The notes under the pieces: generated by a model
The model's database searches: none
Told to the model about the DNA's origin: nothing
Seen by the model: only the letters and a program-made list of their open reading frames with translations
Translations under genes and position numbers: made by a program
Shown here: one piece after another, positions 1 through 41,051 of the stretch
How positions within the stretch are numbered: the first letter of the stretch is position 1
Layout: each line of letters begins with the position of its first letter
Assembly (NCBI GenBank): GCA_015075175.1
Contig: JABTUV010000023.1
Coordinates: forward strand, 1-41,051
DNA: 41,051 nt
Origin: a bacterium
GTDB lineage: Bacteria > Hinthialibacterota > Hinthialibacteria > H5-UNCL2
Direction: 5' to 3'

Positions 1-426
1 CTCGGCCATCCCCGCGGCCAACGAATCCTTACCTGACTGCGCGTACCCGCACAGCCCGACAAGCGCCCGCGGGCCTGCCGGGACTAGCGGTCCGTCGCCC
101 TGCTCGAACCGCAGCACGGGTGTGCCGACCGCCCGTGCCACCATGACCTCTAGCGTGGCGCCCCACGACCGGTACCACCCTGGCAGCGTCACCACCGCAG
201 CGTCCGTGATAACGCATGACAGGTCGTACCGCATCAAGTTGCGGACCATCTCGTCATCCCATGTTTCGGGGTTGCCGGGGTCGATCCCCGCTATCCGGTC
301 CATCTCAGCGGGTGACGTGACAGCGTACCCCCGGTAGCGCAGCAGCGCCGCGGCCCGGTCGAAGGCGTCGTGATTCAGCCTCGGGTAACCACGCATCGGG
401 CCAGACAAGAACAGTCTCGCAGCCAT
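1..426 (-). CDS. DUF4406-dNMP kinase fusion, N-terminal part (continues at 41051)
   Basis: ATG at 426-424, 9 nt after a GAGG-type ribosome site; the frame stays open to base 1 (142 codons) and continues at 41051. Residues 1-110 are a DUF4406 / nucleoside 2-deoxyribosyltransferase-like domain: the start LFLSGPMRGYP, a central MRYDLSCVITD and the GWYRSWGATLEVMVARA helix are typical. Residues 125-140 then read GLCGYAQSGKDSLA, a P-loop of the deoxynucleoside monophosphate kinase family. Known members of the first family cleave or exchange nucleobases; the kinase phosphorylates dNMPs. Inference: a two-domain nucleotide-pool enzyme that salvages or remodels host nucleotides for phage DNA synthesis. 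It lies downstream of endonuclease VII in the leftward unit. See the 40572-41051 entry for the rest. Confidence 0.85.
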   Translation of the reverse strand, partial: MAARLFLSGPMRGYPRLNHDAFDRAAALLRYRGYAVTSPAEMDRIAGIDPGNPETWDDEMVRNLMRYDLSCVITDAAVVTLPGWYRSWGATLEVMVARAVGTPVLRFEQGDGPLVPAGPRALVGLCGYAQSGKDSLAAGMAE

Positions 427-468
427 CGGTAACCTCTAACAATCTCTAATGCCGTGTAAGGCCCAGTC

Positions 469-1011
469 TTACATGTGTGGTGGCGCATCCTTGTGGTACG
501 CCTCGATGTAGAGCAAGTCTGCGGGGTCGGTGCGAAGGTACATCGCGGCGCTTTCCAACCACTGCACATCCTCATGCAACGACACGAGATCGTAGTTACA
601 TGCGGAGCACAGCAGCCCTCGCACCCGGCCCGTCTTGTGGTGGTGGTCAATGCACGCCGGGCGGCTGGGCGTAAACTTGCGCCCACAGATAGCGCACGCG
701 CCAACCTGCCACTCTAGGATGCGGTTGTAGTCCTCGGCCGACAGCCCGTATACCGCTAGCTGCCGCCGCTTACGGGCATCCATTGTCCACCCACTCCGCC
801 GCATCCAGCGCACAAGCCACACAACCATGCCATATCGCGTGCCGCTGCCGTCGCCCCATGCGCGGGGTCCAGCAGACGTGACGACGACGGCAGGTGGATT
901 ACCCGACGCCCACTCGACTACCACCGCTCGCGCCTGCTGGTCGGTGCCCACCGGGAACTTCGCCACCTTCGCGGTAGACACGATGGGCGCTCGCTCCGTT
1001 GTGTCGTCCAT
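469..1011 (-). CDS. Recombination endonuclease VII-like HNH nuclease
   Basis: 180 aa. The C-terminal half is a His-Me-finger endonuclease VII domain: CAICGRKF and CSACN are the zinc cysteine pairs and CIDHHHKTGRVRGLL holds the catalytic histidines. Family enzymes resolve branched DNA such as Holliday junctions before packaging. The N-terminal 90 residues are not recognised. I chose ATG 1011 rather than the in-frame ATG at 1035 because GGAGTGGAG sits just upstream of 1011 and the frame-corrected polymerase stop (1018-1016) then ends 4 nt before it, an ordinary spacing in this genome. It works with the polymerase and recombination genes upstream. Confidence 0.85.
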   Translation of the reverse strand: MDDTTERAPIVSTAKVAKFPVGTDQQARAVVVEWASGNPPAVVVTSAGPRAWGDGSGTRYGMVVWLVRWMRRSGWTMDARKRRQLAVYGLSAEDYNRILEWQVGACAICGRKFTPSRPACIDHHHKTGRVRGLLCSACNYDLVSLHEDVQWLESAAMYLRTDPADLLYIEAYHKDAPPHM

Positions 1012-1015
1012 TGCT

Positions 1016-2694
1016 TTACTCCACTCCATCCGCATCTTGAACAGGTTTTATGTCGTCGGCTATCTGCTGCAGCCGCTGGTGAACCTTCGGTCCAGCGCCA
1101 GGCTCGACCTCGACCACCAACGGGTCATGCACCTGCAGCAGCATATCACCGTGGGCAGGTCTGCGGCCTCTAACATCACATCGCCATAAGCTCCCCCGCC
1201 GCCTACTACCGCGTTCAGAGCAGTATAGTATCGGCCTGCCTGCCGGGCGACCGGAAGCAACGATACCGGGCTTGTGCGGCGGTGACGCCGTCCCGGGGCG
1301 ATCTTCTCTAGCCCCCGCATCATCGCGGACACACGGGGGTACGTCTCGAAGTAACTGTCCAGAATCTTGCGGGCCTCCGCAATGTCCTTAGGACGCACCG
1401 GGGAGTGAAGCGTTGACGCCAACTTGGCGGGGCCGATCCCGTAGCTAGCCCCGAAGTTGAGCCCCTTCGCCACCCGCCTCTGTAGGCTGGTGTAGTTCGG
1501 CCCGAAGATACGCGCCGCAGTCTCGGAGTGCAGGTCGCGTCCCTGTTCCAACGCCTCCACGATGTGGGTCTCGCCCGCCCAACTGGCCATCACCCGTAGC
1601 TCCGCCGCCTTCAGGTCGTACTCCCACAGCTCCGCACCGTCAGCCGGGCGGAACACTTCGCGGACCCCCGACAGCGTGTCCTCACGGGGGATGGTCTGTA
1701 GGTTCGGGTCGGAGCACGACAACCGTCCGGTCACCGTCCGCGTGGAGGAAAACGACGGATGCACCCGGCCGTCCAGCCCTACCCGGCTAAGCAACGGGCG
1801 GTAGTAGGCCGACACGGCCTTGGACAACTGCCGGTGCCTGAGGATGCGGGCCACCCTAGAGTCGCCCTCGTGAGCAGACAGCGCCGCGACCGACGTAGAC
1901 CGGTCCCCCGTAGGAGTCTCCACATAACAGGGGAGCCCCCACTCGTCGTACACCAACCGCGCCACCTGCACCGTAGATCGCAGGTTGATCCCCACGCCCT
2001 CCTCGATGTCTGCAACCTCTGCTTCTGCCTCCGCTAGCAGCGTCGCTGCGCGCTCAGTGTCGATACCGATGCCGCGCCGGGTCAGGTCGTACAGCACCCG
2101 CTGCACTGCCATCTCGTGCTCCCACACTGCCCGAGGTGTGGTGTCCTCGAAGTGCCGGTACAGCCGCAAGGTAAGCTCGGCGTCCTTGGCGGCGTAGGCG
2201 CCCATGTCCTCGGCGGTCAGCGTGGCGTACGTCTTGCCCTGCCCGCCCGCCTTAGGAGACCGCAGCAGCCTCTGTAGCGCCACCTTCTCAGCCCGGGAAT
2301 CCTCACCCCACAAGAACGCTGCCCGCTCCTTCAGCCCGGTGGGCAGGTTTTCGTCCATGAGCCACGCGGCTACCTGCGTATCCCACGAGTCGGGGCTCGG
2401 CGTCCACCGCCACCCCTCGTACAGCATCGCCCAGTCAAACTTGGCGTGGTGCCATATCTGGCGCTTATCCCGCAGCAGACGAAGCAACGGGCGAGGGTCG
2501 CGGTTAGGTACACCGCTCGGTACGTGCGCCACCGGCCAGTACCACGCCCCCGTATCCGTGGCGACGCTTACACCCGTCACATAGTCGCCCGAGTACGGGT
2601 GCAGCCCGGTCGTCTCGGTGTCGATTGCCACTACCTCAGCGGCGGCCACCGCCCGCAAGCAGTCGGCCGCCCCGTCAACGGTGCGTATCAGCAT
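1016..2694 (-). CDS. polA: Family A DNA polymerase with 3'-5' exonuclease (frame break before motif C)
   Basis: About 559 aa after frame correction. The N-terminal DnaQ-like exonuclease has all three motifs: AIDTETTGL, HHAKFDWAML and YAAKDAELTLRLY, so proofreading should be active. Polymerase motif A is YDLKAAELRVMASW and motif B is RRVAKGLNFGASYGIG. The open frame then drifts into nonsense and stops at 1060; motif C (LLQVHDPLVVEVE) is read in the -1 frame from about 1155, ending at TAA 1018-1016 next to the endonuclease start. Motif C reads HDP instead of the usual HDE; the catalytic Asp is kept. It is the replicative polymerase, used with the primase, SNF2 helicase and DUF669 protein. The break is either an indel error or, less likely, programmed -1 frameshifting. 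Confidence 0.88.
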
Positions 2695-2715
2695 CTCTAA
2701 CTCCCTCTAGAAAGA

Positions 2716-2842
2716 ACGTAGCCCGGTCCGCTGTCTGCCGAAACGGACCGGGCTACGTGTGGCCGGGCTAGCTGGGAGAAAGGGGAAACCAGCTAGCCGG
2801 GCCGCGTGGCCCGTCAGAAAAGGAGGAAAGACCCGGGCCACG
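2716..2842. promoter_or_regulatory. Three tandem hairpins between polymerase and DUF669 genes
   Basis: The 168-nt gap 2695-2862 holds three inverted repeats. The first has perfect 15-bp arms (2716-2730 / 2744-2758). The second has 15-bp arms with one mismatch (2761-2775 / 2789-2803). The third has perfect 9-bp arms (2805-2813 / 2834-2842). On the plus strand the second loop is GAGAAAGGGGAAA and the third contains AAAAGGAGGAAAG, so the leftward transcript would show pyrimidine-rich, anti-Shine-Dalgarno-like loops. No U-run follows, so these are not classical terminators. An RNA processing site, attenuator or embedded small RNA are all possible. Confidence 0.6.
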
Positions 2843-2862
2843 AGATCACCATACCACACCTG

Positions 2863-3300
2863 TCAAGTCAGTGGGTTCGGCGCCTTGTAGGGCTTTGCAT
2901 ACCGCACGTCGTTGTACCTCGGGTCGTTGGCGTCAACCTTGACGTGTAGGACGCACATCTTGCCGATGGTGTTAGCCGTGTTGAACTCCCCGGCCTCCGC
3001 CTCGTCCTTCAACCCAAGCGCACTCAGCAGCCCACGAAGCATGTTGAGGCTGGACCCCACAAGGGCGATATGCCGGAACAGCACCCTCCCCTTGTGGTCG
3101 CCCTCGGCGACCTCGAACCGGAACACCGCCTTAGGGTTCCCGGCCGCGCTCGTGCCACTCTCCGCATGAACCACCCGGCACACGTAGTCGCCCTCGGGGA
3201 GCGGCCCGAACTCTGTGCGGTCCTTGAGACCGGAGAAATCGACCTTGATGATCTCCCCGGCGCCGACCGCCTCGTTGATTGCGTCGTCAAGCGTGCTCAT
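2863..3300 (-). CDS. DUF669-family ssDNA-binding-like protein
   Basis: 145 aa. The pattern FGPLPEGDYVCRVVHAES ... PKAVFRFEVAEGDHKGRVLF ... and an OB-like beta-rich middle match the DUF669 family, often found next to Sak4-type ATPases in phages and thought to act as a phage single-stranded DNA-binding protein. The ATG at 3300 shares one base with the stop of the Sak4-like gene upstream (TAATG), so the pair is translationally coupled. Inference: coats ssDNA for annealing and replication. Unlike bacterial SSB, it ends in KAPNPLT rather than an acidic tail. Confidence 0.7.
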   Translation of the reverse strand: MSTLDDAINEAVGAGEIIKVDFSGLKDRTEFGPLPEGDYVCRVVHAESGTSAAGNPKAVFRFEVAEGDHKGRVLFRHIALVGSSLNMLRGLLSALGLKDEAEAGEFNTANTIGKMCVLHVKVDANDPRYNDVRYAKPYKAPNPLT

Positions 3301-4064
3301 TACTTGTTGCCTCCGTATTCCTTCTGAACAAGCGTCCAGAGCTTATCGAATGTGGGTTCCACCACGTATGGTACGAGAGTCCGAAACCTTGACTTAGTAG
3401 CCCGGGCGTTGGACTCCTTCGTAAGCAGCACTCTACCACCTGCGCTGGGCTTCTCGCCACTGGCGTCGGCCGCTTCGGTGCCGTCCACGTCGTCAAGGAT
3501 AATCAGTTCCCCGATCAGGCTAGCCCAGTCGCACACCACCCGCTCCATCCCTGGCGAAACGTTCGGGGCGGTCCGCCCCCCGAAATCGCGCAGCGACGAC
3601 GTGATGATGATGTGCTTGCCAAGCTGGCGGAGCGCCACCAGGAACCGGTGCATCTGCCGCTGGCTGGCGTAGTAGTCCGCCTGCTCCGGGATGAAGCGCA
3701 TTCGCAGACCGACCCTGCGACCAGACGCCTGCTTGGACTCTACAGTGTCGTCGGTCAACTCGTCCATTAGCGCGTAGACCAGCGAGTCCAGAGTGTCGAT
3801 GACGATGGTGTCATAATCGTCACTGTGTTCCTTGACCCACCAGTAGAGCGCCTCTAGATCTTCGTACCCTTCGGGCTCGAACGTGGTTGCGGTGCCGCCC
3901 TGTAGCGTCACAGAGATTAGCCCGCCGTTAGTGTCGATCACCAGCGGGCGTGGCGCAGTCAGCGCCAAGGTCGTCTTACCCCGGCCGTACTCCCCGTAGA
4001 TGACCGCACGCAATCGTTCGCGCGTGAGTGTCAGCGGGGCGGGTGGGTGGTCCAGCTTCTTCAT
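3300..4064 (-). CDS. Sak4-like RecA-fold ATPase (recombinase)
   Basis: 254 aa. Walker A GEYGRGKT is at residues 24-31 and Walker B is YDTIVIDTLDSL; the start VIYGEYGRGKTTLA followed by PLVIDTNGG is typical of the phage nucleotide-binding AAA_24/Sak4 group. Family members are RecA-core single-strand annealing proteins that need an SSB-like partner, here probably the DUF669 protein immediately downstream. The ATG overlaps the stop of the first WhiB gene by 4 nt (ATGA). The N-terminal region is short, as in minimal RecA cores. Confidence 0.78.
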   Translation of the reverse strand: MKKLDHPPAPLTLTRERLRAVIYGEYGRGKTTLALTAPRPLVIDTNGGLISVTLQGGTATTFEPEGYEDLEALYWWVKEHSDDYDTIVIDTLDSLVYALMDELTDDTVESKQASGRRVGLRMRFIPEQADYYASQRQMHRFLVALRQLGKHIIITSSLRDFGGRTAPNVSPGMERVVCDWASLIGELIILDDVDGTEAADASGEKPSAGGRVLLTKESNARATKSRFRTLVPYVVEPTFDKLWTLVQKEYGGNK

Positions 4065-4345
4065 GCTCCCTCCTTAGTTAGAAACTGCGACGCGGAGAGT
4101 ATAGTACCGCTTCGCTTCATGCGGGACAACAGCCTAGCACGGTGGGACGCAATCATACCACCCCGGATGCCATAGGCTCCCCCGCCCTCCCGGGTTTCGA
4201 CCGCTACCGCGTCGTCCAGACAGGCATCCCGGACGGGGCAGACAGCGCACACCTCCAACACAGTCGGCACTACGTCGGGTTCGGGGAAGAACAGGTCAGT
4301 GTCCATCCCGCGGCACCGGGCCAAGTCTCGCCAGCTAGCAGCCAT
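4061..4345 (-). CDS. WhiB-family iron-sulfur regulator, copy 1
   Basis: 94 aa. Cysteines C11, C33, C36 and C42 give the C-x2-C-x5-C WhiB pattern preceded by ARCRGMDTDLFFP; a basic tail follows. WhiB-like proteins bind a [4Fe-4S] cluster and the main sigma factor region 4 to reprogram promoters. The usual G(V/I)WGG turn here reads GIRGG, so the tryptophan used in sigma binding is replaced by Arg. The start ATG overlaps the stop of the beta-helix gene by one base, and its own stop overlaps the Sak4 start. Phage WhiB proteins are known to interfere with host WhiB regulation. Confidence 0.88.
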   Translation of the reverse strand: MAASWRDLARCRGMDTDLFFPEPDVVPTVLEVCAVCPVRDACLDDAVAVETREGGGAYGIRGGMIASHRARLLSRMKRSGTILSASQFLTKEGA

Positions 4346-5426
4346 TACCCCACCACCGACAGCTCAGCCACCCACTCGGCCTGGCGGGCGCGGGCGAGGG
4401 CGATCACGGCCTCGTAGTCGGCACGCCACCGGCCCTCGGTTGCTTTCGGCCAGTCGTGCCCGCCGCCGGGCGCGATCCGTACGGCGAGCTCGCCGGGAGT
4501 GCCGGTCCAGCAACCCGCGGTGATCCGGGCGGTACCGTCCTGGTGGCGCCACACGGTGACGTGCCGGTACTCGGAGCCGACCGGACCGACCGTGACGACA
4601 TGCCGAGTCGAGCCGACCAGCGCATCGTCCCCGACCTGCGCCTGGCCCCCGACCCGCGCCTGGCCCCAGACCCGCGCCTCGCCCCCGACCCGCGCGGTCC
4701 CCGACCCGCGCCTCGCCCCCGACCCGCGCCCGGCCCCAGACCCGCGCCGCCCCGACCAGCGCCCGGCCCCGGACCCGCGCGCCGCCCCGACCGCCTGGTC
4801 CCCGACCTGCGCCTCGCCAGACCCGCGCCGATTCCCCAGACCTGCGCCCGGTCCCCGACCCGCATCGCCCCAGACCCGCGCGGTCCAGACCTGCGCCGGC
4901 CCCAGACCGCGCATCGCCCCGACCAGCGCCCGGCTCCAGAGCCGCGCTCGCCCCCGACCTGCGCCTGGTCCCCGACCTGCGCCTCGCCTGACCACGCGCG
5001 GTCCCCAGACCCGCGCCTGGCCCCGACCCGCCTCGCCCCCGACCAGCGCCTGGCCCCGACCTGCGCCTCGCGCCCCCGGCACCGCCTGGCCCCCGACCTG
5101 CGCCTCGCTGGTGCGCCCGGTCCAGACCTGCGCCCGGTCCCGACCTGCGCCTCGCCCCGACCTGCGCGTCGTCCCCGACCCGCGCCTCGCCCCGACCCGC
5201 GCCTGGCCGGACCTGCGCCCGGCCAGACCTGCGCCCGGCCAGGACCTGCGCCTCGCCCCCGACCAGCGCCTGGCCCCGGCCACGCGTCGGGGCCGATGGT
5301 GCGGTCGGGGAAGACATCGCAGTGTCCGCTACCCAACCGCCAGAAACTCCGTCCGGGTTGTGGTGGCGGTGCGCCGGGACAGGCCTCGCCCGTCCCCGAA
5401 GTCGTATGCGTGGTCTGCGCGGTCAT
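4345..5426 (-). pseudogene. Left-handed beta-helix (hexapeptide-repeat) protein, frames disrupted
   Basis: The C-terminal 90 residues are one clean frame (VVTVGPVGSEYRHVTVWR to WVAELSVVG). Before it, 4620-5300 is an array of 18-nt-type units encoding hexapeptides such as ARVWGQ, ARVGGQ, AQVGDD and ALVGGE. These hop between all three frames, so no single frame spans it. The start is probably ATG 5426, overlapping the methyltransferase stop (TGATG); the N-terminal VFPDRTIGPDA already resembles a first beta-helix coil. Hexapeptide helices occur in acyltransferases and structural caps, but no catalytic histidine is visible. Either the array has been scrambled by replication slippage or, more simply, these GC repeats were misread. 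Intact length would be near 360 aa. Confidence 0.6.
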
Positions 5427-5715
5427 CAGTCTCCTCCTGCCACTCGGCCTCGCCGGAAGTACGTGTCGCCAAGCTCAACTGCGATCGAGCCGTGCGGCGC
5501 AGCACCACGCACTCAGCCGTGTGCGCCAACAGCGTATCTATGTAGGTGGCGGGACTGTCCTCCCCGCCCACCTCCAACCCCTTGTCTGGGTGGTCGCTCG
5601 GGAGGTATGACCGCAGCGCAAGAAACGGCGGGCTGGTAAGCACCAGATCAATCGACTCGTCGCCCAACTTCTTTACCAAGTCGAGCGAGTCGCCGATAGC
5701 CATGTACGCAGTCAC
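5426..5715 (-). pseudogene. Truncated DNA methyltransferase (N4/N6 type)
   Basis: GTG 5715 overlaps the WhiB stop by 4 nt (GTGA). The frame reads MAIGDSLDLVKKLGDESIDLVLTSPPF when split across its start: GDS near the N-terminus and the TSPPF catalytic motif (DPPY class) identify an amino-methyltransferase. A 1-nt frame change near 5495 restores APHGSIAVELGDTYF, the next family block, but the frame then stops at 5428-5426 after about 96 aa. The SAM-binding FxGxG and target-recognition regions are missing, so it is probably inactive unless sequence is missing here. An intact version would protect phage DNA from restriction. Confidence 0.6.
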
Positions 5716-5960
5716 GTCACAGCCCTCCGCAGCGCCCGCCTCTGCCTGGGTGCCAAGCCGCCCCACATCCCGTACTCGTAGTGTGGCTCCTCGTGCGCCA
5801 TAGCGTGCGCTAGGCACTCGTCCTGCACGGGGCACTGCTCGCACACAGCGCGTGCAGCGGCGTACTGGTGGCTAGAACGTTCAGCGTTCGGGAACCACCA
5901 TTCCTGCGGGTAAGGCTTACATGCTGCCTGATCCTGCCACTTCAACTCACCGAGATTCAT
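5712..5960 (-). CDS. WhiB-family iron-sulfur regulator, copy 2
   Basis: 82 aa from ATG 5960, with AAGGGG 9 nt upstream (a GTG 3 nt earlier is the alternative). Cysteines C14, C40, C43 and C49 give the cluster-binding pattern; EWWFPNAER and the G-M-W-G-G turn are canonical, followed by a basic RQRRALRRAVT tail for DNA contact. It is more conventional than copy 1, with the sigma-binding Trp kept, and should be able to bind host SigA. It overlaps the end of the gene upstream by 14 nt and the methyltransferase start downstream by 4 nt. Confidence 0.92.
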   Translation of the reverse strand: MNLGELKWQDQAACKPYPQEWWFPNAERSSHQYAAARAVCEQCPVQDECLAHAMAHEEPHYEYGMWGGLAPRQRRALRRAVT

Positions 5961-6480
5961 CACTACCCCTTACGTTGTCGGGTGCCGAAGCACATTCTCG
6001 AATAGTGTCGGGCAACATCTGCATTGCCCAAAGCCCGCCCTTCGTGTACCCCACATGCAGGAACCCTGCCTCAAACCAAGCGTGGCCCCACGTACAGCGG
6101 CCCCGGACCTTACGCGGGCGCACCTTGCTTGGGTCGATAAACGAAACCATACCCAGAGAGGGTATGTCGGGCCACTTCTCCACAGTACGCTTTACAGCAG
6201 AACGTATCAGGTCGCTAGCTACCCCCGCCGCCTCGCTACGAAAAGCGGAGCAGACCCACGCGCCCGCCCAAGCGTGCTTCGTGTATTCAGCGTAGGGCCA
6301 CGACGTGACCCAAAACGCCCCGCCGGTATCCGCGTTCCGCAACTGTTCCTTAGTACCTCTTTTCAGCACAAGGCATCTTCCCGGGGGGACGAACTGCGGG
6401 GACCCGACCTTCTGCCTATTGTAGTGGCGATCAGCTATAGGCACCACATCAATGTCAGCCCTGTTAGACACTTCCCACAT
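5947..6480 (-). CDS. Conserved phage protein, unknown function
   Basis: 177 aa with ATG 6480 behind AAGGGGGGG. The sequence begins WEVSNRADIDVVPIADRHYNR and includes SPQFVPPGRCLVL, FWVTSWPYAEY and AWVCSAFRSE, ending in a repeated alpha/beta pattern with GMVSFIDPSKV and EAGFLHVGYTKGGLWAMQM. I recognise the style of a protein common in actinobacteriophages. The EAGF-x-x-V-G-x-T-K-G-G-L element is reminiscent of the last motifs of GNAT acetyltransferases, but I cannot confirm the fold. No membrane segment or zinc motif is seen. Confidence 0.6.
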   Translation of the reverse strand: MWEVSNRADIDVVPIADRHYNRQKVGSPQFVPPGRCLVLKRGTKEQLRNADTGGAFWVTSWPYAEYTKHAWAGAWVCSAFRSEAAGVASDLIRSAVKRTVEKWPDIPSLGMVSFIDPSKVRPRKVRGRCTWGHAWFEAGFLHVGYTKGGLWAMQMLPDTIRECASAPDNVRGSDESR

Positions 6481-6489
6481 GGCCCCCCC

Positions 6490-7245
6490 TTAGTCCAGCA
6501 CCTGGCTGTCGTCGAAGGAAACCGAGTCGTGGCACGCCTGCCGGGCCGGGCAAGTCTTACACTGCCATCCAAAGTTACGTATAGGTTCCTCGTACCCCAG
6601 CACCAGTTGCTTCCTGCGTTCGGCAATCGGGCGCAGCCAGTGCTCCACTGCCAACGTAATCTGCTCTTGGGTACGGTCGAGATAAACCAAGTCGAACGAC
6701 TCGGCTGGCGGGCGCGGAGACTTCCACTGGTAGGTGTAGATACCGTCCCACAACACACCGTCTACGCTGTAACCGTTAGCCTGTGCCAGCGCCGTATAGA
6801 GCGTAATCTGCGGATCGACTGTCAGCAGCGAAAGGCGGTCCCTGGATGAGTACGTCTTGCGCTCCACCACCCACTTCATGCCGCCAATCTCGAAGATGCC
6901 GTCGAGCCTGCCAACCACGCCGACCCCTGCCAGGTCGGCCTCCAACTCGACCTCCTGTGCGATCACGGTCGTCTCGTCCCGCAAAGCGGCATAATGGTCC
7001 GTGTACCGGTCCATCAGCCAATCCACAGCCGAAGCAACCTCGTCGTCCAACCCCTCGTCGTCATAAGCGGCGTCGCCCCCGGCCCACCAAGACGCAGCAG
7101 CCTCGTGCAGCGCCTTGCCCCGAGACATGGCCGCGGTGGGTACGTCCTCCCCGTCGAGCATGTATCGCCAGTGCCACCGCCACTCGCAGGCAGCCAGGGA
7201 GGCTGCCTGCGAGTAGCTGATGGACTGTAGCAAGTCGTGCTTCAC
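6490..7245 (-). CDS. Cas4/RecB-like PD-(D/E)XK exonuclease with Fe-S cysteines
   Basis: 251 aa from GTG 7245, which overlaps the upstream stop (GTGA) and has AAGGAGG 8 nt before it. The nuclease core is GRLDGIFEIGG...KWVVERKT (D-x-n-E-x-K), followed by QITLYTALAQ. One cysteine near the N-terminus (AACEWRW) and three at the C-terminus (WQCKTCPARQAC) match the Fe-S clasp of Cas4, AddB and similar enzymes. Family enzymes degrade ssDNA ends with 5'-3' polarity. Between the helicase and Sak4 modules it probably produces recombinogenic ends. No Cas1 or Cas2 is nearby, so a CRISPR role is unlikely. Confidence 0.82.
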   Translation of the reverse strand: MKHDLLQSISYSQAASLAACEWRWHWRYMLDGEDVPTAAMSRGKALHEAAASWWAGGDAAYDDEGLDDEVASAVDWLMDRYTDHYAALRDETTVIAQEVELEADLAGVGVVGRLDGIFEIGGMKWVVERKTYSSRDRLSLLTVDPQITLYTALAQANGYSVDGVLWDGIYTYQWKSPRPPAESFDLVYLDRTQEQITLAVEHWLRPIAERRKQLVLGYEEPIRNFGWQCKTCPARQACHDSVSFDDSQVLD

Positions 7246-7496
7246 GACACGGCCTCCTTGGGGGCGGATGTGAACGCCCCGCGGGCGCGCACCAGCGAGT
7301 CCAGCGCTGCGTCGATGTGGCGCAGCGCCGCGCCCCTCCACTTCACCGCCTCCAGACTCATCGCTACCGCAGCCAAGGTGCAGATGTCGTCGGCCACCGC
7401 GTAAAACGTGTTGTTGACCACTTCGGCAACTTCGGTGGGGCTCAGCGCCCGTACTTCTCGCCCCCGCTCGGCCAACTTCTGGTCATAGTCCGTCAC
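7242..7496 (-). CDS. Small helical protein, unknown function
   Basis: 84 aa from GTG 7496 behind AAGGAGAGG. Highly helical, rich in Ala, Leu and Val, beginning TDYDQKLAERGREVRALSPTEVAEVV; no cysteine pairs and no clear membrane span. The stop overlaps the nuclease start by 4 nt, so the two are co-translated and may be functionally linked. I do not recognise the family. Confidence 0.7.
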   Translation of the reverse strand: MTDYDQKLAERGREVRALSPTEVAEVVNNTFYAVADDICTLAAVAMSLEAVKWRGAALRHIDAALDSLVRARGAFTSAPKEAVS

Positions 7497-7500
7497 GATG

Positions 7501-7587
7501 CTACCTCTCCTTCGTCATATCCCAGATAGTCAGGATCACACCAGCGACGATCATCGCCAGCGACACTAACGTTGCTACGTGCTTCAC
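7501..7587 (-). CDS. 28-residue single-span membrane peptide
   Basis: GTG 7587 overlaps the preceding stop by 4 nt (GTGA). The peptide has a basic start, one hydrophobic span (LVSLAMIVAGVILTIW) and a charged end DMTKER. It is short but fits the overlap pattern of its neighbours, and a strong ribosome site for the next gene lies at its end. It may be an anchor or lysis-timing peptide; function unknown. Confidence 0.6.
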   Translation of the reverse strand: MKHVATLVSLAMIVAGVILTIWDMTKER

Positions 7588-7805
7588 CTGATTCGACCTC
7601 CCATCCCGCCGTACATCTCGTCGGCGCAGTAGGGGCACAGCCGCGACCTGGGATCGTCCACCCGTACGAAGCAAAGCTCGCACCTGGCGTCCTCGTCGGG
7701 CGGCAACGGGGCCTCCGGCGTGTCCGCTGCCACACCTACCAGCAGCGCAACCAGCGCGGAGATCGCCAACACCGCGCCGCCGTACACCATGATGTCGTAG
7801 ATCAC
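7584..7805 (-). CDS. Membrane-anchored zinc-ribbon protein
   Basis: 73 aa from GTG 7805 (GTGA overlap with the gene upstream). One N-terminal hydrophobic segment (GGAVLAISALVALLVGVA) is followed by an acidic linker and two CxxC pairs, CELC and CPYC, forming a likely zinc ribbon. The C-terminus is Gly-rich and basic. Topology would place the zinc domain on one face of the membrane. Role unknown; it lies in a run of four overlapping small genes between helicase and nuclease. Confidence 0.65.
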   Translation of the reverse strand: MIYDIMVYGGAVLAISALVALLVGVAADTPEAPLPPDEDARCELCFVRVDDPRSRLCPYCADEMYGGMGGRIR

Positions 7806-8080
7806 TGTTCCACCTCCACGTTCCCGAACACCGTACCGTGCTCGGCAAGCTTGCGATCCTCATAGGGTACCGCCACCTGACGGTAGACCTCCATCTTGGC
7901 CGCCTCGATGATGCCCAGCACGCGGGCGATGTGCTCGAAGCGAACCTGGCCACTGTTGCGCCCGGCCAGCACGTACAAGAACCCGTCTGCTGCCTTGGCG
8001 ATCAGGTAGGCCAGCTCGCCATCTTCTGACACGTAGGGCACCGGGACCCCCTCACGTGACGTTGGGCTTACGTAGGGCAT
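7802..8080 (-). CDS. Small protein, unknown function
   Basis: 92 aa, overlapping the 3' end of the helicase gene by 13 nt. Sequence features: GELAYLIAKAADGFLYVLAGRN then a long helix ARVLGIIEAAKMEVYRQVAVPYEDRKLAEHG. It has no cysteines and no membrane span. It is translated together with the helicase and could be a small accessory factor. Family not recognised. Confidence 0.65.
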   Translation of the reverse strand: MPYVSPTSREGVPVPYVSEDGELAYLIAKAADGFLYVLAGRNSGQVRFEHIARVLGIIEAAKMEVYRQVAVPYEDRKLAEHGTVFGNVEVEQ

Positions 8081-9438
8081 AGGTCCTCCTTAGAAAATCC
8101 GCCCACAAGGGCGTCAAACACGCTTTGCTTACCTTCTACCACTTCTGCCACGTACTGGTCAATCGTGCCCTTTGCCTCAATGTAGACAACGTTCACCTTC
8201 GTGGCAGATTGACCAGACCGCCTGATTCGGGCGATCGCTTGCTCGTTAGCCGCGGGGGTCCACGCCCGGTCGTACATGACGATGTGGCGGGCCACTTGAA
8301 GCCCGTCCACGCCCTCACCCACCGCACCGTGGGTCCCCACCAACACTTGTGCCCTCCCTTCTCTGAATGCCTTCACAGCGTCGTCTCGACGGTCCTGTAC
8401 GTCGTCGCCCGTGTAGGTCACGGTAGTTATACCACGCTTGTCAAGCGCTGCTCTCAACGAGCGCACAGACGCCTTGTACGCGCAGATAACTACCGCCTGC
8501 TCCGGGTGTAGGTCGGCGACCAACTCTGCGGCGGACGTAACCTTGCTACCTGTGTCGCCGCCCATTTCGGACCAGTCCGAAGCAAGCTGCCGTAGCCGGG
8601 TCATCTGCGACACCGTATTAGACGCTTGCACCACCTCGCCGTCCACGACCATCCAGAACCGTTCCAGCATGGACGTGTACGCTTTCCGCTCAGACGGGGA
8701 CAGATCGACCAGAACGGTCGTTTCGGTCACGTCGGGCAGGTCGGGCAGAAGTTCCTCAATCGGACGTTGGATCAGGACTCCGGCAATCTGCTCGCGCACC
8801 AGTGCCTCGTGGCCGTACTTCAAGTCGCCAACCAACGTGACTGGCCTGCCGACTCGGCCCCGAGGCATGATGTCCTCTGTGCGGAAATGCTCGCGAGTCC
8901 ACCGCCAGTACGACGGGTACGCCTTGTGGTCGAGCAGATTCAGCGAGGACCACAACTCGTCCGCACTGTTGACCAGCGGAGTACCCGTGACCAGCAGTAG
9001 CCTGTTTACACGCCGGGCCACCTTGCCCGCGGCCTTCCTGACCTGCGCCCGCCGATTCTTCAACCGGTGTGCCTCGTCGAACACCGCAGCGTCGAACCGG
9101 CCCAGATAGTGCTCGTGGTCGGCGCGAAACGCCTCGTAGTTTACGACCAGCCCCGAGGGGCCTACGGCCTCGAACACCCGCTCACGGGCGGCGGCGCGCC
9201 TCTTCGCGCTGCCGTGGCCGACGTGAACCTCAGCGCCCGGCCACCACACACCGGCCAGCGACTCCCAGTGGTGCAGCACCGGGAGCGGCGCCACAATCAG
9301 CGCGCGCCGAACCTCCGCAGCATGTAGCCATGCGAGGCTCGTAGGTGTCTTGCCGGTGCCCGGGGCATCGGCGTAGATCATCCGCCCCCGGCCTAGGATG
9401 CGCTCTAGGGCGCCCTTCTGGTAGGGCCGTAGGTCCAC
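8068..9438 (-). CDS. SNF2-type superfamily II helicase
   Basis: 456 aa from GTG 9438 with AGAAAGGGG upstream. Motif I is DAPGTGKT (residues 24-31), motif Ia ALIVAPLPVL, motif II FDEAH, motif III LLVTGTPL, then a C-terminal RecA domain with VVICAYKASV, GTHGAVGEGVDGLQVA and motif VI QAIARIRRSGQ. These are SNF2/RapA-like features. Phage SNF2 helicases remodel DNA during replication, repair or recombination-dependent replication. The protein is compact, with no accessory DNA-binding domain. It is the first gene after the small membrane genes and tRNA. Confidence 0.92.
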   Translation of the reverse strand: MDLRPYQKGALERILGRGRMIYADAPGTGKTPTSLAWLHAAEVRRALIVAPLPVLHHWESLAGVWWPGAEVHVGHGSAKRRAAARERVFEAVGPSGLVVNYEAFRADHEHYLGRFDAAVFDEAHRLKNRRAQVRKAAGKVARRVNRLLLVTGTPLVNSADELWSSLNLLDHKAYPSYWRWTREHFRTEDIMPRGRVGRPVTLVGDLKYGHEALVREQIAGVLIQRPIEELLPDLPDVTETTVLVDLSPSERKAYTSMLERFWMVVDGEVVQASNTVSQMTRLRQLASDWSEMGGDTGSKVTSAAELVADLHPEQAVVICAYKASVRSLRAALDKRGITTVTYTGDDVQDRRDDAVKAFREGRAQVLVGTHGAVGEGVDGLQVARHIVMYDRAWTPAANEQAIARIRRSGQSATKVNVVYIEAKGTIDQYVAEVVEGKQSVFDALVGGFSKEDLCPT

Positions 9439-9452
9439 AAGTACCCCTTTCT

Positions 9453-9474
9453 GGCAGCCCGCCCTGCGGGCAGC
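9453..9474. terminator. Hairpin between holin-like and helicase genes
   Basis: Arms 9453-9462 and 9466-9474 (GCAGCCCGC against GCGGGCAGC, one mismatch) enclose a 3-nt loop in the 39-nt gap before the helicase GTG. No U-tract follows, so it may be an RNA-stability or processing hairpin rather than a terminator. Confidence 0.35.
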
Positions 9475-9477
9475 GTA

Positions 9478-9657
9478 TCACACGTCGCTACGGGGTTGCA
9501 CTGGCGACACCCGCTGCCGGGTGACCACAGCCAGAATCGCCGCCGTGACGGCCAAGATAGCCCCGACCTGCTCCGTCGTCAAGTCAAGGCCGAAAGACAC
9601 GACCAAGGCGAGGACCGCCTGGACCGCTCCGAGAATAAGTGCAGGCTCGCGCTTCAT
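9478..9657 (-). CDS. Two-span membrane protein, holin-like
   Basis: 59 aa from ATG 9657. A short basic start MKREPALI leads into a first hydrophobic segment (ILGAVQAVLALVVSFGL), a polar turn DLTTEQVG, a second segment (AILAVTAAILAVVT) and a charged tail. Size, two helices and polar turn match the small holin-like proteins found widely in actinobacteriophages; their holin activity is usually assumed, not shown. It sits beside a tRNA and another two-span protein, away from the endolysin gene. Confidence 0.65.
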   Translation of the reverse strand: MKREPALILGAVQAVLALVVSFGLDLTTEQVGAILAVTAAILAVVTRQRVSPVQPRSDV

Positions 9658-9677
9658 GGCACCATGCTAGCACAAGG

Positions 9678-9761
9678 TGGGCGTGGTAGGACTCGAACCT
9701 ACGTGATGCCAACGCATAGCTGGGTTACAGCCAGCCCCGTTCGCCGCTCCGGTACACGCCC
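9678..9761 (-). tRNA. tRNA-Tyr (GTA)
   Basis: Reading the minus strand, acceptor GGGCGTG (9761-9755) pairs with CACGCCC (9685-9679), with A as discriminator at 9678. The anticodon stem GCTGG/CCAGC encloses CTGTAAC, anticodon GTA. A 16-nt variable arm makes it class II, as expected for bacterial tRNA-Tyr, and the T arm GTAGG-TTCGAGT-CCTAC is perfect. CCA is not fully encoded. It may support tyrosine codons in late genes or mark a former integration or tRNA-acquisition site; no integrase is present. Confidence 0.93.
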
Positions 9762-9764
9762 AAG

Positions 9765-9845
9765 TCAGCGACACAAGTAGATTACCAGCATCGCCACCGC
9801 GACGTAAATGGTGGTCGCTAGGTGTGCCCACGCCCATTGCGCCAC
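9765..9845 (-). CDS. Possible 26-residue membrane peptide
   Basis: GTG 9845, out of frame within the end of the 58-aa gene upstream. Translation gives a short amphipathic start AQWAWAHLA and a hydrophobic span TTIYVAVAMLVIYL. A weak GAGGA precedes the GTG. It resembles the 28-residue peptide at 7501-7587 in design. Coding status is uncertain because the segment is short. Confidence 0.35.
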   Translation of the reverse strand: MAQWAWAHLATTIYVAVAMLVIYLCR

Positions 9846-9994
9846 TCGTCTAGCGTCCTCGGCGCGGGCAGACCGATCATGGCTACGAGAGCCGCCAGCA
9901 GCGCCGTCCGGTCGTGCGGCACAAGGAATGTCTCGTGCGCCATGCCCGCCAGTCCTAGCAGGAATGGCAGCCACGTCCGCAGCCACCGAGTCAT
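9818..9994 (-). CDS. Small membrane protein, holin-module type
   Basis: 58 aa from ATG 9994. It has an N-terminal hydrophobic stretch (WLPFLLGLAGMAHETFLV) and a second one (TALLAALVAMIGLPA), then a polar end RTLDEWRNGRGHT. This two-helix pattern with an ETF turn and a GLPA end is common in actinobacteriophage lysis-associated membrane proteins. A longer overlapping frame (9765-10010) reads as low-complexity Arg/Ala/Gly text and was rejected in its favour. It probably acts with the 59-aa protein downstream. Confidence 0.6.
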   Translation of the reverse strand: MTRWLRTWLPFLLGLAGMAHETFLVPHDRTALLAALVAMIGLPAPRTLDEWRNGRGHT

Positions 9995-10034
9995 GCGCCA
10001 TCGCCCGCACCTGTCATATGCCCAGTATACACCA

Positions 10035-11621
10035 CTACTCCCGATTCATCCGGGCCGAAATCATCTCGGAAGTCCAGCCCGCCGCCCGCAGCAGTCGCCG
10101 CACCTCTGCCCGCGCCTGCTTACGCTGGGGCGACATACGCTCGCTGGTGGACTCGGACGGCAGCTTAGGCAGCCCGGCCGTCAGCCGGTTAGCCTCCTGA
10201 GTCCGTTCGATGATGGCACGCGTCATATCAGACGTGTAGTACGGGATGCCGCCGAACCGCGCTACAGCGAGCCCGCCGGTCGGCTGGGTGTCGTACCTCT
10301 GCGGGCCGAGGTTACTGATCGCCCGCGCAACAGGCACTCCCGTCCCTACCTCCGCGAAGTCCTCCAACATATCGGTAGTCATAACCGACCGCCCGAACTC
10401 GTTCACCCTCCGATGCTCGGAGTAGCCGCCCTCCGGGGCGTCCAGCATGTTACGCAGCGGAACCTCCAACTGCCAGTTGAGCGACTGTGCGATGCCGTGC
10501 GGAGTGAGCAGTTGCGGCGCGTCCGCAAACGGGTTGAACCTGCGCGTGTTCAGCCACCCGCCCCACGGAAGCTGCACCATACCCATATACGCCTCGGGCA
10601 TTGCGGTGCCGAACTTGTCGATCATAAGCTCGCGGTTCAGGTTGCCAAGCTGGATCGCCAGCCCGGCCGTGATCGGATGATCCCTACCGAGACGGGCCGT
10701 GACCTTCAGAATACCCTTCTGCCACGCGTAGAACGGAACGACCGACTTCACCACATGCCGCTCGAATGGGCTCAAATCGTTGTAATCGACGAGCGCATCG
10801 AAAGAACGTTGCGCCGAGGCCACATCCGACAACCCGGTTCGCCGCCCGTGGTGGTAAACCGCGGCCCGGGCAATCTCGTCAACGACCTCGTTAGCTCGCC
10901 CTATCCTACGCACAGCGTAAGATAGCCCCTTTACCGGCCGTTCGGACTTTAGAATCTGCTTGATCCCGCCCCGGTAGTCCACGATCGTACCGGCATCGTG
11001 CGCCAAGCCCGACAAGATCGACGCCCCGGTCACACCAGGGATGTCCTGGAACGGGAGCCCTCCCCGCGGGCCGAACGCGGTTTCGCTCTGCCGGTAAGAC
11101 TTCCACGCCTTCGCCCAATCCCCCAGGCTCACACCCTCCGCAAGCTGCATCGCAGTGTTACCAACAATGTTGTTCAAATACCATGTCGGGGAGAAGGTGA
11201 GCACGAGCATCTTCCACGGGGAAAGCACCCGCGCCATAGTGCCAAACACACCGTGCCGGAAATCGGCCTGAGACTTCATCAGCGCACGCTGCACATTCTT
11301 CGGGATCATATACTTCGGTTCGGCTATAGGGTTCACCATCGTCCACGCAGTTCCCCTCACCGCCTGCGACGGGTCCCATCCCACCCAATCACCCTGCTCC
11401 ACAGCGGCCCGCACGTACGGCTTAGCCACCACGTCCTCCAAGAACGAAGTGAACGCGTTAGAGTTAGCCTCGTGGGTAATCTGTAGGAACGACGCGGCGA
11501 GCGCACCAAGCGACCTATTGCCCACCGCAGCGAACCGCGACTGACGGCGACGCTCATGGTAACCTCTTGGCCGTACCGGCCGTACGTGCCGATGACCACC
11601 GTCCCAGAAACGCCGCTTCAC
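10035..11621 (-). CDS. Large internal virion / structural protein, part 2
   Basis: 528 aa from GTG 11621, which overlaps the stop of the larger gene upstream (GTGA). No Shine-Dalgarno is visible, so it would depend on translational coupling or could be a frameshifted continuation of that gene. The sequence has a long helical body with FSPTWYLNNIVGNTAMQ, VVKSVVPFYAWQKGILKV and FGGIPYYTSDMTRA. The first 40 residues are Arg/His-rich and unlike the rest, so a frame change may lie near 11500-11620. Similar N-N-(I/V)-V-G-N proteins follow podovirus-like tail genes; inference: an internal core or ejection protein. No lysozyme motif is seen. Confidence 0.6.
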   Translation of the reverse strand: MKRRFWDGGHRHVRPVRPRGYHERRRQSRFAAVGNRSLGALAASFLQITHEANSNAFTSFLEDVVAKPYVRAAVEQGDWVGWDPSQAVRGTAWTMVNPIAEPKYMIPKNVQRALMKSQADFRHGVFGTMARVLSPWKMLVLTFSPTWYLNNIVGNTAMQLAEGVSLGDWAKAWKSYRQSETAFGPRGGLPFQDIPGVTGASILSGLAHDAGTIVDYRGGIKQILKSERPVKGLSYAVRRIGRANEVVDEIARAAVYHHGRRTGLSDVASAQRSFDALVDYNDLSPFERHVVKSVVPFYAWQKGILKVTARLGRDHPITAGLAIQLGNLNRELMIDKFGTAMPEAYMGMVQLPWGGWLNTRRFNPFADAPQLLTPHGIAQSLNWQLEVPLRNMLDAPEGGYSEHRRVNEFGRSVMTTDMLEDFAEVGTGVPVARAISNLGPQRYDTQPTGGLAVARFGGIPYYTSDMTRAIIERTQEANRLTAGLPKLPSESTSERMSPQRKQARAEVRRLLRAAGWTSEMISARMNRE

Positions 11622-14469
11622 CGGGGGTCGTTTGGCGACCCGACGTAGTAAGGGTCGTACCCCAACTCCTCTGCCCGCTCTAGCCACTGGCCCAGCCCTT
11701 GGGGCACTTCTCTATAAATATCTGCGATCGCAGCGTCCTTCTCGGCCAGCCCCCTAACTATGTCTGACGCGGCCAGCAGCGGCTTCCATCGCTTAGGCGA
11801 CCGAGCGATAGACGGCCCGTCCACCGCGTCGAGGTACGCACCGTAAGCCTTATCCATCCTGAGTACCGCCGCCCTGGCCGCCCGGTCAGCCGGAGTGTCG
11901 TGCTCTGCGAGGATGCGCTTGATCTCGGCAGCGTTGCGCCACGCTGTCTTCTGGCGCGCCCTCAGCGCAAGAATCTGCCTCTGTATATCATTGGCACGGG
12001 CCACCGCCTCACCGCCCTCGAACCCACGCCGATACGCCTCCCGCGTACCCACGAAGTCCTCGTTCGGCGGCTTCTTCCCGGCCCTCTGCTTCGGCGTGCC
12101 AGCGGCGTCGATAATCTCCTGGGGGAAGATCGACTCCTTAGGCGGCTCCGCGATCGCCCGGTATTCCCCGAGAATGTCGTCAAACATCGACTGGACATGG
12201 GGGTCGGGCTCGACATCTCGCAAGGTGTCCCACACGTTCGCCAAGTGGAGCCGGATAGACGAGAAGTAAGGCTCCATCGCTGCGGGTGCCTCGGACGAAG
12301 CAAGGTAACGCTTGAACGCGTCAACAAACTTCTCCCCGGCGGCCGGGGTCCACTTGCCGTCCACGACGCCCAACGCTCTCTCGAACCGGCGCATGTCACC
12401 CCGCCCGAGCATCTGCCGCAGCACCGTTGCGTGCCCTCGGACCAGTGCGGATATGTCGCCGTTCGACCCGAAGAAATCCGCCACCGCTACACCAGCAAGG
12501 CTCTTAGGCACCTTCCCCGCCTTGGCGTACCGCTCAATACCTGTGTAGACGCCGTGGTATACCTCGCCGGGGTTCTTCCACCGGCCCGGATTCGCGGCGA
12601 ACTGCCGCACGGCCATCATGTCCGTGACAGCCATCCAGCGGTCCACAGTCTCGGCCGGAATGTTGTTCTGTTCGGCAATCCACCGCATGGCCGTAGCTAC
12701 CCGTGTACGGTCCCTCTGGTTGCCCATTAGTTGGACTGCGATCTCGCGGGGCAGTATCGGGGTCAGGACCGCGCCGTTCGGGCCGGTCTGCCCGACAGTC
12801 TCCGCGCCGCGTGCGGCACCGGCCAGCATCGCCTCGTCTCGGGTGAGGGGGCGCCCGCCGCGGCGCTTAGTCGTCGTCATGTATTGCACGGGCTCCACAC
12901 GGAAAGAGTGCGTAGCCTCGTCGTAGAACCCTGCGAGCGACACGTCGGGGTTAGACCAAAGGTCCTGATAGACCCGGAGCGCCCCCTCGACGTGCTGTTG
13001 CAAGATAGCCATGTTCTCGATCGAGTCGCCCACCAGGTTAGTGCCGACCCCCGGCACGAGAGACGCCTGCACCGCCCACACCTGATCGCCGGGCGGCACC
13101 ACCACATCTTCGTGTAGGTCGTAAAGGAAACTGCCGTCGCCCTCGTCGGCCCCGCGGATCACGGTGTCTACGATCTTGCGGGCCGTGGCCTTCAGCTTCG
13201 CCTCTGTGCGAAGCACAGTAGGCAGCCCGTTGCGGGTGAAATCGAACGTCGCCAGCGAAGCGTCCTTCTTGCGGCGAAGCTCCGCTATCATGTCCGCCGC
13301 GGCAGTGATCTCGTCGCCGTAGGCGTCGAGCGCCTTCTTGTACCTGGCGTGGACGGCGCGGACCTCTCTCGCCGCGCTGGCGGCAGCCTTGGTGGCGTCG
13401 CGGACCGTCCGTTCCGCCGCCTTGGACGTCTTGTCGGCCGCGTGAGCCAGGTCGTCAAGTTCCTCGGGCGAAATACCCAATGCCCCCAGCCGCTCAGATT
13501 CGCGGGCGAACGCCAGCCCTTCGTCGGTCATAAACTGGCGCCACTGCCCCACCCCCTCGTCAATAGCCCTGCCCAACGGGGTATCCCCGACGATCTTGCC
13601 GGAGTCGTCGAACTCGTAAAGCCACTCAGTCGGAACGTTATACTTGCCCCGCACAGCCTTGCCTTTAGCTGCGGCCAACTCCGTGCGTATCTGCCGCATG
13701 ATGGCGTCTACCGCCACCTTCCCCATTCCCGTAGCGGCGGCGTTCGACCGCAGGTCCTCCTCCAACAAGTCCAGTTGTGACAAGCGGGCCATCGCCTCGT
13801 CACCGATCATGGCGTCCACAAGGCCCTGGGTCAAGTTAGTGTTTTCCAGCTTCTTGGCTTCTGCCGCGTCGGTCGTGATGGCGCGGGCCATCTCAGGGGT
13901 GATCTTGCGGCCGAGCAGCTTGCCGGTTTCCGGCCCCGTCACAGTACGGAGCGCGTCGCTGTAGGCGAGACGCCGCCGGTCGATCTCCTGTAGCCGTGTA
14001 ATCTGCCGCGCCACGCGATTTACCTCGCGTCCTGCCATCCACCCGCCGAACCGGGCGGACCAGTCGAGCGCCGTCGGACCCATACGAGAGACGACCTTCG
14101 TTGCCCACGGGGCAGGGGGCACACCGGCCATCGCCGGGCTTCGTTCTCGCGGTGATCCTCTGCCCGCTGATAGCCCACCGTACCCGGTCATTAGCGCGGC
14201 CTTACCGGCGGCGGTGGCCGCTTCGGCGGGCGGCGGCAAGCTGTCTTTCAGGTCGTCCACCGCGTCATACGCTTCGTCTGCGAGGTTCGCAGCAACCGGC
14301 GGGTCCACACCCTCGAACGACGGTTGCTCAGCTAGATACGCTCGCGTGCCCGCCTGGCAGACTTCCTCCGACTCGCCGCCCGCGCGCGTACGGTGGTGTA
14401 GGTGCTTTCGGCCTCGCGTATCCGCTCCGCGACGCGCGGGTCAACCTTAGGCTTAGGTGGTTTCGGCAT
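11618..14469 (-). CDS. Large internal virion protein, part 1
   Basis: About 950 aa. A single clean frame runs from about 14340 to 11618 (DEAYDAVDDLKDS to YDPYYVGSPNDPR). I extend it to ATG 14469 because the frame upstream of the nominal GTG 14308 stays open (YLAEQPSFEGV) and joins naturally to a 45-aa basic segment MPKPPKPKVDPRVAERIREA after a frame change near 14340. The protein is dominated by coiled coil (for example AAERTVRDATKAAASAAREV) and has no transmembrane run, as expected for a podovirus internal core protein ejected with DNA. Alternatively 14332-14469 is a separate 45-aa gene. Confidence 0.55.
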
Positions 14470-15414
14470 GTGGGCGTCGCTGTTCGCCGACCTCAGGCAC
14501 CTTGTCGAGATTGTCGATGAACTCCATAGCCTCGGCGGGGGAGCCGAAGTCACTGGACGTCTTGCCCGCCGCAGCCAGCCTGCTCCTAGCAGCCCAGCCT
14601 TGCCAACCTCCCTGAACGCCTTTCCGGCAGTGATGTACGGGCGAAACCTTGTTGCCACGTCAAAACTTCTGGCGGCTGGCTATCGACGCCTCGTCGAACG
14701 TTCCCCCGGCCTTTTCTGTCTTGTATGCCGCCTTACCCGCCCGGCGGAGCACCGCTTCCGCCACTCGCAGGTCCTGGTGCCTCACTGCCTCCCCCGTTTC
14801 CCTGGCGACCCGGGCGGCTTCCTCGACACGTTGGGCACGCGTAGCTACCTTCGCGGCGTTCGCTACATCCTCTGCGGTGTACCCGGCGGCGGCCGCCGTT
14901 TCTGCGGTCCTGGCTGCCTCCGCAGCCTTGCTGCGCAGACCCGGCCAGCTTGGCGGCGGCACCCGCCGCGGCGACGTTCGCCTCGATAGCAGGACCGACC
15001 AACCGCGGCCGCCCGCGGAAGTTTCCTCGAAGATAGACGACGGCCTGAACTCCTTACCGAGAAGCTTCTCCCCCAGGCCCCCAACCGGGTCGATGCCTGT
15101 GAAGCGTTCCAGGAGCGGCAGCGGGGTGATGCTGTTGGCCGTCATCATGGCGGACGACAGAACCTGCCCGCCCGCCCCATAACTCTGTCGCCCGTTACCG
15201 CGCCCTTACCCAGCCGGTACAGACCGGGGAGGATTCCGGCGAACTCCTTGACCGCGTTCCCTATGCCGAAGTTAGGGGTCCACCGCCAGCCGCGCCGGTC
15301 GATCTTCTCGCGGACGGCGCGAGCGTATTCCCGCTCGCGTTCTTCGGCACGCCGCTTAGCGTCACGGCGGTCGAAGTAGTCCGCCATCATGGACGCGAAA
15401 ACGTCCTGCGCCAT
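14453..15414 (-). CDS. Virion-associated protein with several frame breaks
   Basis: About 320 aa if joined. The start is ATG 15414 (MAQDVFASMMADYFDRRDA). Frame changes are needed near 15190 (to YGAGGQVLSSAMMTANS), 15000 (to VGPAIEANVAAAGAAAKLAG), 14940 (to SKAAEAARTAETAAAAG), 14660 (to SFDVATRFRPYITAGKAF) and 14590 (to RSRLAAAGKTSSDFGSPAEA), ending at TAA 14455-14453. Each joined piece reads as sensible helical protein, whereas the unjoined frames turn into Arg/Pro-rich text. Position between tail and internal proteins suggests another core protein. The density of breaks in 800 nt points to sequence error. Confidence 0.5.
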
Positions 15415-15420
15415 GACGGA

Positions 15421-16347
15421 CTACTCCCCTTCTGTAGCCTTACGCGGCTCCGCCCAGAACCTCAGCAGCGCCGCTGCGCGCGGCTTGCCGTGGCGAACTA
15501 GCTCGTTGATAACGCTATTGTAGCCCCTAACACTGCCGTAATACTTCGTTCCCCACGGACCCCACGAGAGTGGCCCCCCTAGCTTCTTGCGTACCACCTC
15601 GTTCGCCCGCTCCGCGGCCTTCTTGGCTTCCCGCACGACCTTGCCATAGTCGCGGTAATAGTTCTTACCGTACGTGGAGATTGCCTGGCCGCGCTCCCAG
15701 CTAGTATCGCTTGGGCTATACACACCACGCAGGGCGTCCCTCGCGTCCATCTGGTTCTGTAGACGCATAGCCTTGCGAGTCTGTTCCTCGGGACTTTCCT
15801 CCCGCGGCCCGAACATGCGCTGCAACGCGGCCTCCATAGCCATCTCCTGCGCGCGCTCGGTCAGCGAAGGCGGCTTGTCGCGCTCATTGAACTGCCGCTG
15901 TTCCTCCCTCAGTCGTGCCCAGCCGAGAGCGTTGTCTGCCCGCTGCGCCGCCATACTCGCGCTGAAACGGGCCGCCTCCTGCGCGGCCTCCGCCTGCGCC
16001 GCCCCCAGGGCGCCCCTCGTGCGGGCGAACGCGTCCTGCACGCCGATACGAAGCAGTGGCACGTCGGCCTGCCTCGAAGCGAGGTTCTGGCGCACCACGC
16101 TGGACAGTGGCGCCATCACCGTATTCGGCTGAAAGAAGTTAGGCCCTCCGGCGTTACGCATCGCAGCGGCGTAGGCGTTGCCGATCTCCGAGAGCGCGCC
16201 CTGAGCGTCGCCGAAAACACGCTGGTTCTGCTGAGGCAGCATGTTGACTGCCTGGTTAGCGGCCTGCTCGCGGCGCGCCAGGTCAGCGAACGCCTTACCA
16301 AACTGGCCCACAACCCCGGCCCGGGAAGCGTCAAGTTCATTAGCCAC
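15421..16347 (-). CDS. Helical internal virion protein
   Basis: 308 aa, one uninterrupted frame. Rich in Ala, Gln, Arg and Glu with long helices (AQAEAAQEAARFSASMAAQR; EVVRKKLGG) and no membrane span or cysteine. The C-terminal half is more globular (WGPWGTKYYGSVRGYNSVI). The start overlaps the end of the gene upstream by 8 nt. Inference from position: core or ejection protein assembled inside the capsid. No enzymatic motif recognised. Confidence 0.6.
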   Translation of the reverse strand: MANELDASRAGVVGQFGKAFADLARREQAANQAVNMLPQQNQRVFGDAQGALSEIGNAYAAAMRNAGGPNFFQPNTVMAPLSSVVRQNLASRQADVPLLRIGVQDAFARTRGALGAAQAEAAQEAARFSASMAAQRADNALGWARLREEQRQFNERDKPPSLTERAQEMAMEAALQRMFGPREESPEEQTRKAMRLQNQMDARDALRGVYSPSDTSWERGQAISTYGKNYYRDYGKVVREAKKAAERANEVVRKKLGGPLSWGPWGTKYYGSVRGYNSVINELVRHGKPRAAALLRFWAEPRKATEGE

Positions 16348-16678
16348 TGATGCTCACCCCCGGTGCCTGAGCGAGAATCCCGGCCCGAGTAAGCCCCGCC
16401 AGGGTGCGGGCCAGCCGCCACTGAATGTCGCCCTCGGCCTGGGCAGAATCCTCCGCCGCCCGGGCCTTCAGAATCGCAGAACCACCTGCACGGGCGGTCC
16501 CCCGGGACGAGAAGCGGTTGATCAGGTCGGGCAGAGTGCGCCGCCCGAACTGCTGTCGGATCTTCTGCGCCTCATACCCGGCGTCAAGACGTGCCTCGTC
16601 TCGGGCGAGGTTCAGGTTGCCCGACTCGACACCGGGCAGAGTAGGCGGCGGAGTGTAAAAAGAGGCAAGCGAAGCCAT
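16340..16678 (-). CDS. Small structural protein, unknown
   Basis: 112 aa. The N-terminus FYTPPPTLPGVESGNL is proline-rich; the rest is helical with AGYEAQKIRQQFGRR and SAILKARAAEDSAQAEGD. It resembles small internal proteins next to the adaptor in podovirus-like clusters. It starts 5 nt after the adaptor stop and overlaps the following gene by 8 nt, so it belongs to the same late unit. Confidence 0.55.
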   Translation of the reverse strand: MASLASFYTPPPTLPGVESGNLNLARDEARLDAGYEAQKIRQQFGRRTLPDLINRFSSRGTARAGGSAILKARAAEDSAQAEGDIQWRLARTLAGLTRAGILAQAPGVSISG

Positions 16679-16682
16679 ACCT

Positions 16683-17285
16683 CTATTCTACCTCAAAGAA
16701 CGTGTCCGGGATAGAAAGCGGCCCTTCACGGTCGACCGAAAGGTCCACAGCCATCCGTTGCACGCCGTTCACAAAGGCTTCTCGGAACATCCCTGCCTGG
16801 TCGGGCTGGCCGTCATCCGCATACGCCCCTGCCAGCGCCCCGAGCACCAGCAGATTGTGGTGCTCAGGGGGAAGCCCTGGCACGTCCGTGCCGTTGACGA
16901 GCAGCGCCGGAGCCGCCCACCCGCTCACGTTCAGCGTAGTGTTCGTGTCCGGGGTCGGGTACACGTACAAGGTATTGCCGAGCATCCTGAACCATCTAGG
17001 AGCCCCGGAGCTGTCCATCGGCCTCTTGCCGTACACGGGCGACAGGTAGTCGTCGCCGTCGTCAACAGTCTCGACCCGCCACATGCCTGTAATCGTGGCC
17101 GTGTTCACCCCCACGGTGAACGCGGCAGTGGTGTCAACCTCGCGGGTCGCCAACCACGGGGTTGCCGCCACCACCTCCATGTAGGCGTCATTCAGATAGT
17201 CGGTCCACTCCGCGTCGGTAACGATGTCGTTGGACGGGTCGCGGAACCTAGACCTACATCTAGACTGTAGTTCTGACAACTGCAT
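16683..17285 (-). CDS. Phage adaptor / head-tail connector protein
   Basis: 200 aa. Begins MQLSELQSRCRSRFRDPSND with TDAEWTDYLNDAYMEVVAAT, the typical start of the phage adaptor family (P22 gp4 / T7 gp11-like fold), then beta segments with the YVYPTPD motif and a C-terminal helix around HHNLLVLGALAGAYADDG. These proteins ring the portal and connect it to the tail nozzle. The nozzle-like gene lies immediately upstream, supporting the assignment. Confidence 0.72.
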   Translation of the reverse strand: MQLSELQSRCRSRFRDPSNDIVTDAEWTDYLNDAYMEVVAATPWLATREVDTTAAFTVGVNTATITGMWRVETVDDGDDYLSPVYGKRPMDSSGAPRWFRMLGNTLYVYPTPDTNTTLNVSGWAAPALLVNGTDVPGLPPEHHNLLVLGALAGAYADDGQPDQAGMFREAFVNGVQRMAVDLSVDREGPLSIPDTFFEVE

Positions 17286-17302
17286 ACGTCTATTGTACCT
17301 GC

Positions 17303-18809
17303 CTAGTAAATCTGGTGCCCCGGCCCGAACCCGATACGGACAACTTCGATGCTGGGGGCCTCCACACCGGAGCTATTGGAGGCCGTATCTACCTCTACGT
17401 CGAGCACTTCACCACGCTCTTTAGAAAGGAAGCTCAACATCTGCTTGGCGGCGCCGACGGTAAGAGTCTTAGTCTTGGCGCCTACCTTGACAGTCACTGT
17501 CGAATCTGCGTGGTAGCCGCGCGCGTACACCTGGACTTCTCGGACCTCGACCTGCCTACCGTCGGGGCGGCGCAGCGGAGCGGACTTCCACTTGTACGAC
17601 TCACACCTGTCGAGAGACGATTCCTCTAACCCGAACAGGTATAGTGTCGGGTTCTTGTCCGCCAGTGCCGTTAGGAGGTGCTTCGTGTTGTGGTCCACGG
17701 TCGTCCTGAAGCTGCCTGACCCCGCCGTCAGGAACGACGACGTGAACCACGACTTCGTTCGGAAATCGAACACAAGGCCGTGCGGAGCGAACAGAAGGTC
17801 GCCCTCATACCCAAGATCACCAATACCGACGTCGTTGTCGGCGCCCGCCTGAGCCCACGTAGAGGGGGTAAGCTGCGGAGAAATGTCTGCGAACGTCTCC
17901 CCTGTGGACGTAATGAACACACCACGGTAGCGGCCAATAAATGCTATCCCCTCGGTTGTGAACGTCTGCTGTTGGAACCCGCCCGGTGTCCGTGCTGGCG
18001 ACATAGATCGAACAATCGGATCAGTAATGTCGCCTTGCACCATGTTCCACGGAGAAGCAGAAAAGCCAACAAGAAGGTCAGAAGGGGCGAACGGCACAAT
18101 AGACATAAGCGAGTTGCCCGTGACACTAGCGTTGAGTGGCAAGAAGTTGGACGCCTGAAACGACGTGGACATGCTGTCTGAGTACCAAACCACATTAGGG
18201 ACAGCACCTACATAGATTCGATCGTCGAGAACGGCCAGCGGTCCAGCAATAGCCTCACCCGACGTGGGTCCTGTAGGCGCGACGGTCCACACCTGCGAAC
18301 CACCTGTCTGCGACCAGTCAATCGCATAAGACCATCGTCGCTCGAACATGGTAAATGTTAAACACTACCCACAAGTCGCCTGACCCATCCTTGAACAAAG
18401 CGAACTGCACGGGGTTTGGCCTAGTAGCAAGGGAACTCGGCGCCGCCATCGCAGTACCTACTTGCACCCACTACGTGGCATCGTCGGACGTGTCGAGACG
18501 GTAAATGCGGATGCGGTTGTCGGTGATGTTCCGCATCGCCAAAAAGAAATCGGGCTTGTTCCCGACACCGTGCCTATCCCCGGGGTAATGGACGAAGCAG
18601 CCCACTACCGCCTCGTTAGCGATGTCAGACAGCCCGCTCGTGGTAACCGTCTCAGGCTTCACGAACGCCCGCAGCCCGCCGCCAACCTGAGGGAAGCAGT
18701 CCTCCATAAGCTGCGAACCGTGCGAGGGGATCAGCCAGTCCGCAACCGTGAACAACCCAGGAGCGAAGTCCTGAATCTCAACCCATTCGAGTTGCCGGTT
18801 CGTAGGCAT
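17303..18809 (-). CDS. Tail nozzle / hub-like beta-rich protein (amber and frame break)
   Basis: About 502 aa after repair. The first part (MPTNRQLEWVEIQDFAPGL to IYRLDTSDDAT) meets TAG at 18473-18471, but the same frame continues sensibly (WVQVGTAMAAPSSLATRPN... FKDGSGDLWVVFN). A frame change near 18350 leads into FERRWSYAIDWSQTGG and a clean frame to 17303. The body is beta-rich with propeller-like strands (PLAVLDDRIYVGAVPNVVWY, GYEGDLLFAPHGLVFDF). This fits the nozzle/stabilisation group (T7 gp12 or P22 gp10 type) that sits below the adaptor. The TAG would become TAC or TAT by one base change. Confidence 0.55.
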
Positions 18810-19354
18810 CAGGATTCCTCGGGAGTTGTGCTATTCGTCCCAGAAGCCTCACCGGGTGAGGCATCCCGGCGGCCCGGCATCTGGTGGAACACATCCCTCG
18901 GGCCGGTCGTGTCGTGGATCAGCCGTGCCGTGTGGTCAGCGAACTCGCCGAGCACATCACGCATCTGGCCCAACACCTCCTTGTCTTTGGCGTCGTTGGC
19001 CTTGTCGATCTTGGACAAGGTATCCTCGTGGCCCGGGCTGTCCAGCCGCATCGAAGTCAGGTCGAGAAGGATGCGGTCGAACTCGTGCATCCTCCAATGC
19101 CCGATCATGCGGTCCACGCCGTCCTCGCAGTGGCGCCACACTTCCCACCTGCGGGCCACAATATCGCCCTTACGGACGATCCTACCGAGCAACTTCGAGT
19201 AGCCCGACTTCTCTGCGGTAATCACCCCCTGGCACAGCCTCAGCCGCGGGTCACCGGGAAACCCCATGTTGTCGCCCTCGCGGAGCTTACGATCCAGGTC
19301 CCCCGCGTCTGCGCGAAGCCACTCGAACTCTGGGGTGGGGGCCAAAATGCTCAT
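18809..19354 (-). CDS. Structural protein of unknown role, capsid-nozzle interval
   Basis: 181 aa; stop and the next start share one base at 18809. N-terminal half: PEFEWLRADAGDLDRKLREG, RLRLCQGVITAEKSGY and RRWEVWRHCEDGVDRMIGHW. C-terminal half: a helical stretch and a polar Ser/Thr/Glu tail. No family recognised. Between major capsid and nozzle genes, such proteins are often minor capsid, head-completion or tail components. Confidence 0.55.
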   Translation of the reverse strand: MSILAPTPEFEWLRADAGDLDRKLREGDNMGFPGDPRLRLCQGVITAEKSGYSKLLGRIVRKGDIVARRWEVWRHCEDGVDRMIGHWRMHEFDRILLDLTSMRLDSPGHEDTLSKIDKANDAKDKEVLGQMRDVLGEFADHTARLIHDTTGPRDVFHQMPGRRDASPGEASGTNSTTPEES

Positions 19355-19378
19355 AGGGCTATTCTAGTATAAACGCGA

Positions 19379-19440
19379 GTGGGGGGCCGGGTTCTCCGGC
19401 CCCCCACGCTATATAACGGTCCTACGGGGTTCCCCGCAGG
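19379..19440. terminator. Two strong hairpins downstream of the capsid gene
   Basis: A perfect 12-bp inverted repeat (19379-19390 / 19396-19407, 5-nt loop) and a second hairpin at 19421-19440 with one mismatch fill the 118-nt gap between the capsid stop and the next gene. No U-run follows on the minus strand. They may partially terminate or stabilise the capsid message so that capsid is made in excess over the downstream tail genes, a common phage strategy. Confidence 0.6.
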
Positions 19441-19472
19441 TTGCGCCTGGTTAGCGCCCTCAGCCTACCCGC

Positions 19473-20715
19473 TCAAGCCCAGGGGTCCTTACTGGGCGGG
19501 TCGGCAAGCCCGATCACTGCGTGGCTGTTCCGGTTAGTGGCCACGAACTGGTGGTACACCTTGAACCGGGCCTCCACAGCGTCCTGGGTGAGAGACCGCT
19601 GAAGCACGTTGCCGTCACGGTCCTCCCAATCCCAGTCCTGCATCACGAAGCGGCTGATCTCCGACGGAGTGATGGCGAACGCCGTCTTTACGGGACAGTA
19701 CCGCTCGGCCACCAGAGTACCCTGGGCGACCTGAAGGCCACGCCAACCGGCCTTCAGGGTCGTCTCCCGACCGTCGTACCGCTTCTGAGTCTGAAGCAGC
19801 GAAGCGAGAGCACGTCGCTGCGAGTGCTCAGCGATGTAGAGCGAGGGGCTGCTGCCATCCGCGTCGGTCTCGACACCTTCGATCGCCTGGTCGAACACCG
19901 TCTCGGTGATCTTCGTCGTACCGGGAGTACCGACACTTACAGACTTCCACGTCGGGACCGTCGTGGGGTTAATCCCGGCGAACGTCTGGCTCGTGTTGAT
20001 AAGGTGCCGCAACCCGTTCACTTCTGCGTTGAGGTTGCCCGCCCGAACAAGGTGGTACGTGTCGTTGTTTACCGTGGTGACCACGGCGGCAGGCGTAACC
20101 GTCTTGGCGACACTGTCGTAGGGCAACGGTGCTCGTACCCGCCGTGGAGCCGTCAGCAGTGGCGACCACGTCCACACTCTCCCCGACGAACAGGGGCCGG
20201 AACTCCGAAGTGGTCGGGCCAGTCCCGGTGAAGGCGAACGTGGCGTTGCTCGTACCAGTCACCGCGTCCGACACGCCGAGAAGCGAACCGGACTGAAGGG
20301 CACCGTTGATCGTGACCTTCTGGCCCATAAGCTGCCGGGCGAAGTCGTTCTTCAGGTCGTTCTCAGCGCCCCGCATCTCTCGATCGAGCGCCCGAACGAA
20401 AGCGCCCGTGTCAGACACGGTGGCGGCAATGGCGGGACCCGAGACGGTGATCGTGTGGTAGCCGAAGGTAATGTCCTCCTTCGCCTGCGTGAACTGCTGC
20501 GACTGTGCGGTCGGCAGCGTACCCAACTCGGCACGGTAACCCGAAGAAGTCGAGCGGCCCGTGTGGACGGCCCACACCGCCTCACGACCAACGATGTCCT
20601 CGTCGTTACGCGAGCACTCGGTAACAATCGGGTTGCTGTTGTTTAGGGCGTTGCGGAGGCCAGGACCATAGTTCTCCTTCAGCGCCGCATCATACGTAGT
20701 AAGACTAGCTACCAT
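19473..20715 (-). CDS. Major capsid protein (one frame break)
   Basis: About 414 aa after one frame change near 20125. The N-terminal part (VASLTTYDAALKENYGPGLR, SGYRAELGTLPTAQSQQF) and the C-terminal part (YDSVAKTVTPAAVVTTVNND to GLADPPSKDPWA) are each well-behaved, and the second has no plausible start of its own, so they form one gene. Length, beta-rich body and place right after the scaffold support a HK97-fold capsid protein. Sequence such as YHTITVSGPAIAATVSDTGA followed by a long helix REMRGAENDLKNDFARQLMG suits the spine helix. A broken capsid gene would be lethal, so the break is probably a sequence error. Confidence 0.8.
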
Positions 20716-20751
20716 GACTAGAAGTATAGCACTAAGCGATAGGTCGATGCG

Positions 20752-21576
20752 TCACTTGTTCCGCAAAAGCATCTCTCGGACCCGCTTGGACGCCTCCGCA
20801 ACGCTCGCCGGGGGCGGCACAGCCTCCCCACCACCCGTGGAGCCAGTCACCCGCTTAGGTTGCTTTTCTGCCTGCTCGCGCTTCTCCGACACGTACTTCT
20901 CGTGCGCCTGAGCCACCACCTGCTTCCAGTCGCTAAAGCCAGACTGGATCGCGGACCGCACCTTATCGGGGTCGTCCAAGTCGTCCTCAGTGATGTAGTT
21001 GTCGGCCAGCTTCAGCACCATCTCGGCTTGCTTAGCGTCCGTGACGCCGATCTTGTCCATCGCCTGAGTGACGTAACCCTGGACTCTCTCGACCCGGGCC
21101 TGCTCCGAAGCCTTCGCCAGTTGCTCCTGGACCGGGGTAACCTGGTCCTTGGCAACCTGCTCCATAAGCTTCACGACCTCCGCAGCGGTCAGCGGGCGGT
21201 CGGGGTCGTCGCCAAGAATGTCCGCGTAAGGCTGCGGCTGGGCCTCCGTGGCGCCACGGCCAAGCAACTCGTCGAGCTTGTCGGACCCGACACCGATGGC
21301 CTTGCCCGCTTCCTCGAACAGTGCCCGCACACCCTCGGGAGTGCCAAGAGCCTCCGACAGCGCAACCGCCTCGGTTACGAACTGCTCGCCTCCCCACCCG
21401 GCGATTCGGGACTCCCAATCGGCAGAAGCGGGGACTTCCTCCGGCGCGGCCGCTTGTCCTTCCGCCTGCCCTTCGGCTTCGCTCGGGGGAGCGGCGTCAG
21501 GGGTTCCCTCGACAGGAGCCCCATCTTCTACCGCGACATCCGCGTCGTCAACGACATCTTCAACATCTGCACCCAT
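20752..21576 (-). CDS. Capsid scaffolding protein
   Basis: 274 aa from ATG 21576 with AGGAGG upstream. The N-terminus is very acidic and disordered (DVEDVVDDADVAVEDG, then Glu/Ala/Pro-rich). The middle is helical, and the C-terminus is basic (KREQAEKQPKRVTG ... KRVREMLLRNK). Acidic-helical-basic organisation and location between portal and capsid are characteristic of internal scaffolds, whose basic C-terminus docks on capsid subunits. It probably leaves the procapsid at maturation; no protease domain is visible. Confidence 0.82.
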   Translation of the reverse strand: MGADVEDVVDDADVAVEDGAPVEGTPDAAPPSEAEGQAEGQAAAPEEVPASADWESRIAGWGGEQFVTEAVALSEALGTPEGVRALFEEAGKAIGVGSDKLDELLGRGATEAQPQPYADILGDDPDRPLTAAEVVKLMEQVAKDQVTPVQEQLAKASEQARVERVQGYVTQAMDKIGVTDAKQAEMVLKLADNYITEDDLDDPDKVRSAIQSGFSDWKQVVAQAHEKYVSEKREQAEKQPKRVTGSTGGGEAVPPPASVAEASKRVREMLLRNK

Positions 21577-21593
21577 AAGAATACCTCCTAAGG

Positions 21594-23687
21594 TTAGGCG
21601 CCCATACTAGCAGCTTGCTGGTCCACAGACACGCCGGGCACCCTACCCGGCTCCCCAGGACCGCCGATCCCCGCCCGCTTACCTACCTCGGTACCAGACA
21701 GGGCGGACGGACTACCGCCCGTACCCATGCCAGTGTCGGCACCTACCTGGCCGGTAAGCGGATCAGCATACTCGCTAGAGCCCTCAGGCTTAGCGGACTG
21801 CTGATCCCGACCATCCACGCCGGGCGGCGGAGCGAACCCGAGCGCAGGGTTGAGCAACTGGTAATGAACCGTGATATGCGCGTCGATCGTGTCGCGAATC
21901 TTGATCGCCTCCGGGTCACCCGTGTCGGCCCGCCGGTCGATCTCGTCGTACATCTCGGACTTACGAAGCCGCTCATGCTCGGCGATGTGGACCGCGTGGT
22001 CGTCCCACATCTCCGCCTTACGGACCAGACCTTGAATAAGGTCACCGTTCTCACGGTTCGCCCGCTTGGCGTCGATGTCGAGACTGTCAACCACGAAGTC
22101 CGTGCCAGGCAAGTCAAGCATCCGGATGAAGTCACGCCAATCCTTGAACGGACTGGCCGGAGTGCCGGGAAGCCCGGAACCGAGAAGGTCCATACCCAAC
22201 TGGACCCTGGCGGCCTTCGAGCGGGGCAGCGCCGACTCGGCCTCGACGTGGACGTCAACGTGGTCGGTAATGTTCGCCCCGCGTAGCTGCACCACTTCCA
22301 AAGTTCCGGCCTCCGACCATACCCGGATATTCCGTTCCTCGGTCCAGAACTGGCGGACCAACTGAAGCATGTGCCAACCCACTTCCCGGACGTATTCCGC
22401 GAGCAACCGGGCGCTGTTCGCCATCTTCGTGTCATCTGCTTCCTGCAACGCCAGGATCGCCGCGGCGGCCATTGAAGCGCCGGGGGCCTTGCCGGACGAC
22501 ACGTCCGACTGCCCGGCCCGGTCGCCCATCTCCGCGTCGACACGGTTCATCGCAGTCTCGTGCTGCGCCACCCACCCGGAGTCCGGCACCGTCCAGCGGG
22601 GCGGCTCACCTACGGGGTTGAACAGAACCAGGTCGGCCCGGGTGGTGATGTTGCGCGGGTTGATCGACCCGGCAGGGGCGGTCAGCTTCGGCGTGATGGT
22701 GCGCCGCAGCGTCGCCTCCCTGGAACGGGCGTCGTTGTAGTCTGCCTGCAAGGGCACCAGGTCCGTTACCCATGTCCGCCCCTCCCTACGGCCGATGCCG
22801 GGGAGGAGGCTGACCTGCACGAACGGAAGCCGCCCGTGCGAGTAGGGGAAGTCCTTGGCCGGTTCCAAAATCGTCTTGCCCGCCCACGTCACAACCATGC
22901 CCTTCGGGGCAGCGCGGCACGGCAACATCCAGAACTGGTGGACCAGAACCTGGTCCTCCGGGTGCTGGATTCCAGACCGGGTGGTGTCGTTGAGCGCCGC
23001 CACGTCGTCGGCCAGCGTGCGTGCCGGGTCGGTCCCGGCGGGCACGATCCCGTACCGCTCCCACACGTCCTCCTTCGTCATGGCGACCGAATGAACCGCC
23101 CACCGGGCGGTAGCCATCGTCTTGGCGCCAGGATCGACCGCAAGCTCGAACGCGGGCACCACGTCGAGCGCCACCTCACCTTCGCGCACGTCGCCCTCGA
23201 TAGTCACCGGCCGCCCCTGGTCGGGGTCCCAGGTGATCTTCGCGTAGGCGTACCCGAGCGGCACCGCCCAGAAGTAGGTGTCCATCAGCAAGAGGGGCCA
23301 CTGCAAACGGTACATCTCATGGAGCAGAATACGGGTAGCTGCCCGAGCTGCGCCCATATCGTTGTCGTCATCCGTGACGGGGCGGCACTGCGGCTCCGGG
23401 GCGGAGCGCAGCAGCCGGGCGATGAAGTGCTCCACGATCGACCCGACCTTGTTCACCGTCACCCGCACCGTGGCCTGCGGGTCATGGGGGTTCTGCGTAG
23501 GCGCGCGGAAACGGCCGTTCACACGGTCCCACGCGACCCACTGCTTGCCCAACATGTAGGCAAGGTTCAGCCGCATCTGTTCCTCGGCCATCCCCTTACG
23601 GCCCCGGTCGCGCTTGCGTTCGAGCCACGCAATCAGTTGCGCCGGGTCCTCCGGGGCGGCGAACATGTTCGCCTGGTTACTGCTCAT
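21594..23687 (-). CDS. Portal protein
   Basis: 697 aa. Features match large podovirus/P22-type portals: the N-terminal AWLERKRDRGRKGMAEEQMR, then LAYMLGKQWVAWD, TVNKVGSIVEHFIARLL, a wing region with LGYAYAKITWDPDQG and DVVPAFELAVDPGA, and a helical stem near MAAAAILALQEADDTKMAN. A C-terminal Gly/Pro/Ser-rich tail (about 80 residues) may reach into the capsid. The portal forms the 12-mer DNA entry ring and docks the terminase encoded just upstream. The start overlaps the preceding small gene by 11 nt. Confidence 0.88.
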   Translation of the reverse strand: MSSNQANMFAAPEDPAQLIAWLERKRDRGRKGMAEEQMRLNLAYMLGKQWVAWDRVNGRFRAPTQNPHDPQATVRVTVNKVGSIVEHFIARLLRSAPEPQCRPVTDDDNDMGAARAATRILLHEMYRLQWPLLLMDTYFWAVPLGYAYAKITWDPDQGRPVTIEGDVREGEVALDVVPAFELAVDPGAKTMATARWAVHSVAMTKEDVWERYGIVPAGTDPARTLADDVAALNDTTRSGIQHPEDQVLVHQFWMLPCRAAPKGMVVTWAGKTILEPAKDFPYSHGRLPFVQVSLLPGIGRREGRTWVTDLVPLQADYNDARSREATLRRTITPKLTAPAGSINPRNITTRADLVLFNPVGEPPRWTVPDSGWVAQHETAMNRVDAEMGDRAGQSDVSSGKAPGASMAAAAILALQEADDTKMANSARLLAEYVREVGWHMLQLVRQFWTEERNIRVWSEAGTLEVVQLRGANITDHVDVHVEAESALPRSKAARVQLGMDLLGSGLPGTPASPFKDWRDFIRMLDLPGTDFVVDSLDIDAKRANRENGDLIQGLVRKAEMWDDHAVHIAEHERLRKSEMYDEIDRRADTGDPEAIKIRDTIDAHITVHYQLLNPALGFAPPPGVDGRDQQSAKPEGSSEYADPLTGQVGADTGMGTGGSPSALSGTEVGKRAGIGGPGEPGRVPGVSVDQQAASMGA

Positions 23688-23928
23688 CGCCCCTCACCGA
23701 GATCAGCCCGGTATCGTCGTGTACCCATGTACCCAAGTTTACATCCTTAGGCGGCTCAGCAACGATAGCGTGGTACTGCTCCAACGACCCGGCCTGGACA
23801 CGAGAGATAAGGGCGTCCACACGGGCCTGTTCCAGCGACCGCTCCACATCCCGACGCCGCCGGGCGTCGAACGCCAGAAGCGTCTGGGCGACAATAGCCG
23901 CCACCGCCACTACAGCGATATAGACCAT
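23677..23928 (-). CDS. Small membrane-anchored protein
   Basis: 83 aa from ATG 23928 (TGATG overlap with the gene upstream; GTG 23931 is possible). One N-terminal span (VYIAVVAVAAIVAQTLLAF) is followed by a charged coiled coil (DARRRRDVERSLEQARVDAL) and an acidic end. The N-in/C-out or reverse topology cannot be decided. It sits between terminase and portal; function unknown. Confidence 0.6.
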   Translation of the reverse strand: MVYIAVVAVAAIVAQTLLAFDARRRRDVERSLEQARVDALISRVQAGSLEQYHAIVAEPPKDVNLGTWVHDDTGLISVRGDEQ

Positions 23929-24179
23929 CACTTCTTCACCTTCTTCTTGGGGGTTTCCGGCACGCCGTCCTCTGCGTTCTCCGCGGCGGCGGCGCGGGCC
24001 AAGATATGGTCAACGGCGTTAGGGATCTCCGTCACCGCCTGGGCGATGCACGCAGTGCAGATGAACAGGTCGCCCTCGTACTCGATGGGCGCCTCGAAGT
24101 CGATTCCGGGGTCAACGCTGCCACATACGTAGCAGGAGCCCTTGGCGTTAGCGTACTGTGGCGACGTCGTGTAATACAT
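23928..24179 (-). CDS. Zinc-finger protein, unknown function
   Basis: 83 aa. Two CxxC pairs, CYVC and CTAC, are separated by 24 residues and form a probable zinc ribbon; the tail ends PKKKVKK, strongly basic. Small zinc proteins beside terminase genes are common in phages, sometimes as regulators, but nothing specific supports that here. ATG at 24179; the large terminase ends 18 nt upstream. Confidence 0.6.
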   Translation of the reverse strand: MYYTTSPQYANAKGSCYVCGSVDPGIDFEAPIEYEGDLFICTACIAQAVTEIPNAVDHILARAAAAENAEDGVPETPKKKVKK

Positions 24180-24197
24180 AGTGGCCTCCGTAGCCTA

Positions 24198-25755
24198 TCA
24201 GAAATCGTCCGGCACGCCGAGGACAGGGTTCACCGAACGGAGCGCCCGGGTTCTCGCTTCCTCGACTTGCTCCCACATGGCCTCATCGGACCGCCTTTCC
24301 GGTATACCGATCAGGTCCAGAACTTACGCGGGCGGGCGGGAACATGCGGCTGGAGGTTCCTCCGACATCGCGAACAGATACATCAGCGCGTCTCCGCGGT
24401 CGGGACTCGTGACCCCCTACTTCATCTCCGCCTTCGTCTCAGCCCGGATCTCGCCTGGTGCGTGGGCGTATAGTGCGGGTCGCACACCTGGGCACGGGCT
24501 CTCGTCGTCCACGCCGATGCAATGCTGCCGTGCTCAGACCTCCCGGCGCAGCGCCCACCAGCCGACCTGGCGTTCGTGACCGGCCGCCCACCCATAGCCC
24601 CGGATCCGATGATCTCCCGCCGGGCGCAGTAACCTCGGATTCTCCGCATCCATACACCGGCACCCGCCGTCCGCGTCGTGCACGACATGAGTGGGCGGTG
24701 CTCGCGCGCAAGCGGGCCACGCAGGTCTCGAAGAACAGTCCATCCGCATCGCCGGGAACGCGCGTCGATAAGCGATCGCCGTCCCGAACCGTGACTACCG
24801 CACTCGTCCGGAACCGCCAGGGCACCAGGGTCGATCCCCAACTGGCGGACCCCCACAACTTCAGCCGAGTAGGTATGGACATTATCATACCACTCGAACG
24901 GAACGAGTACGTCATCCCCAGTGTCCCAAAACTCCGCTTCTACCGAAGTGCGCCATTCAAAGCTTTCTGGTCCCATCCCCTGCGCCTTCAAGTCCTCTAG
25001 GAACTCGGGCGTCATAAGGTTGGCGCCCGGCGGCATCAGGCTCGCCTGTGAACGCCGGGTGTCCCACGCCGTGATCTTGATTGTCGTAGTGCGATCCGAA
25101 CGCGCCATATGCGCCGCGTAGGTGTCGGGCGTGGTCGGGTTGAAGATAAGCAGCAGCCGGGAGTCGCCGCTGGCGAGCAGACGCGTGATGCCCAACTGAA
25201 GCTCGTCGCTCCAGCGCGGTCGCCTCGTCTGATGACCAACGGCAGGCCCGTGAGACCCCTGGATTCCTCCGCCGCTGAAGCGGCTGGCCGATGATGAAGT
25301 GGTTAGGGCCGTCGTCTTGCCGAAGGTCGCCCAAGACGAGACGGCCTGGAAGCTCGAAGCCGCGCTGGTCGGCGCGCGCAGCGGCGTTGCGAATCTCGCC
25401 CCACAAGTTGTCCGCAGGTGCTCGGACAGACTAATCGTAATGATCTTCGACCCGCGGCACGGCCCTCGCATATCTCGCGTGGGGTACCGGGCGTGTATGC
25501 CTCAAAGAACGCAATAGCCAACCTAGCGGCCAAATAGGTCTTACCACTCGCATTGCAGCTAGGCACGGCCACCTTGGACCGCGGGATGCTCACAGCCTCG
25601 GCAATCGCCCTCTGCTGCGACCACAGCTTTTCGCCGGTAATAATCTCAGAAGCGGCTCCCAAGTCCACATGGCCGAGCATCCGCAACCGGTCCCGCGCGG
25701 ACACCGACTGCGGCATACGCATCGACCCGGGGAGCAGCAAGGCCGTCACAGGCAT
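24198..25755 (-). CDS. Terminase large subunit (multiple frame breaks)
   Basis: About 515 aa if joined. The N-terminal frame gives the Walker A loop in VAVPSCNASGKTYLAARLAI. Later pieces in other frames give SSDEATALER (Walker B), RLLLIFNPTTPDTYAAHMA (motif III region), SFEWRTSVEAEFWD, LGIDPGA (first nuclease Asp), DALMYLFAMSEEPP and a C-terminus LDLIGIPERRSDEAMWEQ to LGVPDDF. At least six frame switches are needed between 25440 and 24330. The motor packages DNA through the adjacent portal. As packaging is essential, the breaks are most likely sequence errors. It overlaps the upstream gene by 3 nt. Confidence 0.75.
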
Positions 25756-26586
25756 TCCACCACCAGAAACGACATAGCGCCTGACGTGTTCATGTAGCCC
25801 GTGCCGATCGACGCCTTTACCCGGCCCTGCATTGTAACGGTACCAGGCAGAAGCCCGGTTATCCGTTCGCGCCCGAGGCCCTGGTGGCTGCTGACCTCCC
25901 GACCGCCGTCTCGATCTCTACCTCGGGCGGCTGCGGAGCGAACGATGATGATCGAACTGCTGGACGACGCGTAGGCCGACGCGAATCGATGACTACCAGT
26001 TTCGTGTCGTTGTACCTTTCTCCACGTCGGACGTTGACCGATGTTGCTGTAACTGGATGTGAACGAGTCTGTGCCGGAGGGTAGTACCTGTAGGCCGCAG
26101 TCGCCGCAGACGGCGGCCTGTCTGCGACCGCCCCGCCGCGCTGACAGGCAACTCGAACACGGCGAGCGACGCCGGGTAGTTGGAACCGAACTTGCCTTGT
26201 GATCCTCCGGACGGGCCGCCGAACGTGGCTTTAGTGCTCACGGTCTGCGACCCGGCGGCGATGCCGTCGATGGAGTTGAGGGACGACATCTGGTGTACGT
26301 ATGCGATGGGGCTGCCGTCGTCAACCCTTCGCACAGCCACGCCCTCCTTGTTCGAACCTACGTACACTTCGTGGATAAACTGCCCCGGGGCATATGATCC
26401 GCTAGCGATGTATATGACTGCCGACGCGAACACGAGTAGCTGCGACTTGTCATGTTGCTTCGTGAACGTGGTGGTGAGCCCCGTCGCGGTAGCCGCTGCA
26501 CCGTGAGTAAGTGTCAGATTGATCGTGCGGCGGTCCACCGACCCGGCGAGAGCCGCCCGCTCCGGCGACTTACGCTGAACAGTCAT
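25746..26586 (-). CDS. Tail/virion surface protein, unknown (frame breaks at C-terminal half)
   Basis: About 280 aa if joined. ATG 26586 overlaps the previous stop (ATGA). The first 160 residues are clean and beta-rich: RRTINLTLTHGAAATATGLT, FASAVIYIASGSYAPGQFIH, ASLAVFELPVSA. After about 26130 the frame moves; CGLQVLPSGTDSFTSSY and later LPGTVTMQGRVKASIGTGYM to SFLVVECL appear in other frames, ending at TGA 25748-25746. The Ser/Thr/Gly-rich beta text suits a virion decoration or fibre-associated protein. Place: last gene before the terminase. Confidence 0.45.
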
Positions 26587-27014
26587 TGCCCCTCCCACAC
26601 AAGCATTGACAGCACATTGAACGTCTGAAGCTTCAGCTCCTGCCCTGACGTGTTCTCAACCCACAACTCGACCATGTATTGCCCGGCCGGGAACCCGGTA
26701 AGTTCCACGAAGCCTCCGGCCTGCTTAGAGTTGCTCGCCTCGTTGGCGCGGCGCACCACTATCTCGTAGAGGGTTCCGCTGATCTTGGCGAAAGCTTTGA
26801 AGTTGCTCCCGGCAGTGCCGTTGGTGCCGTCGTTGAGTGCCGCGACGATAATGGGGGTATCGTCGCGTTGCTTGTGTAGCACAACTGCCACACCCGTAGC
26901 AACTTGCCAGACACCGAAGAAGCCGCCCGGGATGGTTATCTCGCCCACGGGCAGTTGGAGCTTCCCCAGAACCGGCGAAGTGGCGGCAGCAGCGGACGAC
27001 CTACCGAGCGCCAT
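26583..27014 (-). CDS. Small virion protein, probably tail-spike associated
   Basis: 143 aa, beta-rich throughout: PVLGKLQLPVGEITIPGG, VATGVAVVLHKQRDDTPIIV, GGFVELTGFPAGQYMVELWV. No signal or membrane span. It is sandwiched by 1-nt and 4-nt overlaps with similar beta proteins, implying equal production. Likely a small fibre, decoration or spike-attachment subunit; family not recognised. Confidence 0.5.
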   Translation of the reverse strand: MALGRSSAAAATSPVLGKLQLPVGEITIPGGFFGVWQVATGVAVVLHKQRDDTPIIVAALNDGTNGTAGSNFKAFAKISGTLYEIVVRRANEASNSKQAGGFVELTGFPAGQYMVELWVENTSGQELKLQTFNVLSMLVWEGQ

Positions 27015-27343
27015 CAGGTGACCTCTTGGCCGAACGCCTGAAACGCCACGTTGGCGGTCGAGGCACGTACCCGCAGCTTGTCGGTGGCGGCTAGCGTGAT
27101 GCCGTTAGTGAACTCGACCGTCTCATACGGGGCAACCGATAAATCGTAGGCGACGTACTGCTTGGTGGCGACCGCGGCGCCGCCCACCGCGACGAACACC
27201 CGCACCGTCGCGGTGGTCGAGCCCGTGTTGCACACGATGATTGACGACACGACCGTGCTAGTCGAGGCAGGTACAGTGTAGAGGTCGGTGTCTGTGCTGG
27301 CGGCCGGGTTGGACTGGCCGAGCACCTTCAGCGCAGTAGGCAT
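27014..27343 (-). CDS. Phage tail/decoration beta-protein
   Basis: 109 aa. The pattern KVLGQSNPAASTDTDLYTVPAS... then SSIIVCNTGSTTATVRVFVA and a TLAATDKLRVRASTANVAF end is a common phage structural module (LGQ-S-P-A-x-T-x-TDLYTVPA), found next to tail fibres and minor tail genes. It likely forms an Ig-like or jelly-roll domain on the virion surface. It lies directly downstream of the tail-spike gene. Confidence 0.65.
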   Translation of the reverse strand: MPTALKVLGQSNPAASTDTDLYTVPASTSTVVSSIIVCNTGSTTATVRVFVAVGGAAVATKQYVAYDLSVAPYETVEFTNGITLAATDKLRVRASTANVAFQAFGQEVT

Positions 27344-27352
27344 ATCTAGAGT

Positions 27353-28900
27353 CTACCCCCCCATGACCAGGAATGGGCGGGTGAAGCTGTCATCTCCCCC
27401 GCCGCCCCCGCCCGGCGCCGCCCAGCTATAGTCGTAGTCGGTGGCGGTGTTCTTGGTAAGCACGTAGCCGGATGCGCCTCCCGCCGGTGCGAGCCCCGCT
27501 AGTGCAGCAGCGTCCCACACCGTACCGTCGTACCGGAACACGTCGCCGGTGGACGGCGACAGTGTGGGTTCCACGTCGGAAAGCTCGTTCAGTTGCGTGG
27601 CGCCCGCCCCGGTGCCGATCGTGTTGCCGCTCCCCCCGTCGGTAACAGTCAGCCCGCCGTAGGCCCCGAGAATGGTGTTGTTGTTGCCTGTCACGTTTCC
27701 GCCCACGGTGCCGGTCGGGGCGGGTGTACGGCGCACACCAAGCGAACACTTGATCATGTTGTTGCTGCCCGACACGGTTAGCAGCGTAAGACTGTTCGTC
27801 TTGCCGGGGTCTAGATGCACGTCGTAGTTGCCGCCGGACGTGGCGATGTTCAGCGTCTTGTATTGCCCGCTGACATGGGTGAACTTCCCCGAGGACAAGG
27901 TGACCTGCGTGCCCGGCAGGGCGTTGTCTACGAGCACGACTCCGCGGCGGTAGGTGTTGCCGGACGCGTAGATGCCGGTGGCGGTAACGGTGAGAGCGGT
28001 CAGCCCGTCCTCGCCAGAGTCCAGGTAGGTGCAACCGACCATCTCTAGTCTGTACCCGTCGATGGTCAGCGACCCGTACTGGTCGAACAGGCAGTTGTCG
28101 AATCTGACCAATCCTCCGGCTGCGCCGCCGGACGACTTCAGCGTAGTGGATGCCCCCATCGTAATAACGCAGTTGGAGAAGATGAGCGCGTTTGGCAGTT
28201 CCCGGGCGGCGCTGGCGCCCGAACCCATGCTGGTCAAGGTGATAGCACAGTCGTTGGCGAGCACGGTCGGCAGGTTGGTGTTGGTCGCGACGGCCAGTTG
28301 CACTTCGGTGCCGTTGAACACGAACAGCCTGGCCCGCCCCATAGCGGCAGTGATGGTCACGTCGTCAGGTTCGGGACCCATGTTCGACGCGGTGATCACG
28401 CACGAGTCTGCGCCGTAGGTGAGGGTGGACTTGCCGGACGTGACCATGCTGCCGGAATGGCGTATGTCGAGCCCGTGGAAGAACAGGACGTGATCTTCGT
28501 ATAGCTCGTTCCCGACGAACGTGATAGAGAGGCAGTCCCACCGCTCTCTGGGGGGCGTACCTATCTTGGTGCCCGACAGGGCGCACTGCCGGTAGTTGAA
28601 GTCGGTGGCTGCCCACACCACAATCTTCACCCGCCGGTTGAGCGTCACGTTGCCGTAGGCGGTGTCGTCGTAGTACCCACCGGCCGAGTGCGGCTTCACG
28701 TAGATGAACGCCGCCCCGTCGTTCGGCACCGCTTCGACGGCGGCTTTGATCGTGGTGTAGTCCCCGGTGCCGTCGTCCGCTACGGTCGTGAACGTGGTGA
28801 AGCCGCCGCCCAGCGCGGCTTCGATCTCCGCAAAGTTGCGGTAGAGCATCGTCCGCGCACGGCCGTCAATGTTCTCGATCCACGGGTGCGGAACACGCAT
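27353..28900 (-). CDS. Tail spike with right-handed beta-helix
   Basis: 515 aa. After a short head-binding segment (IDGRARTMLYRNFAEIEAAL) comes VADDGTGDYTTIKAAVEAVP, the classic start of pectin-lyase-like parallel beta-helices, then many short strands with Asn/Gly/Thr turns through residue 400. The C-terminus has LNELSDVEPTLSPSTGDV and a Gly-rich end. Such trimeric spikes bind or cleave host surface polysaccharide; I cannot see a definite catalytic pair. No Shine-Dalgarno is obvious at ATG 28900. It is the probable host-range determinant. Confidence 0.78.
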   Translation of the reverse strand: MRVPHPWIENIDGRARTMLYRNFAEIEAALGGGFTTFTTVADDGTGDYTTIKAAVEAVPNDGAAFIYVKPHSAGGYYDDTAYGNVTLNRRVKIVVWAATDFNYRQCALSGTKIGTPPRERWDCLSITFVGNELYEDHVLFFHGLDIRHSGSMVTSGKSTLTYGADSCVITASNMGPEPDDVTITAAMGRARLFVFNGTEVQLAVATNTNLPTVLANDCAITLTSMGSGASAARELPNALIFSNCVITMGASTTLKSSGGAAGGLVRFDNCLFDQYGSLTIDGYRLEMVGCTYLDSGEDGLTALTVTATGIYASGNTYRRGVVLVDNALPGTQVTLSSGKFTHVSGQYKTLNIATSGGNYDVHLDPGKTNSLTLLTVSGSNNMIKCSLGVRRTPAPTGTVGGNVTGNNNTILGAYGGLTVTDGGSGNTIGTGAGATQLNELSDVEPTLSPSTGDVFRYDGTVWDAAALAGLAPAGGASGYVLTKNTATDYDYSWAAPGGGGGGDDSFTRPFLVMGG

Positions 28901-28909
28901 ATGTAGATT

Positions 28910-29023
28910 CTAGTCTACTCCTAGCGCGTCTGCGATGGCGTCGGCCAGGTCCGTTGCGGACGCGGGCGACGTGACGGTGGCGAGAGCCTTCTTGACGGCG
29001 AGACGGATAGATTCACGGGTCAT
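28910..29023 (-). CDS. 37-residue helical protein
   Basis: ATG 29023 with GGAGGT at ideal spacing. The product begins MTRESIRLAVKKALATV and ends DLADAIADALGVD, a basic helix followed by an acidic helix. The good ribosome site and lack of overlap suggest a real gene. It may be a small virion subunit or spike adaptor. No family recognised. Confidence 0.6.
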   Translation of the reverse strand: MTRESIRLAVKKALATVTSPASATDLADAIADALGVD

Positions 29024-29052
29024 GGGTGTACCTCCGTGGCGGGATGTCTAGT

Positions 29053-30120
29053 TTACCACTCTGGGTCGTCCACCATGTCGTCGGTAAAGTTCTCCATCGC
29101 CATAGTGAAATCCACCACGATGATCTGGTCGTTGTAGACGTACGGGTCGGGCGGCCCACCGAGCAGCCGTTCATGCTCCACCAGGTAATCGACCGCCTCG
29201 TTGAACAGGTAGCGTGCTCCGCCGACCTTCTCGTAGAGCGCCTTCTTACGGATGCCCTCCTTACCGGCCGCCTGGACGGCGCGGAGGATGTTGTCCCGAC
29301 GCTCCACCCTGAGATCGTTGTTGTGCTCCTTCGGCAGCGCAACCCGGTAGGCGACCCGGTTGTTGCAGGACAGCAACGTAACGAACCCGAAGGTGGCGTC
29401 GTCGGCGCAGATGCCTTGGACGGTGCCGACGCGGTCCTTGTCGAGCTTGATCCGGGCCGACCCTTCCTTCCCGACCCCGAACGGGTCGATCAGGGTGAAA
29501 GCGTACGCTGTGCCGTCTATGCCGGAAAGCTTCCGTTCTGACCCGATAGGTCCTCTAGTGGCGTTGGTGTGGGCTTTTGTAACGTGGTCGATGATGAGCA
29601 CCGCGGCAGCGCCGTTGTCTGTGAACCCGCGAATGGTGCGATGGACGTCGGCTACCTGCTGGGAAACGTACCCGTCGGCTCCGAGCAGGGCCAACACTTC
29701 CGACATGGAGTCGATCACCACCAGGTTGGGTGCGTAGGTGGAAACCACGTTGGTGGCGTCCTCTGCGCCGAACTTGCCTTCGGGGCGGAGGTAGTGGCAT
29801 CGGGCGACTTCCTGGGGCTCGACGCCCAGCAGCCGAAGCCGGTTGGCGACGGTTTGTGGCGTGTCCTCCATGTCGATCCAGACGACGGTGCCGCCACGGT
29901 GAAGAACCTGTGTGACCGCAACAAGGGCGGTCCACGTCTTGAGGCTGGACGACTCCCCGTAGAACACGTGGAGACGGCCCGGGTAGATGCCGTGTTGGCC
30001 GTCGGTGCGACGGAACATCGTGGCTGGTTCGGGCCGGTAGTCGGCGCCGAAGAACGGCGCCAGCGGCGTCTCTGTGAACTTCTCAGAGTCCAAGATGTTG
30101 TCGTTGTCGTTGTCAGTCAT
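29053..30120 (-). CDS. RecA-fold replicative helicase/ATPase (RepA-like, AAA_25)
   Basis: 355 aa from ATG 30120, overlapping the primase stop by 8 nt. The core has GESSSLKT at residues 55-62 in place of a standard Walker A (Leu instead of Gly before Lys), VVWIDMEDTPQTVANRL, Walker B-like NLVVIDSMSEVLALLG, and the IIDHVTKAHTNATRGPIGS sensor region typical of RepA/AAA_25 hexameric ATPases encoded with primase-polymerases. A C-terminal winged-helix-like part follows (AAGKEGIRKKALYEKVGGAR). Likely the main helicase moving with the neighbouring primase. Confidence 0.78.
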   Translation of the reverse strand: MTDNDNDNILDSEKFTETPLAPFFGADYRPEPATMFRRTDGQHGIYPGRLHVFYGESSSLKTWTALVAVTQVLHRGGTVVWIDMEDTPQTVANRLRLLGVEPQEVARCHYLRPEGKFGAEDATNVVSTYAPNLVVIDSMSEVLALLGADGYVSQQVADVHRTIRGFTDNGAAAVLIIDHVTKAHTNATRGPIGSERKLSGIDGTAYAFTLIDPFGVGKEGSARIKLDKDRVGTVQGICADDATFGFVTLLSCNNRVAYRVALPKEHNNDLRVERRDNILRAVQAAGKEGIRKKALYEKVGGARYLFNEAVDYLVEHERLLGGPPDPYVYNDQIIVVDFTMAMENFTDDMVDDPEW

Positions 30121-30864
30121 TGCTAACCCCTGTCCTGTTCTGTTTGGCCACGGTCCGAGAAGCGGACCGCAGCGTGTTTTCGATCTCCCAGGTCTCAAGC
30201 CCGGATTCTCGTGCGCCGCGGATGAGCGGTGCCAGGTCGTCTATCCCCGCCTCGAACGCCCGGCACGCCGCCCAGAACAACGTGTTGTTGCGGCTGCCCT
30301 CCGCGGAGACGGCAACCGTAACACCCATCGCCTCGACATTAGTCGCGGTCACGGCGGTGTGGGTGTTGCGGGTGGTGGGGCGCCGCAGCGCCTTGACCCA
30401 CGATGCTGGCAGCGACGCGGCACGGCCGGTGGCTTTCCACCCGTAGACGTGTTCGGTATGGGAAGGTGGCAGCAGACAGTAGTGCTTGCCCGGCCAGCGG
30501 ATGTCTACCCCGCGGCCCAACTGGACACGGCCTTCTGTGAGGGGGCAGGTGTAGTAGGTGTGGAATGAGCCGTCACCCGACCCGGTGAGTACGGTGGTGG
30601 TGACGGGTAGCACTCCGAGCCTGCCTTGTATCACGTCTAGGGTGTCCTTCCCCTGGTGGCGCACGTCCACGTCTACGACCACGTGGCCGTCCGGTACCGC
30701 GCCGCCGATGTTGGCGGTCGGATTGGTGAGCCACCACTGGTCTATCTGGTCGTGGTCGGTGGTGGCGTCGTGTACCCCTCTGGGGCAGAGCGGCGTCTTG
30801 CCTCCCGGGTGCAGGGGAAGAACACGCCAGCCTAGGTCGGCGAGATCGTGTGCGGCTTGTCGCA
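30113..30864 (-). CDS. Bifunctional primase-polymerase (archaeo-eukaryotic type)
   Basis: 250 aa from ATG 30864 with a perfect AGGAGG; longer upstream frames lack one. The N-terminal GWRVLPLHPGGKTPLCPRGV with the TNPTANIGGAV helix is the prim-pol domain. Motif I is VVVDVDVRHQGKD, motif II GSFHTYY, motif III GVDIRWPGKHYCLLPPS. A C-terminal helical segment (NTLFWAACRAFEAGIDDLAP) resembles the PriCT domain. It primes replication and may extend DNA; the helicase is co-translated. It is the first gene of the long leftward unit. Confidence 0.88.
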
Positions 30865-30970
30865 TCTCGATCCTCCTATCGTTTCCTGCGGGTGGGCCAT
30901 CGTAGCACGGTCGCGGCGGCGTGTCTACCCGCCCCGGAAAGTGTCCGAAATGTCCGATGTCCCCCTGGTG

Positions 30971-30991
30971 AACCCTTATTCTATAAGGGTT
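30971..30991. promoter_or_regulatory. Operator copy 1: AACCCTTAT-TCT-ATAAGGGTT
   Basis: Perfect 9-bp inverted repeat around a 3-nt centre. A second copy with the same half-sites lies 111 bp away at 31082. Two matching dyads in a divergent intergenic region are typical repressor or activator sites; no obvious repressor is coded beside them, so the regulator could be one of the small genes or host-encoded. Confidence 0.6.
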
Positions 30992-31081
30992 CTGGGGTTC
31001 GCGAGATGGCCCGAAAAAGCGGTCGGAACCCGGGTAGGAACCTCCTGAGGGGGGGGGGTTCCCGCGCGGCTCACCCGCTAG

Positions 31082-31125
31082 AACCCTTATGGAATAAGGG
31101 GAAAGTCCATATCGTGACACGATAT
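31082..31125. promoter_or_regulatory. Operator copy 2 plus 17-bp palindrome
   Basis: 31082-31102 reads AACCCTTAT-GGA-ATAAGGGGA, matching operator copy 1 in both half-sites. Seven bases on, 31109-31125 is ATATCGTG-A-CACGATAT, a perfect palindrome of different sequence, presumably for another protein. It contains GACAC, the core reported for WhiA binding in actinobacteria; that link is only suggestive. Confidence 0.55.
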
Positions 31126-31233
31126 ATGTTGCCGGACCAAGAGGAGGGGTACATCGGCGACCCCCCCCAGGGGGGGAGCCGTTGTACCCCCCTCGCCGGG
31201 GCCGAATCTTACCCTGGGTGGTAAAGTTGGTGG

Positions 31234-31458
31234 ATGGGTGGATGGGTGGTCGTCGCTGCTTCGGTGGTGGCGGTGGACTGGTGGAAGATTCGCCGGGGGC
31301 GGGACACGTTGAGCCAGGTGGCCCGGAGGCACCGGTGGGCTGCCTGGGCGCTCACCCTCTTGTGGGCCGCCCACCTGAAAGACGTCAAGCTGGCCGACTT
31401 GACATCGCCCGCCCGGGGGAGTCGGGTAGGGGAGTCGAGAGAAAGGAGAGAGCAATGA
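31234..31458 (+). CDS. Small protein at head of rightward arm
   Basis: 74 aa, ATG 31234 (no clear Shine-Dalgarno; a second ATG follows at 31242 in another phase of the GGTGG repeat). Its stop overlaps the next gene's ATG (ATGA), which argues that it is real. Sequence has VVVAASVVAVDWWKIRRGRD, then TLSQVARRHRWAAWALTLLW, an amphipathic/hydrophobic stretch, and a basic tail. Similar short membrane-associated proteins occur in actinobacteriophage accessory arms; function unknown. Confidence 0.5.
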   Translation: MGGWVVVAASVVAVDWWKIRRGRDTLSQVARRHRWAAWALTLLWAAHLKDVKLADLTSPARGSRVGESRERREQ

Positions 31459-31757
31459 GCAACATTGCGGACAAGACCATCTCCGAGTGGTTGGAGGAAC
31501 GGCGGGCGTCGGAGCGGAAGGTGTCGCCGCCGCCACCCGCCAAGACGTCGTGGTTCTGGAAGATTATCGGCTGGTCCTTCGTGGCGAACCTCGCCATCTT
31601 CGGCGGCATGGCAATCGTGAACCTCCTTGTCAGTGGGCCAGCAATCGTCGTGATGCTGTGCCTGGGCGTTGCGGCCTACCTCTGCGACCCCTACCACCGT
31701 CCAAAGCCGCGGTGTGGGAGGAGGGCATCACAGATAAGACCATCGCAGAGTGGCTGA
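31455..31757 (+). CDS. Small two-span membrane protein A (DKTIxEWL family)
   Basis: 100 aa, ATG 31455 behind GAAAGGAGAG. The N-terminal SNIADKTISEWLEERRASER is followed by a proline linker and two hydrophobic segments (IIGWSFVANLAIFGGMAIVN; AIVVMLCLGVAAYLC). The last 20 residues run into the following gene and may be affected by a frame change. The following gene repeats the N-terminal motif. Membrane location in an early-type arm suggests superinfection exclusion or host-membrane effects, unproven. Confidence 0.6.
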   Translation: MSNIADKTISEWLEERRASERKVSPPPPAKTSWFWKIIGWSFVANLAIFGGMAIVNLLVSGPAIVVMLCLGVAAYLCDPYHRPKPRCGRRASQIRPSQSG

Positions 31758-32047
31758 AGGAACGGTGGGCATCCGAGCCCGAGCGGAAGGTGCCGGAAGT
31801 GCTGCCCGACGTGGAGCTGCCCGAGCCACCTGACGAACACCGGCCACCTCGCCTCTGGGGCAGTGGTGGAGCGGGTGGAGCGGGTGGAGTGGTCGAGGAG
31901 ACCGTCGCCGGTTACATCGGGATGCTCCTAACCTGCTTCGCAGTGGCAGTCGTGCTATACAGCGCGTACCTGTTCGTCGTGCCGGTGTACCTCCTCGGCG
32001 CCTACATCTACGCATCCTGGGAGAGCCGCAAGACTGCCTCGAAGTGA
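31712..32047 (+). CDS. Small two-span membrane protein B, paralogue of A
   Basis: 111 aa if GTG 31712 is used. The start is uncertain: GGGAGGAGG lies just downstream of that GTG and upstream of an ATC, so the true start may be lost or rare. ITDKTIAEWLKERWASEPER matches the N-terminus of protein A, then a Pro/Glu linker, a Gly-rich GGAGGAGG piece and two hydrophobic spans (YIGMLLTCFAVAVVLYSAYL; VVPVYLLGAYIYA). It looks like a tandem duplicate that has diverged in the linker. Confidence 0.5.
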   Translation: MWEEGITDKTIAEWLKERWASEPERKVPEVLPDVELPEPPDEHRPPRLWGSGGAGGAGGVVEETVAGYIGMLLTCFAVAVVLYSAYLFVVPVYLLGAYIYASWESRKTASK

Positions 32048-32254
32048 GCCCCAGCGGGGGTGAGAGTGGCGAGGGGGCGTTGACACAGTCGCTGCGCTAG
32101 CCGACGCAACTTCGCCACAAAACCTTCACATCTGGCTGCGGTAGGAAAACGGGAATAACACACACGGGGGCCCCCCCGGGGGGAGGGGGGTCCGAGCTGT
32201 GTATGGGCGTCGAACGTGTGTACGATCTTAGCTTCTAAACGTCGGGCTGCCGAT
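32048..32254. other. Non-coding stretch with G/C-tract hairpin
   Basis: No supported gene. The notable part is 32166-32190, runs of G, C, G and G that can fold into a very stable stem, next to gene B. It may end transcription of the first rightward genes or reflect low-complexity sequence. Confidence 0.4.
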
Positions 32255-32470
32255 GGGCCTATTGCCCTCCGGGCCTTTGGCCCTCCGGGCCTTTGGCCCT
32301 CCGGGCCTTTGGCCCATTGACCCTTTGGCCATCCGAGCCTTTGGCCATCCGACCCTTTGGCCATCCGAGCCTTAGACCCTTTGGCCATCCGAGCCTTTGG
32401 CCCATTAACCCTCCGAGCCTTAGACCCTTTTACCCTCCGGACCATTGATCCATTGGCCCTTTGACCCATT
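32255..32470. repeat. 27 tandem octamers, exact 8-bp period
   Basis: The 216 nt divide without a single gap into 27 octamers of the form G-R-N-C-C-N-T-Y (for example GGGCCTTT, GGCCCTCC, GACCCTTT, GGCCATCC, GAGCCTTA). Position 4 is C in all, and paired octamers form 16-bp units containing GGGCC-TTT-GGCCC dyads. An 8-bp period cannot encode a repeated peptide, and the minus-strand frame across it is a by-product. Function unknown: protein-binding array or origin are candidates. Confidence 0.85.
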
Positions 32471-32505
32471 GATCCGCTCCGTAGCGTGCTCCGGGTAGAG
32501 GCAGT

Positions 32506-32550
32506 CGCCAGGATCGCCCACCGCGCCCATCCCGCCAGGATCGCCCACCG
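32506..32550. repeat. 18-bp direct repeat, two copies
   Basis: CGCCAGGATCGCCCACCG occurs at 32506-32523 and 32533-32550, perfect, start-to-start 27 bp. It lies between the octamer array and a perfect palindrome, so it may be a pair of protein sites. Confidence 0.75.
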
Positions 32551-32555
32551 TGCTC

Positions 32556-32579
32556 ACGTATCGACGACCGTCGATACGT
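32556..32579. promoter_or_regulatory. Perfect 10-bp-arm palindrome
   Basis: ACGTATCGAC and GTCGATACGT surround GACC. It is 38 bp upstream of a TTGACA hexamer (32617) and of the first pentapeptide-arm gene, the position expected for an operator or RNA hairpin. Confidence 0.55.
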
Positions 32580-32616
32580 CTCAAATGGGACATTTAGGGT
32601 ATTTCGGGGGGAGGAC

Positions 32617-32645
32617 TTGACAAGCGTGCTAGGCTGGCCCCGTAA
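32617..32645 (+). promoter_or_regulatory. Possible promoter for 32.7 kb genes
   Basis: TTGACA (32617-32622) is a perfect -35. At 17-bp spacing the -10 is only CCGTAA; a TAGGCT at 32630 is too close. An AT-richer stretch precedes it. Weak support as a promoter by itself. Confidence 0.35.
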
Positions 32646-32648
32646 GCC

Positions 32649-32711
32649 ACCCGCCGGAGCGCCGGTGGGCCCCACGGTGCCTACCTGGTGCCACAAGAGA
32701 AAGGGGATGCC
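32649..32711 (+). promoter_or_regulatory. Conserved leader, copy 1
   Basis: A hairpin (CCCGCCGG / CCGGTGGG, 32650-32670) is followed by CCCACGGTGCCTACCTGGTG, CCAC and GAGAAAGGGG before ATG 32712. The same design occurs at 32972 and 34791. Hairpins may protect or separate messages while keeping one ribosome-site style. Confidence 0.55.
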
Positions 32712-32957
32712 ATGACCGCTTACGACCATGCTAGGTGGGCAATGCTAGCGGCCCGGGCCGCGGGAATGGACGCCTACCGCGGCGACGCCGCGGCCCTTGC
32801 TAGGGACGTCGAGACCGCCGCCTACCACGCGGACCGCGCTGCCTACTACGCGGCGCGGGCCACGGGTGAGGGCGAGCGCGACGCCGCCCACCGCGCCGCC
32901 CACCACGCGGCTACCGCCGCCACCATCCTCACCCGATACACGACAACGAGAAAGTAG
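32712..32957 (+). CDS. Alanine-rich helical protein, unknown
   Basis: 81 aa, ATG 32712 behind GAGAAAGGGG (an in-frame ATG at 32688 lies inside the leader and is unlikely). Nearly all helix, with regularly placed His, Tyr, Arg and Asp: HARWAMLAARAAGMDAY, AAYHADRAAYYAARATGEG, AAHRAAHHAATAAT. It could be a small coiled-coil or nucleic-acid-mimic protein. No family recognised. Confidence 0.6.
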   Translation: MTAYDHARWAMLAARAAGMDAYRGDAAALARDVETAAYHADRAAYYAARATGEGERDAAHRAAHHAATAATILTRYTTTRK

Positions 32958-32971
32958 AGCATAGGCAGCGG

Positions 32972-33038
32972 GCGGGCCATCGGTGCTCCGGTGGCCCGCA
33001 CAGTGCCTACCGGCGCCACCCGAGAGAAGGGGTTACCC
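32972..33038 (+). promoter_or_regulatory. Conserved leader, copy 2
   Basis: Hairpin arms 32972-32983 and 32988-32999 (12 bp, one G-T) with loop TGCT, then CACAGTGCCTACCGGCGCCAC and GAGAAGGGG before ATG 33039. It matches copy 1 in the CAC-GTGCCTACC-G-GCCAC block. Confidence 0.55.
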
Positions 33039-33644
33039 ATGTTCAACCTTGCGTACCGGATCGACACGGCCGACGGCGTGAGCCGGAACGGGTTCAGGTG
33101 GCCCGACTCCGGGCCCGTTGAGGCCCCCGGCCCGTTCAACGCCACCAACTCCGGCCCGTGTCCATCCCGCCCCGGTGACGGCATCTGCGCCGCCACCACG
33201 TGGGAGGGAGCCGCGTCCGGTGGCCACGACGCCGGCGTGGTTCGGCTCGTGGCCTACGACGACGCCGACGTGCTCGGGTGGGACCGTAACAAGGTCCGCC
33301 TGGCACGCGCCCACGTCGTCGGCACCATCCCCGTGCGGGACCTGGCCACCCCAGGTGCCGACCTGGCGGGCGCCTACTTGTACCGCGCCGACCTCCGAGG
33401 GGCCGACCTGAGGGGCGCCTATCTGTGGAGGGCCCACCTCCGGGGGGCCGACCTCCGAGGGGCCGACCTCACCGGGGCCGACCTCCGAGGGGCCCTCCTC
33501 ACCGACGCCAACCTCCGAGGGGCCGACCTCCTAGGGGCCCTCCTCACCGGGGCCGACCTCACCCGCGCCAACCTCCGAGGGGCCGACCTCACCGACGCCG
33601 ACCTCACCCGCGCCCGCGTGGAGGGCGCTACGCTGCCCAGCTAG
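33039..33644 (+). CDS. Pentapeptide-repeat protein 1
   Basis: 201 aa, ATG 33039. Residues 1-105 form a conserved non-repeat domain (FNLAYRIDTADGV, GPCPSRPGDGICAATTW, VVRLVAYDDADVLG, VVGTIPVRDL). From about 106 the A(D/N/L)L-x-G pentapeptides begin: ADLAGAYLYRADLRGADLRG and so on, about 18 repeats ending EGATLPS. Pentapeptide repeats fold as a right-handed quadrilateral helix that mimics DNA; some family members (Qnr, MfpA) bind gyrase. Inference: binds a host or phage DNA-acting enzyme, with the N-terminal domain giving specificity. Same architecture as the genes at 34862 and 36018. Confidence 0.82.
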   Translation: MFNLAYRIDTADGVSRNGFRWPDSGPVEAPGPFNATNSGPCPSRPGDGICAATTWEGAASGGHDAGVVRLVAYDDADVLGWDRNKVRLARAHVVGTIPVRDLATPGADLAGAYLYRADLRGADLRGAYLWRAHLRGADLRGADLTGADLRGALLTDANLRGADLLGALLTGADLTRANLRGADLTDADLTRARVEGATLPS

Positions 33645-33674
33645 CTTAGACGACCACCCGAGAAAGGGGAAACA

Positions 33675-33838
33675 ATGGACACTACGGCCGCCTACGAACT
33701 GACCTTGTTCATGGAGTGCGCCGCATCCGAAACTACGTGCTCCGCGGTGTCGACGACCTGCCCGACGGCGGGGCCGACATCATCGACCGAGCACGCGCCA
33801 ACGGCTGGCGCGACGTGGCGGAGCACGACGACAACTAG
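33675..33838 (+). CDS. Small acidic protein, probable frame break
   Basis: About 54 aa. ATG 33675 has a strong GAGAAAGGGGAAA site. The start MDTTAAYELTLFMEC is followed, after a 1-nt frame change near 33712, by RRIRNYVLRGVDDLPDGG and DIIDRARANGWRDVAEHDDN, ending TAG 33836-33838. Without the change the frame becomes Thr/Ser-rich text running across a promoter, which is unlikely. Helical, acidic end; function unknown. Confidence 0.5.
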
Positions 33839-33843
33839 GGAGC

Positions 33844-33872
33844 TTGACAACAGTAGACAGACCGCCTACACT
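33844..33872 (+). promoter_or_regulatory. Sigma-70-type promoter before ArdC-like gene
   Basis: TTGACA (33844-33849), 17-bp spacer, TACACT (33867-33872), 44 nt before GTG 33917. This is the best promoter match in the window and suggests independent, probably early, transcription of the antirestriction-type gene by host SigA polymerase. Confidence 0.75.
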
Positions 33873-33916
33873 ACCAGCAACCGCCCCGATGGTGGCCAAG
33901 AGAAAGGGGAAATAAA

Positions 33917-34783
33917 GTGAAAGCCGACGACCTTTACGCACAGGTTACGAACGACCTAGTTGCACAGATAGAAGCGGGCGCTTCGGAATGGCAAATGCCG
34001 TGGCACTCGTGGTCCGGCCAAGTGAGCACCGTCAACCGGCCCTACCGCGGCATAAACGCCGCATGGTTGGCAATGGTCGCGGCGGACCGTGGCTACGCGG
34101 GACGGTGGGGTACCTATAAGGCATGGAAGACAGTGGGCGCGCAAGTCCTCAAGGGGGAGCGCGCCACCCGCGCTTTCCTGTGGCGACCGTTTGAGAGGGA
34201 GAATCGCGACACAGGCGAGGTAACTAAGGGCGTCTTCGCCACGACGTACGCAGTGTTCGCAGCGGAGCAATGCTCCGGGGTACCGGAGCACTTGTCTGCT
34301 CCGCCCGAACGCGTCATCGGGGGCGCAGAAAGCGTGCCCGAACTTGACCGCTACTTCGCGGCGGTGGGGGCCGACGTGCGCCACGGTGGCGACCGCGCGT
34401 GTTACCGGCCGGGCGAAGACCGTATTTGCTTGCCATATCGGGAACAGTTTGTGGCGACCGACGGGTACTACTCGACCGTGGCTCACGAGCACGTACACTG
34501 GACCGGCGCGGCAACCCGGCTCAACCGTGACCTTTCGGGTCGGTTCGGATCGGACGCCTACGCGGTGGAGGAGTTGACCGCCGAGCTTGGCGCGGCGTTC
34601 TTTGCGGCTCATCACCACGTGGCGCCCGACACCAGGAGTGACAACGCTGCCTACCTGGCGAGTTGGTTACGGGTACTGCGGGCGGACCCGAAGGTGCTTC
34701 GCACTGTGGCGGGCGCCGCTAACAAGGCGATAACCTACATGGACAGTCTCGCCGGAGTTGGCGCTGCCGACCTGGCCGCGTAG
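33917..34783 (+). CDS. ardC: ArdC-like antirestriction protein with zincin motif
   Basis: 288 aa, GTG 33917 behind GAGAAAGGGGAAA. N-terminal ArdC ssDNA-binding domain: DDLYAQVTNDLVAQIEAGAS, W..PW, NRPYRGINAAWL and WGTYKAWKTVGAQVLKGERA. The C-terminal metallopeptidase-like domain has VAHEHVHWTG (HExxH, H190-E191-H194), with the ELTAELGAAFFAAHH helix as third-ligand candidate. ArdC proteins protect incoming DNA from restriction. Own promoter and position between pentapeptide genes fit a first-minutes counter-defence role. Confidence 0.85.
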   Translation: MKADDLYAQVTNDLVAQIEAGASEWQMPWHSWSGQVSTVNRPYRGINAAWLAMVAADRGYAGRWGTYKAWKTVGAQVLKGERATRAFLWRPFERENRDTGEVTKGVFATTYAVFAAEQCSGVPEHLSAPPERVIGGAESVPELDRYFAAVGADVRHGGDRACYRPGEDRICLPYREQFVATDGYYSTVAHEHVHWTGAATRLNRDLSGRFGSDAYAVEELTAELGAAFFAAHHHVAPDTRSDNAAYLASWLRVLRADPKVLRTVAGAANKAITYMDSLAGVGAADLAA

Positions 34784-34790
34784 GTAGCTG

Positions 34791-34861
34791 GGGCGCCACC
34801 GCCACGCGTGGTGGCGCCCACGGTGCTTATTTGGTGCCACTGAGAGAAAAAGAGGGATACC
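34791..34861 (+). promoter_or_regulatory. Conserved leader, copy 3
   Basis: Perfect 10-bp hairpin (34791-34800 / 34810-34819) with inner CCACGCGTGG, then CACGGTGCTTATTTGGTGCCAC and GAGAGAAAAAGAGGG before ATG 34862. Homologous to copies 1 and 2, confirming that leader and pentapeptide gene were duplicated together. Confidence 0.6.
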
Positions 34862-36021
34862 ATGATGCATTTAGCCTATCGTATCGACGCCGCGGGTGGA
34901 GAAAGCCGCGGTGGCTTTGAATGGCCCGACTCCGGGCCCGTTGAGGCCCCCGGCCCGTTCAACGCCACCAACTCCGGCCCGTGTCCATCCCGCCCCGGTG
35001 ACGGCATCTGCGCCGCCACCACGTGGGAGGGCCGCGTCCGGTGGCCGACGCCGGCGTGGTTCGGCTCGTGGCCTACGACGACGCCGACGTGCTCGGGTGG
35101 GACCGTAACAAGGTCCGCCTGGCGCGCGCCCGTCGTCGGCACCATCCCCGATGCGGGACCTGGCCACCCCAGGTGCCGACCTGGCGGGCGCCTGCCTACC
35201 GCGCCGACACAGGGGCGCGGACCTGAAACGCGCCGACCTGGGCGCGGACCTTCGGGGCGCCAATCTGAGGGGCGCCCGCAGGCGCCCTGGGCGCGCCGAC
35301 CTGGGACGCCGACCTGGAGGCGCGGACCTGGGGCGCGGACCTTCAGGGCGCCAATCGAAGGCGCCCACCTGGAGTCGCCCCACCTGGACGCGGACTGGAG
35401 CGCGGACCTTAGGGCGCCAATCAGGGCGCCCTGGCGCGCGCCGACCTGGGGCGCGCCGACCTGGGGGCGCGGACCTGGAGGCGCCAATCAGGGGCGCCCA
35501 CCTGGAGGGCGCCCACCTGGAGCGCGGACCTGGAGGCGCGGACCTTCGCCAATCTGAGGGCGCGCCCCACGGAGGCGCCCACCTGGAGGCGCGGACCTGG
35601 AGGCGCGGACCTTCCAGGGCGCCAATCGAGGGCGCCCGCCTGGAGGCGCCCACCTGGAAGGCGCGGCCTGGAGGGCGCGGACGCTGGGCGCCGCAGGCGC
35701 CCACAGGCGCCCACGAAGCGCGCCGACCTGAAGCGCGCCGACCTGGAGGCGCAGCGGACGCAGGAGGCGCGACAGCTGGGGCGCCTCACAGGGGCGCGCC
35801 CACCTGGAGCGCGCCAACCTGGAGGCGCGGACCTGGAAGGCGCGGACCTTCGGGGCGCCAATCTGAGGGGCGCCATCCTCCGAGACGCCCACCTGGAGGG
35901 CGCCCACCTGGAGCGCGCCGACCTGGGAGACGCCGACCTGGGAGACGCCCACCTGGAGGGCGCCCATCTGGAGGGCGCCCTCCTGTGGAGCGCCGACCTG
36001 AAAGGGGCTACGCTGCCATGA
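34862..36021 (+). pseudogene. Pentapeptide-repeat protein 2, disrupted
   Basis: ATG 34862, MHLAYRIDAAGGESRGGFEW, then the same N-terminal domain as protein 1, stopping with TGA 36019-36021 overlapping the next ATG. From about 35030 the frame is broken repeatedly: relative to gene 1 there are 2-nt losses near 35031, 35046 and 35130 and a 1-nt gain near 35150. The repeat part (35200-36010) changes frame many times although 15-nt units (GCCGACCTGGAGGGC type) are plain. About 110 nt (34922-35031) are identical to 33099-33208. The last repeats ADLKGATLP are in frame. Slippage, gene conversion with decay, or sequence error; intact length would be near 385 aa. Confidence 0.65.
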
Positions 36022-36803
36022 TGCGCCTTGCATATCGTATCGACACTGCCAGCGGAGTGAGCCTGGTCGGCTTTCGGTGGCCAGCTTTCGGCCCGGTGAA
36101 AGCGCCCGGGCCGATCGACTACACGAACTTCGGCCCTTGCCCATCCCGCCCTGGTGACGGCATCTGCGCCGCCACCACGTGGGACGGCGCCGGTTCGGGC
36201 GGTCATGCTGCCGAGGTGGTTCGGTACGTAGCCTACTCTGACGCCGACGTACTCGGCAGCGATAAAGATAAGCTGCGGCTGCGGCGCGCCTACGTGGTCG
36301 GCACCATACCAGTTCGGGACTTGGCCATTCCGGGCGCCGACCTGCGGGGCGCCCACCTCCGGGGCGCCAGCCTACAGAATGTAGACCTTCGGGGCGCCCA
36401 CCTGGAGCGCGCCGACCTGGAGGGCGCGGACCTGGAGGGCGCGGACCTTCGGGGCGCCACCTTGGCGACTGCCAACCTGGGAAACGCCGACCTGTACGGC
36501 GCCGACCTGACAGGCGCCAACATGATCGTAGCCGACCTTACCGGCGCCTACACGGAAAGCGCCCGGCTACACGGTACCTACCTGGAAGGCGCCGACCTGC
36601 GGGGCGCCGTGCTTCGGGGCGCCGACCTGGTAAACGCCATCCTCCGGGACGCCGACCTGCGGGGAGCCGACCTACGGGATACCGACCTCTGGGGCGCCGA
36701 CCTCCGGGGGGCCGACCTGGCGGGCGCCGACCTCCGGGGGGCCGACCTGGAGGGCGCCGCCCTTACCGGCGCCAACATAGAGAATGCCGCGCTGCCCGAC
36801 TAG
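36018..36803 (+). CDS. Pentapeptide-repeat protein 3
   Basis: 261 aa, ATG 36018, overlapping the previous stop (ATGA). The N-terminal domain (residues 1-108) is diverged from protein 1 but keeps GPCPSRPGDGICAATTW and VVGTIPVRDL. The C-terminal 150 residues hold roughly 30 pentapeptides (ADLRGAHLRGASLQN, ADLTGANMIVADLTG), ending ENAALPD. Intact, with more sequence variation between repeats than in genes 1 and 2. Expected to form an extended DNA-mimic beta-helix; target unknown. Confidence 0.82.
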   Translation: MMRLAYRIDTASGVSLVGFRWPAFGPVKAPGPIDYTNFGPCPSRPGDGICAATTWDGAGSGGHAAEVVRYVAYSDADVLGSDKDKLRLRRAYVVGTIPVRDLAIPGADLRGAHLRGASLQNVDLRGAHLERADLEGADLEGADLRGATLATANLGNADLYGADLTGANMIVADLTGAYTESARLHGTYLEGADLRGAVLRGADLVNAILRDADLRGADLRDTDLWGADLRGADLAGADLRGADLEGAALTGANIENAALPD

Positions 36804-36870
36804 CTAGCCTGCAAACACTGTGAGGGCCACGAAGGCCCCCACGACAACCAACCAACAGAGAGGGGATACC

Positions 36871-37056
36871 ATGTACGCCATCGACTGTTACGCCCGCCCC
36901 GACTGGGGCGGCGCGCCAGAGCACGAAACCAGGTATGAGTTCGGCACCGTAGACGACGCCGAACGCACCTTCGGTGGCGGGGCCTTCGTGCTCCCGGCGG
37001 ACCTGTTCACCCGGCCGCACCAGTACGGCAGCGAACGCATCGTCTACACCTCTTGA
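36871..37056 (+). CDS. Small protein, unknown function
   Basis: 61 aa, ATG 36871 with GAGAGGGG upstream. Composition is mixed with Tyr, Asp and Gly: YAIDCYARPDWGGAPEHET, GTVDDAERTFGGGAFVLP. Looks like a small alpha/beta protein. Its stop overlaps the next start (TTGA). Unknown family. Confidence 0.6.
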   Translation: MYAIDCYARPDWGGAPEHETRYEFGTVDDAERTFGGGAFVLPADLFTRPHQYGSERIVYTS

Positions 37057-37184
37057 GGGCAGCGATCGACGACCTGGACAAGCAAGCCGCCGAGAGCTAT
37101 GTCAGCGCGCACGTAGATGACTACGATGACCTCGCCCAACTCAAGCGAGACGCTACGGAGTGCGGGTGGTTCACGTCTCGCTAG
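37053..37184 (+). CDS. 43-residue acidic helical protein
   Basis: TTG 37053 overlaps the stop upstream. LRAAIDDLDKQAAESYVSAH and DDYDDLAQLKRDATECGW read as two acidic helices. Weak start codon, but the overlap and clean composition favour a real gene. Function unknown. Confidence 0.5.
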   Translation: MRAAIDDLDKQAAESYVSAHVDDYDDLAQLKRDATECGWFTSR

Positions 37185-37203
37185 GGACGAAAGGGAGAAG
37201 AAA

Positions 37204-37461
37204 GTGACTGCCACCTGGCAGCCTAAGGTGGGAGACTACGTGCGAGTCTCCGGTAAACGCGGAGTGTGGAAGGTACTGTTTCTCTGGGATGACAAGACGC
37301 TCGGATTGTATGGTGGGGCGGCTAACCCGTTAGGGCAACGTATGCATCGCGCCGCAAGAGTCGATAGTTGCCGCCCCGCTAATCCCCCACAATCTCAGCC
37401 TCGACCACCACGTCGTCAGAAGCAATCTGGCCCGGCTCGAAAGCCACACCACGAGCGGTAA
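37204..37461 (+). CDS. Small SH3-like protein, end overlaps convergent gene
   Basis: 85 aa, GTG 37204 behind AAAGGGAGAAG. Residues 1-60 (QPKVGDYVRVSGKRGVWKVL, then FLWDDKTLGLYGG) look like a small beta-barrel such as a KOW/SH3 domain. The last 25 residues are Pro/Arg/Gln-rich and are encoded antisense to the small-terminase-like gene (83-nt tail-to-tail overlap). The natural end may be near 37380, with a missed stop. Confidence 0.5.
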   Translation: MTATWQPKVGDYVRVSGKRGVWKVLFLWDDKTLGLYGGAANPLGQRMHRAARVDSCRPANPPQSQPRPPRRQKQSGPARKPHHER

Positions 37462-37891
37462 GCGCCGCCATAATCGCGGCATCTATGTCGGGGCGATACT
37501 CGGCGTCGGGCTCGCGGTCAGACTGCTCGACCACGTAAGCGGTTAGCTTAGCTAGCAACTCGACGGCGGACCTAAGTTCGCGAATCGCGGTGGCGCGGTC
37601 ACGAATACTGGAACCGTCTGAGTCCGCGTCCTTGCACAGTTGGAGCGCCCGCTGCTCAACATGGGAGACTCGTGCCAACAGTTGCTCGGGCGACAACGCA
37701 GCAATGGCCGACGCTTCCGTCACCTCTGCGATACGGCGGCGCATACAGCGCGTGTTGTGCCGGGCGAGGGTACGCTCGGGAAGCCCGAACCGGATGGCCG
37801 TAGCCCTGACGCCCTTACCGTCCAACAGCGCCGCGTCGATCTCCGCGGCGTCAGCACGTGAGCATATGATGCATGAACCCTTCGGCGGCAT
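37379..37891 (-). CDS. Terminase small subunit-like / HTH DNA-binding protein
   Basis: 170 aa from ATG 37891. A zinc-like CIICSR start is followed by ADAAEIDAALLDGKGVRATA and FGLPERTLARHNTRC, a helix-turn-helix of the type seen in small terminases and in phage HTH proteins, then a long coiled coil (ALSPEQLLARVSHVEQRALQ, RATAIRELRSAVELLAKL) and an acidic tail. That layout (HTH, oligomerisation helices, acidic C-terminus) fits a small terminase. It is far from the large subunit (12 kb along the map), so this stays tentative. Last gene of the leftward unit. Confidence 0.55.
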   Translation of the reverse strand: MPPKGSCIICSRADAAEIDAALLDGKGVRATAIRFGLPERTLARHNTRCMRRRIAEVTEASAIAALSPEQLLARVSHVEQRALQLCKDADSDGSSIRDRATAIRELRSAVELLAKLTAYVVEQSDREPDAEYRPDIDAAIMAALTARGVAFEPGQIASDDVVVEAEIVGD

Positions 37892-37895
37892 GGCC

Positions 37896-38099
37896 CTACT
37901 CTATCAGCCCTGACTGGTCAGACGACCCATCTTCATCGTCCATTATGTAATAACCCCCAACGAATCCGAACGGTTGCGCCGTAGTAGAGGGCTCGTCGTC
38001 GTCACAGTCTTGCTCGGCGAGTACGCCAGCTATACACCGTAACTCGTGCGCCACGAGCGGCAGCCCTAACAGGACTATGATGCCAGCAACCAGTACCAC
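37896..38099 (-). CDS. Membrane protein overlapping endolysin, lysis-module candidate
   Basis: 67 aa from GTG 38099. The N-terminal segment VLVAGIIVLLGLPLVA is hydrophobic, followed by a cysteine- and aspartate-rich soluble part (LAEQDCDDDEPSTTAQ). It overlaps the endolysin end by 25 nt. Single-span, N-terminal anchor with acidic tail could be a pinholin- or antiholin-like protein; evidence is only position and topology. Confidence 0.5.
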   Translation of the reverse strand: MVLVAGIIVLLGLPLVAHELRCIAGVLAEQDCDDDEPSTTAQPFGFVGGYYIMDDEDGSSDQSGLIE

Positions 38100-38875
38100 G
38101 TCTTAGGCCCGGCAATACCATCGACGGGCATCTGCTTGTTGCTAAACCCGAAGAACCGCTTTATATCGGATTGGAAGTCGCGCACCGCCCGCTCGGTATC
38201 TGGGCCGAAGTCGGAGTCAACCCGCAGCCCCGCTGCACGCCTCTGATTGAGCAACACTTGCAACCAGAACACCGCCGGACCCTTAGAGCCCCGCCGCAGC
38301 ACCTGCCTCGATGCGGCGTCCACCGCCCGCTTGATGGCCACCAGTGGATGCTCGCCGCTGGGGGTAGTGGGTACCGCAGCGCCGGGGGTAATCTTGCGGA
38401 CTGCCGCGGTAATCTGCGGGCCGGGGCATACGGTGCCTCTACCCACCCAATCCTTATGGACGTGAAGCCCGTGGTACCCCGCAGCCATGACCTTCAGCGC
38501 AGACAGCATGGCCGGGGTATAGTTCAGGTCGCCGGGTCCAGTCAGCAGCACCACCGCCGCGGACACACGGTTAGCGGTGGACGTGCCGTTGGCGCCCGAC
38601 CTGACGTTACGGCCCCTTCCCTCATACACGTTACCGTAGCGGTCGATCGCCATGTTGTAGGCGATGTCGATGTAGTCCTCGGTGGGGTGGTTCAGGTGGT
38701 ACCGTTGGATCGTCCGCATGACATTCCCGTAAGGGACACGTCTATCGGTGATTAGGGGCAGCGGGTCCCCCACCCAATGCACAGTTAGCGAGCCAGGCTC
38801 GCCTGCGGGCCACGGGGTACCGGCCCGCTTAGGCGGGGCAGCCCCCCAATCTCCACGAGAGAATGAACGTGCCAT
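38075..38875 (-). CDS. Endolysin: PGRP-type amidase with peptidoglycan-binding domain
   Basis: 266 aa. N-terminal amidase_2/PGRP domain (residues 1-165): zinc His in SLTVHWVG (H33), IDIAYNMAIDRYGNVYEGRG, and HVHKDWVGRGTVCPG carrying the second His and Cys ligands. After a short linker, residues 190-265 form a PG_binding_1 domain (LRRGSKGPAVFWLQVLLNQR, FGPDTERAVRDFQSDIKRF). The enzyme cleaves the lactyl-Ala amide bond of peptidoglycan. There is no signal peptide, so it needs a holin. No mycolic-acid esterase (lysin B) is seen, hinting that the host is not strictly mycobacterial. Confidence 0.93.
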   Translation of the reverse strand: MARSFSRGDWGAAPPKRAGTPWPAGEPGSLTVHWVGDPLPLITDRRVPYGNVMRTIQRYHLNHPTEDYIDIAYNMAIDRYGNVYEGRGRNVRSGANGTSTANRVSAAVVLLTGPGDLNYTPAMLSALKVMAAGYHGLHVHKDWVGRGTVCPGPQITAAVRKITPGAAVPTTPSGEHPLVAIKRAVDAASRQVLRRGSKGPAVFWLQVLLNQRRAAGLRVDSDFGPDTERAVRDFQSDIKRFFGFSNKQMPVDGIAGPKTWYWLLAS

Positions 38876-38901
38876 GTGTTCAGTCTACCACCTTCAGCCC
38901 G

Positions 38902-39249
38902 CTACTCATCTTCATCTTTCAACCTGGCACCGGCGGTCATCCACCGGTCGCACTCGTCACACTTGTAGGAAACATAGAGACGGGGAAGGTCGTGCTCTAC
39001 AAGAATGTCGATAAGCAGGTTACCCGCACGCGTCACCCAATCGCGCAAAAGGTCAAAGTCCTTACCTGTGGTAAACATCTCTGGCAACACGTTGTATTCG
39101 GTCTCGTTCTTCAGCCGACCCACCATACCTATAGAACCGAACAGGACGAACACACCCATCGCAGCATGAAGCGTGTCCTCATCCGTAATAAGCCCTGCGT
39201 TCATGGCGTCGATAATCTCTGCAATAGTGTCCTTGTCAAGCTCAGTCAT
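38902..39249 (-). CDS. Small protein with CxxC, unknown
   Basis: 115 aa; ATG 39249 overlaps the phosphoesterase stop (ATGA). Helical N-terminal half (LDKDTIAEIIDAMNAGLITD), a Gly/Val-rich middle and a single CDEC pair near the C-terminus (SYKCDECDRWMTAG). Not recognised. It lies between endolysin and phosphoesterase genes. Confidence 0.6.
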   Translation of the reverse strand: MTELDKDTIAEIIDAMNAGLITDEDTLHAAMGVFVLFGSIGMVGRLKNETEYNVLPEMFTTGKDFDLLRDWVTRAGNLLIDILVEHDLPRLYVSYKCDECDRWMTAGARLKDEDE

Positions 39250-40346
39250 TTAGGGTCAAACTCCTTCTTAGAGACGAACTCTTGTCCTCTATGCAACGCC
39301 CACGACCTGTCGTCTAAAGGAATAATGGGCACCATCTCAACATGGAAACGCCCGTCGCCAGGCTCGTATCGCACTACCGCCAGCCCCTGCTGCCAGTCCT
39401 CCCACGAGCGGGGCGGAGCGATCCAAGGGTCAAGCCCCGCCCGCGCCGATGGCACCGTGCCGTCGATCCGGCACAGACACCCGGGGCTAAGTGCCTGGTT
39501 GAACTTAGGGCTAGTCCGTGTGTTCCGGGTCTGCCACATCGCGACGATACGGTGGACGTGGCCGAACACCACGCTCACCCGCTCATCGTCCAGTACCCGG
39601 TCCAGCATGTTACGCCCGGTGCGGCGGCCGTGGATGGCCGCTAGATTCTCGTTGACGTAGGTCGCGCCACTGGGATACCCGCCGACCCACTTGGTGTTAG
39701 GCATATCAGCGATGTTGAGCAGGTGTGGCACCGTCATGGGCGGGTAATCACCGGGCTGCCGCCGCGCCTGCCGGAGCCCCGCAGAAGCCAAGGCGTTATC
39801 CAGCACGTAGTTGCTCAGCCGGGCGTCGTGGTTCCCTTCCAACACCCGCGTCTCACGGCTCAGCGCCGCCACCGTGGCGATATGCCTGCTCGCCCGGTCA
39901 ATCGCCCGCTGGGTTGTGGTCACGAACGACGGCTCTTGCCGGTACCTACCATGCGCGGGCAAGTCCAACACATCGCCCAACATCACCGTCAAGTGCGGGC
40001 GCTCGACCTCGATCACCTGCTCCGCAATATGCAACGCCCGCTCGTCGTGGAACGACTGGAACGTACCGTCAAGCAGCTGGCGGTAGCCGAACTGCTGGTC
40101 TGGGAGCACGACCGCGGTGCGCCACTTGCAGGGCCGCGGCGTAGCCCGCGGCACCTTCACGGTCAGCGCGGGAGCGGGCGCCACGGGCGGCCACGCGAAC
40201 CCGGTCTCGTTACGACGGGCAGACTCGTCCGCAGAGCGCCTAGCCCGATAGTCAAGCTGGCACTGGCGAGAGCAGAACACGTTCACCTTAGACTTCGGTA
40301 CGAACGCCCTATCGCATTGCTTACATTGCGTTGCTGTGTTACTCAT
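39246..40346 (-). CDS. Calcineurin-like metallophosphoesterase with N-terminal zinc ribbon
   Basis: 366 aa from ATG 40346. Residues 1-35 hold two CxxC pairs (CKQCDRAFVP, CSRQCQLDY), a zinc finger of the MYM/FCS type. The phosphoesterase core has VVLPDQQFG, VMLGDVLDLP, EGNHDAR and VFGHVHRI, the metal ligands of this superfamily. Substrate is unknown: phage relatives are annotated as nucleases or phosphatases. The zinc finger repeats the C-terminal motif of the gene upstream because of a local duplication. Confidence 0.82.
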   Translation of the reverse strand: MSNTATQCKQCDRAFVPKSKVNVFCSRQCQLDYRARRSADESARRNETGFAWPPVAPAPALTVKVPRATPRPCKWRTAVVLPDQQFGYRQLLDGTFQSFHDERALHIAEQVIEVERPHLTVMLGDVLDLPAHGRYRQEPSFVTTTQRAIDRASRHIATVAALSRETRVLEGNHDARLSNYVLDNALASAGLRQARRQPGDYPPMTVPHLLNIADMPNTKWVGGYPSGATYVNENLAAIHGRRTGRNMLDRVLDDERVSVVFGHVHRIVAMWQTRNTRTSPKFNQALSPGCLCRIDGTVPSARAGLDPWIAPPRSWEDWQQGLAVVRYEPGDGRFHVEMVPIIPLDDRSWALHRGQEFVSKKEFDPK

Positions 40347-40472
40347 GGTTTTTACCTACAAGCCACCTGTCTAACTGCCCATACCCTTCGCACTTCTTAC
40401 ATTGCGTTGTCGTGTCACTCATGGTTTTTACCTACAAGCCACCTGTCTAACTGCCCATACCCCCCGCACTTC
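40321..40472. repeat. 76-bp tandem duplication
   Basis: 40321-40396 and 40397-40472 are near-identical copies starting TTACATTGCGTTG; only a few substitutions separate them. The duplicated unit spans the end of a zinc-knuckle gene and the start of the phosphoesterase gene, creating the 27-aa ORF at 40339-40422. Confidence 0.85.
40339..40422 (-). CDS. 27-residue zinc-knuckle ORF born by duplication
   Basis: ATG 40422 overlaps the upstream stop; ends TAA 40341-40339, overlapping the next ATG. Product MSDTTTQCKKCEGYGQ then LDRWLVGKNHE. Its start equals the phosphoesterase start and its end equals the end of the 54-aa protein, so it is a junction gene produced by the 76-bp duplication. Reading frames are kept by overlapping ATGAG codons. 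Translation is plausible but untested. Confidence 0.5.
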   Translation of the reverse strand: MSDTTTQCKKCEGYGQLDRWLVGKNHE

Positions 40473-40579
40473 TCACATCTAACCCAATCACACTTCTTGT
40501 TGCTGCAATGCGTCATAAGGTACGCCCTGCATGTGGGGCAAAGATCACCGGGCCGGTAAGGCTTGCGCCGCCTAAACAC
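40415..40579 (-). CDS. Small multi-cysteine zinc protein
   Basis: 54 aa from GTG 40579, with GGAGTG upstream and overlap with the kinase stop. Three cysteine pairs, CPTC, CSNKKC and CEKC, suggest one or two zinc ribbons, with a conserved end GGYGQLDRWLVGKNHE. A start at 40615 is possible but would sit deep inside the kinase. Function unknown; perhaps a nucleic-acid-binding knuckle. Confidence 0.6.
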   Translation of the reverse strand: MFRRRKPYRPGDLCPTCRAYLMTHCSNKKCDWVRCEKCGGYGQLDRWLVGKNHE

Positions 40580-41051
40580 ACCGGCAACACTCCTCTGCCC
40601 GCGCCCGCGCTGCATACTCCATAGACTGCGCCAGCAGCTTAGCTTTGTACGCCCAGTCGTCCAGCGACCCGCCGTTACGCAGCACTAGGTCATGCTTGAT
40701 AAGGTCGGGGCGTTCAGACTGGTGGCCGTCGGACTCCCGCCCTGGCCGCTCGACGCGGACGATGGTACCGCCCCACGACCGCAACGCATCTGCCTCGTTC
40801 GGATAACGCACGTCAGTCACTACGTACATGCTATCAGGGGATTCGTGCATAGCGTCCAGCACCGGAGTTACCCACGCGTCGTCGCGCAAGTCCCGCACCT
40901 TGGCGCCTAGCTCCTGTAGCATCGGCCGGTGCTGGGCCTTCAAGCCGTCAGTCCAGCCGCACTGCTCCACCAGTTGCCGGTCCACCCGGGGCAGCGCACT
41001 CGACGCCGCGTCCTTCAGCCGGTCGGCGAACGCCAAGCGGTGCCACCCGTA
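40572..41051 (-). CDS. DUF4406-dNMP kinase fusion, C-terminal part (begins at 426)
   Basis: 159 aa here, in frame with the 142 codons at 1-426 (301 aa in total). The first residues YGWHRLAFADRLKDAASSAL follow the P-loop directly, as in phage deoxynucleoside monophosphate kinases (P-loop, then G-F-x-x-x-A-F-A-D-x-L-K). Later motifs: LGAKVRDLRDDAWVTPVL, YVVTDVRYPNEADALRSWGG with IVRVERPG, and SDGHQSERP. These bind the nucleotide base and ATP. The stop overlaps the next GTG. Confidence 0.87.
   Translation of the reverse strand, partial: YGWHRLAFADRLKDAASSALPRVDRQLVEQCGWTDGLKAQHRPMLQELGAKVRDLRDDAWVTPVLDAMHESPDSMYVVTDVRYPNEADALRSWGGTIVRVERPGRESDGHQSERPDLIKHDLVLRNGGSLDDWAYKAKLLAQSMEYAARARAEECCRCV

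Follow-up and report, generated by a model that had tools for sequence, protein, structure and literature searches.

Results

The window, that is, the whole stretch of DNA analyzed, is the entire contig C16 of exactly 41,051 bp, which belongs to a 49-contig metagenome bin that is 84% complete. Each end of the window holds part of one minus-strand gene. The 5′ part (1–426, codons 1–142) encodes a DUF4406 or nucleoside 2-deoxyribosyltransferase-like domain (aa 4–105) followed by a kinase P-loop, GYAQSGKD (aa 127–134 of the joined protein), and the 3′ part (40572–41051, codons 143–301 and the stop) encodes the remainder of a dNMP kinase. On the same strand, a gene of the recombination endonuclease VII (HNH) family lies upstream of the split gene (469–1035; PF02945, E 1.1e-19), and the next gene upstream is DNA polymerase A (1060–2694; phrog_17, E 2e-91). 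On the other side, a small zinc-ribbon-like ORF (40415–40615; putative function, assigned by eye) shares bases with the 3′ end of the split gene, and the row of genes thus carries on across the join. Downstream of it lie a metallophosphoesterase (39246–40346; phrog_20266, E 6e-57) and an endolysin with an amidase and a peptidoglycan-binding domain (38075–38875; phrog_1493, E 2e-28; PF01471), both also on the minus strand. The row that runs through the join on one strand is therefore polymerase, endonuclease VII, fused kinase, zinc-ribbon ORF, metallophosphoesterase, and endolysin.

The minus strand further encodes a major capsid protein (19473–20715; phrog_14242), a portal protein (21594–23687; phrog_156, E 2e-42), and a probable large terminase (24200–25755), which was recognized by eye from three frames by its Walker A motif CNASGKT and the C-terminal SPDRGDALMYLF. 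Besides polymerase A, the families present include a primase-polymerase, an SNF2-like helicase, a Sak4-like ATPase, and a PD-(D/E)XK nuclease/exonuclease; the structural and lysis families are represented by portal, capsid, head-tail protein, and endolysin.

A tRNA-Tyr gene (anticodon GTA) is found at 9676–9761 on the minus strand, and no similar copy was found elsewhere in the bin. About 39 copies of a 17–18-base G+C-rich unit form an array at 4613–5286, perhaps an indel-broken hexapeptide-repeat protein, and a DNA methyltransferase fragment at 5332–5844 (motif LVLTSPPF) is apparently truncated. At 32991–36803 on the plus strand, three related pentapeptide-repeat genes, the middle copy of which is disrupted, flank an ArdC-like antirestriction gene (33917–34783). 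At 32255–32439, next to divergent gene blocks, lie short tandem repeats with units of 16 and 24 bases (GGGCCTTTGGCCCTCC and variants), and at 40312–40463 a 76-base unit is tandemly duplicated with 92% identity in the region where two small minus-strand genes begin.

The reading frames of several of these genes are disturbed. The 3′ part of DNA polymerase A lies in another frame near 1.2 kb (1060–1230), where the motif MLLQVHDPLVVEVEP was found; the major capsid gene has one frameshift near 20.1 kb, the capsid of Cellulosimicrobium phage DS1 matching it in two adjacent frames; and the probable large terminase is broken by several frameshifts. The splitting of these three genes between frames suggests indel errors of the kind seen in incompletely polished long-read sequence. 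Raw short-read assembly leaves an end repeat of k-mer length (CheckV, PMC8116208), and the window, which has no such repeat, is unlike a raw short-read assembly. Judging from the sequence, it was probably produced by long-read assembly. No prefix of the contig equals a suffix, and its first and last kilobases share no 14-mer, in line with the initial annotation, according to which no terminal repeat is left in the sequence. Apparent terminal overlaps in two small contigs of the bin turned out to be runs of N.

From ATG 426, the minus strand is open for 142 codons, ending in GLCGYAQSGKDSLAAGMAE, and base 1 is reached on a codon boundary. The frame that enters at 41051 begins with YGWHRLAFADRLKDA and stays open over 159 codons, up to the stop at 40572. 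When the ends are joined (426–1 followed by 41051–40572), they form one uninterrupted frame of 301 codons, encoding 301 aa. Only a join offset of 0 bases leaves the frame open for 301 codons, as offsets of −2, −1, +1, or +2 bases bring a stop at codon 153–176. The initial annotation had read the two ends as a single 301-codon gene restored across the junction, and both its account of the frame up to base 1 and the continuation from 41051 are confirmed.

The joined protein was searched against dNMP kinases, as had been proposed with that reading, and its match to PHROG 139 (dNMP kinase) crosses the join. The match scores 131.1 bits for the joined protein, compared with 14.3 for the left half and 101.8 for the right half; on the profile, the left-half match stops at position 104 and the right-half match begins at position 107. 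A second profile, an HMM built for this analysis from 12 phage kinases, gave 131.2 for the joined protein versus 14.1 and 104.9 for the halves. On both profiles, the score of the joined protein is higher than the sum of the two halves.

The spacing at the seam was examined by scoring insertions and deletions there with the 12-kinase HMM. The score is at its maximum at zero to plus one residue and lower on either side; plus one residue scores slightly higher because 7 of the 12 training kinases are one residue longer, 5 having exactly the joined length. The seam spacing is identical in these 5 of the 12 isolated phages (Endor2, OzzyJ, Sitrop, Diane, and Amela). A scan of IMG/VR yielded 80 seam-spanning relatives; from K133 to A151, 20 of them have the spacing of the joined protein and 58 have one residue more, such that the seam spacing is natural in 78 of 80. 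The gap or insertion in the kinase alignment that the initial annotation had named as a sign against the join is absent, the spacing of a quarter of these relatives being the same. At the seam, the joined kinase is one residue shorter than most relatives; one codon may have been lost at the join, yet many natural relatives share its length. The profile match, the seam scoring, and the IMG/VR scan agree with one another, which makes it very unlikely that unrelated contig ends were brought together by chance. An exact search of IMG/VR for the 26-mer at the junction had no hits, so that IMG/VR offers no second, independent assembly of this phage that crosses the join.

In the restored gene, DUF4406 (PF14359) matches aa 4–105 with 55.1 bits (curated cut-off 22), and the dNMP kinase match spans aa 121–285 (PF21448, 42.5 bits, curated cut-off 27.1; phrog_139, E 1e-37). 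The P-loop is intact, and G127, G132, K133, A149, and D152 are invariant residues common to actinophage kinases. By these domain matches, the predicted product combines a DUF4406 (deoxyribosyltransferase-like) domain with a dNMP kinase, which is an uncommon fusion. The gene had been described as a dNMP kinase; this description holds as far as the kinase profiles match, but the gene is more than a kinase, as the DUF4406 domain is fused to it N-terminally. Phage families related to DUF4406 carry the name nucleoside 2-deoxyribosyltransferase.

Among phage records, 162 have DUF4406-like genes (mostly records of actinophages, with identity up to 55%), and several hundred have dNMP kinases. When the fused protein was compared with 50,697 phage records, none matched at least 80% of its length, and the fusion of DUF4406 to the kinase was seen in IMG/VR contigs only (L037 and L038). 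L037, the best IMG/VR relative, encodes the two domains together in an ORF of 290 aa whose seam spacing is identical (KYGWTRVAFADPLKK versus EYGWHRLAFADRLKD); L038 also has both in one ORF, with three residues fewer at the seam. These two share the one-ORF arrangement with the window and differ from it in sequence (about 35% identity), and L037 sits on a 136.6-kb contig, unlike the 41-kb window. In a distant contig (L003), polymerase A, DUF4406, and kinase follow one another as separate genes, and another contig (L057) has a DUF4406 gene followed by a kinase gene. The dNMP kinases of known systems (PDB 1dek, which is matched by the right half of the joined protein; phiC31 gp52; and the Streptomyces Camvirus kinases) share the P-loop and the kinase core but lack the N-terminal DUF4406 domain of the window's protein. 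As a candidate DUF4406 partner of the Camvirus kinases, the gene upstream of them was examined and is not DUF4406. A search for the kinase in 193 whole genomes gave only weak matches elsewhere.

Portal and capsid identify relatives with podovirus-type genomes of 42.6–46.7 kb, three of which were deposited as circular. The portal is related to those of podoviruses infecting Arthrobacter, Cellulosimicrobium, and Microbacterium and to those of two podovirus genomes from viromes. Podoviridae sp. ctEqG8 (MW202795; 42,560 bp; circular record; Manatee Spring virome) is alike in size, has a portal of 27% identity, and shares capsid, polymerase A, Sak4-like ATPase, helicase, lysin, and WhiB homologues with the window; it differs in having no annotated kinase and in its terminase and layout. 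Arthrobacter phage Jasmine (KU160650, a podovirus of 46,723 bp) shares homologues of portal, capsid, WhiB, polymerase A, RecB-like nuclease, and helicase; it differs in that a terminal repeat is kept in its record, in its G+C content of 45.9% (PMC5513430), and in having no annotated kinase. Phage DS1 (MW590223; 46,217 bp; circular record) shares portal, capsid, polymerase, and RapA-like helicase homologues, but identity is about 25% and no fused kinase is annotated. At the nucleotide level, the window's first 12 kb matched neither ctEqG8 nor any other of the 50,697 phages searched, and single-sequence scans of IMG/VR with the portal and the polymerase found no relatives.

Discussion

The hallmark modules were found in the window (the terminase by eye), its length is like that of its relatives, and the sequence runs seamlessly from end to start. 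The seamless frame, the continuous family match, the fused homologue with the same spacing, the hallmark genes, and the relative-like size make a closed genome very likely, and we conclude with high confidence that the window represents the genome of a podovirus-like phage in complete or nearly complete form, a closed loop opened arbitrarily inside the fused-kinase gene. The closed phage genome of about 41 kb put forward in the initial annotation is thus upheld. A closed contig cut within a gene is ordinary for assembled phage genomes. In the sample, the phage DNA behind the loop would have been concatemeric, circular, or terminally redundant, and the lack of an end overlap would come from a long-read assembler or from trimming. 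False circularization of long-read contigs is documented, false circles making up 7 of 10 re-examined reclassified contigs (PMC8862349), and the window could accordingly be a linear fragment whose in-frame join arose by chance or as a chimera. However, both ends lie in the same gene, at complementary positions and in frame, the seam spacing is natural, and a fused homologue exists elsewhere; we regard such an origin as exceedingly improbable.

A closed genome does not fix the ends of the virion DNA. The initial annotation called the genome circularly permuted, which stands if it means merely that the start of the record is arbitrary. As a property of virion DNA, circular permutation is not established, because a closed contig is equally expected from headful packaging, from cos concatemers, or from a collapsed direct terminal repeat, and the weights that we give the three possibilities are guesses that come out nearly even. 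Assembly turns linear viruses with long repeats into loops (PMC8862349). Jasmine, one of the isolated phages with the best portal matches, carries a direct terminal repeat of 1,330 bp (PMC5513430, Table 1), which we confirmed as exact in the sequence of record KU160650. Linear virion DNA with direct terminal repeats, the repeat being collapsed to one copy and the true ends lying away from the join, is accordingly a serious possibility for the window, if somewhat short of an even chance; it is compatible with the closed contig and differs on the virion ends only. A terminal repeat is absent from the contig ends, and an assembly-collapsed repeat would look the same. Portal identity with Jasmine is, however, only about 25%, and the terminases of the two could not be matched: terminase fragments, searched piecewise, gave no family matches, the terminase being frameshifted, and a frameshift-tolerant alignment to three relatives, including Jasmine, was no better than shuffles. 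In addition, end types vary widely among actinophages (PMC5513430).

Headful packaging, which is common among tailed phages and is found in several Arthrobacter phages (PMC5513430), would give terminally redundant, circularly permuted virion DNA and yields a closed contig without fixed ends. Nothing in the sequence separates it from the other two end types, and Jasmine, the nearest relative with mapped ends, is of a different kind; we consider headful packaging possible, if on balance doubtful. Cohesive ends would lead to the same closed contig without overlap, the loop coming from ligated or concatemeric intracellular DNA, and many actinophages have 3′ overhangs of 9–13 bases (PMC5513430). 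No cos-like evidence was found in the window, and the join is itself unlikely as a cos site, being located within coding sequence and 15–24 kb from the terminase region, so that cohesive ends appear unlikely. The circular contig is thus an unsafe basis for inferring virion end structure.

WhiB regulators otherwise serve as a hallmark of actinobacteria and actinobacterial phages. The window carries two WhiB genes (4130–4333 and 5730–5939), which are found nowhere else in the bin. The 16S of the bin is nearest to Candidatus Omnitrophota (82–85% identical), the tetranucleotide correlation of the contig with eight other bin contigs is 0.31–0.58 compared with 0.59–0.87 among those eight, and the relatives of the kinase and the portal are mostly actinophages. 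On these four grounds, the contig is probably a mis-binned actinophage. The composition of a phage is often unlike that of its host, and the compositional misfit is therefore no proof of mis-binning. That the phage truly infects the Omnitrophota-like organism of its bin, a host assignment derived from binning and not from sequence, seems to us quite improbable; if it were true, a podovirus with two WhiB regulators would operate outside actinobacteria, in a different phylum.

With the genome read as closed, the window is usable as a whole genome whose gene content, gene order, and gene absences can be taken as complete; the truncated ORFs at its two ends call for annotation as one gene. From the two families that this gene unites, DUF4406 and dNMP kinase, its likely, putative role is to control the pool of deoxynucleotides in the course of infection: the kinase domain would raise dNMPs towards dNTPs, and the other domain would cleave or exchange their bases. 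The fusion would thereby join two steps of nucleotide metabolism that in other phages belong to separate genes, which are sometimes neighbors.
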